Assembly: GCA_030431635.1 (NCBI GenBank)
Contig: JAUIIL010000004.1
Location: 1 to 64,000, forward strand
DNA length: 64,000 nucleotides
From: Bacteriovoracia bacterium
GTDB lineage: Bacteria; Bdellovibrionota; Bacteriovoracia; Bacteriovoracales; Bacteriovoracaceae
Direction of reading: 5' to 3'
Of the stretch, positions 1 to 64,000 are shown in pieces. Numbering within the stretch: position 1 is the stretch's first letter; the number at the start of each line of letters is the position of its first letter. Below the pieces are notes generated by a model, which was not told the origin of the DNA, ran no database searches, and saw only the letters and a program-made list of their open reading frames with translations. A program made the translations under genes and the position numbers.

Positions 1-1
1 C

Positions 2-91
2 GTTTGCAGCGTGGGTTTAGATGAGCAAACTATAAAACGGTACGTTGAATACCAGGGGCGCCAGGATGAAGGGGAGCTCATCGAGCTCTAA
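2..91 (+). CDS. IS200/IS605-family transposase TnpA, C-terminal end only
   Basis: The frame from base 2 to the TAA at 89-91 encodes the last 29 residues of a protein whose tail reads VGLDEQTIKRYVEYQ. This matches the end of small Y1 (HUH) IS200-like transposases, where a 'VG.DE..I..YV..Q' segment follows the catalytic-tyrosine region. The rest of the gene lies left of the window, so whether it is intact cannot be judged. The stretch is clearly richer in G+C than the AT-rich genes that follow, which fits a recently acquired element. Family assignment rests on a short segment only. Confidence 0.6.
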   Translation, partial: VCSVGLDEQTIKRYVEYQGRQDEGELIEL

Positions 92-100
92 CGGTAAGGG

Positions 101-118
101 CCCCGGGCATGCCCGGGG
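101..118. repeat. Perfect 18-bp GC palindrome after the transposase
   Basis: CCCCGGGCATGCCCGGGG is its own reverse complement and begins 9 bp after the transposase stop. It ends 4 bp before the stop codon of the convergent secreted gene. IS200/IS605 elements carry imperfect hairpins near their ends that are recognised by TnpA. This could be the right-end hairpin or a terminator, though no T-run follows on the plus strand. It is very GC-rich in an AT-rich region. Confidence 0.6.
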
Positions 119-122
119 GAAT

Positions 123-923
123 CTATTTCTGTAGAATAACTCTTAAAATTGAATTCCACCTATTATGCATGGTTTTTACTAACAGAAGAACCGGTCTTGG
201 TGTTTCTTTCTCTAATTTTTTGGTCATATTAAAATTAAAAGCATTCCAAGATGAGTTGAACTCGTTAAGGTTTTTAAGAAGAAATTCTTTATTGGAAAAA
301 TCTGTTTGAAACCATAGATTCATCGGATGGATATAGAACTGAAAAACACTTAAAAAGATTTCATGATATTTTTTCTCAAGAAGCTTTACTTGAAATAAAG
401 TAAAAAAGAAGTGAATTTGATTAAAGGACTTTGAAAGCTCTTTCGTTGAAAAATGGTGAGGAACCTTATGAACAAAAAGAGCAACTTGTTCAAGTTGTCC
501 GAGAAATTTTGAAACTTCATCTTGCACAATTGAAGCGCTATAACTTTGTCCGAAACAGTTTTCTAAGTTAAGAGAAGAGCAAGTAATCTTCTCTTGAATA
601 AGTAAGAGCTCTTTTTCAAAAACTTTCATTTTTTCTTTCAAGTTAAAGATCTCATCAGAGCAAGTGGTAGAAAGATAATCTGGACATTTTTGTTTTATCT
701 CAATAATAATTTGAAATTCATCTTGTAATGTTTTGAGCATAGGATAGGAGTTTTTGGAATTCTCATTAAAAAACTTAAAGAGTGAAAAGTAATCCTGAAG
801 AATACTTCTTACTTGAGGTTTTATATAACGTTTAAAAGAAAAATCACTAAGTTCATTGTTTTTCAAAGGAAACTTTGCGTTTGTTTGAAAAGCAAAAAGA
901 AAAGCAATGAAAAATTTTAGCAT
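123..923 (-). CDS. Secreted hypothetical protein, 266 aa
   Basis: No family recognised. The N-terminus MLKFFIAFLFAFQTNA looks like a Sec signal peptide with an A-x-A type cleavage site near residue 16. The mature part is Lys/Glu-rich and mostly helical in appearance, with a cysteine cluster around residues 79-122 (CPDYLSTTC, then CSSLNLENC) that could form disulfides in the periplasm. The start has an AAGG ribosome site on the minus strand. It lies 10 bp downstream of ileS in the same direction and may be cotranscribed. Its 3' end abuts the IS palindrome, so the last residues could have been altered by the insertion. Confidence 0.7.
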   Translation of the reverse strand: MLKFFIAFLFAFQTNAKFPLKNNELSDFSFKRYIKPQVRSILQDYFSLFKFFNENSKNSYPMLKTLQDEFQIIIEIKQKCPDYLSTTCSDEIFNLKEKMKVFEKELLLIQEKITCSSLNLENCFGQSYSASIVQDEVSKFLGQLEQVALFVHKVPHHFSTKELSKSFNQIHFFFTLFQVKLLEKKYHEIFLSVFQFYIHPMNLWFQTDFSNKEFLLKNLNEFNSSWNAFNFNMTKKLEKETPRPVLLLVKTMHNRWNSILRVILQK

Positions 924-933
924 GAGAACCTTA

Positions 934-3900
934 TCACTGACTCTTCTCTAGAGACATTGAAAGTTTATATTCTTCCACTGAAAACTCTTTGCTATCACTG
1001 GCAGCTTGTTGAGCTTGCTCTAATTTGGTTGTAAGTGTTTCATTTTTAATATACTCAGCATATTTTTTGATAACATCAGCGAGTTTTGGATCTGCTTGAT
1101 AGGTAATTTTAATTCTATCGGCGACATTAAAGTTAAGCTCTTTACGAGTTTTCTGAATTCGATTAACAACTTCTCTGGCCAGTCCTTCAGAAATCAATTC
1201 ATCGTTGAGTTTACAATCAAGATTAATAGAGATTAAGCGGTTTGAAAGAGATTCAGAGCCCTCTTTTGGTTCTCTGAAAACAAGTAAGTCTTCACCAGAG
1301 AAAATCTCTCCCTCAAGAGACACTTCTTCTCCTTGTTCAAAGGCCCTTAGATCTTTTTCCGAAAGTGTTTCAATCAGTTTCCTAAATTTCCCAAAATTCT
1401 TTCCAAGCCTTTTTCCTAAAACAGGGGAATTGGGCTTGCAATAAAGATTAATATATCGGGCTTCATCCTGAGAGTAATCGATTGTTTTAATATTAAGCTC
1501 AGAAATAATATATTCTTCAAGAAGAGAGATATTTTTTAGTAATTTTTCGTCTTGATGAATAATAGTAATGAGAGCAAGAGGAGTTTTCACTTTTATTTGT
1601 TTTTGATTCCTCTTTTGTCGGCCAAGCAGAATAATTTGTTTCATCCGCTCAACAGCTTCCTCAAGATCATGATTGACTTTGCTCTCATCAGCTTCAGGGT
1701 ATTGGCATAAATGCACAGAAGCCTCTTGTTCTTTGCCCATTTTTTTAAGCTCTAAGTAGATAAAGTCTGAAAGAAAAGGAGCAAACGGGGCCATGAGTTT
1801 AGATAGCGTTGTCAGAGCGCTATAAAGAGTGGAGTAAGCAGAGCATTTATCAGCAGTGAGCTCTCCTTCCCAAAACCTTCTTCTATTCAAACGGATATAC
1901 CAGTTGGTTAACTCTTCAATAAATTCAAATAAAGCAGGAACAACGTTATAAAGATGGTAGTTCTTCATCTCTTGGTTGACTTGAGCAATGAGGGTTTGCA
2001 GTCTGGAAATGACCCATTGATCAAGAATATTATCTCCTAAGTGAAAATCTTTTTCGGGAGACCACTTATCTACTTCTGCGTAGGTTTGGAAAAACTTAAA
2101 AGAATTATACCAAGGAAGCAAGGCCCTACGGACCATATCTTTGACACCTTCATCAGTGAACTTAAGCTCTTCGGCCTTAACTAAACCAGAGGTGATAAGA
2201 AAAAGTCTAAGAGCATCCGCCCCATAGGTTTCCATTAAAATATCTGGGGCCGTGTAGTTTTTAAGTCTTTTACTCATTTTTTTACCATCAGCGGCCATGA
2301 CCATTCCGTTGACAATAACATGTTTAAAAGCTGGTTTATCAAAAAGAGCAGCGGAGAGAACTGTGAGTGTATAAAACCAACCTCTTGTTTGATCGAGTCC
2401 TTCTGCAATAAATTCTGCAGGAAATCCTTTTTCAAAAACCTCTTTATTCTCAAAAGGGTAGTGAAGTTGAGCGTAGGGCATAGAACCTGACTCAAACCAA
2501 CAATCTAGAACTTCAGGAATTCTTTTATAAGTTCCTTCTTCTGAATCAATGGAGAATTCAATGTCATCAACATATTCTCTATGCAGATCAGTGAGTTTTT
2601 TTCCGCTATATTTTTCTAATTCTTCCGTTGAGCCAATGCAAATATATTTACCAGAGGTTTCATTAAACCAAACAGGTAGAGGTGTTCCCCAAATCCTATT
2701 TCGACTAATGGCCCAGTCTCTGGCCCCTTCAAGCCATTTTCCAAATCTTCCTTCTTTAATATGTCCAGGTACCCAATAAATTTCTTGGTTAGCGGCCAGT
2801 ATTTTATCTTTGATTTGCTCAACGGCTAAATACCATTGAGGCATCGCTCGATAGATAAGTGGAGTATCTGTACGGGGGCAAAAAGGATAACTATGCACAA
2901 GAACATCTTGATGAAAAAGTGCTCCATCATCTTTTAATTTTTTTATGATGGCCTTGTCAGCTTCTTTGACAAAAAGTCCAGCAAAGTCACTCACTTCAGA
3001 AGTAAATTTGGCTTCATCATTAATAGGGCAAACCATGGCCTTAATTCCTGCGGCCTTAATGACTCTTCCATCATCTTCACCAAAAGCAGGGGCCGCGTGA
3101 ACAATTCCTGTTCCATCAGAAGTTGTCACGTAGCTATCGCTTAAAATAACAAAAGCTCCATTATCTTTTTGCTCTTTAAAATAAGGAAAAAGTGGGAGGT
3201 ATTTTTCCCCTTTTAATTCAGAACCTTTAAAAGTACTAATAACTTCAAAGTCTCCTTGCTTTTTGTAGGCCTCGAGTCTTGCTTGGGCCATAATAAGGTT
3301 AATACCTCTTTTTTTCTCATGAACTTTAACGTAGTCAATTTCTTCGTTAACAATAAGAGCTAGATTGGAAGGAAGTGTCCAAGGTGTCGTTGTCCAAGCA
3401 GCAACATAAGTATCTTCATCTTCTAAACGGAAAAGAACTGTAATCGCAGGATCTTGAACATCTTGGTAGTTACTGGTTGCTTCAAAATTAGATAAAGCAG
3501 TTTGAAGGGCCCATGAATAAGGGACGACTTTATTGCCTTTATAAATAAGATTTTTATCCCAAATCTGTTTAAATACCCACCAAACAGATTCCATGAAGGA
3601 GAGATCCATTGTTTTATAATCATTTTCAAAATCAACCCAGCGGCCAATTCTTGAAATCGTTTTTTCCCATTCTCCAACATAGCGTTGAACAATACCGCGG
3701 CACTCATCGTTGTATTTTTTAACTCCATTGCTGGCGACAAAGTCTTGAGCTGACATTCCAAATTTTTTATCAATTTCTTGTTCAATAGGCAGTCCATGGC
3801 AGTCCCATCCAAATCGTCTTGAGACATAATGACCTTTCATTGTGAAATAGCGAGGAACAATATCTTTGAGAGTCGAGGCCACTAAATGACCATGGTGAGG

Positions 3901-4068
3901 GAGTCCTGTTGCAAAAGGAGGCCCATCATAAAAAATAAAAGGCTCGAGCTCTTTTGTTTTCTCAAGTGATTGTTGAAAAATATTCTCTTTTTGCCAGAAA
4001 GCCAGAACTGCTTTTTCTGAGTCTACAAAAGAGAATTGATGCGATGCGCTCGTGTTTTCCTCGGCCAT
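934..4068 (-). CDS. ileS: Isoleucyl-tRNA synthetase, eukaryote-like (IleRS2) type
   Basis: This class I aminoacyl-tRNA synthetase charges tRNA-Ile in the cytoplasm. The 1044-aa length is typical of the long form. The HIGH motif is HHGHL near residues 58-62, inside PPFATGLPHHGHL, and the KMSKR motif lies near residue 600. The CP1 editing domain occupies roughly residues 200-400. The tail SEGLAREVVNRIQKTRKEL is typical of the eukaryote/archaeal-like IleRS2 group, and the C-terminal zinc-finger cysteines of the E. coli type are absent. The start has a strong AAGGAGT site 9 bp upstream on the minus strand. It is divergent from the FecR-like gene across a 97-bp gap that holds a long palindrome. 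Confidence 0.97.
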   Translation of the reverse strand: MAEENTSASHQFSFVDSEKAVLAFWQKENIFQQSLEKTKELEPFIFYDGPPFATGLPHHGHLVASTLKDIVPRYFTMKGHYVSRRFGWDCHGLPIEQEIDKKFGMSAQDFVASNGVKKYNDECRGIVQRYVGEWEKTISRIGRWVDFENDYKTMDLSFMESVWWVFKQIWDKNLIYKGNKVVPYSWALQTALSNFEATSNYQDVQDPAITVLFRLEDEDTYVAAWTTTPWTLPSNLALIVNEEIDYVKVHEKKRGINLIMAQARLEAYKKQGDFEVISTFKGSELKGEKYLPLFPYFKEQKDNGAFVILSDSYVTTSDGTGIVHAAPAFGEDDGRVIKAAGIKAMVCPINDEAKFTSEVSDFAGLFVKEADKAIIKKLKDDGALFHQDVLVHSYPFCPRTDTPLIYRAMPQWYLAVEQIKDKILAANQEIYWVPGHIKEGRFGKWLEGARDWAISRNRIWGTPLPVWFNETSGKYICIGSTEELEKYSGKKLTDLHREYVDDIEFSIDSEEGTYKRIPEVLDCWFESGSMPYAQLHYPFENKEVFEKGFPAEFIAEGLDQTRGWFYTLTVLSAALFDKPAFKHVIVNGMVMAADGKKMSKRLKNYTAPDILMETYGADALRLFLITSGLVKAEELKFTDEGVKDMVRRALLPWYNSFKFFQTYAEVDKWSPEKDFHLGDNILDQWVISRLQTLIAQVNQEMKNYHLYNVVPALFEFIEELTNWYIRLNRRRFWEGELTADKCSAYSTLYSALTTLSKLMAPFAPFLSDFIYLELKKMGKEQEASVHLCQYPEADESKVNHDLEEAVERMKQIILLGRQKRNQKQIKVKTPLALITIIHQDEKLLKNISLLEEYIISELNIKTIDYSQDEARYINLYCKPNSPVLGKRLGKNFGKFRKLIETLSEKDLRAFEQGEEVSLEGEIFSGEDLLVFREPKEGSESLSNRLISINLDCKLNDELISEGLAREVVNRIQKTRKELNFNVADRIKITYQADPKLADVIKKYAEYIKNETLTTKLEQAQQAASDSKEFSVEEYKLSMSLEKSQ

Positions 4069-4097
4069 TTCTTTATTACTCCTTGATGAGCCCCTAA

Positions 4098-4118
4098 TTT
4101 AGCAAAACTTTTGCTAAA
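4098..4118. promoter_or_regulatory. 21-bp perfect palindrome, candidate operator
   Basis: The half-site TTTAGCAAAA is repeated in perfect inverted form around a central C. It sits in the 97-bp gap between the divergent ileS and the FecR-like gene, about 48 bp before the latter's ATG and 30 bp before the ileS ATG. Its size and symmetry suit a dimeric repressor site. It is not followed by a T-run as a terminator would be. The cognate regulator is unknown. Confidence 0.45.
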
Positions 4119-4152
4119 ATAATAGAGTCTGGCTTCCCGAGTCAGTATGACT

Positions 4153-4158
4153 TAAAAT
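4153..4158 (+). promoter_or_regulatory. Candidate -10 box placing the start of transcription at the 4166 ATG
   Basis: TAAAAT lies 7 nt before the ATG at 4166 and no Shine-Dalgarno sequence is visible, so a transcript starting at the usual distance would be leaderless. No good -35 match is seen 17 bp upstream, which keeps confidence low. Confidence 0.3.
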
Positions 4159-4165
4159 AAAAGAA

Positions 4166-5545
4166 ATGAAGAAAATAGCTGTTTTTATTTTTTTATCCTC
4201 TTTGAGTGTTTGGTCCCTGGTCCAAAGACCACGATATCGAGGAGAGTATAAAAGTACGATAGAATGGGAGACTCAAGACTCCTCAGATTTTCTTGATTTC
4301 TCACTTTGGAAAAGACAGCTTGAGGATAAGGAAAGCACCAGATCTTGGTTTGATAGGCAGCATGATTTATTACGAAGTGAGCAAGTTGGAGTTATTCTTA
4401 AATGTGTGGGTGAGTGTCATCTTTATAGGGGAGTGAACTTTGTTCAGACACAATTTAGAAGTCCTATCTATGAAGGAGATGTTCTAGAAACCCAAAAAAA
4501 TAGTGCCGCTTGGATTCTTCTTGTCGATGGCAGTCTCATAAGGCTTTCAGCTTTTAGTAGCCTGGCCATGAATGAAATCAATTTTAGTGAAGAAAAAATC
4601 TTTTATTACATGCGTCTAAATGAAGGTCACATGTATTGGAAAAGTAGAGCTGAAGAGACACTTCCAGTGTCAAATTTATCCGAAACTGATCAAATTTTTC
4701 TCCCCCTAATGGTAGGAGAAGCTAATACCCAAGCGATAGAGAGAAAAATATTTCAAGACCCTAAAAAGAAGCAAGAAGCGCTAGAACTTAGACTTAATCC
4801 TTCAAAAATAAATGAACTTCACTACCAAGCCTATAATGAACTTATAAATGAAAATTCAAATTTTAAACAAGTGAGAAAAACAACAACCCTTTTTCTCTCT
4901 AGCGTCCTATCGAGTTTTAAACTTTCTGAACCTCATTTTCACTATCTCTATGTTTTAGGGGGAGAGGGGTATTTTAAGTTAAAGAATGATGTTTCTTCAA
5001 AAGAGAAATCTCTTTATCTGACAGACTCAGCTTCAAAAGAGAATGAGAGTATTGAGCAAGATTCTTGGTATACTATTGCAAGTAATGGGACAAAATTAAC
5101 TAAGAATGAAAAGCCTCAAAGAGAATTAAATCAATTTGAACTCCTGGTGAAAAGAATTCCATCAATCTTAATAGCAAGAGAAATTCTTATTAAAAAATAC
5201 CGACCTCTTTTTAGAAATCAAAAAAAGATAAAGCTTGCGACCCAGTTAGGCTACCGCTTGTGGAAAGAAGAGAACCTCCTTTCTCATGAAGGATTTTTAC
5301 TTAAGCATTCTGGACGAACAGAACCTCTTAACCTAATGTCATTAAGAAAACTTATTTCTGGTTATGAAAATAAAATAGGAGAGACCCCAATTAAGACGCT
5401 TACTGATAATTACAACCAATGGGCCGTCTTAGATTATTTTAAAGAGCTTTCGGGAAAACAGCAGCTCGATTATTCTTTTGTTAAACACTACTCAGATTCT
5501 GAATACTATTTATGGCTTCTTCATTATGCAAAAAATAAACACTAA
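4166..5545 (+). CDS. Secreted FecR-domain-like protein, 459 aa
   Basis: The protein starts with a signal peptide (MKKIAVFIFLSSLSVWS). Residues about 75-150 resemble a FecR domain: a segment with GVILKCVGECHLYRG, then YEGDVLETQKNSAAWILLVDGSLIRLS and an SSLAMNEI stretch. FecR-like domains in periplasmic proteins are small beta-domains; here there is no transmembrane anti-sigma N-terminus, so a role in sigma-factor signalling is not implied. Residues 150-459 are unrecognised and charged. The 3' end overlaps maf by 20 bp, which suggests translational coupling. No Shine-Dalgarno site is visible before the ATG. Confidence 0.7.
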   Translation: MKKIAVFIFLSSLSVWSLVQRPRYRGEYKSTIEWETQDSSDFLDFSLWKRQLEDKESTRSWFDRQHDLLRSEQVGVILKCVGECHLYRGVNFVQTQFRSPIYEGDVLETQKNSAAWILLVDGSLIRLSAFSSLAMNEINFSEEKIFYYMRLNEGHMYWKSRAEETLPVSNLSETDQIFLPLMVGEANTQAIERKIFQDPKKKQEALELRLNPSKINELHYQAYNELINENSNFKQVRKTTTLFLSSVLSSFKLSEPHFHYLYVLGGEGYFKLKNDVSSKEKSLYLTDSASKENESIEQDSWYTIASNGTKLTKNEKPQRELNQFELLVKRIPSILIAREILIKKYRPLFRNQKKIKLATQLGYRLWKEENLLSHEGFLLKHSGRTEPLNLMSLRKLISGYENKIGETPIKTLTDNYNQWAVLDYFKELSGKQQLDYSFVKHYSDSEYYLWLLHYAKNKH

Positions 5546-6185
5546 ATATCACTTGTTTTTAGGTAGTCAAAGTCCAAGAAGAAAAGAATTTTTCGATTAC
5601 CTCGGTATTCCTTATCTCCAAATAAGCGCAGACGTTTTAGAAGAATCAAAAAACACTGATCCCGTTGATTATGTGAAAGAAATCGCTCTTCTTAAAGCCA
5701 TGGCCATCAAAAAGAGTTTAGAGCAATCCTATACAGCACTTAATCCTTTTCTTGTGACTAGTGACACAACTGTTTGTGTTGATGGAGTCATTTTGGCCAA
5801 ACCTCAAGATAGAGAAGAAGCACGAACATATTTAAAACTTTTAGAGAATAAAACTCACCAGGTCTATACTGCAGTTTATTGTTGTTTTGGAGAGAAATTT
5901 AAAGAGAGTATTAGTTTTGTTGAACGAACAGATGTGAGTTTTTCTGAGTGGGATAAATTTTTACTAGAGCGCTACCTTGATTCTGGAGACTCCCTCGATA
6001 AAGCAGGGGGCTATGGAGCTCAAGGAATGGCCCAGGTTATCATCAAAAAAATAAACGGAAGTTACTCCAACGTCATAGGGTTTCCTTTAGAGAAGTTTGT
6101 GAGCTCTTTACAAAACTATTTTTCTTTCGTTGAATCAATTGAAGAAATTTTTGTAAAGGATAAATCTTGGCCAGAATCTTATTAG
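5526..6185 (+). CDS. maf: Maf/YceF/YhdE-family nucleotide pyrophosphatase
   Basis: Maf proteins hydrolyse dTTP, UTP or modified nucleoside triphosphates to monophosphates in the cytoplasm. The hallmark N-terminal GSQSPRRKEFFDYLGIPY is present (canonical LASxSPRRxELL), followed by TSDTTVCVDG and a C-terminal GGYGAQGMAQVIIKKINGSYSNVIGFPL that matches the family's GxAxxxI..I.GsysNVvGlPl signature. The ATG at 5526 was chosen because the motif begins about 10 residues later. A TTG at 5478 would add a leader that is just the shifted end of the upstream gene. It overlaps its neighbours on both sides (20 bp and 19 bp), so the three genes read as one operon. The C-terminal extension is slightly longer than usual. 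Confidence 0.92.
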   Translation: MQKINTKYHLFLGSQSPRRKEFFDYLGIPYLQISADVLEESKNTDPVDYVKEIALLKAMAIKKSLEQSYTALNPFLVTSDTTVCVDGVILAKPQDREEARTYLKLLENKTHQVYTAVYCCFGEKFKESISFVERTDVSFSEWDKFLLERYLDSGDSLDKAGGYGAQGMAQVIIKKINGSYSNVIGFPLEKFVSSLQNYFSFVESIEEIFVKDKSWPESY

Positions 6186-6649
6186 TTATCTTCTTTTTGG
6201 TTTTCTCTGTTCGTGCTCAAGAACAAGAAGAAGAGAATCCAGCATTGCAGATGAAAGAATTGAAGACTCAGGTTTTTGACAGCCTTGAGTTACTGCAAAA
6301 AAAAGAGCTTGATGCTGAGTCCTTTTCTTTAGAAATTGAGAAAATAAGAACTCAATTTGACCAATATTCCTTGCTTAAAAAAAGGCAGTGCTCAGGGGAG
6401 TTTTCTTCTGTTGAGATTGAAGGCAATGTGATGAGGGAAACCAAAGGAAAAAAGCTTTCAAAAGAGGAGAAACAAGCTTGCTATGAGCAGTTAAAAACAA
6501 TTCATATCAGCTTTATTTCTAAAATCTTTGAAGCAAGAAAATCTTTTCTTAAATATTTATATGGACTGCAGGTAAAAGGACTAGAAAAGGCCAAAGAAGA
6601 AGCCCTCTCTTCACTTGAAGCGACTCTTAGAACTTCAAAAAGACGCTAA
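6167..6649 (+). CDS. Small secreted coiled-coil hypothetical protein, 160 aa
   Basis: No family recognised. It begins with a TTG codon inside the end of maf (19-bp overlap) and encodes a signal peptide, ARILLVIFFLVFSVRAQ, with probable cleavage after RAQ. The rest is Lys/Glu-rich, likely helical, with two cysteines (KKRQCSG and KQACYEQ) that could pair. It ends at an intrinsic terminator. The overlap suggests coupling to maf translation, but nothing shows a shared function. Confidence 0.65.
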   Translation: MARILLVIFFLVFSVRAQEQEEENPALQMKELKTQVFDSLELLQKKELDAESFSLEIEKIRTQFDQYSLLKKRQCSGEFSSVEIEGNVMRETKGKKLSKEEKQACYEQLKTIHISFISKIFEARKSFLKYLYGLQVKGLEKAKEEALSSLEATLRTSKRR

Positions 6650-6680
6650 ATCTTCTTAGACTTCGCTAAGAGGATTTTTA
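6649..6680 (+). terminator. Intrinsic terminator of the 4166-6649 operon
   Basis: The stem AATCTTCTTAG / CTAAGAGGATT (one G-U pair) with a 6-nt loop is followed by a run of T. It starts at the stop codon of the 160-aa gene and overlaps the 3' end of the small minus-strand ORF. Confidence 0.6.
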
Positions 6681-6859
6681 GAAGCTAAAACTCTTTTTCT
6701 TACACTAAGAAGACCTCTTTTAGGTCTAAGGCTTTTAATGGCCTTAACAGAGTGAGAAGGTCTCACACTAGAAGCTCTTCTGGTGCTGGCCAAAGCCGTC
6801 GTCTTAAGCTTTGAAGCTGATTCAATAGAAATGTCTAAATTCTTTGTTTCTAATTTCAT
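6656..6859 (-). CDS. Possible small basic protein, 67 aa
   Basis: The predicted protein is rich in Ser, Lys and Arg (segments such as STRRASSVRPSHSVKAIKSLRPKR). The ATG is preceded on the minus strand by AAGGGTTAG, a fair ribosome site. No family is recognised; the composition would suit a nucleic-acid-binding peptide, which is only a guess. Its last codons lie inside the terminator of the convergent gene, so the ORF may be spurious. Confidence 0.4.
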   Translation of the reverse strand: MKLETKNLDISIESASKLKTTALASTRRASSVRPSHSVKAIKSLRPKRGLLSVRKRVLASKNPLSEV

Positions 6860-7125
6860 AAACTAACCCTTGATTGCTGAAATGATCTAGGAACTTCTGT
6901 TCAAAGACTCGAGATATTTCAGCTAGTTAGCTTACTCTATAAAAGAACCTTCGAAGGAAGCCCATCATTAAGTAATCTCAATAATGACTCCTTGATACGT
7001 TGATAAGTAATACTCGGATATAAAGCAAGAATGCTTAAGCCTTTCTTCTATATCTTCAATATAACACATTTTTTGGTGTTTTTCATTAGTTATCTTTTTC
7101 CCTATAAGAAGAGACCCAGGATGTC
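6860..7125. other. Gene-free stretch before the TRAP operon
   Basis: No convincing ORF, tRNA or hairpin with a T-run is visible in the roughly 315 bp between 6860 and the TRAP operon start. It contains a 10-bp palindrome CCTTCGAAGG near 6950, two TTGATA hexamers (6992 and 7000) and a TATAAA at 7019, but their spacings (21 and 13 bp) do not make a good promoter. A small RNA cannot be excluded. Confidence 0.4.
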
Positions 7126-7154
7126 TTGCTAACGTACTGAAAACTCATTAGAAT
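7126..7154 (+). promoter_or_regulatory. Sigma-70-type promoter of the TRAP operon
   Basis: TTGCTA at 7126-7131 (4/6 to TTGACA), a 17-bp spacer and TAGAAT at 7149-7154 (5/6 to TATAAT) lie just upstream of the tatT ATG at 7175. The transcript would start near 7161 with a leader of about 14 nt that includes AAGGA at 7165-7169. Confidence 0.55.
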
Positions 7155-7174
7155 GGGGGGAATTAAGGATTGAA

Positions 7175-8143
7175 ATGAAAAGAAAAGTTTTTCCACTACT
7201 CTTATTAAGCGTAGTTTTTCTAGCTTCTTGCTCACTCACAAGAACTGTGGCCCTAGATACGACGGCAGTTTTAATCAAAAAAGGATCGAAAGATTTTGAT
7301 TATGAGTACAGTTGGGATGTGTTTAAAGAAACAGCTCTGGCGAATCTCAAAACGGTGGAAGGTTTTCTTTTTAATGACAAAGAAAATAGAGAACTACTTG
7401 CAACCGTTGTCAAAGGATACGCAGGTCTTGGTTTTGGAGTCCATGAAACTCTTTTTTTAGATGATAAACTCAAAGAGAAAGAAAACTCACAGTCTAAGGA
7501 GCTGGCTATTGATTCTTACTCAAGGGCCATTCGTTATGGAATTAATTATTTAAAAACTCGTGATATTGCCTACTCCTTCCTGACTGATAATGTTCTAAGA
7601 CCAAAAACGATTTCAGAGAAACTTAACAGTGAACTCTCAACTGATGATATCGATGCCGTTTTCTATATGGCCCAAGCTTGGGCAGGTTTAATTAATCTGC
7701 AAAGAGATGATCTCAACCTGGTTGCCCAAATGCCTATTGTGAAAGGTTTATTTGATTGGGCCTGTGAAAAAAATCCTATGATTCAGTATGGGGCCTGTGC
7801 CATGTTTTATGGACTGTATGAGTTAAGTCGTCCTAAAATGCTTGGAGGAAATCCTCAAAAAGGTAAAGATATTCTTAAAAAGTACGCATCTGATAATCCG
7901 TATAACTTACTAGCAACAGTTACTTATCTTGAATACGTTATTGTTAACTCTGGGCAAGAGGGCGAGTACAAAAAATACAAGAAAAAGCTTTTAAGAAAGT
8001 TCTCACTCTTTAAAAAACTCAGCAATTTTTCTAAAGTAGTGGAAAGTAATCCTTTTCTTAAATACCCTCATTTAAATTTAGTCAACGCGATTGCAATGAA
8101 GAGATTTTTCTTTATAACTAAAAACGAAAACGAACTTTTCTAA
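7175..8143 (+). CDS. tatT: TRAP transporter TatT component, lipoprotein with TPR-like helices
   Basis: This is a 322-aa lipoprotein with lipobox LASC (Cys19) after a typical signal peptide. The mature part is helical, with segments such as TVVKGYAGLGFG, ELAIDSYSRAIRYG and ATVTYLEYVIVN. It resembles TatT (T component), the partner of the substrate-binding subunit in TPR-protein-associated TRAP (TPAT) systems such as Treponema pallidum Tp0956. TatT is thought to trimerise and dock the binding protein. It is the first gene of a tatT-dctP-dctQ-dctM run, which supports the call. It lies 4-10 bp upstream of the binding-protein gene. Confidence 0.8.
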   Translation: MKRKVFPLLLLSVVFLASCSLTRTVALDTTAVLIKKGSKDFDYEYSWDVFKETALANLKTVEGFLFNDKENRELLATVVKGYAGLGFGVHETLFLDDKLKEKENSQSKELAIDSYSRAIRYGINYLKTRDIAYSFLTDNVLRPKTISEKLNSELSTDDIDAVFYMAQAWAGLINLQRDDLNLVAQMPIVKGLFDWACEKNPMIQYGACAMFYGLYELSRPKMLGGNPQKGKDILKKYASDNPYNLLATVTYLEYVIVNSGQEGEYKKYKKKLLRKFSLFKKLSNFSKVVESNPFLKYPHLNLVNAIAMKRFFFITKNENELF

Positions 8144-8153
8144 GGATATGATA

Positions 8154-9113
8154 ATGAGAATTTTATTTTTTCTTTTTACTTTAACGATTTGTCTGAATGC
8201 TTCAGCAGCGAAGTTAAAACTTGCAGTGCTTGCTCCAGAAGGAACGGCTTGGGCCAATTCTTTGAAAAAAATGACGAAAGAAATTAAAAAAGCCACTAAT
8301 GATAAAATTAAATTAAAAGTATACTACGGTGGAGTCGCTGGAGATGAGTCTGATGTTCTTCGAAAAATTCGAGTAGGTCAATTACATGGAGGTTTTTTCA
8401 CAGGAAAAACTTTGGGTGAAATCTATTCAGATATTAGGGCCATTGAGGTTCCTTTTACTTTCCATCATCAAAGAGAAAAGGCTTGGGAAAAACTTGAGCA
8501 AATGAGCTCTTACTTTAATGAAGGGCTTAGAAAAAATGGTTTTGAAAATCTAGGTTTTTATGAAATTGGACAGGTCTATGTTGTTTCTACAAAAAAAGTC
8601 TCTAATCTAGAACAGCTTAAAGGGGTAAAAATCTGGGCCTGGGAAGGAGATAAGTTAGTCAAGGCCATGGTTGATTCATTAGGATTAGTTTCTGTTCCTT
8701 TGGCCTTGCCGGATGTTCTTTCTTCTTTATCAACTGGTATCATTGAAGCCGCCTATGCTCCTGCAACCGGGGTGATTGCCCTGCAATGGCAGACAAGAAT
8801 TAAATACTTAATTGATTATCCCGTCGCTTTCTCGGTTGGTGCGCTTCTTATTGATAACAAAAATTGGAAGAAAATCGACCCTCAAAACCAAAAGATTATT
8901 AAAGAGATTGCTCAAAAATATATTAGTGAAACAAATAAGCAAATGATTAGCGATAATGAACAGGCACTTGCTATTATGAAGAAAAGTGGTGTTGAATTTG
9001 TGGCCTTCCCTCAAAGCGATATTGCAAAGAGTAAGCCCATTAGAAGCGATGTTGTTAAAAGAATTCAAGGAAGTGTTGTTTCAAAAGCAGCTTTAAGTAA
9101 ATTAGGTATATAA
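8154..9113 (+). CDS. TRAP transporter substrate-binding protein (DctP/TatP type)
   Basis: This periplasmic solute receptor of about 320 aa has signal peptide MRILFFLFTLTICLNASA. DctP family features include LAPEGTAWANSLKKM near the N-terminus, then GGVAGDESDVLRKIRVGQLHGG, EVPFTF, and LPDVLSSLSTGIIEAAYAP. The ATG at 8154 was chosen because AAGGA at 8142-8146 is 7 nt away; an ATG at 8148 is too close. The strand 'LKGVKIWAWEGD' has Trp where most DctP proteins carry the carboxylate-binding Arg (G.KiR), so the ligand may not be an ordinary C4-dicarboxylate or sialic acid. TatP proteins of TPAT systems show the same departure. Confidence 0.9.
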   Translation: MRILFFLFTLTICLNASAAKLKLAVLAPEGTAWANSLKKMTKEIKKATNDKIKLKVYYGGVAGDESDVLRKIRVGQLHGGFFTGKTLGEIYSDIRAIEVPFTFHHQREKAWEKLEQMSSYFNEGLRKNGFENLGFYEIGQVYVVSTKKVSNLEQLKGVKIWAWEGDKLVKAMVDSLGLVSVPLALPDVLSSLSTGIIEAAYAPATGVIALQWQTRIKYLIDYPVAFSVGALLIDNKNWKKIDPQNQKIIKEIAQKYISETNKQMISDNEQALAIMKKSGVEFVAFPQSDIAKSKPIRSDVVKRIQGSVVSKAALSKLGI

Positions 9114-9117
9114 GAAA

Positions 9118-9594
9118 ATGCTAAAAAAGCTAGATAATTTCATTGAAAAAACAACGATAGTACTTCTTCTCATAAGTTTGAGCGCTATCATTTTTTATTC
9201 TGTTTTAGAAATTATTCTAAGACAGTTTCAAGTGACTTATCTGTGGATTGGATCTTTGGTTAGGCATCTGGTCTTTCTCTGTTCTTTTTTAGGGGCAGCT
9301 CTAGCAACTGGTAGTGATAAACATATCAAAATAGATATCATTTCTAAAATTGTGAAACCAGAAAGTAGGGCGTATCTGTTCATTGACTCTTTAGTTTTAC
9401 TTGTAACGACATTAGTTTGTATTTGGCTAAGTAGTGCAGCCTTTGATTTTTTTCAATCGGAAATGAAATATGGGAAAGAGATTTTTTGGGGGCTTCACTC
9501 TTCATACCTCACTTTTATTATTCCTTTTGGCTTTGTTTTAATTAGTTTTCGTTTTTTCTATCAGTGGAGTAAACAGGTGAGAAAGCTCCTATGA
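9118..9594 (+). CDS. dctQ: TRAP transporter small membrane subunit (DctQ type)
   Basis: This 158-aa inner-membrane protein has four predicted helices (about residues 13-34, 46-65, 87-108 and 129-150). It carries the DctQ pattern of a long first helix, then 'R.FQVTYLWIGSLVRHLVFLCSFLGAALATGSDKHIKIDI', where the W..E/G.....F..G......HI.ID arrangement is conserved. Together with DctM it forms the Na+-coupled permease. Its TGA overlaps the ATGATG start of dctM by 4 bp, indicating translational coupling. Confidence 0.9.
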   Translation: MLKKLDNFIEKTTIVLLLISLSAIIFYSVLEIILRQFQVTYLWIGSLVRHLVFLCSFLGAALATGSDKHIKIDIISKIVKPESRAYLFIDSLVLLVTTLVCIWLSSAAFDFFQSEMKYGKEIFWGLHSSYLTFIIPFGFVLISFRFFYQWSKQVRKLL

Positions 9595-10847
9595 TGTCTT
9601 TAATCGTTATTCTTATTCTCTTGCTAGCTCTCTTGGGAATGCCACTATTTGCGGTGATGGGCTCTATCGGACTTATTGCATTTTATCAGCAAGAGATAGC
9701 CACCTCTGCTGTTATTGTTGAAATTTATAGACTCACTTCATCACCGACTTTAGTTTCTATTCCGTTGTTTACTTTTGCTGGCTTTGTTTTGGCAGAATCA
9801 AAGACTCCTAAACGCTTACTTGATTTAAGTAACGCATTGTTTGGATGGCTTCCTGGTGGAACCGCAATTATGTCGCTAGTTCTTTGCGCTTTCTTTACGG
9901 CTTTTACTGGAGCTTCTGGAGTAACGATAGTGGCCCTTGGTGGACTCCTTTATCCTATTTTAATGGAGAAGGGTTATGATGAGAAATTTACCCTTGGTTT
10001 AATTACTTCATCTGGCTCTCTAGGATTGTTGTTTCCTCCAAGCCTTCCATTAATCCTTTATGGGATTGTGGCCAAAGTTCCTATTGATAATCTTTTCAAG
10101 GCAGGAATTGTTCCAGGAATTCTTATTATCATTATTTTGGCTGGTTATTCTATTTTAAAGTCTAAAGGCAATGCTTCTAGAATTCCTTTTAACTTCAATC
10201 AACTCAAACTCTCTCTCTACCAATCTCGCTTTGAAATTCCTCTGCCTATTCTCATTTTAGGGGGGATTTATGGTGGGATTATTACGGTGACTGAGGCAGC
10301 AACTCTGACGGTTGTTTATGTTCTTATAGTTGAAGTTCTTCTTTATAAAGACTTAAGTTTCAAAAAAGATATTCCAAAGCTCACTGTTGAATCAATGACC
10401 TTAGTTGGAGCTATCTTACTTATTCTAAGCTGTGCTATGGGGTTAACAAACTATCTGGTTGATGAAGAAGTTCCTATGCAGATTTTAGAATTCTTAAGAA
10501 ATTATATTGATAGTCGTTTTGTTTTTCTTTTGTTCTTAAACTTCTTCCTTCTTATTGTTGGAAGTTTGATGGACATCTTCAGTGCTATCATTGTGGTTGT
10601 TCCTCTTCTGCTTCCTGTGGCCCAAGAGTTTCAGGTGCATCCTATTCATATGGCCATGATTTTTCTAACCAACTTAGAAATTGGTTATATCACTCCACCA
10701 ATTGGACTTAATTTATTTATCAGCAGCTTTAGATTTAATAGAAGTGTTTTAGAGCTTTATAAGGCCACGTTTGTTTATTTATTATTACTTGTTGTTGCAC
10801 TTCTCATCATTACTTATATTCCATGGTTAAGTTTATTCTGGTTCTGA
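9591..10847 (+). CDS. dctM: TRAP transporter large membrane subunit (DctM type)
   Basis: This 418-aa multi-spanning permease has about 12 hydrophobic segments. Family signatures are IPLFTFAGFVLAESKTPKRLL near residue 55, the GASGVTIVALGGLLYPILMEKGYDEKFTLGLITSSGSLGLLFPPSLPLILYG region around residues 105-155, and the C-terminal LEIGYITPPIGLNLFISS loop, which is the second scoop motif involved in Na+ and substrate binding. It couples to the binding protein and DctQ to import a solute with Na+. Its 3' end overlaps the following secreted gene by 25 bp. Confidence 0.95.
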   Translation: MMSLIVILILLLALLGMPLFAVMGSIGLIAFYQQEIATSAVIVEIYRLTSSPTLVSIPLFTFAGFVLAESKTPKRLLDLSNALFGWLPGGTAIMSLVLCAFFTAFTGASGVTIVALGGLLYPILMEKGYDEKFTLGLITSSGSLGLLFPPSLPLILYGIVAKVPIDNLFKAGIVPGILIIIILAGYSILKSKGNASRIPFNFNQLKLSLYQSRFEIPLPILILGGIYGGIITVTEAATLTVVYVLIVEVLLYKDLSFKKDIPKLTVESMTLVGAILLILSCAMGLTNYLVDEEVPMQILEFLRNYIDSRFVFLLFLNFFLLIVGSLMDIFSAIIVVVPLLLPVAQEFQVHPIHMAMIFLTNLEIGYITPPIGLNLFISSFRFNRSVLELYKATFVYLLLLVVALLIITYIPWLSLFWF

Positions 10848-12364
10848 TTTTATTAATGGCTTTTGCCCTCAAGGCAAAAGAGCTAAATCCGTACTACTCG
10901 TCATTAATGGGAGAAAGTGACTTTGATATCTATCAAGGTCGGATTGAACCTGCTTTATTTCAAGATCCTTATTTAGGAAATGATAAGTTCATCGATGAAA
11001 TTGTAGAGAAGACCTATCCATACCAAAGTATTGAGTATTCTCTTTTTCCTTTAGAAGATTTTTTTAAAAAAGAGTTCACCGCAGGTGCTCTTTGTCCAAA
11101 TGAGCAGTTATCTGAACATCTTGCTTTCATTCATTATGCTTACCGTTTGATTAATTTAAGTTATTTGGCAGAGGCCCTCATGCATTATGCCGAAGTCTCC
11201 CAAAAGATTGAGTCCTTGAAAAATTGTCATATTGATTTGGAAGAATTACTCAAGAGTTGTCGTCCTCAAAACTCTCAAATGAAGAACTTTATTAAAAAAG
11301 CTTCTTTTCAAGCAAGACAAATTAAGGATGAGCAATGGGTGAAAGTCAGTGAATTTAGAGACCCTAACCAAATTTCTAAGGAGAGTTATCAAAAGAACTA
11401 TTTGTATGGCAAAAGAATTCTGGCCCTTTGCCAAGAGAAAGAGTGCCATCAAAGTTTTCAAGATAATATGAATCAGGTTTGTTCATTAGATAAAGAACTT
11501 TTTTTATCGATTTGCTCAGAACAAGATCATTTCTGGGGGATGAGTTGGGTAAGTTACCCTTATCATCTCTTAAGTGAGTCTCATATTACTGAAAACTTCT
11601 CTGACTCCAAAACGGGGCAAGGTTGTATGAGAAGGTTTTCTGAAATTTTCAAAGACAAAGAGAATAAAAATTCTCAATTATCTCACCTTTATCCGCTAGT
11701 CCAAGAGCATGTCAAAGAAAAATTTGGTGAACGTTTTATTCAAGGAAGACTTTTTCTTGCTGGCTCTTTGAAAAAATATGATGAGCAAGGGCTTAAAGAT
11801 ATATTCTTCTCAAATACTGAGAAAAAAGAAGAATCAAAACCAAAGGTAGAAAACAAAGTGGCCCAACAAGTACCTGAAATAAAGAAAACAGTGATGCCTC
11901 AAAAAAAGAAAGCTGAACTTAAAGTTCCAGCAGAAGCGTTGCCTCCCCCGAAGAAAGTCGTGAAAAGAAAGAGTGCTTTTGAAGAATCAGTGGAAAACTT
12001 AGAGAAGTTAGATTTAGAGAAAGCACAAGTAGATATGATTCGTTTTAAATATGACTTTGTTTTTACACAAAAGCTTATTGAGTCATTAAAGACTCCTCTT
12101 CAAAAGTTCATGAAACAAAACTCAATTAGAGAGATGAAAAAGTTTGATCAATTAGGAACTGTCAAAGGTCCAGTGCCTCTTCTGTTTGTTAAGTATATGA
12201 TTGATACAAATAATCATCAGGGGCTTTATAATCTTATTCTTGTTCTGGGAAATAAGTTCTATGTGAAAAATAATTTGGAAGGAAAAGAGAATTTAGTTCG
12301 TCAGGTGGAACTAAGTAATAATAGTGAGACGAACTATAAGTGGCAAATTACTGTTGTTAAATAA
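10823..12364 (+). CDS. Secreted protein of unknown function, fifth gene of the TRAP operon, 513 aa
   Basis: No family recognised. A signal peptide (VKFILVLILLMAFALKA) is followed by a cysteine-containing domain (CPNEQ, NCHID, SCRPQ, CQEKECHQ, VCSLD, SICSEQ, GCMRR) with at least eight cysteines between residues 90 and 275. A Lys/Pro/Glu-rich linker covers about residues 330-385, and a short C-terminal domain of about 110 residues follows. The ATG overlaps the end of dctM by 25 bp in another frame, so translation is probably coupled. The cysteines fit an oxidising periplasm. Membership in the TRAP operon is inferred from the overlap only; a role in transport is unproven. Confidence 0.7.
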   Translation: MVKFILVLILLMAFALKAKELNPYYSSLMGESDFDIYQGRIEPALFQDPYLGNDKFIDEIVEKTYPYQSIEYSLFPLEDFFKKEFTAGALCPNEQLSEHLAFIHYAYRLINLSYLAEALMHYAEVSQKIESLKNCHIDLEELLKSCRPQNSQMKNFIKKASFQARQIKDEQWVKVSEFRDPNQISKESYQKNYLYGKRILALCQEKECHQSFQDNMNQVCSLDKELFLSICSEQDHFWGMSWVSYPYHLLSESHITENFSDSKTGQGCMRRFSEIFKDKENKNSQLSHLYPLVQEHVKEKFGERFIQGRLFLAGSLKKYDEQGLKDIFFSNTEKKEESKPKVENKVAQQVPEIKKTVMPQKKKAELKVPAEALPPPKKVVKRKSAFEESVENLEKLDLEKAQVDMIRFKYDFVFTQKLIESLKTPLQKFMKQNSIREMKKFDQLGTVKGPVPLLFVKYMIDTNNHQGLYNLILVLGNKFYVKNNLEGKENLVRQVELSNNSETNYKWQITVVK

Positions 12365-12542
12365 GTAAGTTCTAGATTCTCTAGGACCTGAGAAAGAAAA
12401 ATTCAGATTCAGCTGCTTGAAATTAAGAGTTTTCATCAACAATAGAAGATCGGACTCTCTAATAGATAAGGTTGTTTTGTTTACTGGTCATCAGGGGGCC
12501 AAGGATCCTGGGTTCTGGTTTAACCGGTAAATAAGAACTTCT

Positions 12543-12737
12543 ATGAGTGTGTGTTTAAATCTAGCAGAAGGAAATAATAGAAATGGACTCAAAGATAGAA
12601 AGAAGTTTTTTAATATTGCACTTACCTCTCATAGAGAAGTTCAAGCTTTAATTGAGATGGAGGAGCTTAGTGAATTAACAAAGTTAGCTGATATCGGAGT
12701 TCAACTGTATCTGCTTCACCAAAACTGTCCACTGTGA
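12543..12737 (+). pseudogene. 5'-truncated S23/four-helix-bundle protein (23S rRNA-intervening-sequence type)
   Basis: The 64 residues beginning SVCLNLAEGNNRNGLKDRKKFF and continuing to REVQALIEMEEL match the middle and third helix of the 'four helix bundle protein' family (SiPsNiAEG..R....dF..fl.iA.gS..E...l). Complete members have about 110-130 residues and start with a helix about 30-40 residues upstream of the NxAEG motif. Here an in-frame TAA at 12528 lies only 5 codons upstream and the first helix is not found in the other frames nearby. It is therefore read as a remnant rather than a complete gene. Confidence 0.6.
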
Positions 12738-12781
12738 TTTGATTCTGGTACTGGTTCTGAAAACCAAGGGCCTTTTTATTT

Positions 12782-13399
12782 TCAGTTAACTTCAAACCAC
12801 TTGGCTTGCACAAAATAGGCCTGAGATTTTTGGGCCGCTTCTAAACCTGCTGGCGAATCTTCAATAATAAGACTCTCACTCGTAGAAACCCCTAAGGCTT
12901 CCATAGCTTTAAGATAGGGCATAGGATCGGGTTTATTAAGAGGAGTATCTTCACGAGTGAGAACTAGTTGAAAAAAAGGTGATACCTTCTCTTGTTCTAA
13001 AAGCATTGTTGTGACTTTCTTCTCACTTGAAGTCACAAGGCCGAGTTTTAAACTAGCTTTCATACATTCATCTAAGAGCTCACGCATCTCTTTTTTTAAC
13101 AGCGTTTCTGAACGAAGGAAGTTGATACAAAAGCGATTTTTTTTCTTTAAAAAGATATCAAGAGGGATGGAGCAAGAGAGTTTTTGGTGGACTTGTTCAT
13201 CAGAGTCTCCTGCAAAATCAGACATGAGATCTTTCCAGTTTTTCTCTATTCCAATTTCTTTTAGAACTTCCCTCAGGGCCAGGGCGTGGTGTTTTTCTGT
13301 TGGAAAAAGTGTGCCATCCATATCAAAAAAAATGGCCTTAATAGTGGGAAAAAGAGCTAGTAATGTGCCTAATTTGGGTATAGATGTTAAAACTTGCAT
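12782..13399 (-). CDS. HAD-superfamily hydrolase, beta-phosphoglucomutase/phosphatase-like
   Basis: This 205-aa cytoplasmic phosphatase-type enzyme has motif I FFDMDGTLFPT (nucleophile Asp of DxDGT) near residue 26, motif II LVTSS near residue 123, Lys of motif III around TPLNKPDPMPY, and motif IV as IIEDSPAGLEAA. The helical cap between residues 38 and 105 and the KPDP..Y and EDS.AG signatures place it with subfamily IA (Gph/beta-PGM/YniC-like). Substrate cannot be read from the sequence. The first ATG has a good AAGGA site on the minus strand, so the 18-residue N-terminal lead is probably real. It is convergent with the S23 remnant. Confidence 0.85.
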   Translation of the reverse strand: MQVLTSIPKLGTLLALFPTIKAIFFDMDGTLFPTEKHHALALREVLKEIGIEKNWKDLMSDFAGDSDEQVHQKLSCSIPLDIFLKKKNRFCINFLRSETLLKKEMRELLDECMKASLKLGLVTSSEKKVTTMLLEQEKVSPFFQLVLTREDTPLNKPDPMPYLKAMEALGVSTSESLIIEDSPAGLEAAQKSQAYFVQAKWFEVN

Positions 13400-13460
13400 T
13401 TTTTTCCTTATATGGTGGCCTATTTCTCTATGATAAAATAATTCGTGAGGTAAGAATAGT

Positions 13461-13799
13461 ATGAGATTAGATTTTCAGGGCAATGAGGCAGTATCAAGCA
13501 CACCAAGAAAGGGCAAGGGCCCAGATGCTCCTCGATCTCAGAAGAAAGAGCTCTCTCCCGATGAAATCAGGGCGAAAATAATGGCCCATAAGCAAAAGAC
13601 TGCTGGCCCGAGTACGAAGGTTGATTTAAGCGATAAGGTAAAGCAAAAAGTCGAAGTTAAGGAATCAATAGGGGATCTTAATCCAAATAACCCCAGTGAT
13701 CCTCAAACCTTAGATAGGGTTCGTGGGGCCCTAGATATGAATCTTGTTAATTTTTCAGACAAAGAAAGAGAAGTTCTAGAAAAAATTCTTAATAAATAA
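13461..13799 (+). CDS. Small hydrophilic hypothetical protein, 112 aa
   Basis: No family recognised. The N-terminal 60 residues are Lys/Pro/Ser-rich and probably disordered; the C-terminus (DPQTLDRVRGALDMNLVNFSDKEREVLEKILNK) looks like two short helices. There is no signal peptide or membrane segment. GAGGTAAGA precedes the ATG, which supports a real gene. An anti-sigma FlgM-like protein has a comparable layout but I see no convincing sequence match. Confidence 0.65.
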   Translation: MRLDFQGNEAVSSTPRKGKGPDAPRSQKKELSPDEIRAKIMAHKQKTAGPSTKVDLSDKVKQKVEVKESIGDLNPNNPSDPQTLDRVRGALDMNLVNFSDKEREVLEKILNK

Positions 13800-13859
13800 T
13801 CTCATTTACTTGATGCTCCCTGATAAAAAAGGTAAAAAATCTTAAAAACAGAGGTTACC

Positions 13860-15575
13860 TTGTCGAGTCAAAAAAAGAGCTTTCTTGGCCATCTCATAAT
13901 GGAATCAGAGGCCTATAAAAATATCGAAGATATTGAGAAATTAGTTGAAAATTCCATGGATCTCTCTGTGGTTCCTCTTCAGCCGCTTTATTTATGTATT
14001 AGAGGTACTTCTCAAGATTATTTGGCTTCTATTCTACCTAAGCTGAGTAAAAAGCAAAGAAGTGCTCTCATTGATATTGACTCTTGGAGCAAAGATAATT
14101 TGGAGTTAAATTCTTTTTCTTTTTGGTTAGAGACTTACTCTAAATGCCAAAAACTCGATATTGTGAAAGAGTTTGTTTCCTCTCAAGATTTTTTTCTTTT
14201 CCTTAAAGGGCAATTTAATATCGCAACATTTGATTTGGAAGACCCACATTACCCAGAGCATGACAATTTTTTTGTTACTGATGATAATCAATTTCTTTTT
14301 GAGTTTAATAAAGACTTCAACCAGGCTAGAGAAACTCAGTATCTGGTTAAGGTTTACTACTCTGTTTTTGGAACGGAAGAGGCTTCTTTTAATCTTCTAC
14401 AGCTCATCAACGAGCCTTTCTTTACTATGCAAGAAGAAGTCTATGAAAACCGCGTCTCTAGGATTAGAGACTTTGGGTTTGTCGATTATTTTGACTCTCT
14501 AGTTTTTAGAAGCGCTTTTGCCTCTATTAAAGAACTCGATAAGTTTATTCAAAATAAAGTTCAGGTAACAGGGGATTTAGACGCTCACAATAAAAATCAA
14601 ACTCTTCACCGCTCAAGTCTAATGTCTTTTAGAAAAGGTCTGGATAATGTTCATGACTCTCTTCTTAATATTAAAGAAGAGAAAAGAAGAGATTACTTAC
14701 AATTTAACTTCGTGCGCTTAATAAATGGGACAATTGCTCTGGATGACTCTCTTAAGAGTGGTTCTCTTGCCATGACTAAAACAGGAGAGAAAACTAAGCA
14801 AAAAATACAGCTAGGCTTTAATTATGTTTTAGAACAATCAAAAGAGAAAAAAAACATTTTTGAGCGATTTGATTTTTCTGATTTGTATAAGATAGGTCAC
14901 TCTCTGCTTTATCTAGGGAAGAAAGGTCTGAAAAAAGATGTTGAGTCCTCATCGTTTAATAGCGATAATTTTGAATTTTTCCTTGGTGCTCATTGGTCTC
15001 AATTTCTACAGCACTCATTTGATGAAGTTATTAAATTTTTTAACCCCGAAACAGAGAATTTTGAAGAACTAGAGCACTACTCTGATTATAAAGTTTGGGT
15101 TGAGCAGTCCCAAACCTTTAGACAATTACTTCCTTTTGTTGAAACCTTTTTTCAAACAATGCAGAATTTATTAAAAGAAGGAAAAATAAATAGTGAATTC
15201 TATCTCAATTATTCCGCTGAAAATATCGATTTCGAAGCGATAGTCTTAAGTAGTTTTGTTAATTATTGCTTGGGGCATTTTGAAAAAGATAATGTGAATA
15301 AAATGGGGCTGACAGTAGAAGAGCTTAAAACGTTTGCCTCAAAATATTTTATTCAAAATAAGAGCGAGTATTACTTTAAAACTCAAAAAGATGCGAAAAC
15401 AAAGAAAAAAATGGAAGAATTTTCTAAACAGTTTGGGTTTCATGTTGTGGATAACTTCAATCAATACTTAGAGCTTATTATTCATCAAAATTTAGATGGA
15501 TATGAATTTGATAGCTTAGAAAATGAGGATTTCAAGCATGTTGGTGGCCCTATATTACTTAATACAAAACAGTAG
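13860..15575 (+). CDS. DUF6178-like cytoplasmic protein, 571 aa
   Basis: This is a large soluble protein without signal peptide or membrane helix. The N-terminal third carries the pattern 'QPLYLCIRGTSQDYLASILPKLS...ALIDIDSWSKDNLEL..FSFWLETY' and 'EHDNFFVTDDNQFLFEF'. This recalls the DUF6178 family of Deltaproteobacteria and relatives (LYy.i...G.....LL.l...eQ...lLDld.W..D......wL); the assignment is from memory of the pattern. Function is unknown. It starts with TTG, with GAGGT 5 bp upstream. It is convergent with the 114-aa gene, with a 2-bp gap. Confidence 0.65.
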   Translation: MSSQKKSFLGHLIMESEAYKNIEDIEKLVENSMDLSVVPLQPLYLCIRGTSQDYLASILPKLSKKQRSALIDIDSWSKDNLELNSFSFWLETYSKCQKLDIVKEFVSSQDFFLFLKGQFNIATFDLEDPHYPEHDNFFVTDDNQFLFEFNKDFNQARETQYLVKVYYSVFGTEEASFNLLQLINEPFFTMQEEVYENRVSRIRDFGFVDYFDSLVFRSAFASIKELDKFIQNKVQVTGDLDAHNKNQTLHRSSLMSFRKGLDNVHDSLLNIKEEKRRDYLQFNFVRLINGTIALDDSLKSGSLAMTKTGEKTKQKIQLGFNYVLEQSKEKKNIFERFDFSDLYKIGHSLLYLGKKGLKKDVESSSFNSDNFEFFLGAHWSQFLQHSFDEVIKFFNPETENFEELEHYSDYKVWVEQSQTFRQLLPFVETFFQTMQNLLKEGKINSEFYLNYSAENIDFEAIVLSSFVNYCLGHFEKDNVNKMGLTVEELKTFASKYFIQNKSEYYFKTQKDAKTKKKMEEFSKQFGFHVVDNFNQYLELIIHQNLDGYEFDSLENEDFKHVGGPILLNTKQ

Positions 15576-15577
15576 AA

Positions 15578-15922
15578 CTAATTAAGCTCTTTAAAATGGT
15601 TTTCAAAAAGTTGTTTTAGATTTTTTTGAAAATCAGAATCCTCTTCTTGAAATCTTTTGTTTAATCGCTCTCTACAAACTCTGTTAAAGCTTTTTTGTTT
15701 TGAAATCAGATCAGAGCTTTGCTGGTATTGGTCCGCATTTTTCATTTTAGAGTGAAAAAACTCAGAGAGCTTAGAGAGTCTTTTCTTTTCATCATCAATA
15801 TAGGAGTTGATTTCAGAGTTAAATTTATTCTTACCCTTCTTTTTTTTCTCTTGGATTTCAGGTTCAAACTCTTCGATGAACTCTTCAAAACCACTTAAAT
15901 CTTCATCATCATCACTCGTCAT
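15578..15922 (-). CDS. Small charged hypothetical protein, 114 aa
   Basis: No family recognised. An acidic start (TSDDDEDLSGFEEFIEEFEPE) is followed by a Lys-rich linker and a helical C-terminal half with a single cysteine (RVCRERLNKRF). It is cytoplasmic by appearance. The ATG directly follows the stop of the 159-aa gene (no gap), so the two genes form a two-gene operon. AAGG lies about 9 bp upstream of the start. Confidence 0.6.
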   Translation of the reverse strand: MTSDDDEDLSGFEEFIEEFEPEIQEKKKKGKNKFNSEINSYIDDEKKRLSKLSEFFHSKMKNADQYQQSSDLISKQKSFNRVCRERLNKRFQEEDSDFQKNLKQLFENHFKELN

Positions 15923-16402
15923 TTAGCGTACCTTAGAAAGGAGTTTTTCTAAAAAATCCCCCTCTTGTGCCAGATTGAAAAGAATCTTGTGCTTTGATGC
16001 AAAATTCTTGGTTTTTTGAATCTGGTCAGAAACATTAGAATTATAAATTTTTTTCTGAAGGATTTTTACTTTATTTAAAGTACTTTGGCCTTTAACGTTA
16101 ATTTTAGTTTCTTTGCGATCAAAGTAGCGAGGAAGATTTTTTAAGTCTGAAATAATTTTGATCTCACCCTTATAGCCGCTCATAGTGGAGAGAGCAAAAA
16201 TAGGATACGGAAACAGACAAGATATCATTGATTCACGTAAAACTTCCTCGATGAGACTAATGGCCTTTGATTCTTCATTTTCTAAATGTGAGACTTTAAA
16301 GACAAGGGGGGCCTTGCCTAGAGGTTGAGATAAAACTAATCGTTTAATGATATTTTTATCAACTTTCTCAATATAGATTTCTTTATAAATAGGTAACTGC
16401 AT
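15923..16402 (-). CDS. Hypothetical protein, 159 aa
   Basis: No family recognised. It is a soluble protein with no signal peptide; the N-terminal half (YKEIYIEKVDKNIIKRLVLSQPLG) looks mixed alpha/beta, and the C-terminal half is Lys-rich and helical. It is the first gene of a pair with the 114-aa protein, divergent from the 229-aa gene upstream of the CpaF-like ATPase. No Shine-Dalgarno site is seen. A TATAAT on the minus strand at 16445-16450 could drive it. Confidence 0.6.
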   Translation of the reverse strand: MQLPIYKEIYIEKVDKNIIKRLVLSQPLGKAPLVFKVSHLENEESKAISLIEEVLRESMISCLFPYPIFALSTMSGYKGEIKIISDLKNLPRYFDRKETKINVKGQSTLNKVKILQKKIYNSNVSDQIQKTKNFASKHKILFNLAQEGDFLEKLLSKVR

Positions 16403-16475
16403 AACTCAAGTTTTTAAATTGTTACTAGTTGTATTTACCTAATGATTATACAATAAAGGAAAGGAAAAAGCGCGA

Positions 16476-17165
16476 ATGATTATATTACCCTTTGTTCATT
16501 TACCAAAAGAATTGGTTCTTTTACTAAGAAGTAATTTGGGTAGCTCAGAGAAACAGCATAGAGAGGTAATTGAGTGTATTAATCAAAACCCTGCCCTTTT
16601 AAATCTGTTAGAAAATATCTTTCAAGAATATGATGAATCAAAAAGGCTCTCTATTGTTTTAAGAAAGATTAGCTGGAGTCATTTTAGAGATCAACTGGCC
16701 TCCATTTACATTTATAAAGCTGTTTATGGTCATTACCCTGAGTCTCCACAGCTATCTCTCGTAAATGATATACACAGGTTAGAAGATAAATTAAGTGGAC
16801 ATGGGATTCTGTCTAACTCCAGGGCCTTCTTGTTTGGCTTTTATCTAAAAATGCTCCAAATCCAACTAAGAAAAGAAAACTCTGAACACACACAAAACCT
16901 ACTTGATTTACCAAAGGATATTCTGCGTATTCTTTCATTATCAAAACACAGAACTGAAAAAATTGATCTATTAACACTACTTGTGTGGCATTTTAGTGAG
17001 TTTATAGGTCTTGATCATACGGAATCATTTATAAAATCACGATCCACTTATAATGAACTTTATGATCTTCTTTCTGATGAGCAAAAAAATATTGTATCCA
17101 ATAATTTTCTTTCTTATTGTGCCTCAATAAAAGAAGATGAAATCTTCATTAACGATAGAGTTTGA
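16476..17165 (+). CDS. Hypothetical protein, 229 aa, coupled to the CpaF-like ATPase
   Basis: No family recognised. It is leucine-rich and probably all-helical (for example ELVLLLRSNLGSSEKQHREVIECI and AFLFGFYLKMLQIQLRKE), with no signal peptide or membrane span. AAGGAAAGGAAAA precedes the ATG. Its TGA overlaps the TTG that opens the ATPase frame, so the two are probably translated together. An accessory role to the ATPase is inferred only from this coupling. Confidence 0.65.
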   Translation: MIILPFVHLPKELVLLLRSNLGSSEKQHREVIECINQNPALLNLLENIFQEYDESKRLSIVLRKISWSHFRDQLASIYIYKAVYGHYPESPQLSLVNDIHRLEDKLSGHGILSNSRAFLFGFYLKMLQIQLRKENSEHTQNLLDLPKDILRILSLSKHRTEKIDLLTLLVWHFSEFIGLDHTESFIKSRSTYNELYDLLSDEQKNIVSNNFLSYCASIKEDEIFINDRV

Positions 17166-18232
17166 AGATGAAAATAGATGAACTTGTAGAAAAGAATTCA
17201 GCTTGGAAACTTATTGATGAACTCTCACGTAAGCAAGGGATTACTGAGATAATGATCAACGGAACCAATAATATTTATATTGAAAGAGATGGAGAATTTA
17301 TTAGGTTAAACAGTACTCTGAAAAGAGAAGATATCTATAGTTTTTGCAAAGATGTTGCTCTTTTTAATAAGAAGCCTTATGACAGCCATAGCCCTATTAT
17401 TGATGGAAAACTTCCAGATGGAAGTCGAGTGAATATTATCTCTAGTCTTTACACAACTGGAACTCCAGCTATTACGATTAGAAAGTATCTAAAAAGTATT
17501 CGCACATTCACTCAATCTCCAGGACTTTTTGGATTAAATGATGAAAAATGGTCGATCTTTTTTCAAAATTTAGTAAAAGCAAAGTTTAATATCATCGTTT
17601 CTGGAGGAACAGGAACAGGTAAAACAACTTTTTTAAATCTTCTCATGCAAGAAGTTCCTAAAATGGAGAGAGTTATTACTATTGAAGACACCAGAGAGCT
17701 ACAATTTAATCTCTCAAATGTGATTAGATTGGAGTCTAAGTCTGGAGCGGAGCTTTTAAAAGGGGGGCTTGATACTAGGGCGTTACTTAAAAATACTCTA
17801 AGAATGAGACCAGATAGAATTATTATAGGAGAAGTACGCTCAGAAGAAACGTTTGATCTACTACAGGCCATGAACACTGGACATAATGGAAGTATGACTT
17901 CTCTTCACTCAAGTTCTCCAGCTGATTGTATTACGAGACTAGAGAATTTATTTTTACTGGCGGGATACGACATACCTGTGAGAGCTATCAGGCAACAAAT
18001 TTCATCTGCCATTGATTTTATTATTCAGATTGGAAAAAATAAAGAAGGTGCTCGAGTTGTGACTCAAGTAAGTGAAGTCACAGGTATAGAAGAAGAGAAG
18101 GTTTCTCTTATGGATATAGGTCGCTATGATGAAGATAAAAAAGAGCTTCTTTTCTCTGGTCTTGTTCCGAGTCAAATGAAAAGATTCATTGATATTGGAA
18201 TGGAAGCAAATTTTTTTGATTCTAATTCTTAG
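17162..18232 (+). CDS. cpaF: CpaF/TadA-family secretion ATPase, orphan
   Basis: This AAA-like hexameric ATPase of the type II/IV secretion superfamily powers Flp/Tad pilus assembly in complete loci. The N-terminal domain carries GITEIMINGTNNIYIERDG and the signature DGKLPDGSRVNII. Walker A is GGTGTGKTT at residues 148-156; the Asp box is ITIEDTRELQ; Walker B is RMRPDRIIIGEVR; the His box is MNTGHNGSMTSLHSSSP. At 356 aa it lacks the long N-terminus of many CpaF proteins. It may start at the TTG at 17162 (overlapping the previous stop) or the ATG at 17168. No other tad/cpa genes lie nearby, so its partner machine must be elsewhere or missing. Confidence 0.9.
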   Translation: MKMKIDELVEKNSAWKLIDELSRKQGITEIMINGTNNIYIERDGEFIRLNSTLKREDIYSFCKDVALFNKKPYDSHSPIIDGKLPDGSRVNIISSLYTTGTPAITIRKYLKSIRTFTQSPGLFGLNDEKWSIFFQNLVKAKFNIIVSGGTGTGKTTFLNLLMQEVPKMERVITIEDTRELQFNLSNVIRLESKSGAELLKGGLDTRALLKNTLRMRPDRIIIGEVRSEETFDLLQAMNTGHNGSMTSLHSSSPADCITRLENLFLLAGYDIPVRAIRQQISSAIDFIIQIGKNKEGARVVTQVSEVTGIEEEKVSLMDIGRYDEDKKELLFSGLVPSQMKRFIDIGMEANFFDSNS

Positions 18233-18569
18233 TCTTTTTTAACTTTTTAAAATAAAAAAAACAGTCAAGGATGGTCGTCAAAAGCATAACCATTAACATC
18301 ACGCTCATGAGAATTTCAACATTTTTTTTGATAAGAAAAAGAGGGGAGAAAAAATAAGCGTAAAAAGCAAATGTAACAAGGCTTAATCCTGTTAAAACAC
18401 AATTTCTTCCAAAGCGCTTATTAAGTTCAAACCAAAGCTTTCTAGAGCCTTCAAACTTCTTTCCTCCTAGGCCAAAATAGGGGTTTTGGCGAACCCAACC
18501 AAGATAAAAAGGAAGCCCAATCAAAACAATAATAGCAGAAACGAGCCCGATGAAATCAAAAGTTTCCAT
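18222..18569 (-). CDS. Small membrane protein, SdpI-like
   Basis: This 115-aa protein has three hydrophobic segments (about residues 7-25, 58-76 and 84-105). The loop NPYFGLGGKKFEGSRKLWFELNKRFGR resembles the 'G.RT..T..se..W...n...G' loop of SdpI/YhfL-type membrane proteins, some of which give immunity to killing factors. The match is limited to this loop and immunity is not implied. It follows hemE in the same direction after a 33-bp gap and overlaps the convergent CpaF gene by 11 bp. Confidence 0.55.
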   Translation of the reverse strand: METFDFIGLVSAIIVLIGLPFYLGWVRQNPYFGLGGKKFEGSRKLWFELNKRFGRNCVLTGLSLVTFAFYAYFFSPLFLIKKNVEILMSVMLMVMLLTTILDCFFYFKKLKKTKN

Positions 18570-18602
18570 AAGCTAAATTAAATCATAAATCCCGATAGGG
18601 GT

Positions 18603-19646
18603 CTAGTACGTAAGGTTTTCGTGAACCCATTGAACTGTTTTTCTCACATTTTCTTCGGGGGTTTCTATTGTCACTCCGTGTCCTAGACCAAAGATATGTC
18701 TTGAAAAATCAAAATTGTTTTTAATGAGGTGCTCTTTATACTCTTCAAGATTGGCCTTGAGATTCTCCCAAGGAAGATGAAGCCAAATAGGATCGATATT
18801 TCCTTGAATATATTTATCTCTAGGGAGAAGCTTTTGAGTGTGAGCAATATCATGCCGCCAATCAACTCCAAAAACATCAATACGGCTTTCAAAAAGTGGT
18901 TCAAGATAATGAGGGTGAGTAAACTTTGAATAATAGATAATTTTTTTCTCTGGATAAGAGTTTTTAAAAGCATCAACCATTTTTAGAATATAGGGCGTAA
19001 TATAGCGTTGATAATCAAAGGAGCTGAGTTCTCCTGCCGCTGTATCAAATAAGCAAATGGCCTGAGCCCCTCCTTCAGCTTGAATGAGCATTTCAGAAAT
19101 AACATCTGGAAGAAGTTTTTGCATGAAAGCATCAAACCTTCCATCATATAATCCTTTCTTGGAGCTTACAAGATTACCTTTATGAGCTCCTTCAGCTGCA
19201 TAAGTATAGAGAGTAAAAGGAGCTCCTACAAAACCCAGGAGAGTCACATCTTTAGGAAGAGATTGCTTTAATAAAGAGCAGGCTTCTTTTTGAAATGAGT
19301 AAAACTCAGTTGAAGGTTTGAGCATTTTAAGTTGTTCGATACTTTCTTGAGAATCAATATACCTCTCAAGAGTAGGAGGGCCACTATGATAAGAAAGCCC
19401 TAGCCCCAGGTTTTCCAAAGGAAAAAGGAGGTCTGAGAATAAAATGGCCGCATCAAAATGAAAATCTTCAATAGGGCCCAAAGTCACCTGGCAAGCAAGT
19501 TCAGGGCTTTTACACATACTCATAAAATCAGAATTCTTTTTAATGTTTTGGTAGTGTTGATGATAGCGACCAGCTTGTCTCATAAACCAAACAGGGACTC
19601 TGGTTTTATTGTTAATGCTTTTTCTTTGAGAAAAAATATCGTTCAT
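18603..19646 (-). CDS. hemE: Uroporphyrinogen III decarboxylase
   Basis: This enzyme decarboxylates the four acetate side chains of uroporphyrinogen III to give coproporphyrinogen III, in the cytoplasm. The 347-aa length is normal. Signatures are RVPVWFMRQAGRYHQHYQ near residue 17 (substrate-binding Arg), FSDLLFPLENLGLGLSY with the conserved Asp, GFVGAPFTLYTYAAEG, and the C-terminal FGLGHGVTIETPEENV. It is the last heme gene of the operon and starts 4 bp inside the response-regulator gene. Confidence 0.97.
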   Translation of the reverse strand: MNDIFSQRKSINNKTRVPVWFMRQAGRYHQHYQNIKKNSDFMSMCKSPELACQVTLGPIEDFHFDAAILFSDLLFPLENLGLGLSYHSGPPTLERYIDSQESIEQLKMLKPSTEFYSFQKEACSLLKQSLPKDVTLLGFVGAPFTLYTYAAEGAHKGNLVSSKKGLYDGRFDAFMQKLLPDVISEMLIQAEGGAQAICLFDTAAGELSSFDYQRYITPYILKMVDAFKNSYPEKKIIYYSKFTHPHYLEPLFESRIDVFGVDWRHDIAHTQKLLPRDKYIQGNIDPIWLHLPWENLKANLEEYKEHLIKNNFDFSRHIFGLGHGVTIETPEENVRKTVQWVHENLTY

Positions 19647-20341
19647 ACAGATTGCCTCACTTCTAGTTTATAACCAATCCCTCTTACAGAGGAAATTGTC
19701 ATATGTTTTTGCGGGTCGGTTTCAGCCCACTTTCTTAGTTTTACAATATAGTTATCAACAGTTCGACTAGAGGGGAAAGAGTCCTGCCCCCAAATTTGGT
19801 CAATAATTTTATCTCTACTCACAACTTCAGATTGAGCATCAATCAAAAGTTTTAAAATCCCACACTCTTTTTGCGAAAGAGAAATGATTTTTCCGTTCGC
19901 ATCTTGAACTTCAAAGCGTTTAGGCCAAGCTTTAAGAGGGCCAAAGCTGTACTCATCCTCTGTTGTTTGAGTGTACTGCATAATTCTCTCTAGTCTTAGA
20001 GTGAGCTCTTTTAAAGCAAAAGGTTTCGTAATGTAGTCCTCGGCCCCGAGTTCTAAACCAGAAAGTTTGACTTCCGGATCGTTTAAAGCAGATAAAAATA
20101 ATAAAACAAAGTCTTTTCTCTTTTCTCTTAAGTTCTTTGCTAGCTCAATCCCATTGCCATCAGGTAGTCCAATATCCATGAGAACGACTTGAGGGTGAAA
20201 TTGTTGAAAAATACTTTTGGCTTGGTACATGGATTCAGCAAGTTTGCAGTCATGTCCCTTATCAACAAGAAACTCTTGAAGAGTTTGTCCTAAACTAGGT
20301 TCATCTTCGACAATAAGAATTTTATTTTTAGCTATTTTCAT
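19643..20341 (-). CDS. OmpR-family response regulator in the heme operon
   Basis: This 232-aa regulator has a receiver domain at residues 6-120, acidic pocket EDE, phospho-acceptor Asp56 in VVLMDIGLPDG, and the conserved Lys in AEDYITKPF. A winged-helix OmpR-type DNA-binding domain fills residues about 135-230 (LSQKECGILKLLI, VDNYIVKLRKW, ISSVRGIGYKLE). It overlaps the histidine kinase upstream by 14 bp and hemE downstream by 4 bp, so it is made together with heme enzymes. Its target genes are unknown; control of the same operon is the obvious guess. Confidence 0.93.
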   Translation of the reverse strand: MKIAKNKILIVEDEPSLGQTLQEFLVDKGHDCKLAESMYQAKSIFQQFHPQVVLMDIGLPDGNGIELAKNLREKRKDFVLLFLSALNDPEVKLSGLELGAEDYITKPFALKELTLRLERIMQYTQTTEDEYSFGPLKAWPKRFEVQDANGKIISLSQKECGILKLLIDAQSEVVSRDKIIDQIWGQDSFPSSRTVDNYIVKLRKWAETDPQKHMTISSVRGIGYKLEVRQSV

Positions 20342-21248
20342 ATCTCTTAAAAATCATTTTAAAAATAAGCCTTTTCTGGCTTAGTTCATCGTTTATAAGC
20401 AAAAAATGAAGGGCTCCATGCATTTTCTTCATTAATTTTTGACTTAAGTATAAACCAATTCCTGTCCCTTTACCTGTTCCTGATTTATAAAAAAGATGTC
20501 CTAGTTTCTGAGGATCTCCACTAAACTCTTTTCCTCCATCATCATAATGAAGTTCAATTTTATTTTGTTTTTGAATAAGCTTGATTTTAATTGTGGCCTC
20601 TGGAGAGTTATGGCGTTTTGTATTTTCAAAGAAGTTTCGTAAAATAACTTCCAGGGCATTCTCTTCCGCAAGAACAATTGGTTGGGCCCCTTGGGTTGAG
20701 AGCTCAATTTTTCCTTGGAAATGGTAAGTTTGAGCAAATTTTTTGATAAAACGTTCCATATCAATAGAGCGCAAAATAAGGTTACCATCTCTTTCTAAAC
20801 GGGCGAGCTGTAAACTTTTTTCTAGTTCCCCTTCTAATCTTTGGGTTCCTTCAATTAGGCGAGTTGTTAGCTGAGAGAGCCTTTCATTATCTTGAGCGAT
20901 ATCGGAAATCACTTCAGCTTGTAAGCGGATACTGGCCAGAGGCGTTTTTAGTTCATGAGTAAGAGAGGCAAAAAAGGTTTGAATAGATTTGGCCTTTCTA
21001 ATATCTTTTAAATAAAAATATAACAGAAGAGAACTTACAACCAAGATTAAAAGAAAAAAAGTAAGTCCTTCGTACTTAACGAGGTTCACAAATTCCATTC
21101 CCCCTAAAGGGTGAGGGGCATTAATCTGTTTAAGAGTTTTTCCTAGTTGTAAAACAAGATAAAGCCACCAAACTCCTAAACCAAGGATAAGGGAGATTAA
21201 TAATGCGGTCAGAGCAAATATCCACTTGCTTGTTTTATTTAGCTCCAT
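20328..21248 (-). CDS. Sensor histidine kinase in the heme operon
   Basis: This 306-aa inner-membrane kinase has two transmembrane helices (about residues 9-34 and 60-80) flanking a periplasmic loop of only about 25 residues, so it has no real extracellular sensor domain. The phospho-acceptor is His98 in FFASLTHELKTPLASIRLQ. The ATPase has an N box (LRNFFENTKRHNSP) and a G box (GTGKGTGIGLYLSQKLM). No HAMP or PAS domain is evident. It overlaps hemL by 10 bp and its cognate regulator by 14 bp. A short loop suggests sensing in the membrane or through a partner. Confidence 0.92.
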   Translation of the reverse strand: MELNKTSKWIFALTALLISLILGLGVWWLYLVLQLGKTLKQINAPHPLGGMEFVNLVKYEGLTFFLLILVVSSLLLYFYLKDIRKAKSIQTFFASLTHELKTPLASIRLQAEVISDIAQDNERLSQLTTRLIEGTQRLEGELEKSLQLARLERDGNLILRSIDMERFIKKFAQTYHFQGKIELSTQGAQPIVLAEENALEVILRNFFENTKRHNSPEATIKIKLIQKQNKIELHYDDGGKEFSGDPQKLGHLFYKSGTGKGTGIGLYLSQKLMKKMHGALHFLLINDELSQKRLIFKMIFKRYENS

Positions 21249-22498
21249 AGCCTCTTTTCAAACTCCTGCACAACCTCATCGTCATGGGCCGCACTCACGA
21301 AACTAATTTCATAAGCATTAGGGGAGAGATAAATTCCTTTCTCAAGTAAAATTTCAAAAAGCTTAGAGAAACGTTGGCCAATGTGCTCAGGTATCTCTTG
21401 CTCAGACTTTAGTTTTTTTGTAGCAGGAACTTGCCAAAACAAAGAAGCTTTTTGAAGAATTTGATAATCCTCAAAACCATTTTCATTTAACCATTTTTGG
21501 AAAATCGTTGTTATTTTTTTTGTTTGAGTTTCAAGCTGAGAGTAAAAATCCTCTGTTAGTAATTTTACGTTGGCAAGACCCGCGGCCATTGCAACAGGGT
21601 TCGCACTTAAAGTTCCTGCTTGGTAAACTCCTCCAACAGGAGCGAGCATTTGCATAATTTCTTTTCTGGCCGCAACAGCTCCAACAGGCATGCCTCCTCC
21701 TATGACTTTTCCATAGGTCACAATATCTGGAGTAATTCCTAAGTACTCACTCATACCACCAAAGCCTATTCTAAATCCCGAAATGACTTCATCAAAAAGT
21801 AGTAGGCTTTCATGTTTTTTGGTTATGTCTCTGAGGAATTGAAGAAATTCTTTGTCTTGTTCAAGTAAACCATTATTGGCCGGTAGAGGTTCAATACCAA
21901 CAAGAGCAATATCATCTCCAAATTCAGCGAAAATTTTCTCGACCGCCTCTTTATCATTGAGCTGGCACGTAAGAGTCTCACTTGTCGTTTGTTCTGTAAC
22001 TCCTAAAGAAGAAGCCGCAGTGACTCCGGCCAAGCCTGAACCTGCTTTAATGAGTAAAGAATCTAAGTGGCCATGATAACAACCCACAAACTTAAGAACT
22101 TTACTCTTACCTGTAAATCCTCGAGCAAGTCTTACTGCTGTCATGACAGCTTCTGTTCCAGAATTAAGGAAGCGGATCTGATCGATAAAAGAAATTCGAG
22201 AGCAAATATACTCAGCGAGCTCTAGGGAGTAGGGTTCACAAGCTCCGTAGCTCCATCCATTTTCAACAGCTTCTTTAATGGCCTTCTCAACTTGAGGAGA
22301 ACGGTGTCCATGAATAAGTGGCCCAAAGCTCATACAAAAATCGATATAATTTTTTCCATCGACATCATACAGGTAAGCCCCATTGGCCCTTTTTATAAAG
22401 CGTGGTGTTGTGTGAAGCCCTTTAAAGCTTCTGACGGGAGAGTGAACCCCTCCTGGTACAAACTGGAGAGATTTTTCAAAAAGTTGTTCCGAGTTCAT
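21239..22498 (-). CDS. hemL: Glutamate-1-semialdehyde 2,1-aminomutase
   Basis: This PLP enzyme converts glutamate-1-semialdehyde to 5-aminolevulinate, the second step of the C5 pathway. The 419-aa length is normal. It has FVPGGVHSPVRSFKG at the N-terminus (canonical PGGVNSPVRAF), NSGTEAVMTAVRLARGFTGK, LLFDEVISGFRIG, and the PLP-lysine loop TYGKVIGGGMPVGAVA. It lies 5 bp downstream of hemC in the heme operon and together with hemA confirms C5-type ALA synthesis. Confidence 0.97.
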   Translation of the reverse strand: MNSEQLFEKSLQFVPGGVHSPVRSFKGLHTTPRFIKRANGAYLYDVDGKNYIDFCMSFGPLIHGHRSPQVEKAIKEAVENGWSYGACEPYSLELAEYICSRISFIDQIRFLNSGTEAVMTAVRLARGFTGKSKVLKFVGCYHGHLDSLLIKAGSGLAGVTAASSLGVTEQTTSETLTCQLNDKEAVEKIFAEFGDDIALVGIEPLPANNGLLEQDKEFLQFLRDITKKHESLLLFDEVISGFRIGFGGMSEYLGITPDIVTYGKVIGGGMPVGAVAARKEIMQMLAPVGGVYQAGTLSANPVAMAAGLANVKLLTEDFYSQLETQTKKITTIFQKWLNENGFEDYQILQKASLFWQVPATKKLKSEQEIPEHIGQRFSKLFEILLEKGIYLSPNAYEISFVSAAHDDEVVQEFEKRLWS

Positions 22499-22503
22499 AA
22501 GAC

Positions 22504-24057
22504 CTACTTAAAAAGTGATTGCCAGTAAACCATATCTACAATTGGTATTACTTCTATCTTATTCTGAACAAATTGTTCAAGAGTTTTTCCTGCGCCACAA
22601 CAGTGGATAACCCCTTCTAAATCCTTGATATGAGATTGATAGAGAGAATATTGGTAAAAACTCGTCCAGAAAAACACTTTAACCTGAGAGAGTTTTTGAA
22701 GAAATTCCTCTGAAGCACTGCCTACAACTCGTTGGTAGGACTCAATAATTTCTCCCACATCACTTTGAGAGTCTTTATGAGAGAGGACATTCCATTTCTT
22801 TTTTTGAAAGAAGAGATCAAGAAGAGAGCTCTGTTTAAAGTCAAGAATCTGTTGATGCCCGAATGAATCACTACTGCCGTTAACCCATATTTTTTTCTTT
22901 GCTAGGGTCTTCCATGTTTTATTTCCTGAGCTAAAAGTATAACCACTCGGATTATCGTAATTCTCGCAACTATAGGTAGAAGTCACAAATGAGCAGATTC
23001 CTTTCTCAAGCTTAAAAGAAAGAGCTTTCTTGTGAAGGAGCTCATCATAAACAAAGTTTTTCTTGTTTTGCATCTTTTGAGCACTCAGACCAATGAAAAC
23101 ATTTTGCTGAGAGATATGTTGAAACATGTCCTCTAGTTTTTGATGAGTGAGATAGCGTTTTTGAATCTTATTTTCCTCATGCTCTCCCTTAAGACAAATA
23201 AAATGCTCTTTTTGAAATTTTTTAGCATGAATCCCTACAGCAAGGTGACACCCACCTCCAAAGGATTGAAACAGCTCTCTTTCAATCTGAACGGTCTCTG
23301 CGGTTTCAGCATCGTGGATATGACTCAAAATCTGAATAAGTTCTTGGTTTGATTCTAAACACTCGATACCTAGTGCTCCTTGAGAAGCAGCTGAAGGGAA
23401 CTGACTTTGGGGGAGAATCATAAAATTGAGTCCCTTAAGTAGCTCTTTCAATTTTGCTTTTGATTCATTTAGCTGGCATAGCCTTTCAAGACCAGCAAAA
23501 GCCAGAACAATGGCGTGGTATTTATCGTCTTGCAATTTTTGAATACGAGTATTAACGTTCCCTCTGAGCATTTCACATCGAACACTTAGTTTTTCATTCG
23601 CTGGTAGGTAGTCTTTGAGAGAGGATTCAATGTTCGTGATTCTACGTGGAGAGCTTGTTCCTACCACAAAATCTTCAAGCTCATTAAACTTCTCAATCGT
23701 TTTCTCTTTAATAAGAAGGATGTCATGGGAGAAGCTTCGCTGAGTAATAGCAGCGAGAGTGATACCTTGAGGCCTTATACTACCTAAGTCTTTGTAAGAA
23801 TGGATAACAAGATCGATTTCTTTTTTTAAAAGAGCTTCATCAAGTTCCTTGGTAAAAAAATCTTTGCCATCATATTGCCATAAAGGTTTATCTGTTTGGA
23901 CATCACCTTGAGTCTTGATTGTCTTGATGGTGAAACTTTTGCCTGTTTTTTGCTCAAGCAAATTCTTCGTTATTGTAGACTGGGTTACAGCAAGAAGACT
24001 TCCTCTGGTACCGATAATGTAATCAGCTTGAGGCAAGTTGGAGTCCTTTAATTTCAA
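22504..24057 (-). CDS. hemC: Hydroxymethylbilane synthase with diverged HemD-like C-terminal domain
   Basis: The first 300 residues are porphobilinogen deaminase: IIGTRGSLLAVTQS at residue 14, catalytic Asp90 in VIHSYKDLGS, VGTSSPRR, and the dipyrromethane-cofactor Cys270 in SFGGGCHLAVG. Normal HemC has about 310 residues; this protein has 517. The extra part (about 350-517) has an uroporphyrinogen III synthase look: the segment VVGSASEEFLQKL, then FFWTSFYQYSLY and a closing HCCGAGKTLEQFVQNKIEVIPI, which parallels the HemD 'vGp.Ta.al...G..v.vvp' end. No separate hemD is seen in the operon. The start overlaps hemA by 35 bp; an internal TTG start would cut this to about 14 bp. Confidence 0.9.
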   Translation of the reverse strand: MKLKDSNLPQADYIIGTRGSLLAVTQSTITKNLLEQKTGKSFTIKTIKTQGDVQTDKPLWQYDGKDFFTKELDEALLKKEIDLVIHSYKDLGSIRPQGITLAAITQRSFSHDILLIKEKTIEKFNELEDFVVGTSSPRRITNIESSLKDYLPANEKLSVRCEMLRGNVNTRIQKLQDDKYHAIVLAFAGLERLCQLNESKAKLKELLKGLNFMILPQSQFPSAASQGALGIECLESNQELIQILSHIHDAETAETVQIERELFQSFGGGCHLAVGIHAKKFQKEHFICLKGEHEENKIQKRYLTHQKLEDMFQHISQQNVFIGLSAQKMQNKKNFVYDELLHKKALSFKLEKGICSFVTSTYSCENYDNPSGYTFSSGNKTWKTLAKKKIWVNGSSDSFGHQQILDFKQSSLLDLFFQKKKWNVLSHKDSQSDVGEIIESYQRVVGSASEEFLQKLSQVKVFFWTSFYQYSLYQSHIKDLEGVIHCCGAGKTLEQFVQNKIEVIPIVDMVYWQSLFK

Positions 24058-24940
24058 TTTTCTTAAGAAGTGAAGAGCGCTTTTCTACAATCGAATCAAT
24101 GGCCTCTGTTGCCTTCTTGATTTTACTTCTCTTGTCTTTTTCATGAACAGCACCTTCATCAAAAATATTTTCAAGGCGATAAAGGCCATCTTCTTGAGAA
24201 AGAGAAGAATGAACTACGGAAGGAGAACCTAAATCAATAAAAGCTTTATGCTCTTTGTTATTTGAACTCCATTTGGTAAAAAAATCAGGTTGAAATAATT
24301 GAATATTGGCCCCAATGGTATTAGCGATATGAGAAAATTTGGCGTAAAGATCAAAATGCATCCAAGGGAGAGACTCAAGCGAGTGGGTCTCACATAACTC
24401 TCTCACTCTTTGAGTGTTTCTGGCGCTGATATAAATAGGACATTTCTTTTTGAGTTGATTAATAAGATCTTCGGCCAAGTTACCAGAGCCAATAATGAGC
24501 ACACAATCAGCCTTGTGCTGTTGTATGAGAATTTTGCGAGTAATTGATGAGTATGTTTTTTGAGAAATTCCAATTAAGTAGCGGCTTCTAATTTCTTTCG
24601 AGTCTTTGAAGAGTTTTTCTAAGACCCTCATCAATCGAGAGTTTCTTTGATTTTTTTCAATATAGTCTTTATAAGCACATTTAAATTGGGAGACGATTTC
24701 ATTTTCTCCCAAGAGTTTACTTTTAAGACCACAGATTGTTTCAAGCAGGAAACAATAAGCGTTCTCTCCTCTGTGAGATTCGTACTTATGCTTAAGTTGA
24801 ATATTCTCGAATGGATCACAATCATAACTTAAAACGAGTGTTCTCTGGCAGGTTTTGAGAACAAAACTCTGAGAGAGTTCACATTGACCTAAGAATTCAA
24901 AGTCATTTGAAAAATTGTAGAGATGCAGTTTGTCTAACAT
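24023..24940 (-). CDS. hemA: Glutamyl-tRNA reductase, short form
   Basis: This NADPH-dependent enzyme reduces glutamyl-tRNA to glutamate-1-semialdehyde. The catalytic cysteine is Cys31 in LKTCQRT (canonical STCNRTE), and GLKSKLLGENEIVSQFKCAY matches the GLDSmvlGE.qIlgQvK.Ay core. A Rossmann-type segment CVLIIGSGNLAEDLI follows. At 305 aa it is well below the usual 410-430: the N-terminal 'NHKTAP..vRE' part is reduced and the C-terminal dimerisation helices are cut to about 45 residues. The ORF is intact, has a matching operon and overlaps hemC by 35 bp, so it is more likely a streamlined enzyme than a pseudogene. No Shine-Dalgarno site. Confidence 0.88.
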   Translation of the reverse strand: MLDKLHLYNFSNDFEFLGQCELSQSFVLKTCQRTLVLSYDCDPFENIQLKHKYESHRGENAYCFLLETICGLKSKLLGENEIVSQFKCAYKDYIEKNQRNSRLMRVLEKLFKDSKEIRSRYLIGISQKTYSSITRKILIQQHKADCVLIIGSGNLAEDLINQLKKKCPIYISARNTQRVRELCETHSLESLPWMHFDLYAKFSHIANTIGANIQLFQPDFFTKWSSNNKEHKAFIDLGSPSVVHSSLSQEDGLYRLENIFDEGAVHEKDKRSKIKKATEAIDSIVEKRSSLLKKIEIKGLQLASS

Positions 24941-24948
24941 TTGTTGTT

Positions 24949-24954
24949 ATTTTA
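24949..24954 (-). promoter_or_regulatory. Candidate -10 box of the heme operon, leaderless start
   Basis: On the minus strand TAAAAT ends 8 nt before the hemA ATG, and no ribosome-binding site is present. A transcript beginning at the usual distance would start within one or two bases of the start codon. No clear -35 hexamer at 16-18 bp. Confidence 0.35.
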
Positions 24955-25021
24955 AGCACAAGTTCTTGAAAAAGTGTCATAAAAATGTAGAAAAACCTAA
25001 ATTCTTCTTAAGAACCCTGGA

Positions 25022-25050
25022 TTTCCAAGCACGAGTTTTTCTGTTATGAT
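25022..25050 (+). promoter_or_regulatory. Extended -10 promoter placing the start of transcription at the 25059 ATG
   Basis: TTTCCA at 25022-25027 (4/6), a 17-bp spacer and an extended -10 TG-T-TATGAT ending at 25050. The ATG at 25059 is only 8 nt further and there is no Shine-Dalgarno sequence, so the mRNA would be leaderless or nearly so. Confidence 0.5.
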
Positions 25051-25058
25051 GCCCTACA

Positions 25059-25364
25059 ATGACTCATAAAGCCACTTCTTCAGTAAATATACTGGCCAAA
25101 ACATTTCTAGGTGTTTTTGGGGCCATAAAAAATCTTTTCTTGCGCTTTGATAGGAAAGTAGAGGGAGCTGCGAGCTTTTTCTTCCGCCATTACGGAAAAT
25201 CAAGGTTTATGATTGCGATGTCAAAAAAGGCACAAGTTTTAGGGATTGAGAAGCTCTTTCTTAAAAGCCCTAAAGCTTTTGTTTACTTTTTCCTCTTCTA
25301 TTTGATAAGGGATACCATCCTTTATATTGTTTTACCGATTTATTTTGCTTCGCTGACAAATTAA
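25059..25364 (+). CDS. Small membrane-associated hypothetical protein, 101 aa
   Basis: No family recognised. A basic, amphipathic N-terminal 75 residues (ILAKTFLGVFGAIKNLFLRFDRK and SRFMIAMSKKAQ) is followed by one strongly hydrophobic segment near the C-terminus (FVYFFLFYLIRDTILYIVLPIYF). It would sit as a C-terminally anchored inner-membrane protein. It lies 28 bp upstream of the Na/phosphate cotransporter gene in the same direction, and divergent from hemA. Confidence 0.6.
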   Translation: MTHKATSSVNILAKTFLGVFGAIKNLFLRFDRKVEGAASFFFRHYGKSRFMIAMSKKAQVLGIEKLFLKSPKAFVYFFLFYLIRDTILYIVLPIYFASLTN

Positions 25365-25392
25365 GGTTTTTGAGGCAGATTTGGACTAGTAA

Positions 25393-27069
25393 ATGGACGC
25401 GTTTAAAATATTTTATACCTTGCTTGGTGGCCTCGGACTTTTCTTTTTTGGGATGAAGCTATTATCAGAGTCGTTGCAACTTATTGCAGGGGATCTGATA
25501 CGAAAAGTCATCAATTCTTTAACTAGCAATAGGGTTCTGGCAGTTCTTGTCGGAGTTATTGTAACCATGCTTATTCAAAGTTCATCTGTCACAACTGTTA
25601 TGGTCGTGGGGTTTGTGAACGCAGGTTTGATGAGTTTGACCCAAGCTATTGGCGTTATTTTTGGGGCCAATATCGGAACGACAGTTACAGGTTGGATTAT
25701 CTCAATCAAGATAGGTAAGTACGGTTTACTCTTAATTGGTCTTGGAATTTTCCCTTCGCTCTTTGCTAGAAGTGACAAACTTAAAAACTGGGGAAATGTG
25801 GTGATGGCCATTGGTCTTGTCTTTTTAGGACTAGAGACAATGAGTGGTGCTTTTAAACCTTTAAGAAATCACCAAGGCTTTTTAGATAGTATTAGTTATT
25901 TTTCTTCACAGGATTTTTCAGGCTATTTTGCTTCTATTTTAACCGGTTGTATTTTAACCATGATCATCCAGTCTTCTTCTGGGATGCTTGGGATAACTAT
26001 AGCTTTAGCGGCAAGTGGAGTTATTCAATTTCCAACAGCTGCGGCCCTTGTTTTGGGTGAGAACATTGGAACAACAATTACGGCTTTACTGGCCTCCATT
26101 GGAGGAAATGTGAATGCGAAGAGAGCAGCTCGCGCTCACGCTATTTTTAATATTCTTGGTGTTGTCGCTTTGTTTAGTGTCTTGCCTTATTACATTAATT
26201 TTATTGAATGGCTTATTCCTGAGCTCGCTGATTTTACTTTGCCTGATGGGACTAGGCCTTATGTGGCTTCTCATATCGCTGCTTCACACACAGTTTTTAA
26301 CGTCACTAACACTCTCTTGTTTTTACCTTTTCTAAGAACCCTGGCTTCACTTGTCGTCAAAATAACCCCTGATAATAACCAAGGCAAAGAGCCACACCAC
26401 TTAGTGCTACTTGGAGATCCAGAGGATGTTTTGCCTGCAACAGCGATTGTTCAGGCCCATGAAGAGACTAAGAAATTTAAAGATATTGTGGATAGGCTTT
26501 ATAGGATGACGAGAGAGTTTGTACTTTCGGAGATTCCTGATGCAAAACTTCTTAACAAAATTAGAAATTACGAGAGAATTAGCGATAATATCCAAAAAGA
26601 AGTAACTGTCTTTCTTAGTATTGTGATGGAGAAAAGACTTACCCACGCGCAATCAGTACAAACACAAAGTATTATAAGAATTGCAGATGAGTTAGAATCA
26701 GTTTCAGATTATTTGGAAAGGCTTGCGACCTACAAAGTAAGGTTCAATCAGAACTTTGTGCTAGAAGGCAAAATGAAAGAAGAGTTTACAGAATATATGG
26801 ATAATGTTTGGGACTTTTTCCAGTTAGCATGCTCAGGAATTTATGAGGGGATTATCCAGAATAGAAAAGAAATTGAACATACATCAGAGAAGTTAAGACT
26901 TTGGGCCGATGATATCAGAGATCATCATATCGATCGGGTTTCAAGAGGAGAATATGATTCTCTCTCAGCTCTTACTTATTCAGATATGGTGGTAGCATTG
27001 AGAAAAGTAAGGGCCCATTCCCTTAATGTCGCTCAAGCCATTTCTTCCTTTCGAGAGGTTGAATTGTAA
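25393..27069 (+). CDS. Na+/phosphate cotransporter family protein (NptA/PNaS type) with PhoU-like tail
   Basis: This 558-aa inner-membrane transporter has two inverted repeats, each with the hallmark QSSS: TMLIQSSSVTTVMVVGFVNAG near residue 60 and TMIIQSSSGMLGITIALAASG near residue 195. Each is followed by a GANIGTT/GENIGTT motif. About eight to ten membrane segments end near residue 310. The cytoplasmic C-terminus (about 350-558) is helical and PhoU-like (YERISDNIQKEVTVFLS, ADELESVSDYLERLATY). It imports phosphate with Na+ in characterised relatives. It lies directly upstream of the acyltransferase gene, stop and start being adjacent. Confidence 0.93.
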   Translation: MDAFKIFYTLLGGLGLFFFGMKLLSESLQLIAGDLIRKVINSLTSNRVLAVLVGVIVTMLIQSSSVTTVMVVGFVNAGLMSLTQAIGVIFGANIGTTVTGWIISIKIGKYGLLLIGLGIFPSLFARSDKLKNWGNVVMAIGLVFLGLETMSGAFKPLRNHQGFLDSISYFSSQDFSGYFASILTGCILTMIIQSSSGMLGITIALAASGVIQFPTAAALVLGENIGTTITALLASIGGNVNAKRAARAHAIFNILGVVALFSVLPYYINFIEWLIPELADFTLPDGTRPYVASHIAASHTVFNVTNTLLFLPFLRTLASLVVKITPDNNQGKEPHHLVLLGDPEDVLPATAIVQAHEETKKFKDIVDRLYRMTREFVLSEIPDAKLLNKIRNYERISDNIQKEVTVFLSIVMEKRLTHAQSVQTQSIIRIADELESVSDYLERLATYKVRFNQNFVLEGKMKEEFTEYMDNVWDFFQLACSGIYEGIIQNRKEIEHTSEKLRLWADDIRDHHIDRVSRGEYDSLSALTYSDMVVALRKVRAHSLNVAQAISSFREVEL

Positions 27070-28827
27070 ATGGCCACACAAAAAATAAAAAATGAGGTTT
27101 TGGAGTACCCAAAGCTCAAAAAATTTCTCGAAGAGAACCCTGATAAAAAAGAAGATATTTTTAAAGTCATTGATGAAATAGCAGGGGATTTTAACGGCAA
27201 AATTGTTCAGACTTCTATTAAGCTTATCGACAGTACTTTTGCGAAACTTTATGACGGGGTAAGTTTTCAAGTTCCAGATAATTTTGATTTGGACGCCCTT
27301 CAAAAAAAACATCACCTAGTTCTTGTACCTAATCATCAATCCCATGCTGATTATATTGTTCTTACCTACGTTATTTTTGGTGTTTATAATGTTCCTATTT
27401 ATGTGGCCGGTGGGATTAACTTGAATGTTTTTCCTATAGGATCTTTATTTAGAAAAACAGGGGCTTTTTTTATTCGTCGAACTTTTGGTAGTGATAAGGT
27501 TTATAAAAAAACCTTTGAGGCTTATATTTACTACTTATTAAAAAATGATCTTCTCATTGAGTTTTTCTTTGAAGGAGGAAGATCAAGAACAGGTAAACTC
27601 CTCTCTCCTCGTTTTGGTCTTTTCCAAATGTTATTAGAGGCCCATGCTCAGCTTAATGATGGAAAGTCTTTAATGTTTATTCCAGTGACTCTCGCCCATG
27701 AACAAGTTCCAGAGTCAAGTTCACACGTAAGAGAGTTGTGGGGGGCCAAGAAAAAACAAGAAAGTACAAGAGGATTGTTAAAAGTTTTTAAGATTTTTAA
27801 AAAGAAACTTGGAACTATTCATGTGCGCTTTAGTGAAGGAATAGAAGTTCAAGATTACCAAGATAATCCAAAAGAAGTTGTACAAAAAATTGCTTTTGAT
27901 TGTTTTCGCTCTATTGGTAAGGCCATGCCGATTACTCCGACTTCTCTTATTTCTCTCATTATGCTTGATGAGCCTTCAGGAACCTTAACAGGTTTAGATA
28001 TCGAAAAAAGGGCCAAGAGTATTATGAAATATTGTAGGGCCTTGAAGATTCCTTTCTCTTCTTCCCTAGAAGAGGAGAAACTAATTCAAAGTATTCAACA
28101 TTCATTAGAAATTTTAATTGATAACGGCAAAATAGATGTCATTGTGAAAGAGAGTCTCAAAGAAACATTCTATAGCATTAAAGCAAGAGCTCGTGCTGAG
28201 TTATTGTATTTTAAAAATATGATTATTCATCACTTTATTGTTCCCGCCATTATGAATGGGGCTTGGATGAATCTTAAAGATGGAAGTTTTAGCTCTATCA
28301 AAGATCTTAATAAGTATTTAATGACTCAAAGAAAAGAACTGAAGTACGAGTTTTATTTACCTACAATTAAAGAGTTCTTTTTTCGTTCATTAGAAGTCGT
28401 CTCTTTTGCTTTAAAAAGAAGTGTTGAAAATTTAGAGGAATGTTTACAGCTTAGCGAAGCTGAAATGAATGAGTTGGCCAAAACGCTAAGACTTTTTTCA
28501 ACGACATTCATTTATATTTATGAAGCTTACTATTTAGGGGCCAGTGCTTTAGTTTTCCTCAAAGCTGAAAATTTTGATAAGAAAAGATTTTTTGATGTGG
28601 CCAAAGACTTATTTGAAATAGAAAGAGAGCATGGAAGAATTATTCATTTTTACGAAAGCTACTCAACAAAAATGCTCTCTAATGCGCTAGAGTTTTTCGT
28701 GAATCAAGAAATAGTGATTGCTCTTGAAGGTAGCTATAAAGTTGTTTCGGAAGAGTCTATACTTGTTTTTAAAGAGAAATTTGCCAAGAATATAAACGAG
28801 CACATAAGTATGGGGCTTAATAGGTAA
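27070..28827 (+). CDS. PlsB-like glycerol-3-phosphate/1-acyl acyltransferase
   Basis: This 585-aa enzyme has the PlsB/GPAT acyltransferase core. Block I NHQSHADYIVL (HxxxxD-type catalytic His and Asp) is at residue 90, block II is FRKTGAFFIRRTF, block III is FFEGGRSRTGKLLSPRFG, and block IV is MFIPVTLAHEQVPE. E. coli PlsB has about 807 residues; the shorter length matches GPAT-like acyltransferases of Deltaproteobacteria. It should acylate glycerol-3-phosphate at the inner membrane to start phospholipid synthesis. Its ATG follows the stop of the Na/phosphate cotransporter without a gap, so they are cotranscribed. Confidence 0.88.
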   Translation: MATQKIKNEVLEYPKLKKFLEENPDKKEDIFKVIDEIAGDFNGKIVQTSIKLIDSTFAKLYDGVSFQVPDNFDLDALQKKHHLVLVPNHQSHADYIVLTYVIFGVYNVPIYVAGGINLNVFPIGSLFRKTGAFFIRRTFGSDKVYKKTFEAYIYYLLKNDLLIEFFFEGGRSRTGKLLSPRFGLFQMLLEAHAQLNDGKSLMFIPVTLAHEQVPESSSHVRELWGAKKKQESTRGLLKVFKIFKKKLGTIHVRFSEGIEVQDYQDNPKEVVQKIAFDCFRSIGKAMPITPTSLISLIMLDEPSGTLTGLDIEKRAKSIMKYCRALKIPFSSSLEEEKLIQSIQHSLEILIDNGKIDVIVKESLKETFYSIKARARAELLYFKNMIIHHFIVPAIMNGAWMNLKDGSFSSIKDLNKYLMTQRKELKYEFYLPTIKEFFFRSLEVVSFALKRSVENLEECLQLSEAEMNELAKTLRLFSTTFIYIYEAYYLGASALVFLKAENFDKKRFFDVAKDLFEIEREHGRIIHFYESYSTKMLSNALEFFVNQEIVIALEGSYKVVSEESILVFKEKFAKNINEHISMGLNR

Positions 28828-28889
28828 AACTGCATCGCGCCATTTGTTTTATTTGGTGTTTTGGTTTTTTTTAGGCAAAATAGAGTTTT

Positions 28890-28907
28890 GGTAAGAGCTT
28901 TCTTGCC
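28890..28907 (+). promoter_or_regulatory. Hairpin in the infC leader
   Basis: GGTAAGA pairs with TCTTGCC around a GCTT tetraloop, about 55 nt upstream of the infC start codon. No T-run follows, so it is not a terminator. Any regulatory role is a guess. Confidence 0.25.
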
Positions 28908-28961
28908 ACATGAGTTAAAAAGTGCAATAAATTGTTGTTTTTATTTGAATGGAGGTGATTT

Positions 28962-29510
28962 ATTTCAGGTGCAAAAGGTGGAGGACCCCGTAAAGAAAGT
29001 GGTCCAAGAATAAACGAACAAATTCGAGTTTCAGAAGTAAGACTTATTGGGGACGATGGAACTCAGTATGGAGTTGTATCCATCGATAAGGCCCGAGATA
29101 TTTCTAGCGATGTTGGTCTGGATCTCGTAGAAGTTTCACCAAACGCGAAACCTCCTGTCGTAAAACTCATCGACTACGGAAAATTTAAATATCAACAACA
29201 AAAGAAGGCCAGTGAAGCCAAGAAAAAACAAGTCGTTGTTAACCTGAAAGAAATTAAATTTCGACCAGGAATCGATACTCATGACTTAGAAGTGAAGCTA
29301 AAGAAGGCCTATAAATTTTTAGAACAAGGTGATAAAGTCAAAATGCTTATGCAGTTTCGCGGAAGAGAGATGGCCCATAAAGAGATTGGGTTTGAGCGCT
29401 TTCAAGAAATTGTTGATAAAGTCTGTGAGTATGGCGCTGTGGTTGAGTCACCTTTAAAAATGATGGGCAACCGGATTATCGTGATGGTCGCCCCGTCTAA
29501 GAAAAAATAG
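28962..29510 (+). CDS. infC: Translation initiation factor IF-3, AUU start
   Basis: IF-3 binds the 30S subunit and controls start-codon fidelity. The 182-aa product begins ISGAKGGGPRKE and contains the N-domain RINEQIRVSEVRLI, GLDLVEVSP, LIDYGKFKYQQQKKA, the linker KEIKFRPGIDTHDLEVK, and the C-domain VKMLMQFRGREMAH. No ATG, GTG or TTG precedes these residues: an in-frame TGA at 28956-28958 is followed by TTT and then ATT at 28962. A near-perfect GGAGGTGAT (28951-28959) lies just upstream of that ATT. AUU starts of infC allow IF-3 to repress its own translation in E. coli. rpmI-rplT are about 5.6 kb away instead of adjacent. Confidence 0.95.
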   Translation: MSGAKGGGPRKESGPRINEQIRVSEVRLIGDDGTQYGVVSIDKARDISSDVGLDLVEVSPNAKPPVVKLIDYGKFKYQQQKKASEAKKKQVVVNLKEIKFRPGIDTHDLEVKLKKAYKFLEQGDKVKMLMQFRGREMAHKEIGFERFQEIVDKVCEYGAVVESPLKMMGNRIIVMVAPSKKK

Positions 29511-29513
29511 CTC

Positions 29514-29855
29514 TTATTCTACTGAACACTCAATGCTGTGCCTGTAGCCATTAATTTTGGTTACGCTCGCTAGTCCTGCATATTCTCCAACTGCGACCGG
29601 GTCACTGGAGTCACAAACATCCTTATCACAAATGGCCACTTTAATTCCAAAGTTTGTCTTTACAGCAACAGGGTAAAGACCATCGAGTCCTTGTAAGTTA
29701 AGAGTATTTCCATTTTTATCTGCTTTCAGCCAGCCCGTTTTAATCTCTTCTTTATCGACCCCATTTTCGTTTTCTCGGTAGAAACTGCATTTATAAAGAT
29801 CTGAGGCCATGGAACTAAAAGAGAGAATGATAAAAAGAAGAGAAATCTTGCGCAT
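29514..29855 (-). CDS. Small secreted hypothetical protein, 113 aa
   Basis: No family recognised. The signal peptide MRKISLLFIILSFSSMA is followed by a mature domain of about 95 residues with four cysteines (YKCSF, ICDKDVCDSS, IECSVE), likely two disulfides in the periplasm. AAGGAG lies 6 bp before the ATG on the minus strand. It is downstream of the M16 peptidase gene in the same direction (110-bp gap) and convergent with infC (3-bp gap). Confidence 0.65.
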   Translation of the reverse strand: MRKISLLFIILSFSSMASDLYKCSFYRENENGVDKEEIKTGWLKADKNGNTLNLQGLDGLYPVAVKTNFGIKVAICDKDVCDSSDPVAVGEYAGLASVTKINGYRHSIECSVE

Positions 29856-29965
29856 GGGAAACTCCTTGTTTGCTCTAATTCAGCATTGGTCTTAGCTTGA
29901 GATGATGCTTATTGTCAAAACAAAGCTCTCTTAAAGTGTTTCTTAGTTCGCATAACAGAGACTTT

Positions 29966-32824
29966 TTACTGAAACTTTTTATTACAGTCATACATTTTTG
30001 CCCCTTCTGGAACTTCTCTAGAAGCAATGTGAGTATGAAACAACCCTTTTTCGTTTGGAACAACTAAGTATTTATTAGCGACTTCATAAAGATCATCTAA
30101 AGTGAGTTCTTCAATTTTTTGAATAAGCTTTTCTTTAAAACGAAAGTTACCTTCTCCCAGATAATAAGATTCAGTAATGGCATTAATTTCTTGAGAGACT
30201 GTCGTTTTTTCTTTTTTAAGCTTATCCAGAAGTCCTCCTTTTTTCTCTTGAAATTCAACTTCACTAATATTTCTTTCTTTAAAGTCATTAATAACTTTAT
30301 CTAGTCCTCTATTGAGTTCTACAAAATTCTCTTGCCCATTACTTTGACCGTAGAGAGTAAAGCGACTTGGATTTTCTTTTTTAAATGGGGTAAATCCTCC
30401 TCCATGAACATAACCAAGACCTTTTTTCTGCCTGTTCTCCTCGTAAACCATATCATAGAGGAAATCGCTTAAAACCTTAGCTGTCACATAGTCGTGGAAG
30501 TCTGAAAGAAGGGGGCCTTGAAAAGATCTTACTAAACCAAAATCTCCCTTCTCCATGCTAGGACTTAGGTGTGCATAAAAAGTTTGTTGGGATTTGAGCT
30601 CTTTGATGATGGCCGTGGCGTGTGAGCGCTGAAAGCTTGTGAGCTCTTTTCTTTTTAAGTTATTTGCAAGCTCAACTGCTGACTCTTCAGAAAAATCACC
30701 GTGCAGGGCAAGTTGTAAGTCCCTTCTGGAGAAAATATTTTGAGTGATTGTATTGATTTCTTCTATTTGAAAATTCTGAGCGGCTTCTAGGAGAAGTTTG
30801 GTGTCAACAGCAGTTTCATTTGCCTGAGTTCTAAAGATAGACATTGCAACTTGGGCGGAGAAACTTGAAAGGTCCCCAGACAGTTGTGTTTGAAGTTTTA
30901 AAATTTGTTTTTTCAAATCTTTATCAGTAAAGACAAAATTTTCAAGCTTGTTCACGTACCACTTAGAAACATCTTCAATAGCATGAGGATTCCCTGTTAG
31001 TGTAACACCTGAGGCCCAATTATCTGAAAAATAATTTAAGTAAATATCATGGGATTGGAGAAAGTAAATTTCTCCCTTGATGCTTTCATGAAAGGCTCTT
31101 AGAAAAAGTTTTTTTGCCGCTGCTTGTTTAAGTGAGAGTTGTTTGTTTTTATAAGTAAGATCAATAGCACTTTCAAGGCGATCGTGTTTTTCAGATAAAA
31201 CAACAGAGAATCCTTTTTCTTTATTCGTAATCGAGAGCTCTTTTGGAGGCTGGTTAGTAAGAGAAAGAGTTTTTTGGCGTTTAGTAAACTCAACAGGGAC
31301 AAGCTTAACATCTGTTTGTTCTTGGGAAAGAAGGGAGCTTCCATTTTGAAAAGCTTTTTTCCAGTTAACATGATCTTCTTCAATATTTTTTAATTGTATT
31401 TTTTCTTTGAAGACAACTCCAGGCTGAGCTGATTTTGGAAGTTTCTCTGGGCCAAAATAGCCCACAATAATTTGATCTGGATCAAAAAGCTCTGCTGCTT
31501 CTTGGAGTTTCTCTACGGTGGCATTTCCAAAAGCTTTCTCAAAGTCAAGTTGAAGAAGTTCGGGGTTTTTTCTTGCTAGAAAATCAGTATAGGTTCTAAA
31601 AATACCCAAAGCATTTTCTCTGAGGGCTTTATTATAAGAGGATACATTAATCCTCTTCATGGCTTCTAAGGCTTCTTGGTTAATATGCCCCTTTCTCACT
31701 TCTTGAAGGTAATGAAAGAAAATTTCTGGAATTTCTTCTTGGTGCTTGGCTCCTTCTTCAGTTAGAGAGACATAAAACGTCATCACGTTTTGCCCAGAAA
31801 CATTATCAAACATAACACCAGCTTCTGTTGCATATCCTTTTTCATCAACAAGGTATGTTCTTAAACTTCCTTCAAGAGGTAAATTAAAGTAATCATGGAT
31901 CGTTTCAAGTATGGGAGATAGAGCTTGAGCTTGCTCTTTGTTTTTTAGTTTCATCTTTAAAAGAAAAAGCCTCTCGTCATTGTGACTTTGAATTTGAAGA
32001 GAAACTCTTTCTTTCTCAAGTGAATAAAAGTCAGGAATTTCAAGATTTGCACGAGATTCTACTACATACTCTTGAGGGGTTTTGTATTCCGGACTTTGTG
32101 GTAAGTGATAGAACTCTTCAATTTTTTTATTAATTTCAGGAATAAGTTTTTCATTTTCACCCTCGAAATTCCCAGAGACAACAATGGTTGAATTATCAGG
32201 AGTATATTCCGTGTAAAAAAGCTCTTTTACATCATCAATCGTGAGTGCGGATAATTGTTCTTGAGTTCCTATAGAGTAGCTCTTAAAGGGATGTCCATCT
32301 GGTAAAAGATTGAGGTGCATTCCATCCTTTAGAATCCTATAAGCGTCTTTATTCTGATATTGAAGTGCTTCGTTCTTAACTGTATTCATTTCAAGAGGAA
32401 ACTCATCTTCTAGAAATAAAGGGTAACTCATCATGGAACCTTGCAGTTTCAAAGCGTCAGGCAGTCTCTCTCGACTGACTTCAAGAAAATAAACAGTTCT
32501 ATCTGGAGCTGTGAAGGCATTTGTTGTGGCACCGATTCTTTTCTCTTCTGCAGATGTCGCCTTGGCCGAAGGGAAGTTAACATTTCCATCGTGAATAAAA
32601 TGCTCAAAGTAGTGGGCTCTACCAGCGTGATGAGTGGGTTCATCGTTTGCGGCCCCAAAGAGAACAACAGTTCCAACGGCGTACCTATTTCCACTACCAG
32701 TATTGATAAAACGCACAGGAGTTCCATTAATGGTAAAAGACTTAACCCTCCACTTAGGAGCGGACATGGCCTTTGAAAAAGTGAGGGATAGGGAGATTAA
32801 AAGAAGAAAAGAGAGGTTTTTCAT
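29966..32824 (-). CDS. Secreted M16 (insulinase/pitrilysin-family) zinc metallopeptidase
   Basis: This 952-aa protein has signal peptide LSFLLLISLSLTFSKAMSA. The inverted zinc motif HxxEH is HYFEH at residues 71-75, and the third zinc ligand is probably Glu152, 76 residues later, in TVKNEALQ. The arrangement of about 220-residue repeats fits the M16A/insulysin clamshell; the C-terminal inactive half has the usual FxxRQxN-like QANETAVDT segment. It likely degrades peptides in the periplasm or outside the cell. It sits, unusually, between infC and rpmI, on the opposite strand. Confidence 0.9.
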   Translation of the reverse strand: MKNLSFLLLISLSLTFSKAMSAPKWRVKSFTINGTPVRFINTGSGNRYAVGTVVLFGAANDEPTHHAGRAHYFEHFIHDGNVNFPSAKATSAEEKRIGATTNAFTAPDRTVYFLEVSRERLPDALKLQGSMMSYPLFLEDEFPLEMNTVKNEALQYQNKDAYRILKDGMHLNLLPDGHPFKSYSIGTQEQLSALTIDDVKELFYTEYTPDNSTIVVSGNFEGENEKLIPEINKKIEEFYHLPQSPEYKTPQEYVVESRANLEIPDFYSLEKERVSLQIQSHNDERLFLLKMKLKNKEQAQALSPILETIHDYFNLPLEGSLRTYLVDEKGYATEAGVMFDNVSGQNVMTFYVSLTEEGAKHQEEIPEIFFHYLQEVRKGHINQEALEAMKRINVSSYNKALRENALGIFRTYTDFLARKNPELLQLDFEKAFGNATVEKLQEAAELFDPDQIIVGYFGPEKLPKSAQPGVVFKEKIQLKNIEEDHVNWKKAFQNGSSLLSQEQTDVKLVPVEFTKRQKTLSLTNQPPKELSITNKEKGFSVVLSEKHDRLESAIDLTYKNKQLSLKQAAAKKLFLRAFHESIKGEIYFLQSHDIYLNYFSDNWASGVTLTGNPHAIEDVSKWYVNKLENFVFTDKDLKKQILKLQTQLSGDLSSFSAQVAMSIFRTQANETAVDTKLLLEAAQNFQIEEINTITQNIFSRRDLQLALHGDFSEESAVELANNLKRKELTSFQRSHATAIIKELKSQQTFYAHLSPSMEKGDFGLVRSFQGPLLSDFHDYVTAKVLSDFLYDMVYEENRQKKGLGYVHGGGFTPFKKENPSRFTLYGQSNGQENFVELNRGLDKVINDFKERNISEVEFQEKKGGLLDKLKKEKTTVSQEINAITESYYLGEGNFRFKEKLIQKIEELTLDDLYEVANKYLVVPNEKGLFHTHIASREVPEGAKMYDCNKKFQ

Positions 32825-33021
32825 ATATGGTACCTATGTTTGTTTGCTGCAGTGTTATTTTTATGGCCTTATTCGTCAATTGCCTTGAGAGATAACCTAA
32901 AAAAGTTATGCCGGCAATGCGTTAACTAAAGAAATGTTTAAAATTTAGGCAGTCGTCACTTTCTAAGGGGAGAGTTTTTTAACAATATCGTAATTTCAGC
33001 AATTTACGTAATTTGAAATCA

Positions 33022-33040
33022 TTTCACGCTCTGCGTGAAA
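33022..33040. repeat. Inverted repeat in the 264-bp divergent region
   Basis: TTTCACGC and GCGTGAAA are separated by TCT, forming an 8-bp stem with a 3-nt loop. No T-run follows in the plus direction. Upstream at 32990-33015 there are two CGTAATTT direct repeats 18 bp apart. The region lies between the divergent M16 gene and the 650-aa gene and may hold operators; no promoter stands out. Confidence 0.35.
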
Positions 33041-33088
33041 AAGGTTTATTGGCATCGAAATTGTAGCTATAAAAGTATAGGAATGATG

Positions 33089-35041
33089 ATGAAAACACTT
33101 TTTATGCTTATTTCTTTTTCTCTGCTTGGGCTTGCCCAATATGATCACAATGAAGCCAGAAAAAGCAATAATACCTTCAGAAAAGATACAGTTGAAGCTT
33201 ACGCTGACTATTTTAAAAATCTTAATCTTTTCTTAGAAGAGGCTCATGGCGAGATTGCTAGAGATATTTCCTATGAACTTGTTCGCTACTTTCAAGCTTA
33301 TTACCCTGATTATATCAGCCTAGAAGTTCCGACCTTTTGGGCACCTTCAATTGTCTTTGATAATCCTAGATACAGAGGAATTATTAAACAGTCATCGGAG
33401 CTTAGTAGAGCTTTTCTTATGGATCAAGGTGCAAGAAATAGCTTATTTTTTAGTGATGAATTTAAAAAGATTAATGAGCTTATTACTAATGCTGATGAAG
33501 AGTTTAAAAATAAACTTGATGAAGTTTTTCCCAATCAAAATGAAGTTAATGATTGTATTCCTCTAAAGCATGTGGCCCAAGATAAGGATAAGGTTACTTA
33601 TCTGGAAAAGCATATACTCGATAGCATGTGTTTGATGGATACTTTTCTTGATCACAAAATGAATTTTGAAGAGCAGAGATTTCCTTTGCCAACTAATTTA
33701 CCTCTTATTTTTTTAGGGCAAGAAAAAAGAGATCAACTTTACAGTGGCATAGAGAAGGTTATTCAAGATTTCCATTTTCTTGATACAAATGAGTTACTTA
33801 ATGAGCAAAAGGAAAAATATCAGAAAAAAATTAATCAAAAGCGATTAGAAGCCTTTAGAAGTATTCATAAAACATTAAGCCAAAAAAATCTACAAGAAGA
33901 GAATATTTTTTACCAAGTCAAGAGAGAGGCACTCAAGCTAGAAGAGCTTCTAAAAGATAAGAAGCAAATCATTAATAAGATTTATAGAGAGCTTATTGAT
34001 GAGGCCACAGAGTTAGCTGAAAAAGGTGTTATCTCAATCAAAGAGCAGGATCTTGGTAGTGTAAAACGCATTCGAATAACTTCTAATAAACAAAAAGAGC
34101 AATCAGCAGAAGTTATTATTGCTTTAAATGAATGGGAAGTTTTAAGAGAGAAACTCTCCAGACTAATGGAATATGAGGATGTCATCGTAAAAAAGATGCG
34201 TGATTCTTCTTTTGAAGAACTGCGGACGATGATTGATTATATGCAAGCGGACAACAGAAAAGAAAGAGATGAACTTCTCATCCGAATCTCTTACGCGAAA
34301 GATGAAAGTGATGAGAAAAAAATTGATAAATTGATTGAAGATATTGATGAAGTTAAAAGAAGAACAGAGTTAACAAATCTTCTCATCACCATTTTAAATC
34401 GCCTTGTTTTCTTTACTCTACCTTTAGAAGATAGAGAGGAAATCACCCAAGCACTCTCTCTTAGGCAAGAAGAAGATGTGAAAAATAATGTCGTTAGAGA
34501 TTTTTTTGGAAGTATCTACACGTTAACAGAAGAGTTTGCCATGTTCCTCTACAAACCATATTCGGTCTCATCAAAAGCTAAAATGGCATTTGATTTTTTG
34601 TATAGTTTAAATAAGGCCCAGGATAGAATTAAATTACTTATGACGAGTAAAGACAATTTCAAGAAACGCCCAATGAGTGAAGAGATTAAAAAATTACGTA
34701 AAGGGGAGGAGCCGACCTTTGATTACAAACCTCTTAATCCCTATAACTGCACTGTTGAGGCGGAAGCTGGCAATTGGTTTGATGGAAAAACAGATTATTA
34801 TTTTGTGATTGATGGTTACGTTCTTCACCATACTCAAGACGTAGGTGAAATGATGCTTCATATATATGATAAATTTAGCAAGCTTTACTACTACCTAGGA
34901 TGCCGAGTGAATGCCTCAAAGTGGTCAAACTGGGGAAGATTAACCAACCAGAACTATGATCATGAAAACATCCAAGCCATTGAATTTATGATAAAAGAAG
35001 AAGCTCTTCCTTCCTATTTTCACTATATTCCCACAAAATAG
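33089..35041 (+). CDS. Secreted coiled-coil hypothetical protein, 650 aa
   Basis: No family recognised. Three ATG codons in a row (33083, 33086, 33089) follow TAGGA; the third is best spaced and gives MKTLFMLISFSLLGLAQ, a good signal peptide. A GTG at 33035 would put 18 polar residues ahead of it. Residues about 230-450 are Lys/Glu-rich and heptad-like (EEMxKxL-type stretches such as EALKLEELLKDKKQIINKIYRELIDEATEL), suggesting a long coiled coil. The last 100 residues (NPYNCTVEAEAGNWFDGKTDYYFVIDG) form a small beta-rich domain with two cysteines. It sits 95 bp upstream of rpmI. Confidence 0.65.
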   Translation: MKTLFMLISFSLLGLAQYDHNEARKSNNTFRKDTVEAYADYFKNLNLFLEEAHGEIARDISYELVRYFQAYYPDYISLEVPTFWAPSIVFDNPRYRGIIKQSSELSRAFLMDQGARNSLFFSDEFKKINELITNADEEFKNKLDEVFPNQNEVNDCIPLKHVAQDKDKVTYLEKHILDSMCLMDTFLDHKMNFEEQRFPLPTNLPLIFLGQEKRDQLYSGIEKVIQDFHFLDTNELLNEQKEKYQKKINQKRLEAFRSIHKTLSQKNLQEENIFYQVKREALKLEELLKDKKQIINKIYRELIDEATELAEKGVISIKEQDLGSVKRIRITSNKQKEQSAEVIIALNEWEVLREKLSRLMEYEDVIVKKMRDSSFEELRTMIDYMQADNRKERDELLIRISYAKDESDEKKIDKLIEDIDEVKRRTELTNLLITILNRLVFFTLPLEDREEITQALSLRQEEDVKNNVVRDFFGSIYTLTEEFAMFLYKPYSVSSKAKMAFDFLYSLNKAQDRIKLLMTSKDNFKKRPMSEEIKKLRKGEEPTFDYKPLNPYNCTVEAEAGNWFDGKTDYYFVIDGYVLHHTQDVGEMMLHIYDKFSKLYYYLGCRVNASKWSNWGRLTNQNYDHENIQAIEFMIKEEALPSYFHYIPTK

Positions 35042-35074
35042 TAAGCCGTTTCAGTAAATCTCACTATTTACACT

Positions 35075-35102
35075 TTGACTTTTGCATCAATTGTGGTACT
35101 AA
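35075..35102 (+). promoter_or_regulatory. Promoter of rpmI-rplT
   Basis: TTGACT at 35075-35080 (5/6), a 16-bp spacer and TACTAA preceded by TGG (extended -10). The -10 hexamer itself is weak (3/6). It supports independent transcription of rpmI-rplT, which here are not downstream of infC. Confidence 0.5.
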
Positions 35103-35136
35103 ACAGGGCTCGTATTAGTAAATCAGGAGTTTAAAA

Positions 35137-35334
35137 ATGCCTAAAATGAAAACAAAAAGGGCCGCTGCGAAAAGATTTAAACTGACAGCAACTGGCAAAA
35201 TCAAAATGAAAAAAGCTGGTTTGAGACATATTTTGACAAAACAATCACCTGCTACAAAAAGAAATAGAAGAAAAGGTGGGTATGTTGCTGCTGTTGATGA
35301 GAGACAAACAAAAAGAATGCTTCCGTACGCATAA
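35137..35334 (+). CDS. rpmI: 50S ribosomal protein L35
   Basis: The 65-aa basic protein has the L35 hallmark [22 protein letters not shown] and a C-terminal [12 protein letters not shown]. The length is normal. AGGAG lies 7 bp before the ATG. It is followed by rplT after 66 bp. infC, its usual upstream partner, lies 5.6 kb away. Confidence 0.98.
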
Positions 35335-35400
35335 ATAACAAGACCAAACTAGAGGTTAAGCGATCGTTGATGAGATCCCCCTGGTTGGAAAGGAGTAAAG

Positions 35401-35745
35401 ATGGCACGCGCGAAAAGAGGTTTTAAAAGAAGAAGAAGAATTAACAAGCTATTTAAGCTTGCGAAGGGTTTTCATTTTGACAGAAGAACTAAGTTTCAGC
35501 ATATGAAGCCTACTGTAGAGAAAGCTCTCTACAATATGTATAAAGGAAGAAGACTTCTTAAAAGAGATATGAGAAGGCTTTGGATCACAAGAATTAATGC
35601 TGGAGCAAGACTCGTTGGAACTTCTTACTCAAAGTTTATGGGGCAATTAAAGAAGAACAACATTGAAATTAACAGAAAAATGCTTGCAGAGCTTGCTGCA
35701 CGAGACTTTGAAGGTTTTAAAGCACTTGCAAATTCACTAAAATAA
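35401..35745 (+). CDS. rplT: 50S ribosomal protein L20
   Basis: This 114-aa protein binds 23S rRNA early in 50S assembly. It has ARAKRGFKRRRRINKLFKLAKGF at the N-terminus and the RRLWITRINAGARL motif that contacts rRNA. In E. coli L20 also represses the infC-rpmI-rplT operon by binding its mRNA; an equivalent target is not obvious here. AAAGGAG precedes the ATG. It is closed by an intrinsic terminator; pheST, which often follow, are absent. Confidence 0.98.
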   Translation: MARAKRGFKRRRRINKLFKLAKGFHFDRRTKFQHMKPTVEKALYNMYKGRRLLKRDMRRLWITRINAGARLVGTSYSKFMGQLKKNNIEINRKMLAELAARDFEGFKALANSLK

Positions 35746-35772
35746 GTAACAGATTAAATCTGTCATGAAATA

Positions 35773-35810
35773 AACCCCTGATTTTTTTAACAATTCAGGG
35801 GTTTTTTTTT
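35773..35810 (+). terminator. Intrinsic terminator after rplT
   Basis: A perfect 9-bp stem AACCCCTGA / TCAGGGGTT encloses a 13-nt AT-rich loop and is followed by a run of T. It begins 28 bp after the rplT stop. Confidence 0.92.
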
Positions 35811-35895
35811 GCTTGAAATCGATCCCCATGCTAACCTATTGATAAGTAAAGGAATAATCTTATTCCTGTCAGCTAAGTTTTCATGGAGGAATCTT

Positions 35896-36282
35896 ATGAG
35901 CATGACCAAAGCCGATATTGTGGAGAGAGTGTACAAAGAGGCTGGTTTTTCGAAGAAAGAAGCAGCAGAGCTGGTCGATCTTGTCTTCACTGTAATCAAA
36001 GACACTTTATCCAAAGGCGAGAAAGTTAAAATTTCTGGATTTGGAAATTTCTCGATTAGAGATAAATCAACTCGAGTTGGTCGAAATCCCCAGACGGGAG
36101 ATGCCATGAACATTTCAGCAAGACGTGTTCTTACCTTTAAACCTTCCCAGATTTTAAAAGATGACATCACAACTCGTTATGTTCATAGAATTGATGATCA
36201 AGGAAATGAAGATATATCTCTAACACCCAAAGAGGGGAAGCCTAGAGCATTAAGTTCATTCTTGGCCGGTAAAGAAGATTAA
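35896..36282 (+). CDS. ihfA: Integration host factor alpha-type DNA-bending protein, with C-terminal extension
   Basis: This 128-aa HU/IHF-family protein has TKADIVERVYKEAGFSKKEAAELVD, the conserved KISGFGNFSIRDKSTRVGRNPQTGD arm with the DNA-intercalating Pro, and ISARRVLTFKPS. The GFGNF..R....R.GRNP motif and gene context fit IHF-alpha. IHF-alpha is usually about 100 residues; here about 28 extra charged residues follow (HRIDDQGNEDISLTPKEG). The ATG at 35896 is chosen because TGGAGGA lies just upstream; earlier in-frame starts fall in the terminator region. A MerR gene follows, as in many Deltaproteobacteria. Confidence 0.92.
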   Translation: MSMTKADIVERVYKEAGFSKKEAAELVDLVFTVIKDTLSKGEKVKISGFGNFSIRDKSTRVGRNPQTGDAMNISARRVLTFKPSQILKDDITTRYVHRIDDQGNEDISLTPKEGKPRALSSFLAGKED

Positions 36283-36308
36283 TTAAATAGAAAATACAAA
36301 GGAGATTT

Positions 36309-36743
36309 ATGGAAGTTCAGTCACTCCCAGATAAAACTTTATTTAGGTTTGAAGAAGTTGCAAACCTCACAGGGATTAGACCCTATGTTTTAAGGTTTTG
36401 GGAGACTGAGTTTGAGCAGATTTCTCCTTCAACCTCATTTGATGGGGAAAAAGTTTATGAAAAAACTGATATTGAAACAATTTTAGAAATTAAAAAACTT
36501 CTTTTCGAACATAAACTCTCAATTCCTAAGGCCAAACAACTTTTAACAAAATCTCTTATTATGCCTAGCTCACCAAGAGTTATAGAGGAAGAAGCAGAGA
36601 TTAATGAAGAAGAAGGCTACTCTCGTCACAAAAAAGATGAACGTCCTGGAGATAAGAATTCAATGCTAAAAGCACGTTCTATCCTAAGAAATTCATTAAC
36701 CTTTATTAATATTATTAAGAAGAGAAAAAACTGGCTCAATTAA
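36309..36743 (+). CDS. MerR-family transcriptional regulator
   Basis: This 144-aa protein has an N-terminal MerR winged helix: FRFEEVANLTGIRPYVLRFWETEFEQISP, then DGEKVYEKTDIETILEIKKLLFEHKLSIPKAKQLL. The rest is short, charged and probably disordered, with no metal-binding cysteines, so it is not a metal sensor. The ihfA-merR order is common in Deltaproteobacteria. It begins 26 bp after ihfA with a GGAG site and its 3' end overlaps the convergent ispA gene by 48 bp. Confidence 0.88.
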   Translation: MEVQSLPDKTLFRFEEVANLTGIRPYVLRFWETEFEQISPSTSFDGEKVYEKTDIETILEIKKLLFEHKLSIPKAKQLLTKSLIMPSSPRVIEEEAEINEEEGYSRHKKDERPGDKNSMLKARSILRNSLTFINIIKKRKNWLN

Positions 36744-37601
36744 AAAGGGAGTAAGGTTTTTTTCAAAACGATCCCTTTCCTCTGTGATAATTCGCTCTAT
36801 TTTTTTTAAATAAGTTTGAATAAGGGAGGATGTTTTCAGGCAATTGTTTTTTAAAATAAATTTTTGAACATAATCTAATTGAAACTTGAGAGCATCGAAT
36901 GCTTCTTTCGGATGGAGAATAAAAAGATTTTTTTCAAACTCAGTCGAAGAATTTGTCTGAATTAATTCACTTAAATCATCAAATAACTGAAATACTAATC
37001 CTAAGGATAAACCCAAGCGAGAAAATGCTTTGAGCTTATATGGAGAAACACTACTTAAAATATAAACAGGAGCGAGCGTGGCCACTTGGATAAGTCTAGC
37101 AGTCTTTAGCTCATGAATTTTTAAATTAAAATGTGATTTAAGTTCATGTCCTTCTTCAAGATCGTAAGCTTGCCCTTGAATGAGGCCTCTAGGCCCAAGG
37201 TAGCGTGAAAAAAGCTTCAAGGCCAAGGAAGCTTTTCTTGAAGGTAATAAGGACAAAAACTCATAACTGAGATTTAAAAGCCCATCTCCAGCGAGTAGAG
37301 CTTGCCATTGACCAAATTTTTTATGGGTGCTCAGTTTTCCTCTTCTATAGTCATCATCGTCCATACAAGGGAGATCGTCATGAAGAAGAGTATAAGTATG
37401 ATGAATCTCAAGAGCACTAGCAATAGAAAAACTCTCTTTGTTTAAAGGTAATTGCAAATCTTCACAAAGACTCAGTAGTAGCATCGGACGAAAGAGTTTT
37501 CCTGGAGGAAAAAGGGCATAATCGTAGACATGGGAAAAATCAGACAGGGGAAGCCGCTTTCTAATTTCTTTTGTATAAAACGCCAAGAATTCACTATTCA
37601 T
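36696..37601 (-). CDS. ispA: Polyprenyl synthetase, geranyl/farnesyl diphosphate synthase
   Basis: This 301-aa prenyltransferase condenses isopentenyl diphosphate with allylic diphosphates. The first Asp-rich motif is DDLPCMDDDDYRRG near residue 74; KFGQWQALLAGDGLLNLS, GLIQGQAYDLE and LGLVFQLFDDLSEL follow. The second Asp-rich motif reads DDLSE where most members have DDxxD, a conservative change at the last position. The short-chain (farnesyl) type is inferred from size and motifs. It is downstream of gspN after 48 bp, in the same direction, and overlaps the convergent MerR gene. No clear Shine-Dalgarno site. Confidence 0.92.
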   Translation of the reverse strand: MNSEFLAFYTKEIRKRLPLSDFSHVYDYALFPPGKLFRPMLLLSLCEDLQLPLNKESFSIASALEIHHTYTLLHDDLPCMDDDDYRRGKLSTHKKFGQWQALLAGDGLLNLSYEFLSLLPSRKASLALKLFSRYLGPRGLIQGQAYDLEEGHELKSHFNLKIHELKTARLIQVATLAPVYILSSVSPYKLKAFSRLGLSLGLVFQLFDDLSELIQTNSSTEFEKNLFILHPKEAFDALKFQLDYVQKFILKNNCLKTSSLIQTYLKKIERIITEERDRFEKNLTPFLIEPVFSLLNNINKG

Positions 37602-37649
37602 AGAGTTAACTATTATCTAAGGATGGGTGAGACTGTCAATAATGAGGAG

Positions 37650-38579
37650 TTAAAGTGTACTGGGTCTTGGCCTTGCGATAGAACCAGTGATTTTAATCTG
37701 ATAAAAGCCGTCTTTTTGGTTGTACTGATTAAGAAAGAATTTTATCATCGAGAACTTCTCGTCTTTTAAAATAGTATCAGATAAGGCAAATTCACCTTTC
37801 AAATCAATTTGAGAGCTCGCAAAATCTCGAGTATTTGGATAAATAAGTCCCTTAAATTTTGCTCGGATAGGGGAGTTCACATCACCAAGGATAAATTCTT
37901 TAATTCTTATTTGTTTGGGATTGAGCTGCTCTGCTCTTAAAAGAAGTGAATTGATTTTGAGCTCTGGGATAGAAATGATTTGTACAAGTTGAGCAGGAAT
38001 CACAAGGTTTTTAGATTTGACTTCAATATTGGCTTCATCAACCGCTGCTTTTTGAGTTAGTATAAGGGCATTAAGAAGAATATCTCCAGATAAGTCAATT
38101 GGCAGTGAAGCCAATTGTTGGATAGATTTGAGATTAATTTTGTTATCATCTATTCTAAAAACTTGTTTGTCTGTTCCAAGCGATTGCTGAATTTCGATAT
38201 GATCTTTATTAAACTGTGTTTCAACAACAGTTGATATTCCTAAAGGAGCAAAGCTAATTCCTCTGAAATGAAGTTTTGTTAGAGGAAAGAAAAGATCGTT
38301 GGCCGTTTTTGTGCATCGATTCGGTATATTGAGCTCTTTAATAATGATCTTAGGCATAAAGAATTCAAGAGCAATATCGTTATAATTTAGACTACAGCCT
38401 GGGATACTATTTAAATTGGCATTAATGACATCTTCAAGTTTTCTTCCAAAAGGAAAGTAAATAATAAAGCCAATAAAAAAACTTGCAATGATAAAAGTCA
38501 ATAGATGAGTTCTTTTAAGCCCAGGTAAATCATAGTTAATATTTTCAACTTCTTGTTTATTTTGCTGAGCTCGAGACAT
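37650..38579 (-). CDS. gspN: Type II secretion system protein N
   Basis: This 309-aa protein has one N-terminal transmembrane helix (about residues 27-44, THLLTFIIASFFIGFIIYFPFG) after a basic cytoplasmic start, and a large periplasmic beta-rich part. Length, topology and position at the end of a gsp operon fit GspN, an accessory inner-membrane T2SS component present in some species. Sequence conservation in this family is low, so the call depends mainly on context. It begins 2 bp after gspM. Confidence 0.8.
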   Translation of the reverse strand: MSRAQQNKQEVENINYDLPGLKRTHLLTFIIASFFIGFIIYFPFGRKLEDVINANLNSIPGCSLNYNDIALEFFMPKIIIKELNIPNRCTKTANDLFFPLTKLHFRGISFAPLGISTVVETQFNKDHIEIQQSLGTDKQVFRIDDNKINLKSIQQLASLPIDLSGDILLNALILTQKAAVDEANIEVKSKNLVIPAQLVQIISIPELKINSLLLRAEQLNPKQIRIKEFILGDVNSPIRAKFKGLIYPNTRDFASSQIDLKGEFALSDTILKDEKFSMIKFFLNQYNQKDGFYQIKITGSIARPRPSTL

Positions 38580-38581
38580 TC

Positions 38582-39205
38582 TTATTCACCACTTTTACTG
38601 AAATGGACAACTCGAAATGTTCCATTTAAAAGATTTGTTTTCCTATTTTTACGAATAGAAACAGTTGAAATTTTAATTTTCTCTTTTGCAACGAGGGAAC
38701 TGAATAAGTTAGAAAGATCCATACTGGTAAGGGCGCTAAAGCGAAAATCACCCTCTGAGCGAACAATCCCACCTGCTATATTTTCTGAAATAAAATTACT
38801 TACTTGTATCTTTTCAACATCAACACCAGAAGCACTTAGGATTTGAGAAATTCTCACATTAAACCCTCCCTGACCTTCAATAGGGTTCAAGGATATAATT
38901 TGTTTACTAGCATCTGATATTTGTTGGTTACTTGAGATGATTTCGTTTGCAAGTCCGATAAATTCTTTTCTGATTTCAATATCGTGATTTAAGTTCACAT
39001 TCATCATGAAGACGATTCCTGAAAAAAGGAGAGGAAGGCAAAGAAAGACGGCTGTTGCAATAATTTTTGCAACATCTTTGAAGTCATCATCGATTTTACC
39101 AATGGCCTCTTGAATCTTTGAATAGTCAGCTTTATTTTTTAGCTCTTCAACTTTGTTAAATAAAAAGAGGTCTAGTTTTTGAAATAAATTTGTTTGTTTA
39201 CTCAT
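38582..39205 (-). CDS. gspM: Type II secretion system protein M
   Basis: This 207-aa bitopic protein has a single helix near residues 48-70 (AKIIATAVFLCLPLLFSGIVFMM) and a periplasmic ferredoxin-like domain of about 130 residues (EGDFRFSALTSMDLSNLFSSL). Such proteins pair with GspL in the inner-membrane platform. Canonical GspM is about 160-180 aa with a very short cytoplasmic end; the 45-residue charged N-terminus here is longer. The ATG overlaps the gspL TAA by one base (TAATG). Confidence 0.85.
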   Translation of the reverse strand: MSKQTNLFQKLDLFLFNKVEELKNKADYSKIQEAIGKIDDDFKDVAKIIATAVFLCLPLLFSGIVFMMNVNLNHDIEIRKEFIGLANEIISSNQQISDASKQIISLNPIEGQGGFNVRISQILSASGVDVEKIQVSNFISENIAGGIVRSEGDFRFSALTSMDLSNLFSSLVAKEKIKISTVSIRKNRKTNLLNGTFRVVHFSKSGE

Positions 39206-40794
39206 TAGAAATTAAACTCCAATCGTAAAATCTTTTTTAGTTCATTTAGGTCAGTTAAAATATTACTAAATTCAGAATTTTTAACACTTGCTTCGATTTG
39301 TCTAAGATCCTTAACATCTTCACCTGTAAAGACAGCTTTTACAAAACCAGATTCATCACTTTCAATGGAGATAAGTTCTGTTTTCGTGTAAATACCAGCT
39401 ATGTTACTAAGTTTAACTAGTGGGTAGACGGCATTGATCTTTGAAGCTGCTTGAATTGTTTTTATCTCTTGAGAAATAAATTTTCTCTTTCTTTTTAATT
39501 TATCAAAAACAATATCGGGTTGACTTTGATAATTTCGACGATCCCTCGGAGTTAACTCAAGGACGGGGTTTTTAAGAAAGTTTTGTCCTATTCTAATATC
39601 AAGATCTTTAACTTCACTATTTAGTTTGAAATATTCAATTCCTAAAAATAGAAGTAAGAGCATCGTAACAAAAGACATTCTTACTCCCATGAAAACAATC
39701 GAGTTTAAAGGAAGATCATCTGAGCTAGCTTGTGCATATTCCCCAGTCAGAAAGTTAATAAGTTTACTTTTACCTCTTGTCCCAACGGCCATCATTTGAG
39801 ATAAATTAAAGCGAAGCTTTTCACTCTCTCCAATTGAGGTGATTGAGTTTTTTTGAAAGCTGTCTAATTTTTGGACTCTGATATCAAGGGCCTGCGCTAA
39901 GTAATTAGTGATATTCTTTATATTGGAACTTCCCCCAGTAATTAAAACATTCGCGATTTTATTTCCATGCTTGATACGGTAACCAATTTCCCATCTTTTA
40001 AAATGAGCAACTAGCTGAGAGAAAACATCGTGCATGAGAAGAGCAAAGTCTTTTTGTTCTTCTGTCACATCTTCATACTGACCTTTTGTTAATAAATAGC
40101 AACTTTTATGTTTGTATTGAAGAGCCTCATGATAGGGAATTTGATAATGGTTAATAATCGCTTCATCCACAGTTTGTCCTGCAACATAAGAACTGTTCAC
40201 GGCGACTAGTTCTCCCTCGTTAAAAAAATAGGCCTTTGTCAGTGAATGACCAATATCTAAAATACAAGTAGGAACGGAGATCGCTTCTTTGTAAATAAAG
40301 TGAGAGTAAGCAGAAGCTTCGAAGGTCAAAATATAAGGAATAATGTTTTTACTTTTTAATGAGTTGAAATAATCTTCAAAGTGCTCTTTCTGGCTTACTG
40401 CAATAGAAGCCTCTGTATGATTTTTGGCCACTTGTAAATGATAAGCAATATGTGTTTCTGCGAGTGTGTAGGGGATATCTTCTTCGAGTTGAAAAGGTAG
40501 CATCAACTCAGCTTTCTTTTTATTTTTAATGGGAATATCAATAAAACGTGATGTAACCATTTCAAAAGGAAGTTGAAAAATAACTCTCGCACTATTTTCT
40601 AATTTGCTGAGATATTCACTAATAATAGAAATATGCACTTGAGAGAGAGCGGCAGAGTTGAGATCTTGATTTGCATTAAGAAAATCTTCGATAACAACTT
40701 CCACACAATTGAGTACTGTTGTTTTCTTCTTCTCAATAAAACTTTCTTGAAACTTAACTGAGTATGAACCAAGATCGATAGATAGAATATTCAA
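39205..40794 (-). CDS. gspL: Type II secretion system protein L with PilM-like ATPase fold
   Basis: In this 529-aa protein the cytoplasmic actin-like/PilM domain covers residues 1-340: MNILSIDLGSYSVKF, then LPFELVTSRFIDIPIKNKKKAELMLPFQLEEDIPY and CILDIGHSLTKAYFF. A transmembrane helix sits near residues 363-383 (VTMLLLLFLGIEYF), followed by a periplasmic domain. GspL anchors GspE to the membrane and pairs with GspM. A 62-bp gap separates it from gspK, the widest inside the operon. Confidence 0.9.
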   Translation of the reverse strand: MNILSIDLGSYSVKFQESFIEKKKTTVLNCVEVVIEDFLNANQDLNSAALSQVHISIISEYLSKLENSARVIFQLPFEMVTSRFIDIPIKNKKKAELMLPFQLEEDIPYTLAETHIAYHLQVAKNHTEASIAVSQKEHFEDYFNSLKSKNIIPYILTFEASAYSHFIYKEAISVPTCILDIGHSLTKAYFFNEGELVAVNSSYVAGQTVDEAIINHYQIPYHEALQYKHKSCYLLTKGQYEDVTEEQKDFALLMHDVFSQLVAHFKRWEIGYRIKHGNKIANVLITGGSSNIKNITNYLAQALDIRVQKLDSFQKNSITSIGESEKLRFNLSQMMAVGTRGKSKLINFLTGEYAQASSDDLPLNSIVFMGVRMSFVTMLLLLFLGIEYFKLNSEVKDLDIRIGQNFLKNPVLELTPRDRRNYQSQPDIVFDKLKRKRKFISQEIKTIQAASKINAVYPLVKLSNIAGIYTKTELISIESDESGFVKAVFTGEDVKDLRQIEASVKNSEFSNILTDLNELKKILRLEFNF

Positions 40795-40856
40795 AGCTAC
40801 TCCTAAGCATTTAAAATCTCAATAATATTTTATCAAAGTTAGAATATAAGACCAAT

Positions 40857-42191
40857 TTATTTTATGATCATTTCAACAATTCGAGGCTCAAGTAGTTGAG
40901 TGGTTTGCTCTTCTTCTTTCTTTTTCTTATCGGCTTCGCTTTCTTGGGGAGGAATATAATCTTCGTCTTCGCTATTAGGAATTCCATCATTATCATCATC
41001 TTCATTAGCTTTTGTATTAAAGTTAAATTGTGGACGGGCCGGAATTGAAATATAGGCCGTCACTGTGGCAGTCGAACGGCCAAATTCAGCAACAGATTTA
41101 ACTTCAAAAAGAGTGGGGGCCGAGCCAAATTTAATATTGGCCTTTTCAAACTCACTCATTCTTTTATCAAACTCTTCGGTACTCATGAGTCTACCAATAC
41201 TGACCACATAGTTTTTAAAATCTTCAACGCTATTAAAAGGATGGGGATCTTCTGGATCGTCTCTATATTCAAAAAAATCCTGAGTGTCTTTCTCGTCTAT
41301 TCCGGGAATAATCAGTTTTAGAACTTTATCTGTAATTTTATTAAGGTCAATCATCACATTGCCATGAACAGTGACTTCGCTTTGAAGAACTTCAAGGAGT
41401 TCATCACTCCAATTGGGCATCAAGTAAAGCTCGCTTTGACTCGACATGGGAGCATGCTTGGGAGTAATTTTCGCATCGAAAAAAGCATTTTCGGCTCCGG
41501 CCTTGAAAACATCCTCATATTCACTATCTGGGTCACTAATATAGTACTTAATAATAGAGATGAGCTCTTCAACGTTAACTCCAGCGTAGCGTTCAGCAAA
41601 AGATTCATCACTTTTTGTCCGGTTTTCAATTGTTGTCGCCATCAGTTTTACTAATTCTTTATAAGTATCTGCTTCACTGGCAGTGTTTTCTTCTTTAGAG
41701 TTCTCTTCTTCATTTTGTTTTTCTTGTTCGCTTTTTTCTTTGTTAAGAAAAAGAGAAACTCTTAATAAATTTAGGTTTATCAAATTAGAAATATTTTTTG
41801 TTGTTGTTATAAGTTTACCTTCTAAGACAGAAGCCTCCATAAATTTAGCAATGGCCGCTTTTTGTTTTGCCGTCATATTTTTGAAGGTTGGAATTGGAAA
41901 AGCAAAAGGGACTTCCCAGATTTGATTAACGCTCTCCATTTTCACTTTATCTCTAACGTCTTTATTTCCTTGAATGTAATTAAAGGCTTCTTTATATAGC
42001 CTTAGTCTTATGAGGGCGAGATTAATTCCCGCTTCAGCAGTTAGGCGTGCTTGAATTTGATCTTGTAGATTGTAGGATTTAATCTTGTTGAGTCTTGTTT
42101 CAAAAGTGAAATCACCCATGACGGCCATAAGAATAGTAATGGCAGTCAAAACCATGATGATAGCGACACCTTTTTGGTTACGTAATATCAT
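40857..42191 (-). CDS. gspK: Type II secretion system minor pseudopilin K
   Basis: This 444-aa large minor pseudopilin has prepilin processing site QKG|VAIIMVLTAITILMAVMG; as in other GspK proteins the conserved Glu5 is missing. It should cap the pseudopilus tip with GspI and GspJ. Two unusual inserts are visible: a Glu/Lys-rich stretch near residues 155-185 (EQEKQNEEENSKEEN) and, near residue 395, DDDNDGIPNSEDEDY, which resembles a thrombospondin type 3 calcium loop. The start overlaps gspJ by 4 bp. Confidence 0.93.
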   Translation of the reverse strand: MILRNQKGVAIIMVLTAITILMAVMGDFTFETRLNKIKSYNLQDQIQARLTAEAGINLALIRLRLYKEAFNYIQGNKDVRDKVKMESVNQIWEVPFAFPIPTFKNMTAKQKAAIAKFMEASVLEGKLITTTKNISNLINLNLLRVSLFLNKEKSEQEKQNEEENSKEENTASEADTYKELVKLMATTIENRTKSDESFAERYAGVNVEELISIIKYYISDPDSEYEDVFKAGAENAFFDAKITPKHAPMSSQSELYLMPNWSDELLEVLQSEVTVHGNVMIDLNKITDKVLKLIIPGIDEKDTQDFFEYRDDPEDPHPFNSVEDFKNYVVSIGRLMSTEEFDKRMSEFEKANIKFGSAPTLFEVKSVAEFGRSTATVTAYISIPARPQFNFNTKANEDDDNDGIPNSEDEDYIPPQESEADKKKKEEEQTTQLLEPRIVEMIIK

Positions 42192-43060
42192 TTACTACTC
42201 CCACTGCTCGTTTTTTTTGAACCAGAGTTCTTCTTAGTTGCATTGGCTTTTTGTTGACGAGAGTACTCTTCTTGAGCAATTTTATTGATGTCTTCAGGTT
42301 CAAAATATGGCCATAGGGGTCTAAAGATTCTTGTATCAAGACGCTCGATTCCACTTGCGTCTACCCATCCAATTTCAAGCTTTGCTCCCCAAAGTTTATG
42401 CTCACCATCTTTAAGAGTTGCCAATGAGTCCACCCATACTTTTTTCTCTCTGTCCCAAAAAGAAATTTTATAACTAGTTACTCCTTCCATTATGACGTGA
42501 CCTTTAACATCACTCCAATCAAGCTCATCTTTCCCAAAAGGATCTTTTGTTATGACATAACGAACTAGGTTTTCCCCTGGTTTATCGTCCTCTCTATCTT
42601 TAGGAGTTTCGATTGTGTATTTAACCCAAGCAAAGTGGGATTCTTTGGAGTTTTCAGTTTTCCTTCTATTACTTGTTGTAAAAAAGGTGAATGTTTTATC
42701 TTCTAAAGTGAACTTTGGTACGGGTAGGCCATCTTGGTTAGGGAAGGGAAATCTTTTGTTTGAACTATATCGATTGTTAATAGTCTCAAAACTCTTTGTC
42801 GCTTCAGATGCGCTTTGACCTGGGGGAGTAAAGGGTTTTTCATATCGTCTTGAAAAATATAAGGGAGAGTAGATTTGTGAAAAATCCCACTCAAAACGGG
42901 CCATGGCCATTTCAACTTGTAGGTTTTCCTTATCTTCCTCGATCACTCTCTCTTTGGTTTCGGTACTGTCTCCTGTGACTGAAATAACCCCTAACATGAT
43001 AAAAGACAGTAGGGTTACTGAAATGAGAACTTCTAAGATGGAGAAACCTTTATTTGTCAT
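42188..43060 (-). CDS. gspJ: Type II secretion system minor pseudopilin J
   Basis: The 290-aa pseudopilin has prepilin site NKG|FSILEVLISVTLLSFIMLG with Glu5. Residues 50-250 form the globular domain (ARFEWDFSQIYSPLYFSRR; KDPFGKDELDWSDVKGHVIMEGVTSYKISFWD). The Lys/Ser-rich tail (KNSGSKKTSSGSSK) is unusual. It overlaps gspI and gspK by 4 bp each. Confidence 0.92.
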   Translation of the reverse strand: MTNKGFSILEVLISVTLLSFIMLGVISVTGDSTETKERVIEEDKENLQVEMAMARFEWDFSQIYSPLYFSRRYEKPFTPPGQSASEATKSFETINNRYSSNKRFPFPNQDGLPVPKFTLEDKTFTFFTTSNRRKTENSKESHFAWVKYTIETPKDREDDKPGENLVRYVITKDPFGKDELDWSDVKGHVIMEGVTSYKISFWDREKKVWVDSLATLKDGEHKLWGAKLEIGWVDASGIERLDTRIFRPLWPYFEPEDINKIAQEEYSRQQKANATKKNSGSKKTSSGSSK

Positions 43061-43581
43061 AAGTTTACTTTTAGCTCTACTTTTTGTTCAGGGTTAACTA
43101 ACCAAGTGGATAGAATAAACTTGTATTCTGTTTCTTTATTCATAACTGTAACTCTTACTTGCCAAATGATTTTTTCGATATTGACCTTTAACTGCTCAAA
43201 CACTAATTTTTTAATTGCATCAACTTGTTGATTATTCTCCTCGATCCCCCCTTTTTGAGAACCCCCCATAAGAACTTCCTCAAAGTCAGGAACTTCAAGT
43301 TTAGAAAATTCAATAGTGTATGAATAATCGGCATAAGGTGAGTCAAAAGTTTTTGTTTCTTTTTTTCCATCTAGGGATTCAGTGAATAAAGGAGGTTCCA
43401 AAATTGTTTCATTGATTTTTTGAACAGCAAGGTTTTTTAAAAGAATTTCTTCGGCCATTCTGGTTGAACTAGCAATATTTCCACCTTGTGAAATAAGATA
43501 AGCTGTCAAGAAAACAGAAAACATTGTCATGGCGATCATGACTTCTAATAAAGAAAAGCCTTTTTGACTTCTTATTTCCAT
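43057..43581 (-). CDS. gspI: Type II secretion system minor pseudopilin I
   Basis: The 174-aa minor pseudopilin has the prepilin site QKG|FSLLEVMIAMTMFSVFL with Glu5. It nucleates pseudopilus assembly with GspJ and GspK. It is longer than typical GspI (about 125 aa) through a charged middle segment (MGGSQKGGIEENNQQ). It overlaps gspH by 10 bp and gspJ by 4 bp. Confidence 0.92.
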   Translation of the reverse strand: MEIRSQKGFSLLEVMIAMTMFSVFLTAYLISQGGNIASSTRMAEEILLKNLAVQKINETILEPPLFTESLDGKKETKTFDSPYADYSYTIEFSKLEVPDFEEVLMGGSQKGGIEENNQQVDAIKKLVFEQLKVNIEKIIWQVRVTVMNKETEYKFILSTWLVNPEQKVELKVNL

Positions 43582-44249
43582 CTCGAGTAAATCTCCTCGG
43601 CGGCTTTTCTTTGCTCATCCTCTAAGTTCGCAATATCCTCTGCAAAGACTGGTTCATAATGGACTTTAGTTTTTTGTTGGAAAGAGAGTATTTCAAGACC
43701 GGCCACCTCATCATCAGTGACGAATAAAATAAGAGCACCATCTCTCTCTCCAGAAGGATAAAAGTAGAGATGTATTTTACCTTCTTTTATCATCTTTGTT
43801 TTGTCTCCAAGATAAGCTCCCATAATAAAAACCGTGTGATGAATTTCTCTTTTCATTTCTTCAAATTCAGGGATTTTACTAAAGGATTTATCTATTTTGG
43901 ATTTCTTCGTTTCTTCTTTTTCGCTTTCTTCTAGGGTTTTAACTTTTTTATCACCTTCCTCAGGATCAGGAAGAAGAAAGTTTTCAGTTGTACTAAATTC
44001 AACAAAATATTCACTGGGAGATTTTCCAAGATCTATCGTTAATCTTGTAATCGTATTTCTGAGAACGGATTCATTAGTTGCAAACCTTACGGCCCTATCA
44101 ATATCATCGACTGATGTCTGTAGAGCTTGGCGGTTATTTGGGTTTGAAAGAGGGATGGCCACAAAAACCATTGCTATAATAAAAAGAGCGATCAGAACTT
44201 CAAAAATAGTAAAACCCTGATCGCTCTTTTTTAATTTATCTAAACTCAT
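43572..44249 (-). CDS. gspH: Type II secretion system minor pseudopilin H
   Basis: The 225-aa pseudopilin has prepilin site DQG|FTIFEVLIALFIIAMV with Glu5, followed by the GspH-like segment DDIDRAVRFATNESVLRNTITRLTIDL. A charged insert (PEEGDKKVKTLEESEKEETK) near residues 95-115 is not typical. Order and neighbours in the operon support H. It starts 10 bp after gspG. Confidence 0.9.
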   Translation of the reverse strand: MSLDKLKKSDQGFTIFEVLIALFIIAMVFVAIPLSNPNNRQALQTSVDDIDRAVRFATNESVLRNTITRLTIDLGKSPSEYFVEFSTTENFLLPDPEEGDKKVKTLEESEKEETKKSKIDKSFSKIPEFEEMKREIHHTVFIMGAYLGDKTKMIKEGKIHLYFYPSGERDGALILFVTDDEVAGLEILSFQQKTKVHYEPVFAEDIANLEDEQRKAAEEIYSRWK

Positions 44250-44259
44250 TAATTACATT

Positions 44260-44715
44260 TTAAATCTCATTGGAGTTAATGTCAGCATCAAAGCCTTCTC
44301 CACCTTCGATGTTGTCCGCACCGTATGAGATCATGGTATATGTTCTACCATCTGATTCATAAAAATAGTTATTGTCCCATGGGTCAAGAGGAATCTTACC
44401 TTTACTTAGATATCCACCTGGAGCATATCTTTTACACTCACGTCCACCTGGTTTTTCAATAAGAGCATCAAGACCTTGATCAGAAGTAGGGTAGAAACCA
44501 CAATGTCTTCTAAAATCTCTTAGGGCCTCTCCTAATTTATTGATTTGGATTTTGGCCGTTTGAACTTTACCTTCTTGAAGTTGATCATAGACTTTGGTGG
44601 CCACAAATGTCCCTGTGAAACCAATAAGAGTAAGCCCAATGAGAATCTCAAGGATACTGAAACCTTTGTGAGAGTTGGACACTAAACGTAGAAACTGCGC
44701 ATTTTTGTTCAGCAT
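44260..44715 (-). CDS. gspG: Type II secretion system major pseudopilin G
   Basis: The 151-aa major pseudopilin has prepilin site HKG|FSILEILIGLTLIGFTG with Glu5. The conserved C-terminal calcium region is visible (GADNIEGGEGFDADI; canonical SxGaDg..GGeG..aDi). The segment PTSDQGLDALIEKP is strongly conserved in GspG. Two cysteines (RRHCGFYP and GRECKRYAP) are unusual for GspG and could form a disulfide. It starts 19 bp after gspF. Confidence 0.96.
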   Translation of the reverse strand: MLNKNAQFLRLVSNSHKGFSILEILIGLTLIGFTGTFVATKVYDQLQEGKVQTAKIQINKLGEALRDFRRHCGFYPTSDQGLDALIEKPGGRECKRYAPGGYLSKGKIPLDPWDNNYFYESDGRTYTMISYGADNIEGGEGFDADINSNEI

Positions 44716-44734
44716 ATTTTCTCCTTATTTCGCT

Positions 44735-45949
44735 TTAACTAAGTGAGTTAATTTCCATCATTGGAACAACAACAGAAAAAACAATAAAGCCTACCGCTAG
44801 ACCTAACCCTACCATCATAATGGGTTCTAGGATAGAGGTCAAACCTGCAATCTTGCTCTCGACTTGATCTTGATAATTATCCGCAACTATATTTAACATT
44901 GGTTCAAGTTCACCTGAGCGTTCTCCTAGTTTAATCATATGTGTCACAAGACTAGGGAAGTGCCCGCATTGAATAAGTGGGCCTACGAGAGAGGCTCCTT
45001 CTGAAACAGCTAGACGTGATTTTTCAATGGCATCCTTCATTAAAACATTGGGAATTAAGTTTTTAACAATATTCATTGAAGCAAGGATTGGTACTCCTGA
45101 ATTTAAAAGTGTGGATAGGGTTGAGCAGAAACGGCTTACATTAATCATTTTTGATAGCTGTCCAATAATGGGGAGCTTCAATATTAGACCATGCCACTTT
45201 TTAAGTCCTTCTTCAGTTTGAATATACTTTTTAAAAGAGTACCAAAGAAGAAAGAAGAGAACTGGCATAACAAACCAATAGTTCTGCATCCAATCAGAAA
45301 GTTCGATACAAAGTTTTGTTTGCAGGGGAAGTTCTTTTTTCATCGAGACAAAAATCTTTGCTATTTTAGGAATGACGAAAATAAAAATAACATTCATCAT
45401 AATAAATCCAAAGGCGGCCATGATAACTGGATAAGTCATCGCTCCTTGGAGTTTATTCTTAAGTTTTACTTGGGCTTCAGTAAATTCAGCAAGTCTAACC
45501 AAAACAATATCTAAAGTACCAGAAGCTTCACCAGCTTCCACCATATTAACATAAACGTTATTAAAGATTTTAGGGTGATCGGAGAGGGCTTTTGCAAGGG
45601 AAACCCCTTCATTTACTTTTTGCTTAACTTCTGAGAGAACAACTTTTAATTGAGGGCTATCGACCTGATCAACAAGAGCACTTAAGGCCTCAACGATTTG
45701 AATACGGGCCTTGATGAGAGTAGAGAGCTGTCTTGTCATGAGAGAAAGATCGTTAACAGAAACACGATTATTTAAACTAGCTAGAAAACTTGAACTGGAG
45801 CCTGACTTAGAGCTTTGCTCTTTTATTTCAATGAGCATAATCCCCATGGCCCTAAGTTTTTGCTTGGCCTGAGGAAGACTTTCTGTATTGATCGTCGAGT
45901 TAATCTCTTTACCCGTTCGATCCATTCCTTTGTAGGTATAAATTGGCAT
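44735..45949 (-). CDS. gspF: Type II secretion system inner-membrane protein F
   Basis: The 404-aa protein has the expected two cytoplasmic domains and three membrane helices (about residues 170-190, 220-240 and 375-398). It has MPIYTYKGMDRTGKEI at the N-terminus, MVEAGEASGTLDIVLVRLAEF, MIKLGERSGELEPMLNIVADNY and a C-terminal ILEPIMMVGLGLAVGFIV. It is the platform protein coupling the GspE motor to pseudopilus growth. It begins 8 bp after gspE. Confidence 0.97.
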   Translation of the reverse strand: MPIYTYKGMDRTGKEINSTINTESLPQAKQKLRAMGIMLIEIKEQSSKSGSSSSFLASLNNRVSVNDLSLMTRQLSTLIKARIQIVEALSALVDQVDSPQLKVVLSEVKQKVNEGVSLAKALSDHPKIFNNVYVNMVEAGEASGTLDIVLVRLAEFTEAQVKLKNKLQGAMTYPVIMAAFGFIMMNVIFIFVIPKIAKIFVSMKKELPLQTKLCIELSDWMQNYWFVMPVLFFLLWYSFKKYIQTEEGLKKWHGLILKLPIIGQLSKMINVSRFCSTLSTLLNSGVPILASMNIVKNLIPNVLMKDAIEKSRLAVSEGASLVGPLIQCGHFPSLVTHMIKLGERSGELEPMLNIVADNYQDQVESKIAGLTSILEPIMMVGLGLAVGFIVFSVVVPMMEINSLS

Positions 45950-45957
45950 AAAAAATA

Positions 45958-47691
45958 CTACTCAATATTCTCTTCACTATTAATTGCTCTAACCATTTCT
46001 TCAACCGATGTTTCGCCTTTAAATATTTTTGAAAGAGCATCAGTTCTTAAAGTAATCATTCCATTTTTAACGGCAGCTTTTTTTACAGCACCTGCATCGG
46101 CTTGTCTTAGAATGAGTGAACGAATGTTGTCATCAATCATAAGAAGTTCGGCAACACAAGTTCGTCCGCCATATCCTGTATCACTACAATGAGCACATCC
46201 CTTGGCCTTAAATACTGTGGCATTATCAGGGACTTTTTGAATTCCTAGTATCGTTTTGTCATAGCTTGAAAGTTCGTGCGGTTCTTTACAGTATTGGCAT
46301 AAGGTTCTGATAAGTCTTTGGGCAAGTACAGCAACCAGAGATGACGCGATTAAAAAGGGTTGAACTCCCATGTCAATAAGTCGAGTAGGGGCTGAGGAGG
46401 CATCGTTCGTGTGCAAGGTCGAGAGAACAAAGTGACCTGTCAAAGAAGCGTTAATGGCCATCTCTGCTGTTTCTTGGTCCCTTGTTTCCCCAACCATAAC
46501 GATATCTGGGTTTTGTCGAAGGATAGAACGTAGAGCAATAGCAAAGCTTAAATCAATTTTATGGTTCACTTGGATTTGTGATATTCCTGATAGTTCATAT
46601 TCGACAGGATCTTCAACTGTGATGATCATTTTATCGGGAGTATTCATTCTATCTAAAATAGCAAAAAGAGTCGTTGTTTTCCCGTGTCCTGTTGGACCTG
46701 TAACATAAAGAACTCCATGTTTTCTCTGCGAGAGTTCTTTTAAATTTTCTAAGACTTGGCCATGAAAACCTAATTTCTCTAGTTCAAGAACAGTGTTATT
46801 TTTCTCAAGAACCCTCATAACAATTCGTTCACCATTTTGAACAGGGGTCGTACTTAAACGGATATCAATATCTTTACCAGCGATTTTAATTTTGATTCTT
46901 CCATCTTGAGGAAGACGTTTTTCTGCGATATCAAGCTTGGCCATAACTTTAATACGAGAAGAAACCGCTGCATGGGTTCTTTTTGGCTGACGAAGGATTT
47001 CAGTCATAACCCCATTAATTCGAAATCTATATATCGTATCTTTCTCGTAAGGCTCAATATGAATATCGGAAGCCTTCTCTTTAACGGCCCTGAAAATAAT
47101 CGAGTTTACAAATTTAATAACAGGTGCATCATCTGTGGCATCAAGAATATCAATAGGGCCATCTAAGTCGATCGCATCTTCAGAGAATTCATCTTCAATA
47201 CTATCAACGATATTACGGTTAGCTTTCTCATAAACTCTGTTAATAGCATCCTGAATTCTTACAGAAGAGGTGACAATCACCTGAATTTCTTTTTTAAATA
47301 TTCCGTGAAGGTCATTAATGACATCAAAATTAAAGGGATCGCTCATGGCCAGGACTAGATTATAATCAGTCTCCATAATTGGGATAATTTCGTGGTGCTT
47401 GGCATAGTTAATAGGTAGGTCTTTCACAATATTAGGATCGATATCATCAATATTGATGTCATGAACATAAGGAATTTCAACTTGATGACAAATGACTTTG
47501 ATAATATCATGTGGAGAAATCAAGTTTTTACTAACAAGTATTTCTCCTAAGAGCCTACCTTCTTCTTTTTGTTCTTGAAGGGCTTCGTCCAATTGTCCTT
47601 GGGTCAAATTGGTATGCTTAATAAGTAGCTGACCAATCTGGTCTTTTTGATCCTCTACTTTCTCCATTAAATGATCAGAAATTTTCACCAT
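45958..47691 (-). CDS. gspE: Type II secretion ATPase E with MshEN-type N-terminal repeats
   Basis: The 577-aa motor ATPase has Walker A GPTGHGKTTTL near residue 338 (His in place of the common Ser), Asp box ITVEDPVEYE, Walker B LRQNPDIVMVGETRD, His box LTGHFVLSTLHTNDA, and a zinc-binding tetra-cysteine module CQYCKEP...CAHCSDTGYGGR. The N-terminus carries two MshEN-like units (IGQLLIKHTNLTQGQLDEAL and LLGEILVSKNLISPHDII, each ending near a Q), a fold that can bind c-di-GMP in relatives. The gap to gspD is 3 bp. Confidence 0.96.
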   Translation of the reverse strand: MVKISDHLMEKVEDQKDQIGQLLIKHTNLTQGQLDEALQEQKEEGRLLGEILVSKNLISPHDIIKVICHQVEIPYVHDINIDDIDPNIVKDLPINYAKHHEIIPIMETDYNLVLAMSDPFNFDVINDLHGIFKKEIQVIVTSSVRIQDAINRVYEKANRNIVDSIEDEFSEDAIDLDGPIDILDATDDAPVIKFVNSIIFRAVKEKASDIHIEPYEKDTIYRFRINGVMTEILRQPKRTHAAVSSRIKVMAKLDIAEKRLPQDGRIKIKIAGKDIDIRLSTTPVQNGERIVMRVLEKNNTVLELEKLGFHGQVLENLKELSQRKHGVLYVTGPTGHGKTTTLFAILDRMNTPDKMIITVEDPVEYELSGISQIQVNHKIDLSFAIALRSILRQNPDIVMVGETRDQETAEMAINASLTGHFVLSTLHTNDASSAPTRLIDMGVQPFLIASSLVAVLAQRLIRTLCQYCKEPHELSSYDKTILGIQKVPDNATVFKAKGCAHCSDTGYGGRTCVAELLMIDDNIRSLILRQADAGAVKKAAVKNGMITLRTDALSKIFKGETSVEEMVRAINSEENIE

Positions 47692-47694
47692 GGT

Positions 47695-50166
47695 CTAATT
47701 TTCTCCTATTCCAGTAGGTGCAGGCATTTCTAAATCTTCTTCATCAATAATACTTGAATCATCATATTCTTCAAAATACTCGTCAGAGATACTTTTTTCT
47801 TCTTTTAACTTAGTCTTATTTTGGAATTTAGGACCGAAGGTATTTCCTCCTCCTGACTTAATTCCATCTCCTTCATTTTCCTGAATGTATTTAGCTGATG
47901 AAGATATATTATAAATGGGACCTTTTTCTTGTTCTTCTAATTTTCGATCAAGATCACTTAGGAGTTCATCATAAGGATCTTCTCCCACAAGAATTTTCTT
48001 AATATCTTTTGAACGTCTTGAAATTTGCTCTCTCGTATTAGTTGCAGCGGTATCTTCATAAGAAGAGAGAATTTTAGGTGTAATAAAGAAGAGAAGATTA
48101 ACTTTATTTACAGTTCTGGCTTTTTGTTTAAATAGCCAACCTAAAACGGGGATATCACCAAGTAGGGGAACCTTACTTAGAGTTTCAGTCGTTTTATCTC
48201 TCATAAAACCACCCATTGCGATAGTATCTTGGTCCCTAACCATTACTTCTGTGATAGCACTTCTTGTTGTTGTGGAAACCCCTCCAGCAGCATTGTTAGC
48301 AGCTCTTTCAACAGAGGCAAAATCATCAATCCTCTGGTCGATTTTAAGTTTAACAAAGCGGGTAACTTTGTTAATTTGCGGAGTAATTTTAAGCACAAGA
48401 GCAACTTTTTGTTGAGAGAAACTCTCACTTGCAGCTCCGTTAGAAGTCGTTGTTTGAGTAATAGGAACAGTTTCACCAACTTCAAAGGATGCTTCTGTGT
48501 TATCCATGGCCAATATCTGTGGTGTGGCCAAGATATTAGTTTTAGAGTTACTAGAGAGAACCTTTAATAACATGGAAACACTATTAACTGAAACAGTTGA
48601 GCCATCGGATAGAGTCACATCTCTTGTTCCTCCAACTCCTAGTCCAGTAAAAAAACCAGAAACGTTCGTCACGTTTCCAGTTAAGAGTTGAGTTAAGTCA
48701 GAGTCATCACTACCGTTACCAAATCCCATTCTCTCAGCAGCACCTTCACCATAAGCCCCAATATAGCTTGTTCCAAACTCTCGACCTTTAGTAACATTTG
48801 TCTCTAAGATAAGCCCTTCAACAAAAACTTGTTCACGAGGAATATCAAGTCTTGAGATAACATCTTTCAAGGTCAGCCAATCAGTAGGGGATGCTGTAAC
48901 AACAAGAGCATTGTTTGATTTATCAGCTGTAATTTTTACTTCTGAAGTAAAAACAGCGTTATCAAGAGCTCCTCCCGTGGTTGTAAAACGGGTCGCCGCT
49001 TTTTGATCTTGCTTTGCCGTGGCACCTGACACAAGAGAAGAGAGCGTCTTCGAAAGCTCTTCAGCGTCTCCAAAACGAAGGTAATGAACATGAACTCTAC
49101 CACTAGCTTGTGAAACAGCTTCAACATCAAGTTTTTTAATGAGAGCTTTAAGCTCAATGGCTCCTTGAGCATTAGCAAGAGCAATAATAGAGTTTGTTCT
49201 GGTCTCAGCGATAATTTTACTGATGTTCTCACCAGCTCCAGAACTGCTGCTACTTGACCGTCTCTTGCTCCGGCTTCTACTATCAGATTTATTCAGAACA
49301 AGTTGATCGAGAAGTTTTGCAATTTCTTGAGCAGAAGAATTTTTAACAGGAATAATGTGTAATCCTTCTTCAAAACCAGGAACATCCAAAAACTTAATCA
49401 GCTGAACAACTCGGTTAATGTTTTGTCCAGTATCAGCAATAATAATTGAGTTTGTTTGCTCTATATCAATGATACGTCCGTAACGAGACATAAAAGGTCT
49501 AAAGTTTCTTGAAATTTCTTTAACAGAGATATTTTTGAGCGTAATAACTCTCATCATAAAGTTTTCAGTATCAGGAGTGTATGTTCCTGTATAAATTTTA
49601 GTAGGGGTGTATCTTAGGTCTCTTGCGTTGATAATTTTATAAAAAGCTCCTGATTTAACTAGGGCATAACCAGCCATGTTTAGTGCAGTTAGATAAGCCT
49701 TCCAAGCGTCTCCTACAGTAATTGGAGTAGGTGCAGTGATAGAAACTTTTCCTTTAACATCTTTATCGAGAATTAAATTAATTCCCGTCAATTTTTGCAT
49801 AAACTTGGTGATATCAAGAATGTCAGCATCAGGAAAATCAAAACTAGTTACAACTTCAGGACCAAAAGCTGTTTCAAAGTTTAAATTTACATATTCTTTC
49901 TTTTTTTCAACCGGAGCTTGAGGAACATCTCTGCCAAAAGTTTCTTTATCATTGGCCCCACTTTCTTCAATATCTTCCAGAGCTTGTTGTCTTTGTGAGT
50001 TTCCAGCTTGCTGTGGAGCAGAGTCAGCTTGTATCGAAGTGGGTTGAGACTGGGGCTGATTCACTTGATTCTTTGAACGATACTTTTTGAACTGACCAAA
50101 AACAGGTAAGCTCATTAAGCAAAGTAGGAAAATCGTTTTCCTTGCAGGTAGACTTCGTGTCATCAT
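47695..50166 (-). CDS. gspD: Type II secretion outer-membrane secretin D
   Basis: The 823-aa secretin has a signal peptide near residues 9-25 (KTIFLLCLMSLPVFG). N0-N3 domains start at about residue 95 (LNFETAFGPEVVTSFDFPDADILDITKFMQKLTG), and the secretin core near residues 540-700 includes VPLLGDIPVLGWLF and LLFFITPKIL. A Ser/Arg-rich insert (SRSRSKRRSSSSSS) lies in the N2-N3 region around residue 300. The acidic C-terminal 120 residues may bind a pilotin. Starting at MMTRSL. It lies 15 bp downstream of gspC. Confidence 0.97.
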   Translation of the reverse strand: MMTRSLPARKTIFLLCLMSLPVFGQFKKYRSKNQVNQPQSQPTSIQADSAPQQAGNSQRQQALEDIEESGANDKETFGRDVPQAPVEKKKEYVNLNFETAFGPEVVTSFDFPDADILDITKFMQKLTGINLILDKDVKGKVSITAPTPITVGDAWKAYLTALNMAGYALVKSGAFYKIINARDLRYTPTKIYTGTYTPDTENFMMRVITLKNISVKEISRNFRPFMSRYGRIIDIEQTNSIIIADTGQNINRVVQLIKFLDVPGFEEGLHIIPVKNSSAQEIAKLLDQLVLNKSDSRSRSKRRSSSSSSGAGENISKIIAETRTNSIIALANAQGAIELKALIKKLDVEAVSQASGRVHVHYLRFGDAEELSKTLSSLVSGATAKQDQKAATRFTTTGGALDNAVFTSEVKITADKSNNALVVTASPTDWLTLKDVISRLDIPREQVFVEGLILETNVTKGREFGTSYIGAYGEGAAERMGFGNGSDDSDLTQLLTGNVTNVSGFFTGLGVGGTRDVTLSDGSTVSVNSVSMLLKVLSSNSKTNILATPQILAMDNTEASFEVGETVPITQTTTSNGAASESFSQQKVALVLKITPQINKVTRFVKLKIDQRIDDFASVERAANNAAGGVSTTTRSAITEVMVRDQDTIAMGGFMRDKTTETLSKVPLLGDIPVLGWLFKQKARTVNKVNLLFFITPKILSSYEDTAATNTREQISRRSKDIKKILVGEDPYDELLSDLDRKLEEQEKGPIYNISSSAKYIQENEGDGIKSGGGNTFGPKFQNKTKLKEEKSISDEYFEEYDDSSIIDEEDLEMPAPTGIGEN

Positions 50167-50181
50167 TTTTTAGTCCTTGTT

Positions 50182-51570
50182 TTACTCACTAAAAGAATAT
50201 TCAAGAGGAACCTTTCTTCCATTTCTTTGAACATCCATAGAGAGATTATCTAAATTTTCTAACTTCCCTAACAGACCCATTACTTGATTCATATCAGTAA
50301 TCTTCTCACCGTTAATGGAAGTAATAATATCGTTATCTTGAACACCAAGATTGGCAAACACACTGTCTGGTACAATATCGGTGACTTTAAAGGCCATAGA
50401 GCCATCTGGATTAGTTAAGCGGATGGCACGAGCTTGAGTTAAGATACTACTTAAATCTTTCATTTTAGTTTTAAGAAATTTCTTAGAAATTTTAAAGTTA
50501 TTACCATTATTCGAAATACCTTTTGGTGGTTGATTTCTCACAAAACTTTTTGATTCTCTGGGGGAGAGAACTGTAATAGGGTTATCTTTTTTATCAATGA
50601 GATCTTTACTAGCAAGAAGCTCGCAACTTCCATCTTTGAGGTTCTTTAAAATGACCTCTAATCTCGTAATTTTGTCGACTTTAGCGTACTTCCCAATTGT
50701 TTCTCCTACTCTGACACTCATGGGCTCTTTTTTTGAACGTACTTGAACAGCCGCAATAGATTTTACTTCATCCTGTAAAACAACAGTATTAATAAGGGTG
50801 AGAGGAAGGTTTGTTTTCTTAGTTGCTGCAATACATTTAGTATTTCTATTTATTTTTTTCCTGGCCTTCTCTCCATCTGCATCTTTTTTCTTTTCATCAG
50901 TTCTAAATACATTAACCGCTCCAATTTTTTTAAAATCAGAGACTGTTAAGGCTTTTGTCATAAGAGGAGCACTGACTGTTTGTGTTCTCTCAATGGACTT
51001 GTCTTCTCCTTTCGTAAATATCGCGAGAGTTTTTCCTACTCCATAAGAGGTGATAATAAAAGTTGTGGCCAAAAAAGCAGAGTGGATGTGTGTTCTTGTT
51101 CTTGCAGAAAATAATTTATCTGGAAGCTTCATCCAATCAACACTTCCAAGAGTTTGTTTAAATTTATTACCAACTTGGAGAGTATCTTTACCTGTATGAG
51201 ATAATTTTTCTTTATTAAGCAAATTTTTAAATTTTGTAAAAGTTTGAGTTGCATCAAAGTTTTGAACTTGTTTTTTTATTTTTTGAAAGAAAGAAGTTGG
51301 CGCCACTAAATCCGGTGGCATTTGTTCTTCATTACCATGAAACTCTTCTTCAACTTCTTCCACGTCTTCAGGTAATTCAATCTCTGCAGCTTTTTTCTTT
51401 TTGAATTTTTGTTTAATTCTTTGCAAAAAATTTGGTGAAGAAGGGGAGGCTTCTTGTTCTAGCTCTTTTTCATGCTCGAGTTCGCTGACTTCACTTTCAT
51501 CGTGAAGAGGAACTTCTTCTTGTGAAGTTTTTGAAAATTTATTCTTAAGTTTACTAATCCATTTTTTCAT
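50182..51570 (-). CDS. gspC: Type II secretion system protein C with PDZ domain and long cytoplasmic N-terminus
   Basis: The 462-aa protein has a transmembrane helix near residues 166-190 (AFLATTFIITSYGVGKTLAIF), an HR domain (residues about 235-330) with the FDD-like NTVVLQDEVKSIAAV pattern, and a C-terminal PDZ domain (KVTDIVPDSVFANLGVQDNDIITSINGEKITD). GspC links the inner platform to the GspD secretin. Usual GspC has about 280-300 residues; here a 160-residue highly charged N-terminus (EVSELEHEKELEQ, KQKFKKKKAAEIEL) precedes the helix. It is the first gene of the operon; AAGG lies upstream of the ATG. Confidence 0.92.
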   Translation of the reverse strand: MKKWISKLKNKFSKTSQEEVPLHDESEVSELEHEKELEQEASPSSPNFLQRIKQKFKKKKAAEIELPEDVEEVEEEFHGNEEQMPPDLVAPTSFFQKIKKQVQNFDATQTFTKFKNLLNKEKLSHTGKDTLQVGNKFKQTLGSVDWMKLPDKLFSARTRTHIHSAFLATTFIITSYGVGKTLAIFTKGEDKSIERTQTVSAPLMTKALTVSDFKKIGAVNVFRTDEKKKDADGEKARKKINRNTKCIAATKKTNLPLTLINTVVLQDEVKSIAAVQVRSKKEPMSVRVGETIGKYAKVDKITRLEVILKNLKDGSCELLASKDLIDKKDNPITVLSPRESKSFVRNQPPKGISNNGNNFKISKKFLKTKMKDLSSILTQARAIRLTNPDGSMAFKVTDIVPDSVFANLGVQDNDIITSINGEKITDMNQVMGLLGKLENLDNLSMDVQRNGRKVPLEYSFSE

Positions 51571-51684
51571 TACCTTTTCATTTTCTCTTGTCTTCTTATA
51601 TTACGCAAGTGATTGTCTGTAATTTCTGGTACTTAAAACAAAACTGACCTAAAAAAGTCGGAATTGATTTTTTCTCTTTCCCCT

Positions 51685-51713
51685 TTGTCGTATGGGCGTG
51701 CGGTTGATATAAT
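51685..51713 (+). promoter_or_regulatory. Extended -10 promoter of the acyl-CoA dehydrogenase gene
   Basis: TTGTCG (4/6), 17-bp spacer and TATAAT preceded by TGA, giving a perfect extended -10. Transcription would start near 51720, 30 nt before the ATG at 51750. A GGAG at 51740-51743 serves as the ribosome site. Confidence 0.75.
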
Positions 51714-51749
51714 CTTAAAGGTAATTATTCTTAAGTAATGGAGTCAGTT

Positions 51750-53507
51750 ATGAGTGATAATCAATCTAAATCCTTTCCCTCAGTGGCAGAAACCCTCTTT
51801 TTTGGAGAAATTAATGAGGAAAACATCTTTCCTTACCCCGCATTTGATGAGGAACAAAAATCTTTCTCAAAAGAATTAGTTGATGCTATTTCGAAATTTG
51901 GTGAAAGTATCGATTCAACTAAACAAGATATAGAGGGGGTTATACCTGAGCAAACGCTTCAGGGATTAGCTGAACTTGGTCTTTGTGGTCTTGCTGTTCC
52001 GGAGGAATTTGGGGGATTAGAACTTGATCACTCTCTTTACGCGAGAGTTTTTCAAGAAATTGCAGGAATTGATGGATCGGTAGGAGTTACCCTTGGGGCC
52101 CATCAATCAATAGGTTTTAAAGCTCTTCTTAATGAAGGGAACGAGGAGCAAAAGAAAAAATGGCTTCCTCGCTTGGCCACAGGAGAAGTTTATGCAGCTT
52201 TTTGCTTAACTGAGCCAGGTTCTGGATCTGATGCTTATTCAATTAAGACGAAGGCCGTTGATAATGGAGATGGGACTTACACTCTTACTGGCCAAAAACT
52301 TTGGATCACAAATGCTGGGATGGCGCAATTTTATTCTGTCTTTGCTAAAACAGAGCATGAGGTGGATGGAAAAGTGAAAGAAAAAATCAGCTGTTTTATA
52401 GTTGAGAAAGAGATGGAAGGGATTTCTTTTGGTGAAAAAGAAGACAAAATGGGAATCAGGGCCAGCGAAACAAGAGCTGTTTATTTTGATAAGGTCATCG
52501 TTCCTAAAGAAAATATTATTGGTGAACTAGGGAAGGGATTTAAAATTGCCATGAATGTTTTAAACACAGGAAGGCTATCTCTGGGTTCTGGTAGTGTTGG
52601 AGCGATGAAGACAGCTTTAAAACTGGCCACAGACCATGCTAAAAATAGAAAACAATTTGGAGATGTAATTGCTAATTATGGACTCATTCAGCACAAACTC
52701 TCAACAATGGCCGCTGATATTTACGCTTGTGAGTCGATGGTTTATATGACGACAGGTCTAATGAAGAAAGGAATGGAGAACTACCATCTTGAGTCAGCGA
52801 TGTGTAAGGTTTTTTGTTCTGAAAAATTATGGGAAACAATTGATAAGGCAACCCAGGTCGCTGCTGGGAATGGTTATATGAAAGAGTATCCTTATGAAAG
52901 GATGATGAGAGATGCTAGAATCAATCTTATCTTTGAAGGAACAAACGAAATTCTGAGAATTCTGATTGCTCTTTCTGGTATTAAAGGACCAAGTGAAGAG
53001 TTAAAAGAGCTTGGAAAAATAGCTGATGTCACTTCTGTTTTAAAAAATCCTATCAAATCTGTTGGTGTTTTAACTAAGTTTGCAGCAAAAAGAGTTTCAT
53101 CTTCAAAAACTCTGACTCAGGTTCATCCAGAGCTAACTGAACACGCGGAGAGATTTTCTTCAATGGTTCACGATTTTTATATTAAAGTTGAGAATGTTTT
53201 GATGAAACTTGGGAAGAATATTATTGGTAATGAGCTTCCTCAGAGAAGAATTGCCAATATGGCTATTGATCTTTATGTCATATTAAGTACCTTATCACGT
53301 ACAACTTTTATTCTTAATTCTTCAAAAACATCTGAAGCGGATAAAGAGTACGTTAAAGATATGACAGATATGATATGTCGTGATCGTAGACAGAATTTTA
53401 CTCGAAATATTAAAAGACTTAGCCAAAGTTATGACTCTTTTATTCCCAAAGTTTCAAATGAAGTGGTTAAAAGAGATGGATACGGATTGGATATCGTCGA
53501 TTTTTAG
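51750..53507 (+). CDS. Acyl-CoA dehydrogenase, long (VLCAD/ACAD9-like) form
   Basis: This FAD enzyme of beta-oxidation has about 585 aa. Family signatures are FCLTEPGSGSDAYS near residue 155, KLWITNAGMAQFYSVFA, MGIRASETRAVYFDKV, the FAD-binding RKQFGDVIANYGLIQ, and the catalytic Glu in LIFEGTNEILRI near residue 405. The C-terminal extension of about 150 residues after the catalytic loop fits the VLCAD/ACAD9 group. ATG 51750 is preferred to 51738 because GGAG lies 6 nt before it. The electron acceptor would be ETF. The next gene starts right after its stop. Confidence 0.93.
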   Translation: MSDNQSKSFPSVAETLFFGEINEENIFPYPAFDEEQKSFSKELVDAISKFGESIDSTKQDIEGVIPEQTLQGLAELGLCGLAVPEEFGGLELDHSLYARVFQEIAGIDGSVGVTLGAHQSIGFKALLNEGNEEQKKKWLPRLATGEVYAAFCLTEPGSGSDAYSIKTKAVDNGDGTYTLTGQKLWITNAGMAQFYSVFAKTEHEVDGKVKEKISCFIVEKEMEGISFGEKEDKMGIRASETRAVYFDKVIVPKENIIGELGKGFKIAMNVLNTGRLSLGSGSVGAMKTALKLATDHAKNRKQFGDVIANYGLIQHKLSTMAADIYACESMVYMTTGLMKKGMENYHLESAMCKVFCSEKLWETIDKATQVAAGNGYMKEYPYERMMRDARINLIFEGTNEILRILIALSGIKGPSEELKELGKIADVTSVLKNPIKSVGVLTKFAAKRVSSSKTLTQVHPELTEHAERFSSMVHDFYIKVENVLMKLGKNIIGNELPQRRIANMAIDLYVILSTLSRTTFILNSSKTSEADKEYVKDMTDMICRDRRQNFTRNIKRLSQSYDSFIPKVSNEVVKRDGYGLDIVDF

Positions 53508-55283
53508 ATGAGATTTTGTCTTCTTTTTATTCTTTGCTTTTTCTCTTGTAGTAAGCTCTTCAAGAAAAAAAAAGAAATTAAACGTGAGGATTACACTTTA
53601 CGAACGAAAGCTTACCAATTCGGCCCAACTCAAGCGAGTAGTTCCAGTGACTTTATTGATAAAACAACAGAATACGGCCTAGAGAAAGTTCACGCTAAAC
53701 ATTTTTATGCGATTGATTTTAGCTTGGATGGGTATAGTGATCTGGTAATGCTCACGGATCGTTATTCGAGCCCACAATTTTGGCAATACTTTCCTCAAGA
53801 AAGAAAATTTAGGCAGGTCAAGTCGCGTTTTCAAAATTCTGTTATTGCTTCATATCTTCTTTTTTATGACTTTGATAAAGATGGGATTTTAGATGCGATT
53901 AGTGGTGTCCTCAATCAGAAGTCTGAGCTGACAAAAATTCCTTTAAAGTATTTTAAAGGAGAGATAGAACGTGGAATGGTTTCTTTCAAAGAAGTCAAGG
54001 ATGCTATTTCTTTAGAGGCTTCGGCTTCTGCTACAGTTGCTGTTTTGGATTATAACAATGATGGCTATCTTGATCTTTTTGTAGGGAACTGGTTTGGGAC
54101 ATTTGAAGGAAAACCCGTACCAGAGCCAGATAAATTATTAAAAGGAGACGGGAAGAAATTTGTAGATGTGAGTCATCTTCTAGAGGGAGAGAATGAGAAG
54201 TTAGAGAAAGGGATTATGTATATAAATGCAAGGCCAACTTATGGAGGAGCAACGTGTGATATCGATCAAAATGGTTTTGCCGATATTTTAACAACTTCAA
54301 CAAGTCGTTATCAAAATAAACTTTGGATGAATCTTTATACTCTGAAAGATGATAACCGTGTTTTTAAGGACTATGGACTTCAAAGCTATTACAGCTCCGA
54401 TGTAGAAGGGAGAATTGACCCGAGAGGAGGAGGACGGAGTTTTTTCAGTGCTTGTACTGATTATAACAACGATGGGATGATGGATATTTATCTTGGAGAG
54501 CTAACTCACTCTTATGATCATAGCTTTATTGATAAATCGAGTGTTCTCACAGGAGCATTTAAAAACTTTCCTCCAGAGTTTATTAGAACAGAGTATATGA
54601 ATGATATTGCAACGATTAATTGGAACCAAGGAGATCGAAGAGCAGTGTGGTTTGATTATAACTTTGATGGTCTTATTGATCTTCTTGTCGATAATTCAGG
54701 ATTTCCCCCAACCTCACGTCTTGTTCTTTTTAAACAAAACCCAGACCATTCTTTTGAAAATATTGCTCATCTTGCGGGGATTGATTTAATTAACCCTACG
54801 GGTAGTATTGTTCTTGATCTTAATAAGGATGGAAAATTAGATATTATTACCTCCCAAATCTCTCAAAGAAATTCTGATATCGAAAAAAGAATTTATGTTT
54901 TTGAAAACCAAATTCCCTACGAAGGAAGAAGAAGTTTACGAGTTTATCTCAAAGGAGAAAGCGCTAATTCACAAGGAATTGGTTCACTCATTCGATTGAA
55001 AACGAAAATAGAACAAAAACAAAGGATTCAAACAAGGTGGGTTGAGTTCTCACAAGGCGCCCTTCCTTCTCAACACGAGGAGGGAATACTCTTTGGCCTA
55101 GATAGGGGGGAAGTTCTTCTTGATTTGGAAGTGAGTTGGCCCGCGATGAAAAGTGAGAAAAAAGAAGAGAATAAAAACTTAAGAAGGCACTATTCATTAG
55201 AGTCATATAAATTTAAGTACCATCTTGAAATGAGTGTTTGTGATTCTGGACGCCACTTTCAAGGAAACAAGCCTTGTGATTAA
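53508..55283 (+). CDS. FG-GAP/VCBS repeat lipoprotein with ASPIC/UnbV-like end
   Basis: This 591-aa lipoprotein has lipobox FFSC near residue 14. At least six calcium-loop repeats of the DxDxDG type are visible: DFDKDGILD, DYNNDGYLD, DIDQNGFAD, DYNNDGMMD, DYNFDGLID, DLNKDGKLD, as in integrin-alpha FG-GAP beta-propellers. The C-terminal 100 residues (RRSLRVYLKGESANSQGIGSLIRLKT..., later EEGILFGLDRGEVLLDLEVSWP) match the ASPIC/UnbV domain. It is probably an outer-surface or periplasmic binding protein. Its ATG directly follows the dehydrogenase stop. Unknown target. Confidence 0.85.
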   Translation: MRFCLLFILCFFSCSKLFKKKKEIKREDYTLRTKAYQFGPTQASSSSDFIDKTTEYGLEKVHAKHFYAIDFSLDGYSDLVMLTDRYSSPQFWQYFPQERKFRQVKSRFQNSVIASYLLFYDFDKDGILDAISGVLNQKSELTKIPLKYFKGEIERGMVSFKEVKDAISLEASASATVAVLDYNNDGYLDLFVGNWFGTFEGKPVPEPDKLLKGDGKKFVDVSHLLEGENEKLEKGIMYINARPTYGGATCDIDQNGFADILTTSTSRYQNKLWMNLYTLKDDNRVFKDYGLQSYYSSDVEGRIDPRGGGRSFFSACTDYNNDGMMDIYLGELTHSYDHSFIDKSSVLTGAFKNFPPEFIRTEYMNDIATINWNQGDRRAVWFDYNFDGLIDLLVDNSGFPPTSRLVLFKQNPDHSFENIAHLAGIDLINPTGSIVLDLNKDGKLDIITSQISQRNSDIEKRIYVFENQIPYEGRRSLRVYLKGESANSQGIGSLIRLKTKIEQKQRIQTRWVEFSQGALPSQHEEGILFGLDRGEVLLDLEVSWPAMKSEKKEENKNLRRHYSLESYKFKYHLEMSVCDSGRHFQGNKPCD

Positions 55284-56101
55284 GAGTTTTGTTTAATAAT
55301 TCGTACGAACTCGTCAATATGATCGGGAAGTTTTTTAAAATTTAATGTTGAAAGGTAAATGTTTGATTTAGGAAGACCTTTGAGTTCATGAATTTTAAAT
55401 TTAAAAGACTTATGTTTTTTTATTGTGTGTTCAGGAACAACTGCAACTCCAAGTCCTTGATTCACAAGTTTAATAATAGCAGTAACAGAATTAACTCTGA
55501 TGATTTTATCAGGTCTTTTTTTATAGAGTTTCATAAGGTGATCATCATCGTTATAGACAACCCATGGTATTTGCCAGAGACTTTTGACATTAACTTCGCT
55601 GGGGCCAATTAAGACGAGCTTTTCTTCAAAAATCCTTAATGAAGTAATAAGATCACTTTGAATATTTTCAGGAGTAAAAACGATATCAAAACGACCATCG
55701 ACTAAAGCGTTCTTTAGAGTCTCTGGATAATCCGTTTCAATTTGTAATTGGTCATGATTTTTGCAAAATTGCTCTACAATAGGAATGAACCATGTTTCAA
55801 GAAGACCATGCAGTATTCCCACTTTGATAAGCTGTTGTTCTGAGCTTTGTAAAATCGCCTGGGTCTTCTTTTCAAATACTTGAATTGTGCCCAAGAGCTC
55901 TTGTCCTTTTTTTGTTAAAAGAACTTTCTTAGATGAGCGTACAATTAACTGCTGCCCCAATGTATCTTCAAGTAGTTTTATCTGACGACTAACTGCTGAT
56001 TGAGCGATATTAAGTTCTCTGGCCGCTTTGGAAAAATTAAGATGCTGAGCAGTGACACAAAAAGCTTTGAGGTAGCGGTAGTCTAAACTGAAATGACTCA
56101 T
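55280..56101 (-). CDS. LysR-family transcriptional regulator
   Basis: This 273-aa regulator has N-terminal winged helix YRYLKAFCVTAQHLNFSKAARELNIAQSAVSRQIKLLEDTLGQQLIVRSSKKVLLTKKG, the classic LysR pattern. A type 2 periplasmic-binding-like effector domain follows (VGILHGLLETWFIPIVEQF; VVYNDDDHL). It is slightly short for the family (about 300). Its start overlaps the IscA-like gene by 4 bp, so the two are coupled; its 3' end overlaps the convergent FG-GAP gene by 4 bp. Ligand unknown. Confidence 0.93.
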   Translation of the reverse strand: MSHFSLDYRYLKAFCVTAQHLNFSKAARELNIAQSAVSRQIKLLEDTLGQQLIVRSSKKVLLTKKGQELLGTIQVFEKKTQAILQSSEQQLIKVGILHGLLETWFIPIVEQFCKNHDQLQIETDYPETLKNALVDGRFDIVFTPENIQSDLITSLRIFEEKLVLIGPSEVNVKSLWQIPWVVYNDDDHLMKLYKKRPDKIIRVNSVTAIIKLVNQGLGVAVVPEHTIKKHKSFKFKIHELKGLPKSNIYLSTLNFKKLPDHIDEFVRIIKQNS

Positions 56102-56481
56102 TTTTGCTCCAAATGGGACGGGACGAGAGATTCATCTTGAAAAAATTTTCCCTCAAATAAGAATTCTTTATTATTGGTGAAAAGAAAACCGTCTTCATTT
56201 GCATCTGGGTCGAACATAAAGTCGAGACGACCTTCTTGGCAGTAGTAGTGAGTGAAAGGATCGAGGTGAACATGGATAGTGCCAAACTCAAAAGACTTAG
56301 AGAGAATAATATCATCCTCTAGTGGAGAGCTAAACCCTGTTGTGTAAGTAAAGCCAGAGCAGCCTTTCCCTCCAATTTTGAGTCTAAAAACAAGTCCGTT
56401 AAGTGTATAATCATTATTTTGGATAAGTAATATTTGTTTCGCAGCGCTATCAGTGATAATAAAAGAATTGGATGATGACAT
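56098..56481 (-). CDS. Degenerate IscA/HesB-like protein lacking the CGC ligand motif
   Basis: This 127-aa protein resembles A-type Fe-S carriers: ITDSAAKQILLIQ at the N-terminus, then LKIGGKGCSGFTYTTGF with the first ligand Cys41 (canonical ...GGCSGf.Y.l.f). In canonical IscA/ErpA two more ligands lie in a C-terminal CGCG motif near residue 100; here that position reads DPDANEDGFLFTNNKE, with no cysteine. It therefore probably does not bind an Fe-S cluster in the normal way. Translationally coupled to the LysR gene. Confidence 0.75.
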   Translation of the reverse strand: MSSSNSFIITDSAAKQILLIQNNDYTLNGLVFRLKIGGKGCSGFTYTTGFSSPLEDDIILSKSFEFGTIHVHLDPFTHYYCQEGRLDFMFDPDANEDGFLFTNNKEFLFEGKFFQDESLVPSHLEQK

Positions 56482-56570
56482 GTGATTTCCTGTCTATTAA
56501 TATAGAAATTAGATAGGTTTTTAGCACAAAACTTTTTCTCTCTCAAGAGGATTATCTAAGGAGCCTAGTT

Positions 56571-58289
56571 TTGAGTTTTTACTATTTAGTTGAAATTTCT
56601 AATCCCCATACTCATATCGTAAAAATTTCATTATCTGGAAAAAGGGTTGGTAACGATTTCTTGGATTTTTTTCTTCCTTCATGGTCACCAGGCTCATATC
56701 TCATGAGAGAGTACTCTAGGCATATAAGGACATTCAAAGCGAGCGATTCTCAAGGTAGAAGGCTCTATCATGAACAAACAGAAAAAGGTAAATGGAGAGT
56801 GAGTTTCACTCACCCTGAACTTAGTACTCAAGACGAGTCTTTTACTATTGAGTATGAAATTTATGCCCATGAGTTAACAGTGAGAACTTCTCATGTTGAT
56901 GATTCTCATGCTTTTTTACACGGACCTTCCTTGTTTTTAGGATGTTCATCTCTTGAAATCATAAAACCAACGATAGAGTTTAAGTTTCCTCCTCTTTGGT
57001 CTAAGGTCACAACCGCTTTAAAGGATGTCTCAGATGGAGGGGAAAAGTTTATTTATGAGGCAAGAGATTATGACACTCTTTTAGATTCACCTATTGAAAT
57101 AGGATGTCATGAAACAGATGGTTTTATGGTCGATGGTAAAGAGCACTATCTTGCTTTTTATGGAGAAACTTATCCTCATCCTTATAATCTCAAAGAGGAT
57201 ATGAAAAAAGTTGTTGAACATATCTCTCATTATGTCGGTGAAACTCCTTACGAAAAATATACATTCATTACTCATTTTTGTCCCAATCTCTATGGAGGGT
57301 TAGAGCATAGTGATTCAACGGCCCTTCATTTTGATGGCAGAAAGTTTAATGATAGAACAAGTTACCTTCAATGGTTAAGTCTTGTTTCTCATGAATATTT
57401 TCACACTTGGAACGTCAAAAGAATTCGCCCCAAAGAGCTTGGCCCTTTTGATTACAATCAAGAAAATTACACATCAATGTTGTGGTTAGCAGAAGGGTTA
57501 ACCAGTTTTGTGGATGAGCTCTTTGTTTATCAAGCAGGACTTTGTACCCTTGAAGAATATTTAAAAATGTTAAAGACAAACTTCTCACGGTATTATCAAA
57601 TTCCAGGAAGAAAGTTTCACTCTTTAGAGCAGAGCTCTTTTAATGCCTGGATAAAACTCTACCGCCCAGATGAGAATTCGAACAACTCCACAATTAGTTA
57701 TTATTTAAAAGGTGGACTTGTTTTCCTTCTCTTGCATATTAGACTCAATGAGTTTGGGCAATCAACAAAAGGGCTAATCAAATCTTTATGGAATCATTAT
57801 AAGTCTCGACCTGAGCAAGGGCTAGAAACTCAAGAGTTTTTAGAGCTGGTCTCAAATTTAAGTAATGAGCAAACAGCTCAATGGTTTTATCATCTGATTA
57901 GTTCTGTGGAAGAAATAGACTTTGAAGCTGAATTAAAAAAGATCGGTCTTGGATTTCAATGGGAAGAGGATTCTAAACTCTCTTTTGGGGCACAATTTGA
58001 ATTTAAATCAGATAGAGTTTTTGTAAGAAGTGTAGAGCTTGATGGAGCTGCCCATAAAAATGGTCTTAACGCAGGTGATGAAATTCTGGCTCTTAACAGA
58101 CAAAGAATGTTGAAACCAGATGTCGAAAATCTTTCAAGCTTATTGAAAGAAAATCAATCATATTTACTCACTCTTTGCCGTTTGGGAAAAATCATAGAGA
58201 CCGAAATGACACCCCAAAAAGGTCCTAAAGTTTTAAAATCTATTCTTATTTCAGATAAAGAGAAAGTTCAAAAATCACTAAAAGAGTAA
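56571..58289 (+). CDS. M61 (glycyl aminopeptidase) family metallopeptidase with PDZ domain
   Basis: This 572-aa enzyme has the zinc motif HEYFH at residues 274-278, followed by TWNVKRIRPKELGPFDY and the third zinc ligand Glu308 in LWLAEGLTSF. The N-terminal beta-rich domain and the C-terminal PDZ (residues about 470-540, RSVELDGAAHKNGLNAGDEILALNRQRM) are standard for M61. It starts with TTG at 56571, 7 bp after AAGGAG. No signal peptide is seen, so cytoplasmic activity is likely. dinB follows directly. Confidence 0.92.
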   Translation: MSFYYLVEISNPHTHIVKISLSGKRVGNDFLDFFLPSWSPGSYLMREYSRHIRTFKASDSQGRRLYHEQTEKGKWRVSFTHPELSTQDESFTIEYEIYAHELTVRTSHVDDSHAFLHGPSLFLGCSSLEIIKPTIEFKFPPLWSKVTTALKDVSDGGEKFIYEARDYDTLLDSPIEIGCHETDGFMVDGKEHYLAFYGETYPHPYNLKEDMKKVVEHISHYVGETPYEKYTFITHFCPNLYGGLEHSDSTALHFDGRKFNDRTSYLQWLSLVSHEYFHTWNVKRIRPKELGPFDYNQENYTSMLWLAEGLTSFVDELFVYQAGLCTLEEYLKMLKTNFSRYYQIPGRKFHSLEQSSFNAWIKLYRPDENSNNSTISYYLKGGLVFLLLHIRLNEFGQSTKGLIKSLWNHYKSRPEQGLETQEFLELVSNLSNEQTAQWFYHLISSVEEIDFEAELKKIGLGFQWEEDSKLSFGAQFEFKSDRVFVRSVELDGAAHKNGLNAGDEILALNRQRMLKPDVENLSSLLKENQSYLLTLCRLGKIIETEMTPQKGPKVLKSILISDKEKVQKSLKE

Positions 58290-59354
58290 ATGAGAAAAAT
58301 TATTCATATTGATATGGACTGCTTCTTTGCGGCCATCGAGCAAAAAATCAATCCTTCTTTAAAAGGCAAGCCTGTTGCTGTAGGGGGAAGCCCTGGAAAA
58401 AGAGGCGTTATCGCAACTGCCAGCTATGAAGCAAGAGCTTTCGGAGTGAAGTCTGCGATGTCCTCTTCTCAAGCGGTCAAACTATGTCCTCAGCTTATTA
58501 TCGTAAGAGGGCATTTTGATATTTATAAAGACTATTCAAAGCAGATTAGAGAAGTTTTCAAAAGGTATACTTCTAAAATTCAGCCATTAAGTTTGGATGA
58601 AGCTTATCTTGATGTCAGTGAGTATTTAAAAGAGAATACTGGAAGTGCTACAATTTTGGCCCAAAGGATACGCCAAGAAGTTTTTGAAGAAACTGGGTTA
58701 ACCTGCAGTGCTGGAATTGCTCCTAATAAACTTCTGGCAAAAATTGCAAGTGATATCAAAAAGCCTAATGGACAGTTTACTATTGCTCCCTCTGAAATAG
58801 AGAATTTTATGAAAGACCTTCCTGTTAAGAAAATTTGGGGAGTTGGGAAAGTCACTCAAAACAAATTACTTGAACTAGGCATTAAGACTTGTGGTGAATT
58901 ACAAAAGTTGACTCTCTCTGAAATTCAGCATTATTTTGGAAAGTTTGGAGGAGAGCTTTATCAGTTTTGTCGAGGTCAAGATCAAAGAGAAGTTGAAACA
59001 CAGAGAGTGAGAAAATCATTAAGTGTTGAAAACACTTTTATAACAGATTATTTAAGTGCAGATGAATTAAGAGATGAGCTTCATCTTATCTTTCAAGAAC
59101 TCGAACTTAGACTTAGACAAAAATCTCAACCACCAATAAAAACAATTTTTGTTAAGGTTAAATATATTGATTTTAAAAATTCAACGATTGAGCGTCCTTA
59201 TCACTCTTTGGTTGAAGGGGAGTTTTCCCAATTACTTGAAGAACTATTTAGAAAAAGATCATACCCAATTCGCCTACTCGGCTTGGGAGTAAAGTTTTTG
59301 ACCTCAGATAAGGCCCAGGCCCAGCAGAGTTTTTCCTTTCTAGAACCATCGTAA
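58290..59354 (+). CDS. dinB: DNA polymerase IV
   Basis: This 354-aa Y-family translesion polymerase has IHIDMDCFFAAIEQ (metal-binding Asp8), KRGVIATASYEARAFGVKSAM, the catalytic SLDEAYLDVS near residue 102, CSAGIAPNKLLAKIASDIKKPNGQ, and a little-finger domain. The length is normal. It performs error-prone bypass of DNA lesions. It starts at the base after the M61 stop. The far C-terminus has AQAQQSFSFLE, where a beta-clamp-binding motif (Q..l.F) is expected. Confidence 0.97.
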   Translation: MRKIIHIDMDCFFAAIEQKINPSLKGKPVAVGGSPGKRGVIATASYEARAFGVKSAMSSSQAVKLCPQLIIVRGHFDIYKDYSKQIREVFKRYTSKIQPLSLDEAYLDVSEYLKENTGSATILAQRIRQEVFEETGLTCSAGIAPNKLLAKIASDIKKPNGQFTIAPSEIENFMKDLPVKKIWGVGKVTQNKLLELGIKTCGELQKLTLSEIQHYFGKFGGELYQFCRGQDQREVETQRVRKSLSVENTFITDYLSADELRDELHLIFQELELRLRQKSQPPIKTIFVKVKYIDFKNSTIERPYHSLVEGEFSQLLEELFRKRSYPIRLLGLGVKFLTSDKAQAQQSFSFLEPS

Positions 59355-59412
59355 CTTGTTAAAACTAAAGCTTTTTATGGTTTGTTTTTTTTACAGGACT
59401 TTCTTAATGTTG

Positions 59413-59442
59413 ATGACGCAGCAAGGTGAGATAAGTTAGACT
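59413..59442 (+). promoter_or_regulatory. Candidate promoter with -10 next to the PLD-like start codon
   Basis: ATGACG (4/6 to TTGACA), 18-bp spacer and TAGACT (4/6) ending 7 nt before the ATG at 59450, where no Shine-Dalgarno sequence is present. It would give a leaderless transcript. The matches are moderate. Confidence 0.35.
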
Positions 59443-59449
59443 TGTTCCC

Positions 59450-61438
59450 ATGCGTTTATTGGCCCTTGTTTTTGTATTTTCTCATCTGCTTTGGGCAAAT
59501 GAAATTCCCATTAGAAGTGATAATTATGCAAAGATTTTTGCTGTCACCAGAAGAGCTTCGACTAGAGAGGATGTGAAAAGCTTTTTTTCCGAAATTTTCT
59601 CTCAAGACCTCGAAAAAATTTATCTTAAATACAAAGGAACAGAGAACGAGCTTCCTCGGGAAGCGAGGCATATTCTATCTAGTACTCAAATGATGAAGCT
59701 GTTTCAAGTTTACCCAGAATTTATGGATGAGCTTTTTACCTGTATGAGAAAAGTTCCTGTGCCTCCTACAACAAATGGAGAGGTTGTTTCTTTACCGAAA
59801 GAGTGGAAAGAGAAGCTTGCCAAAATGATTGATAAGAGTGAGTTTGCTCACAATTTAGAAAAATATGCCAATCCTTTTACTCCTCTTGAGATGGTAAGTT
59901 TAAGTGGAGAGCCAGGTTATAGAGAAATTCTTTTTTATGCCAATATCGAAAGATATCTTGATGGTAAAAAAATTCCGGCAGATGATTTAATGCAAGTGAT
60001 GTTGGATTTTTTTTCAAGAGAAGTAAAGCAAGCTATTGTTAACGTTTATGACCAAGATCTTGTTCCTCTGGCCCAAAAGATGGCCAGGAGGTGTCGCGAA
60101 GGTAGTCTTAAATATGTAGGAATCGATAAAGGAGTGGCCCAGCATGCAAGGGAGACAAATAAACAAACTACCTTAGAATATATAAGGATTTTAAAAGAAG
60201 CGGGCTGTATCGTTGTTGAAGTCGATGCGGTCAATCTTAATCATCAAAAACTTGCGGCCAAAAATTGGGATTTCCCTCTCCTGGCAAAGGTTGCGGCTTC
60301 TTCAGCAAACTATACCTTTTCAGGAATGTCTCCCTTGGGAGACTTACCATGGGATTTAAGAAAACAAATCATGAGTAAGTTTGCAAAGGCCAACGTAAAT
60401 CAAATTTCAATTATTCATGGGCAGTATCCTGCACATGTGGTTTATCATATTTTAAGTCTTGGCCTTAAAGAAAAATACTCTTTAAGAGGGAGTCAGTTTC
60501 CTCTTTCTGGGGCATTCAAAATTTATGGTCCAAAAGATAAAGTAACAGGGGAAACTCCTGAACTCTATATGCTCTCTACTCCCAAGGGAGGAATGAAGAA
60601 TATTTTGCGGAATTTCTATGGAGAAGCCATCAGGCGTAATATCCAAGATATGATCGCACGCTTTAAAGCGGGGAAAAAAGTCAATTTTCGCTTAGGTATC
60701 GCCATGTTTGCTTTTTCTTCAGATACTCTGGTTGAAGAAATAAGAAATGCCGTAATTGAAGTCTATCAACAAACAGGAAAAACATTAAAAGTCGTTGGAA
60801 TAGGAGATCGTCCATTTGCGATGAGAGAGTGGAGTGGCTTTGGAAAGCTTTCTGGGATTCATCGAACAAAAGTGAAAATTCAAAGACCAACAGGCGAAAT
60901 TGAAGAAATCAATGTTTATCTAGAAGATAAAGAAAACCCTCTTCGAATTTTATTTGGAGAAGAAAAATTTCAAGAATGGAGAAAGAGTATAAAAGTTTCT
61001 TCAAGTGATTTTGGAACATTTCATGAAACGTTTAAACTTGATGATGGGAGAGAAGTGACAATTGAGTTTACCAGGAAACTTCATTTAAAGAGTATGGTGA
61101 TTGATGACTTCACTATCCATGGTTCATCGTTAAACGCGAGCGATGGAGGGATTCAAAGTAGGGAGCAAATACTAGGGTCTAAAGATAGTAACATCGCAAA
61201 ACAAATGTGGGCACTTATAGAAGCTTTAAATACCAAGAGTCATATGTCATTAAGTCGTCAGGCAACTCTAAGAAATAACTGGGCGATGAAAGGTTTGACT
61301 CCCGCCCAGCGATTAAAAATAAGAAAAAGAGCACAAATGCAAACAGATATTGAGAAAGGTCGTTGCAATCATTTGTTTCTTGAAAAAGAGATGAGTCTAA
61401 CTGAATACTTAGATTCCTTGAATCCTGTAAAAATTTAG
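59450..61438 (+). CDS. Secreted phospholipase D-superfamily-like protein, 662 aa
   Basis: Signal peptide MRLLALVFVFSHLLWA is followed by two HKD-like motifs. The second, HLKSMVID (His545, Lys547, Asp552), followed by HGSSLNAS and then REQ, is a textbook PLD motif. The first half has NHQKLAAKNWD (His265, Lys267) and then VAASSANYTFSGM, equivalent to the 'GSxNFT' that follows an HKD; its spacing to Asp is irregular. The protein likely hydrolyses or transfers phosphodiester bonds outside the cytoplasm. The N-terminal 200 residues are unrecognised. No SD; start chosen for the signal peptide. Confidence 0.75.
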   Translation: MRLLALVFVFSHLLWANEIPIRSDNYAKIFAVTRRASTREDVKSFFSEIFSQDLEKIYLKYKGTENELPREARHILSSTQMMKLFQVYPEFMDELFTCMRKVPVPPTTNGEVVSLPKEWKEKLAKMIDKSEFAHNLEKYANPFTPLEMVSLSGEPGYREILFYANIERYLDGKKIPADDLMQVMLDFFSREVKQAIVNVYDQDLVPLAQKMARRCREGSLKYVGIDKGVAQHARETNKQTTLEYIRILKEAGCIVVEVDAVNLNHQKLAAKNWDFPLLAKVAASSANYTFSGMSPLGDLPWDLRKQIMSKFAKANVNQISIIHGQYPAHVVYHILSLGLKEKYSLRGSQFPLSGAFKIYGPKDKVTGETPELYMLSTPKGGMKNILRNFYGEAIRRNIQDMIARFKAGKKVNFRLGIAMFAFSSDTLVEEIRNAVIEVYQQTGKTLKVVGIGDRPFAMREWSGFGKLSGIHRTKVKIQRPTGEIEEINVYLEDKENPLRILFGEEKFQEWRKSIKVSSSDFGTFHETFKLDDGREVTIEFTRKLHLKSMVIDDFTIHGSSLNASDGGIQSREQILGSKDSNIAKQMWALIEALNTKSHMSLSRQATLRNNWAMKGLTPAQRLKIRKRAQMQTDIEKGRCNHLFLEKEMSLTEYLDSLNPVKI

Positions 61439-61519
61439 CTCTACTAAACTTTGTTTAGACTTTTAATTTCTTAAAACCTACAAATACCTGAGTTTCGACT
61501 AACAAATAAGGAGTTCGAG

Positions 61520-61978
61520 ATGAAATTACTATTTTTAGTTATGGCCATTTTTCAAATTAACTTCGCTCTAGCTCAGAGGAAACCACATGATTCTTATGAG
61601 CTGAAGTTTAGGCATGAGTATATTATTAATATTCCTTACACCAATGAAAATATCCATATTCGTTTTCCTTTAAATAATGAAAGTATTGAGGACGCGAGAA
61701 AAAAAGACGCTCATATGGTGGTTAGACAAATTGATTGGGATGGAGGAGTTAATAAATCTTATGAAATGAAAAGTTTAATTTTCTATTCATATAATGGACT
61801 ACCTGTTCTTACACCACATATCGCTGGAGTCCATGTAACATTAGAAGGCGGCTATGAGATAGATTTAGTGGTTACTGATGTTCTTCATTCACAATGTAGG
61901 CTTACAAGTAATCATCCAGAAATAAATTATCCCATTGGGCTAGATGTAAATTGTGCTCTCGTTGTACAAAGATTCTAA
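61520..61978 (+). CDS. Small secreted hypothetical protein, 152 aa
   Basis: No family recognised. The signal peptide MKLLFLVMAIFQINFALA is followed by a beta-rich mature part with two cysteines near the C-terminus (HSQCRLT and DVNCALV) that could pair. AAGGAG lies 7 bp before the ATG. It has its own leader of 81 bp after the PLD-like gene, which contains a weak 6-bp hairpin at 61444-61458. Confidence 0.7.
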   Translation: MKLLFLVMAIFQINFALAQRKPHDSYELKFRHEYIINIPYTNENIHIRFPLNNESIEDARKKDAHMVVRQIDWDGGVNKSYEMKSLIFYSYNGLPVLTPHIAGVHVTLEGGYEIDLVVTDVLHSQCRLTSNHPEINYPIGLDVNCALVVQRF

Positions 61979-61996
61979 GGACAAAAAAACGGATAC

Positions 61997-62908
61997 TTAA
62001 TTTGTTAAAAAAACTTGAGAAGCAGCACCAAGGACAGCTCCGTGTTCAGTTGCAATTTGAGAAATATGAACTTTTGAATGTCCTTTAAAGGCAGGAAAAA
62101 CATATTTATCAAGTGCTTTCTGAACATCATCAGCAAAGCTCTCTCCAATGGTCGCTATTCCTCCTGCTAAAATAAAAGCTTCAGGCGCAAAAAGAGTACT
62201 CATCTGTGCCAAACCACGGCCCAGAAAATCGGCAGTCATTTCAAAGGCCCTAATAAAAACCTCTTCTTTAGCATTAAAGCGAGCAGCGATTTCACGGAAC
62301 TTAATATCTTCATCGATGAGTTCATAAACAGTTTGCTTGATTCCTCTTACTGAGCCATAACACTCAAGGTGTCCGAGTCCCCCGCAGTGGCAGGGACGTC
62401 CCTCGGGAAAAATAGTGATATGCCCACCTTCTCCAGCTAAAGAATTACCTCCAATAAGGATTTGGTTATTCACAAAAATTCCTGTCCCAATTCCTGTTCC
62501 AAGAGTCACAACGATAAAGTCGCTCATCTGTTTTGCGACTCCCCATCTTTTTTCTCCAAAAGCAGCAACGTTCGCATCATTACTAATCAAGATAGGAATA
62601 TTAAAACTCTCTTTTAATTTTTGTCCAAGGGCCACGCTTCCCCATTTTAAATTGGGAGGAGAGACGAGATTTCCAGTTCGAGAGTCAGCGTTTGGGCATC
62701 CAACACCAATGCCTTTTATGTTTTTTAGGTTAAGATTTTCTTTTTCAATTAGAGCATTAACTGTTTCGGAAACTCTGGAGATAAATTTATCAAAGGGTTC
62801 CTGGCTGTTTGTTGGTAGACTAACAAAGCTTAAGGTTTCACCTTGTTCTGTGACTAGGGCCACTTTGGTATTAGTGCCACCGATATCAATTCCAACAGCT
62901 ATACTCAT
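61997..62908 (-). CDS. ROK-family sugar kinase, glucokinase-like
   Basis: This 303-aa sugar kinase phosphorylates glucose, N-acetylglucosamine or a related sugar. ATP loop VGIDIGGTNTKVALV; catalytic Asp in LISNDANVAAFGE; VTLGTGIGTG; EGGHITIFPEGRPCHCGGLGHLECYGS, the ROK zinc-binding signature with His replacing one usual Cys (GC to GH). The ATG at 62908 overlaps the symporter TGA by 4 bp (ATGA), so I prefer it to the ATG at 62923. Coupling to a symporter suggests it acts on the imported sugar. Confidence 0.92.
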   Translation of the reverse strand: MSIAVGIDIGGTNTKVALVTEQGETLSFVSLPTNSQEPFDKFISRVSETVNALIEKENLNLKNIKGIGVGCPNADSRTGNLVSPPNLKWGSVALGQKLKESFNIPILISNDANVAAFGEKRWGVAKQMSDFIVVTLGTGIGTGIFVNNQILIGGNSLAGEGGHITIFPEGRPCHCGGLGHLECYGSVRGIKQTVYELIDEDIKFREIAARFNAKEEVFIRAFEMTADFLGRGLAQMSTLFAPEAFILAGGIATIGESFADDVQKALDKYVFPAFKGHSKVHISQIATEHGAVLGAASQVFLTN

Positions 62909-64000
62909 GAAAAAACCACCCATATAACGAGAATAATGATGATGAGTAGAACAGAGAGAAGAGCATCTTTTTTAGAACTCGCGTCCAGTGTTAGTTTTTT
63001 ACTCCAATCAAAAGTAATTTCCTTTATCTTTTCGACATCAGGTTTTTCACTTAAGAGACTGACGCTGATAAGAATAGCTGAACAAATCACAAAAAGAAGA
63101 AGAGCAAAGTGGAGGAAGTTGATGTCTGCATAATAAAAAGCGAGACCAGAAAGAGAAGCTTTTTTTATTTCTAAAATAAGTCTTAGTATCCCTAGGACAA
63201 ATCCTCCGAGAAGTGCGGCCATTGCTCCTTTAGAGTTAAGGCGTCTTGAGAAAATCCCAAGAAGAAAAACAGCTGCAATAGGGGGTGAAATATAGGCTTG
63301 AACGCTTTGCAAATACTTGTAGAGCTCTCCTGAGATAAGTTTCATCACAGGAATCCAAATAAGACCTAAGATAACTAAAATGGCCGTAGAGATCTGTCCT
63401 ACCCATATGAGTTGTTTCTCACTTGCTTTTGGTTTTAGTTTTAAATAAAAGTCATAAGTAATAAGAGTTGAACAGGAATTAAAAACAGAAGAAAGGGAGC
63501 TCATAAGAGCTGCCAGAAGGGCAGCAAAGACTAGACCTTTCACTCCTTGAGGAAGAACATAAGAAATAAGAGTAGGAAGAGCGTTATCATTTTTACCAAG
63601 AGGAAGAATTCCTTGCTTGGCCAAAGCAAAGCAAATAATACCAGGAAAAACAAACAAGAATAGTGGAGTGACTTTTAAAAAGCCTCCAAAGAGAGTTCCT
63701 CTTCTTGCGTGAGAAATATTTTTAGCAGACAGAACTCTTTGAACAATAAATTGATCGGTACACCAGTACCAAACTCCAAGAATAGGAGCACCAAAGAGAA
63801 TACCGGTCCAAGGAAAACTCGGGTCACTCATTGGTTTCCACATAGAAAAATACTCACTCGGCACCGTTTGAACAAGAACATCAACACCACCTAGTTTATC
63901 CAGTCCAAGGATAACCACTAGAACTGAACCAAGAATCATAACCATGGCCTGAATCGCATCAGTATAGATAACAGCTCTTAGTCCTCCTAAAACAGTATAA
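62905..64000 (-). CDS. Sodium/solute symporter (SSS family), partial at window edge
   Basis: This integral membrane symporter is represented by its C-terminal about 365 residues; the N-terminus lies beyond base 64000. Reading past the first internal Met gives YTVLGGLRAVIYTDAIQAMVM, the conserved SSS/SGLT segment. Further signatures are WYWCTDQFIVQRVLSAKN (SGLT-type) and LAALMSSLSSVFNSCSTLITYDFY, which contains conserved Na+-site Ser residues. It resembles Na+/glucose symporters (SglT). It is cotranscribed with the ROK kinase and likely imports the sugar that the kinase phosphorylates. Confidence 0.92.
   Translation of the reverse strand, partial: YTVLGGLRAVIYTDAIQAMVMILGSVLVVILGLDKLGGVDVLVQTVPSEYFSMWKPMSDPSFPWTGILFGAPILGVWYWCTDQFIVQRVLSAKNISHARRGTLFGGFLKVTPLFLFVFPGIICFALAKQGILPLGKNDNALPTLISYVLPQGVKGLVFAALLAALMSSLSSVFNSCSTLITYDFYLKLKPKASEKQLIWVGQISTAILVILGLIWIPVMKLISGELYKYLQSVQAYISPPIAAVFLLGIFSRRLNSKGAMAALLGGFVLGILRLILEIKKASLSGLAFYYADINFLHFALLLFVICSAILISVSLLSEKPDVEKIKEITFDWSKKLTLDASSKKDALLSVLLIIIILVIWVVFS

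Follow-up and report, generated by a model that had tools for sequence, protein, structure and literature searches.

Two-component systems linking gene expression with heme status are known from Corynebacterium (HrrSA, ChrSA) and from Gram-positives (HssRS), and the pair described here resembles them in this respect, though to our knowledge none of them is embedded in a heme operon as this pair is. HrrA and ChrA are moreover NarL-type regulators, whereas the regulator considered here is of the OmpR/PhoB type. The closest described system is HemKR of Leptospira (L. biflexa and L. interrogans), on which Morero et al. are said to have reported in 2014. In L. interrogans the HemKR genes (Hklep/Rrlep) are located between hemL and hemE, and Leptospira mutants in the system require heme or 5-aminolevulinate (ALA) (PMC2266917). 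Since a linkage in Bdellovibrio was mentioned in the same 2008 work, data not shown, an arrangement of the kind analysed here was already known (PMC2266917). Phosphorylated HemR of Leptospira binds the hem-box, TGACA-N6-TGACA, upstream of hemA and activates that gene, and ALA turns HemK to a phosphatase, a switch that needs T102, giving a feedback loop (PMC11426443). Further targets in Leptospira are heme oxygenase, which is repressed, and exbBD, which is activated; iron limitation and peroxide also change the regulon, and in a double mutant hemA transcription is not lowered, other regulators also acting. HemKR has been studied so far in Leptospira alone, and both the signal (ALA or a later porphyrin) and the part of the kinase that senses it are questions there.

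Gene content of the operon and identity of the pair

In the window (the whole stretch of 64,000 nucleotides that was analysed), open reading frames and Pfam and NCBIfam matches give six genes in the order hemA-hemC-hemL-kinase-regulator-hemE, at 18603-24940 and all on the minus strand. The overlaps are 35 bp for hemA/hemC, which depends on a TTG start for hemC, 10 bp for hemL/kinase, 14 bp for kinase/regulator and 4 bp for regulator/hemE, while hemC and hemL are separated by a 5-bp gap, so that four of the five junctions overlap. The original prediction, made by a model from the DNA letters alone, had named this gene set, its place and its overlaps, all of which are confirmed, but had wrongly implied a further overlap at hemC/hemL.

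The first gene, hemA (24023..24940), encodes a short, 305-aa form of glutamyl-tRNA reductase (PF05201, PF01488; TIGR01035 below cut-off). HemA is similarly short (258-335 aa) in all operons of the HemKR type, those of Leptospiraceae and Acidobacteriota included, and in these operons the C-terminal dimerisation domain typical of glutamyl-tRNA reductases is not matched. Glutamate-1-semialdehyde aminomutase is encoded by hemL (21239..22498; NF000818 above cut-off) and uroporphyrinogen decarboxylase by hemE (18603..19646; PF01208). The 517-aa product of hemC (22504..24057, TTG start; TIGR00212, PF01379) has a confident structure model, the N-terminal part of which is porphobilinogen deaminase, and a fold search with HemC recovered this deaminase part alone. 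The C-terminal part (22504-23100) is a conserved extension without a Pfam match, the HEM4 domain included. A genome search found no second hemD in the source genome, and for this reason the extension probably represents a uroporphyrinogen III synthase (HemD) that has diverged strongly. The gene had been labelled "hemC(D)" beforehand, a name that holds for its first part and is likely for its second, even with no HEM4 match.

The kinase (20328..21248, 306 aa) is a HemK-type sensor histidine kinase with HisKA and HATPase_c domains, two transmembrane helices, H98 and T102, assigned also by conserved gene order. The regulator (19643..20341, 232 aa, with D56) is a HemR-type member of the OmpR/PhoB family, with Response_reg and Trans_reg_C domains, the latter an OmpR/PhoB-type and not a NarL-type DNA-binding domain. 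Among all PDB sequences, the best match to its receiver is PDB ID: 4q7e (3e-24 compared to 3e-20 for the next), which we take to be the receiver of L. biflexa HemR, and the best match of 4q7e in the source genome is in turn the window regulator. When 4q7e was used as a query against the named genome collection, it retrieved almost only heme-operon regulators, from Bdellovibrionota, Leptospiraceae and Acidobacteriota, and in a regulator tree the operon copies cluster, separate from most paralogs. Kinase identity between the window and Leptospiraceae is modest (26-31%). As in HemKR of Leptospira, a kinase and an OmpR/PhoB-type regulator lie between hemL and hemE (there in L. interrogans), the kinase has two transmembrane helices and a short loop preceded by two tryptophans, H98 and T102 fall at identical residue numbers, and a hem-box stands at hemA. 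Because gene place, the two-helix sensor, H98 and T102, receiver similarity and the hem-box upstream of hemA all agree, the pair matches HemKR. It is very probably the HemKR of the Bdellovibrionota lineage, holding the operon under negative feedback by the full mechanism proposed below.

The hem-box and the layout of the hemA promoter

We searched the 200-bp regions upstream of hemA at 62 loci holding the pair, with shuffled versions of them as a control. TGACA-N6-TGACA was found within two mismatches in 61 of these 62 promoters, which include close relatives and are not 62 independent cases: 39 are exact, 7 have one mismatch and 15 have two, with one promoter having none. Shuffled regions reach one mismatch in 0.8% and two or fewer in 7.6%, with no exact match. 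Among the exact boxes are those of Leptospiraceae (L089) and Acidobacteriota (L133-L135), and the hemA promoters of two genomes without the pair have no box. The 3′ half-site is invariant, and a second half-site (mostly TGACA, with ACA nearly invariant) lies exactly 11 bp upstream in essentially all, so that the search for a shared repeat near the hemA promoter, suggested with the original prediction, did find one.

The window box, CTACATTTTTATGACA (24975..24990, minus strand), is situated upstream of hemA at a position orthologous to that in 60 other hemA promoters, with a 5′ half-site derived from TGACA. Read as CTACA-N6-TGACA it has two mismatches, both in the 5′ half-site, and 15% of shuffles are as good; it is thus not significant alone, yet it stands at the conserved place. 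Unlike that of Leptospira, the 5′ half-site of the window's family is mostly CTACA (14/22, the rest being TGACA, TTACA or ATACA), and the recognition helix of the window regulator is likewise changed (Y198, K201, W205). A tight co-variation of box and helix within the family was considered and rejected, as two loci (L044, L048) keep TGACA together with the window's helix. In PhoB-type class II activation, a direct-repeat box with 11-bp spacing overlaps the -35 region, a layout that the hem-box shares, whereas target, signal and half-site (TGACA, not TGTCA) are different.

A predicted -10 element, TAAAAT (24949..24954, minus strand), lies 36 nt from the start of the box. Across the promoters, TAnnnT begins exactly 36 nt after the first box base in 41 of 61, compared to at most 7 at any other offset. 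The spacing between the second half-site and the -10 element is 20 nt, not the 17 nt of a -35 hexamer, which implies that the box stands in for the -35 element. A transcription start at the standard distance would be expected at offset 48. In 23/61 promoters the hemA start codon begins at exactly this base, and in 39/61 it lies at offsets 47-50; in the window the predicted start is at about 24942, 2 nt ahead of the hemA ATG at 24940. Since the two coincide, we predict that the hemA mRNA has no leader, or almost none. Leaderless mRNAs are common in L. interrogans. The box region is shared with a small uncharacterised protein of 101 aa encoded divergently from hemA (25059-25364, plus strand), which has no NCBIfam match and is 60-83% identical in about 17 relatives, making it better conserved than the hem proteins.

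Beyond hemA we found no target, save one unconfirmed site in one distant genome (G050, L158), where a divergent SCO1-like gene, for a cytochrome oxidase assembly factor, has an exact hem-box 62 bp ahead of it, a single case. There are 10 exact boxes in the source genome compared to 3 in the control, and YTACA-N6-TGACA occurs there at six sites, one of them at hemA, which is no more than in the control. A wider HemR regulon was rejected on the ground that most exact boxes in the source genome and six relatives fall within genes or next to genes of unrelated function. In a possible further difference from Leptospira, no heme oxygenase or exbBD gene lies beside the exact boxes of the source genome. 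The window lineage also differs in having hemB outside the operon, and hemB promoters located there have no box, two matches (G041, G007) being the shared hemA-hemB spacer. Elsewhere in the source genome (C3:351186-351212, L080), three tandem TGACA half-sites repeat at intervals of 11 bp, flanked by a UmuD-like gene and a small lipoprotein-like gene, possibly a site of HemR or of another OmpR-family regulator.

Conservation and loss of the pair with heme synthesis

Nearly all heme-making genera in the window's family have the full order hemA-hemC-hemL-kinase-regulator-hemE, and the operon order recurs in about 33 further genomes of the phylum sample (Bdellovibrionota). In five families of the same phylum (f3, f6, f8, f11, f12) the kinase and regulator adjoin hemL and/or hemE, and with the HemR-like receiver as a query the order hemL-kinase-regulator-hemE also appears at named loci of Leptospiraceae and some Acidobacteriota. 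Recurrence on this scale, in about 33 genomes of that sample and at named loci of three phyla, shows that the placement of the pair in the heme operon is not a chance neighbourhood. The original prediction had suggested this comparison and had held that absence of the pair from the heme operons of all close relatives would count against it; the pair sits in the operon of nearly all of those that make heme.

Of 37 genomes sampled from the family, both hemL and the kinase occur in 27 and neither occurs in 7; another 3 contain hemL but lack the kinase, and in no genome does the kinase occur without hemL. The kinase is thus present in 27/30 heme-making compared to 0/7 non-heme-making genomes (Fisher p 1e-5). 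In one of the three exceptions (G017, G019 and G024), G017, hemL runs straight into hemE. A different situation is seen in G007 (L065), which is of the window's family by grouping, yet has a hem operon, hemB neighbour and box entirely of the other (Bdellovibrionia) type, a possible case of replacement by transfer. In trees, the Leptospiraceae and Acidobacteriota copies fall among those of Bdellovibrionota, though a topology with these copies grouped outside Bdellovibrionota is not rejected by an AU test (p 0.35). Transfer between phyla, in either direction, is therefore no more than a possible reading, as the test does not force this placement.

Candidate signal input, proposed mechanism and rival explanations

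The window kinase has a short loop between its two predicted transmembrane helices (roughly residues 33-54), which bears out the very short periplasmic loop noted originally. Among 81 kinases from three phyla, W27 (80/81) and W28 (77/81) at the outer end of the first helix (codons 21165..21170, minus strand), E60 (80/81) at the outer start of the second (21069..21071, minus strand) and the adjacent G61 (74/81) are conserved to the same degree as the phosphoacceptor H98 (81/81; 20955..20957, minus strand) and T102 (80/81), whereas the loop differs greatly in both length and sequence. In a 28-row kinase alignment W27, W28 and E60 are the sole invariant sensor residues, and the sensor part has no PAS, GAF, or conserved Cys or His ligand motif, nor is any sensor domain recognised in HemK. 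The sequence VWWWILG, immediately ahead of the loop, is encoded by a published L. biflexa primer. A published swap of the HemK loop (F31-S62, with the E60 equivalent within it by coordinates) still restored growth; this assay reports kinase activity, the ON state, and not shutdown, and soluble HemK without its membrane part is locked as a kinase. Given this, and the invariance of the three residues, we propose W27-W28/E60 as a candidate input site for the OFF signal.

By analogy with Leptospira, phosphotransfer, box binding, hemA activation and ALA-triggered shutdown would operate in the window organism as follows. HemK, held by two transmembrane helices, would phosphorylate HemR by default. 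Phospho-HemR would then bind as a tandem dimer to the two 5-bp half-sites of the hem-box, 11 bp apart and replacing the -35 element, and recruit RNA polymerase to the fixed -10 of the hemA promoter. The mRNA would start at or within about 2 bases of the hemA start codon and span hemA-hemC(D)-hemL-hemK-hemR-hemE, and as it includes hemK and hemR, the pair would probably drive its own synthesis. When ALA or a later porphyrin builds up, the membrane part of HemK (with W27-W28/E60 as the candidate site) would switch it to a phosphatase via T102; HemR would lose its phosphate and operon expression would fall. The core of the original suggestion, sensing of a heme precursor or product with feedback on the operon, is supported by this comparison, such feedback having been shown for the orthologous HemKR of Leptospira (PMC11426443).

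Alternatively, the pair could be an unrelated PhoBR/CreBC-like system, carried in the operon for its expression level and having targets elsewhere (envelope, phosphate, respiration). The best NCBIfam scores of the pair are to PhoB/CreC-type models, all far below cut-off, the hem-box is laid out like a PhoB-family box with its 11-bp direct repeat, and a Na/Pi-type transporter gene lies divergent nearby. However, the hemA box is conserved with the pair and lost with it, the kinase is absent where heme synthesis is absent, the receiver is closest to the HemR-like 4q7e and the very few other exact box sites are mostly inside genes, which makes an unrelated system very improbable. It is scarcely credible that the conserved TGACA is a mere -35 hexamer of a sigma-70 promoter, with no regulator box, considering the 20-nt and not 17-nt distance to the -10, the half-site exactly 11 bp upstream in essentially all promoters and the loss of the box where the pair is lost, even though TGACA is contained in TTGACA and the 3′ half-site is invariant.

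The signal itself could be oxygen, redox state or iron and not a porphyrin precursor, with the pair fitting heme supply to respiratory demand. The effects of iron limitation and peroxide on the Leptospira regulon, and the hem-box-like site before the SCO1-like gene of one distant genome, would fit such a role. We nevertheless consider it unlikely, as the kinase has no conserved PAS, GAF or Cys/His ligand motif, the invariant W, W and E are not metal or flavin ligands, and in Leptospira it is ALA that triggers shutdown through the HemK phosphatase. Redox sensing and feedback on respiration had been offered as alternatives in the original prediction, and no support was found for them.

Feedback through HemKR could be taken further, to a self-contained cross-phylum cassette. 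In this reading W27, W28 and E60 would allow HemK, which has no sensor domain, to detect a porphyrin precursor at the cytoplasmic membrane's outer edge, and HemR, acting through the fixed geometry of the promoter, would drive a hemA mRNA that has no leader. The kinase with the published loop swap could then have become insensitive to the signal for shutdown. We advance this extended reading tentatively, giving it somewhat less than an even chance. A literature search of limited coverage found no earlier description of the box across phyla, of the fixed layout of the promoter or of the invariant residues in the sensor, all of which thus appear new. As HemKR, box and promoter geometry persist across Bdellovibrionota, Leptospiraceae and some Acidobacteriota, they offer three invariant residues as targets for mutation and a promoter that is clean and tractable, and HemKR gives an account of how heme synthesis is probably controlled in predatory bacteria and their relatives.

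A separate observation concerns hemH. Outside the window, from C4:267708 onward in the source genome (L223:1480-3867), ferrochelatase (HemH) is fused to an MFS transporter in a protein of 795 aa, and about 20 genera of the family seem to have the same fusion, judging by the length of their open frames at hemH (about 790-880 aa). Unfused hemH is found in G007 and in the three genomes that lost HemKR (G017, G019, G024). The fusion is a candidate for a coupled heme maker and exporter.
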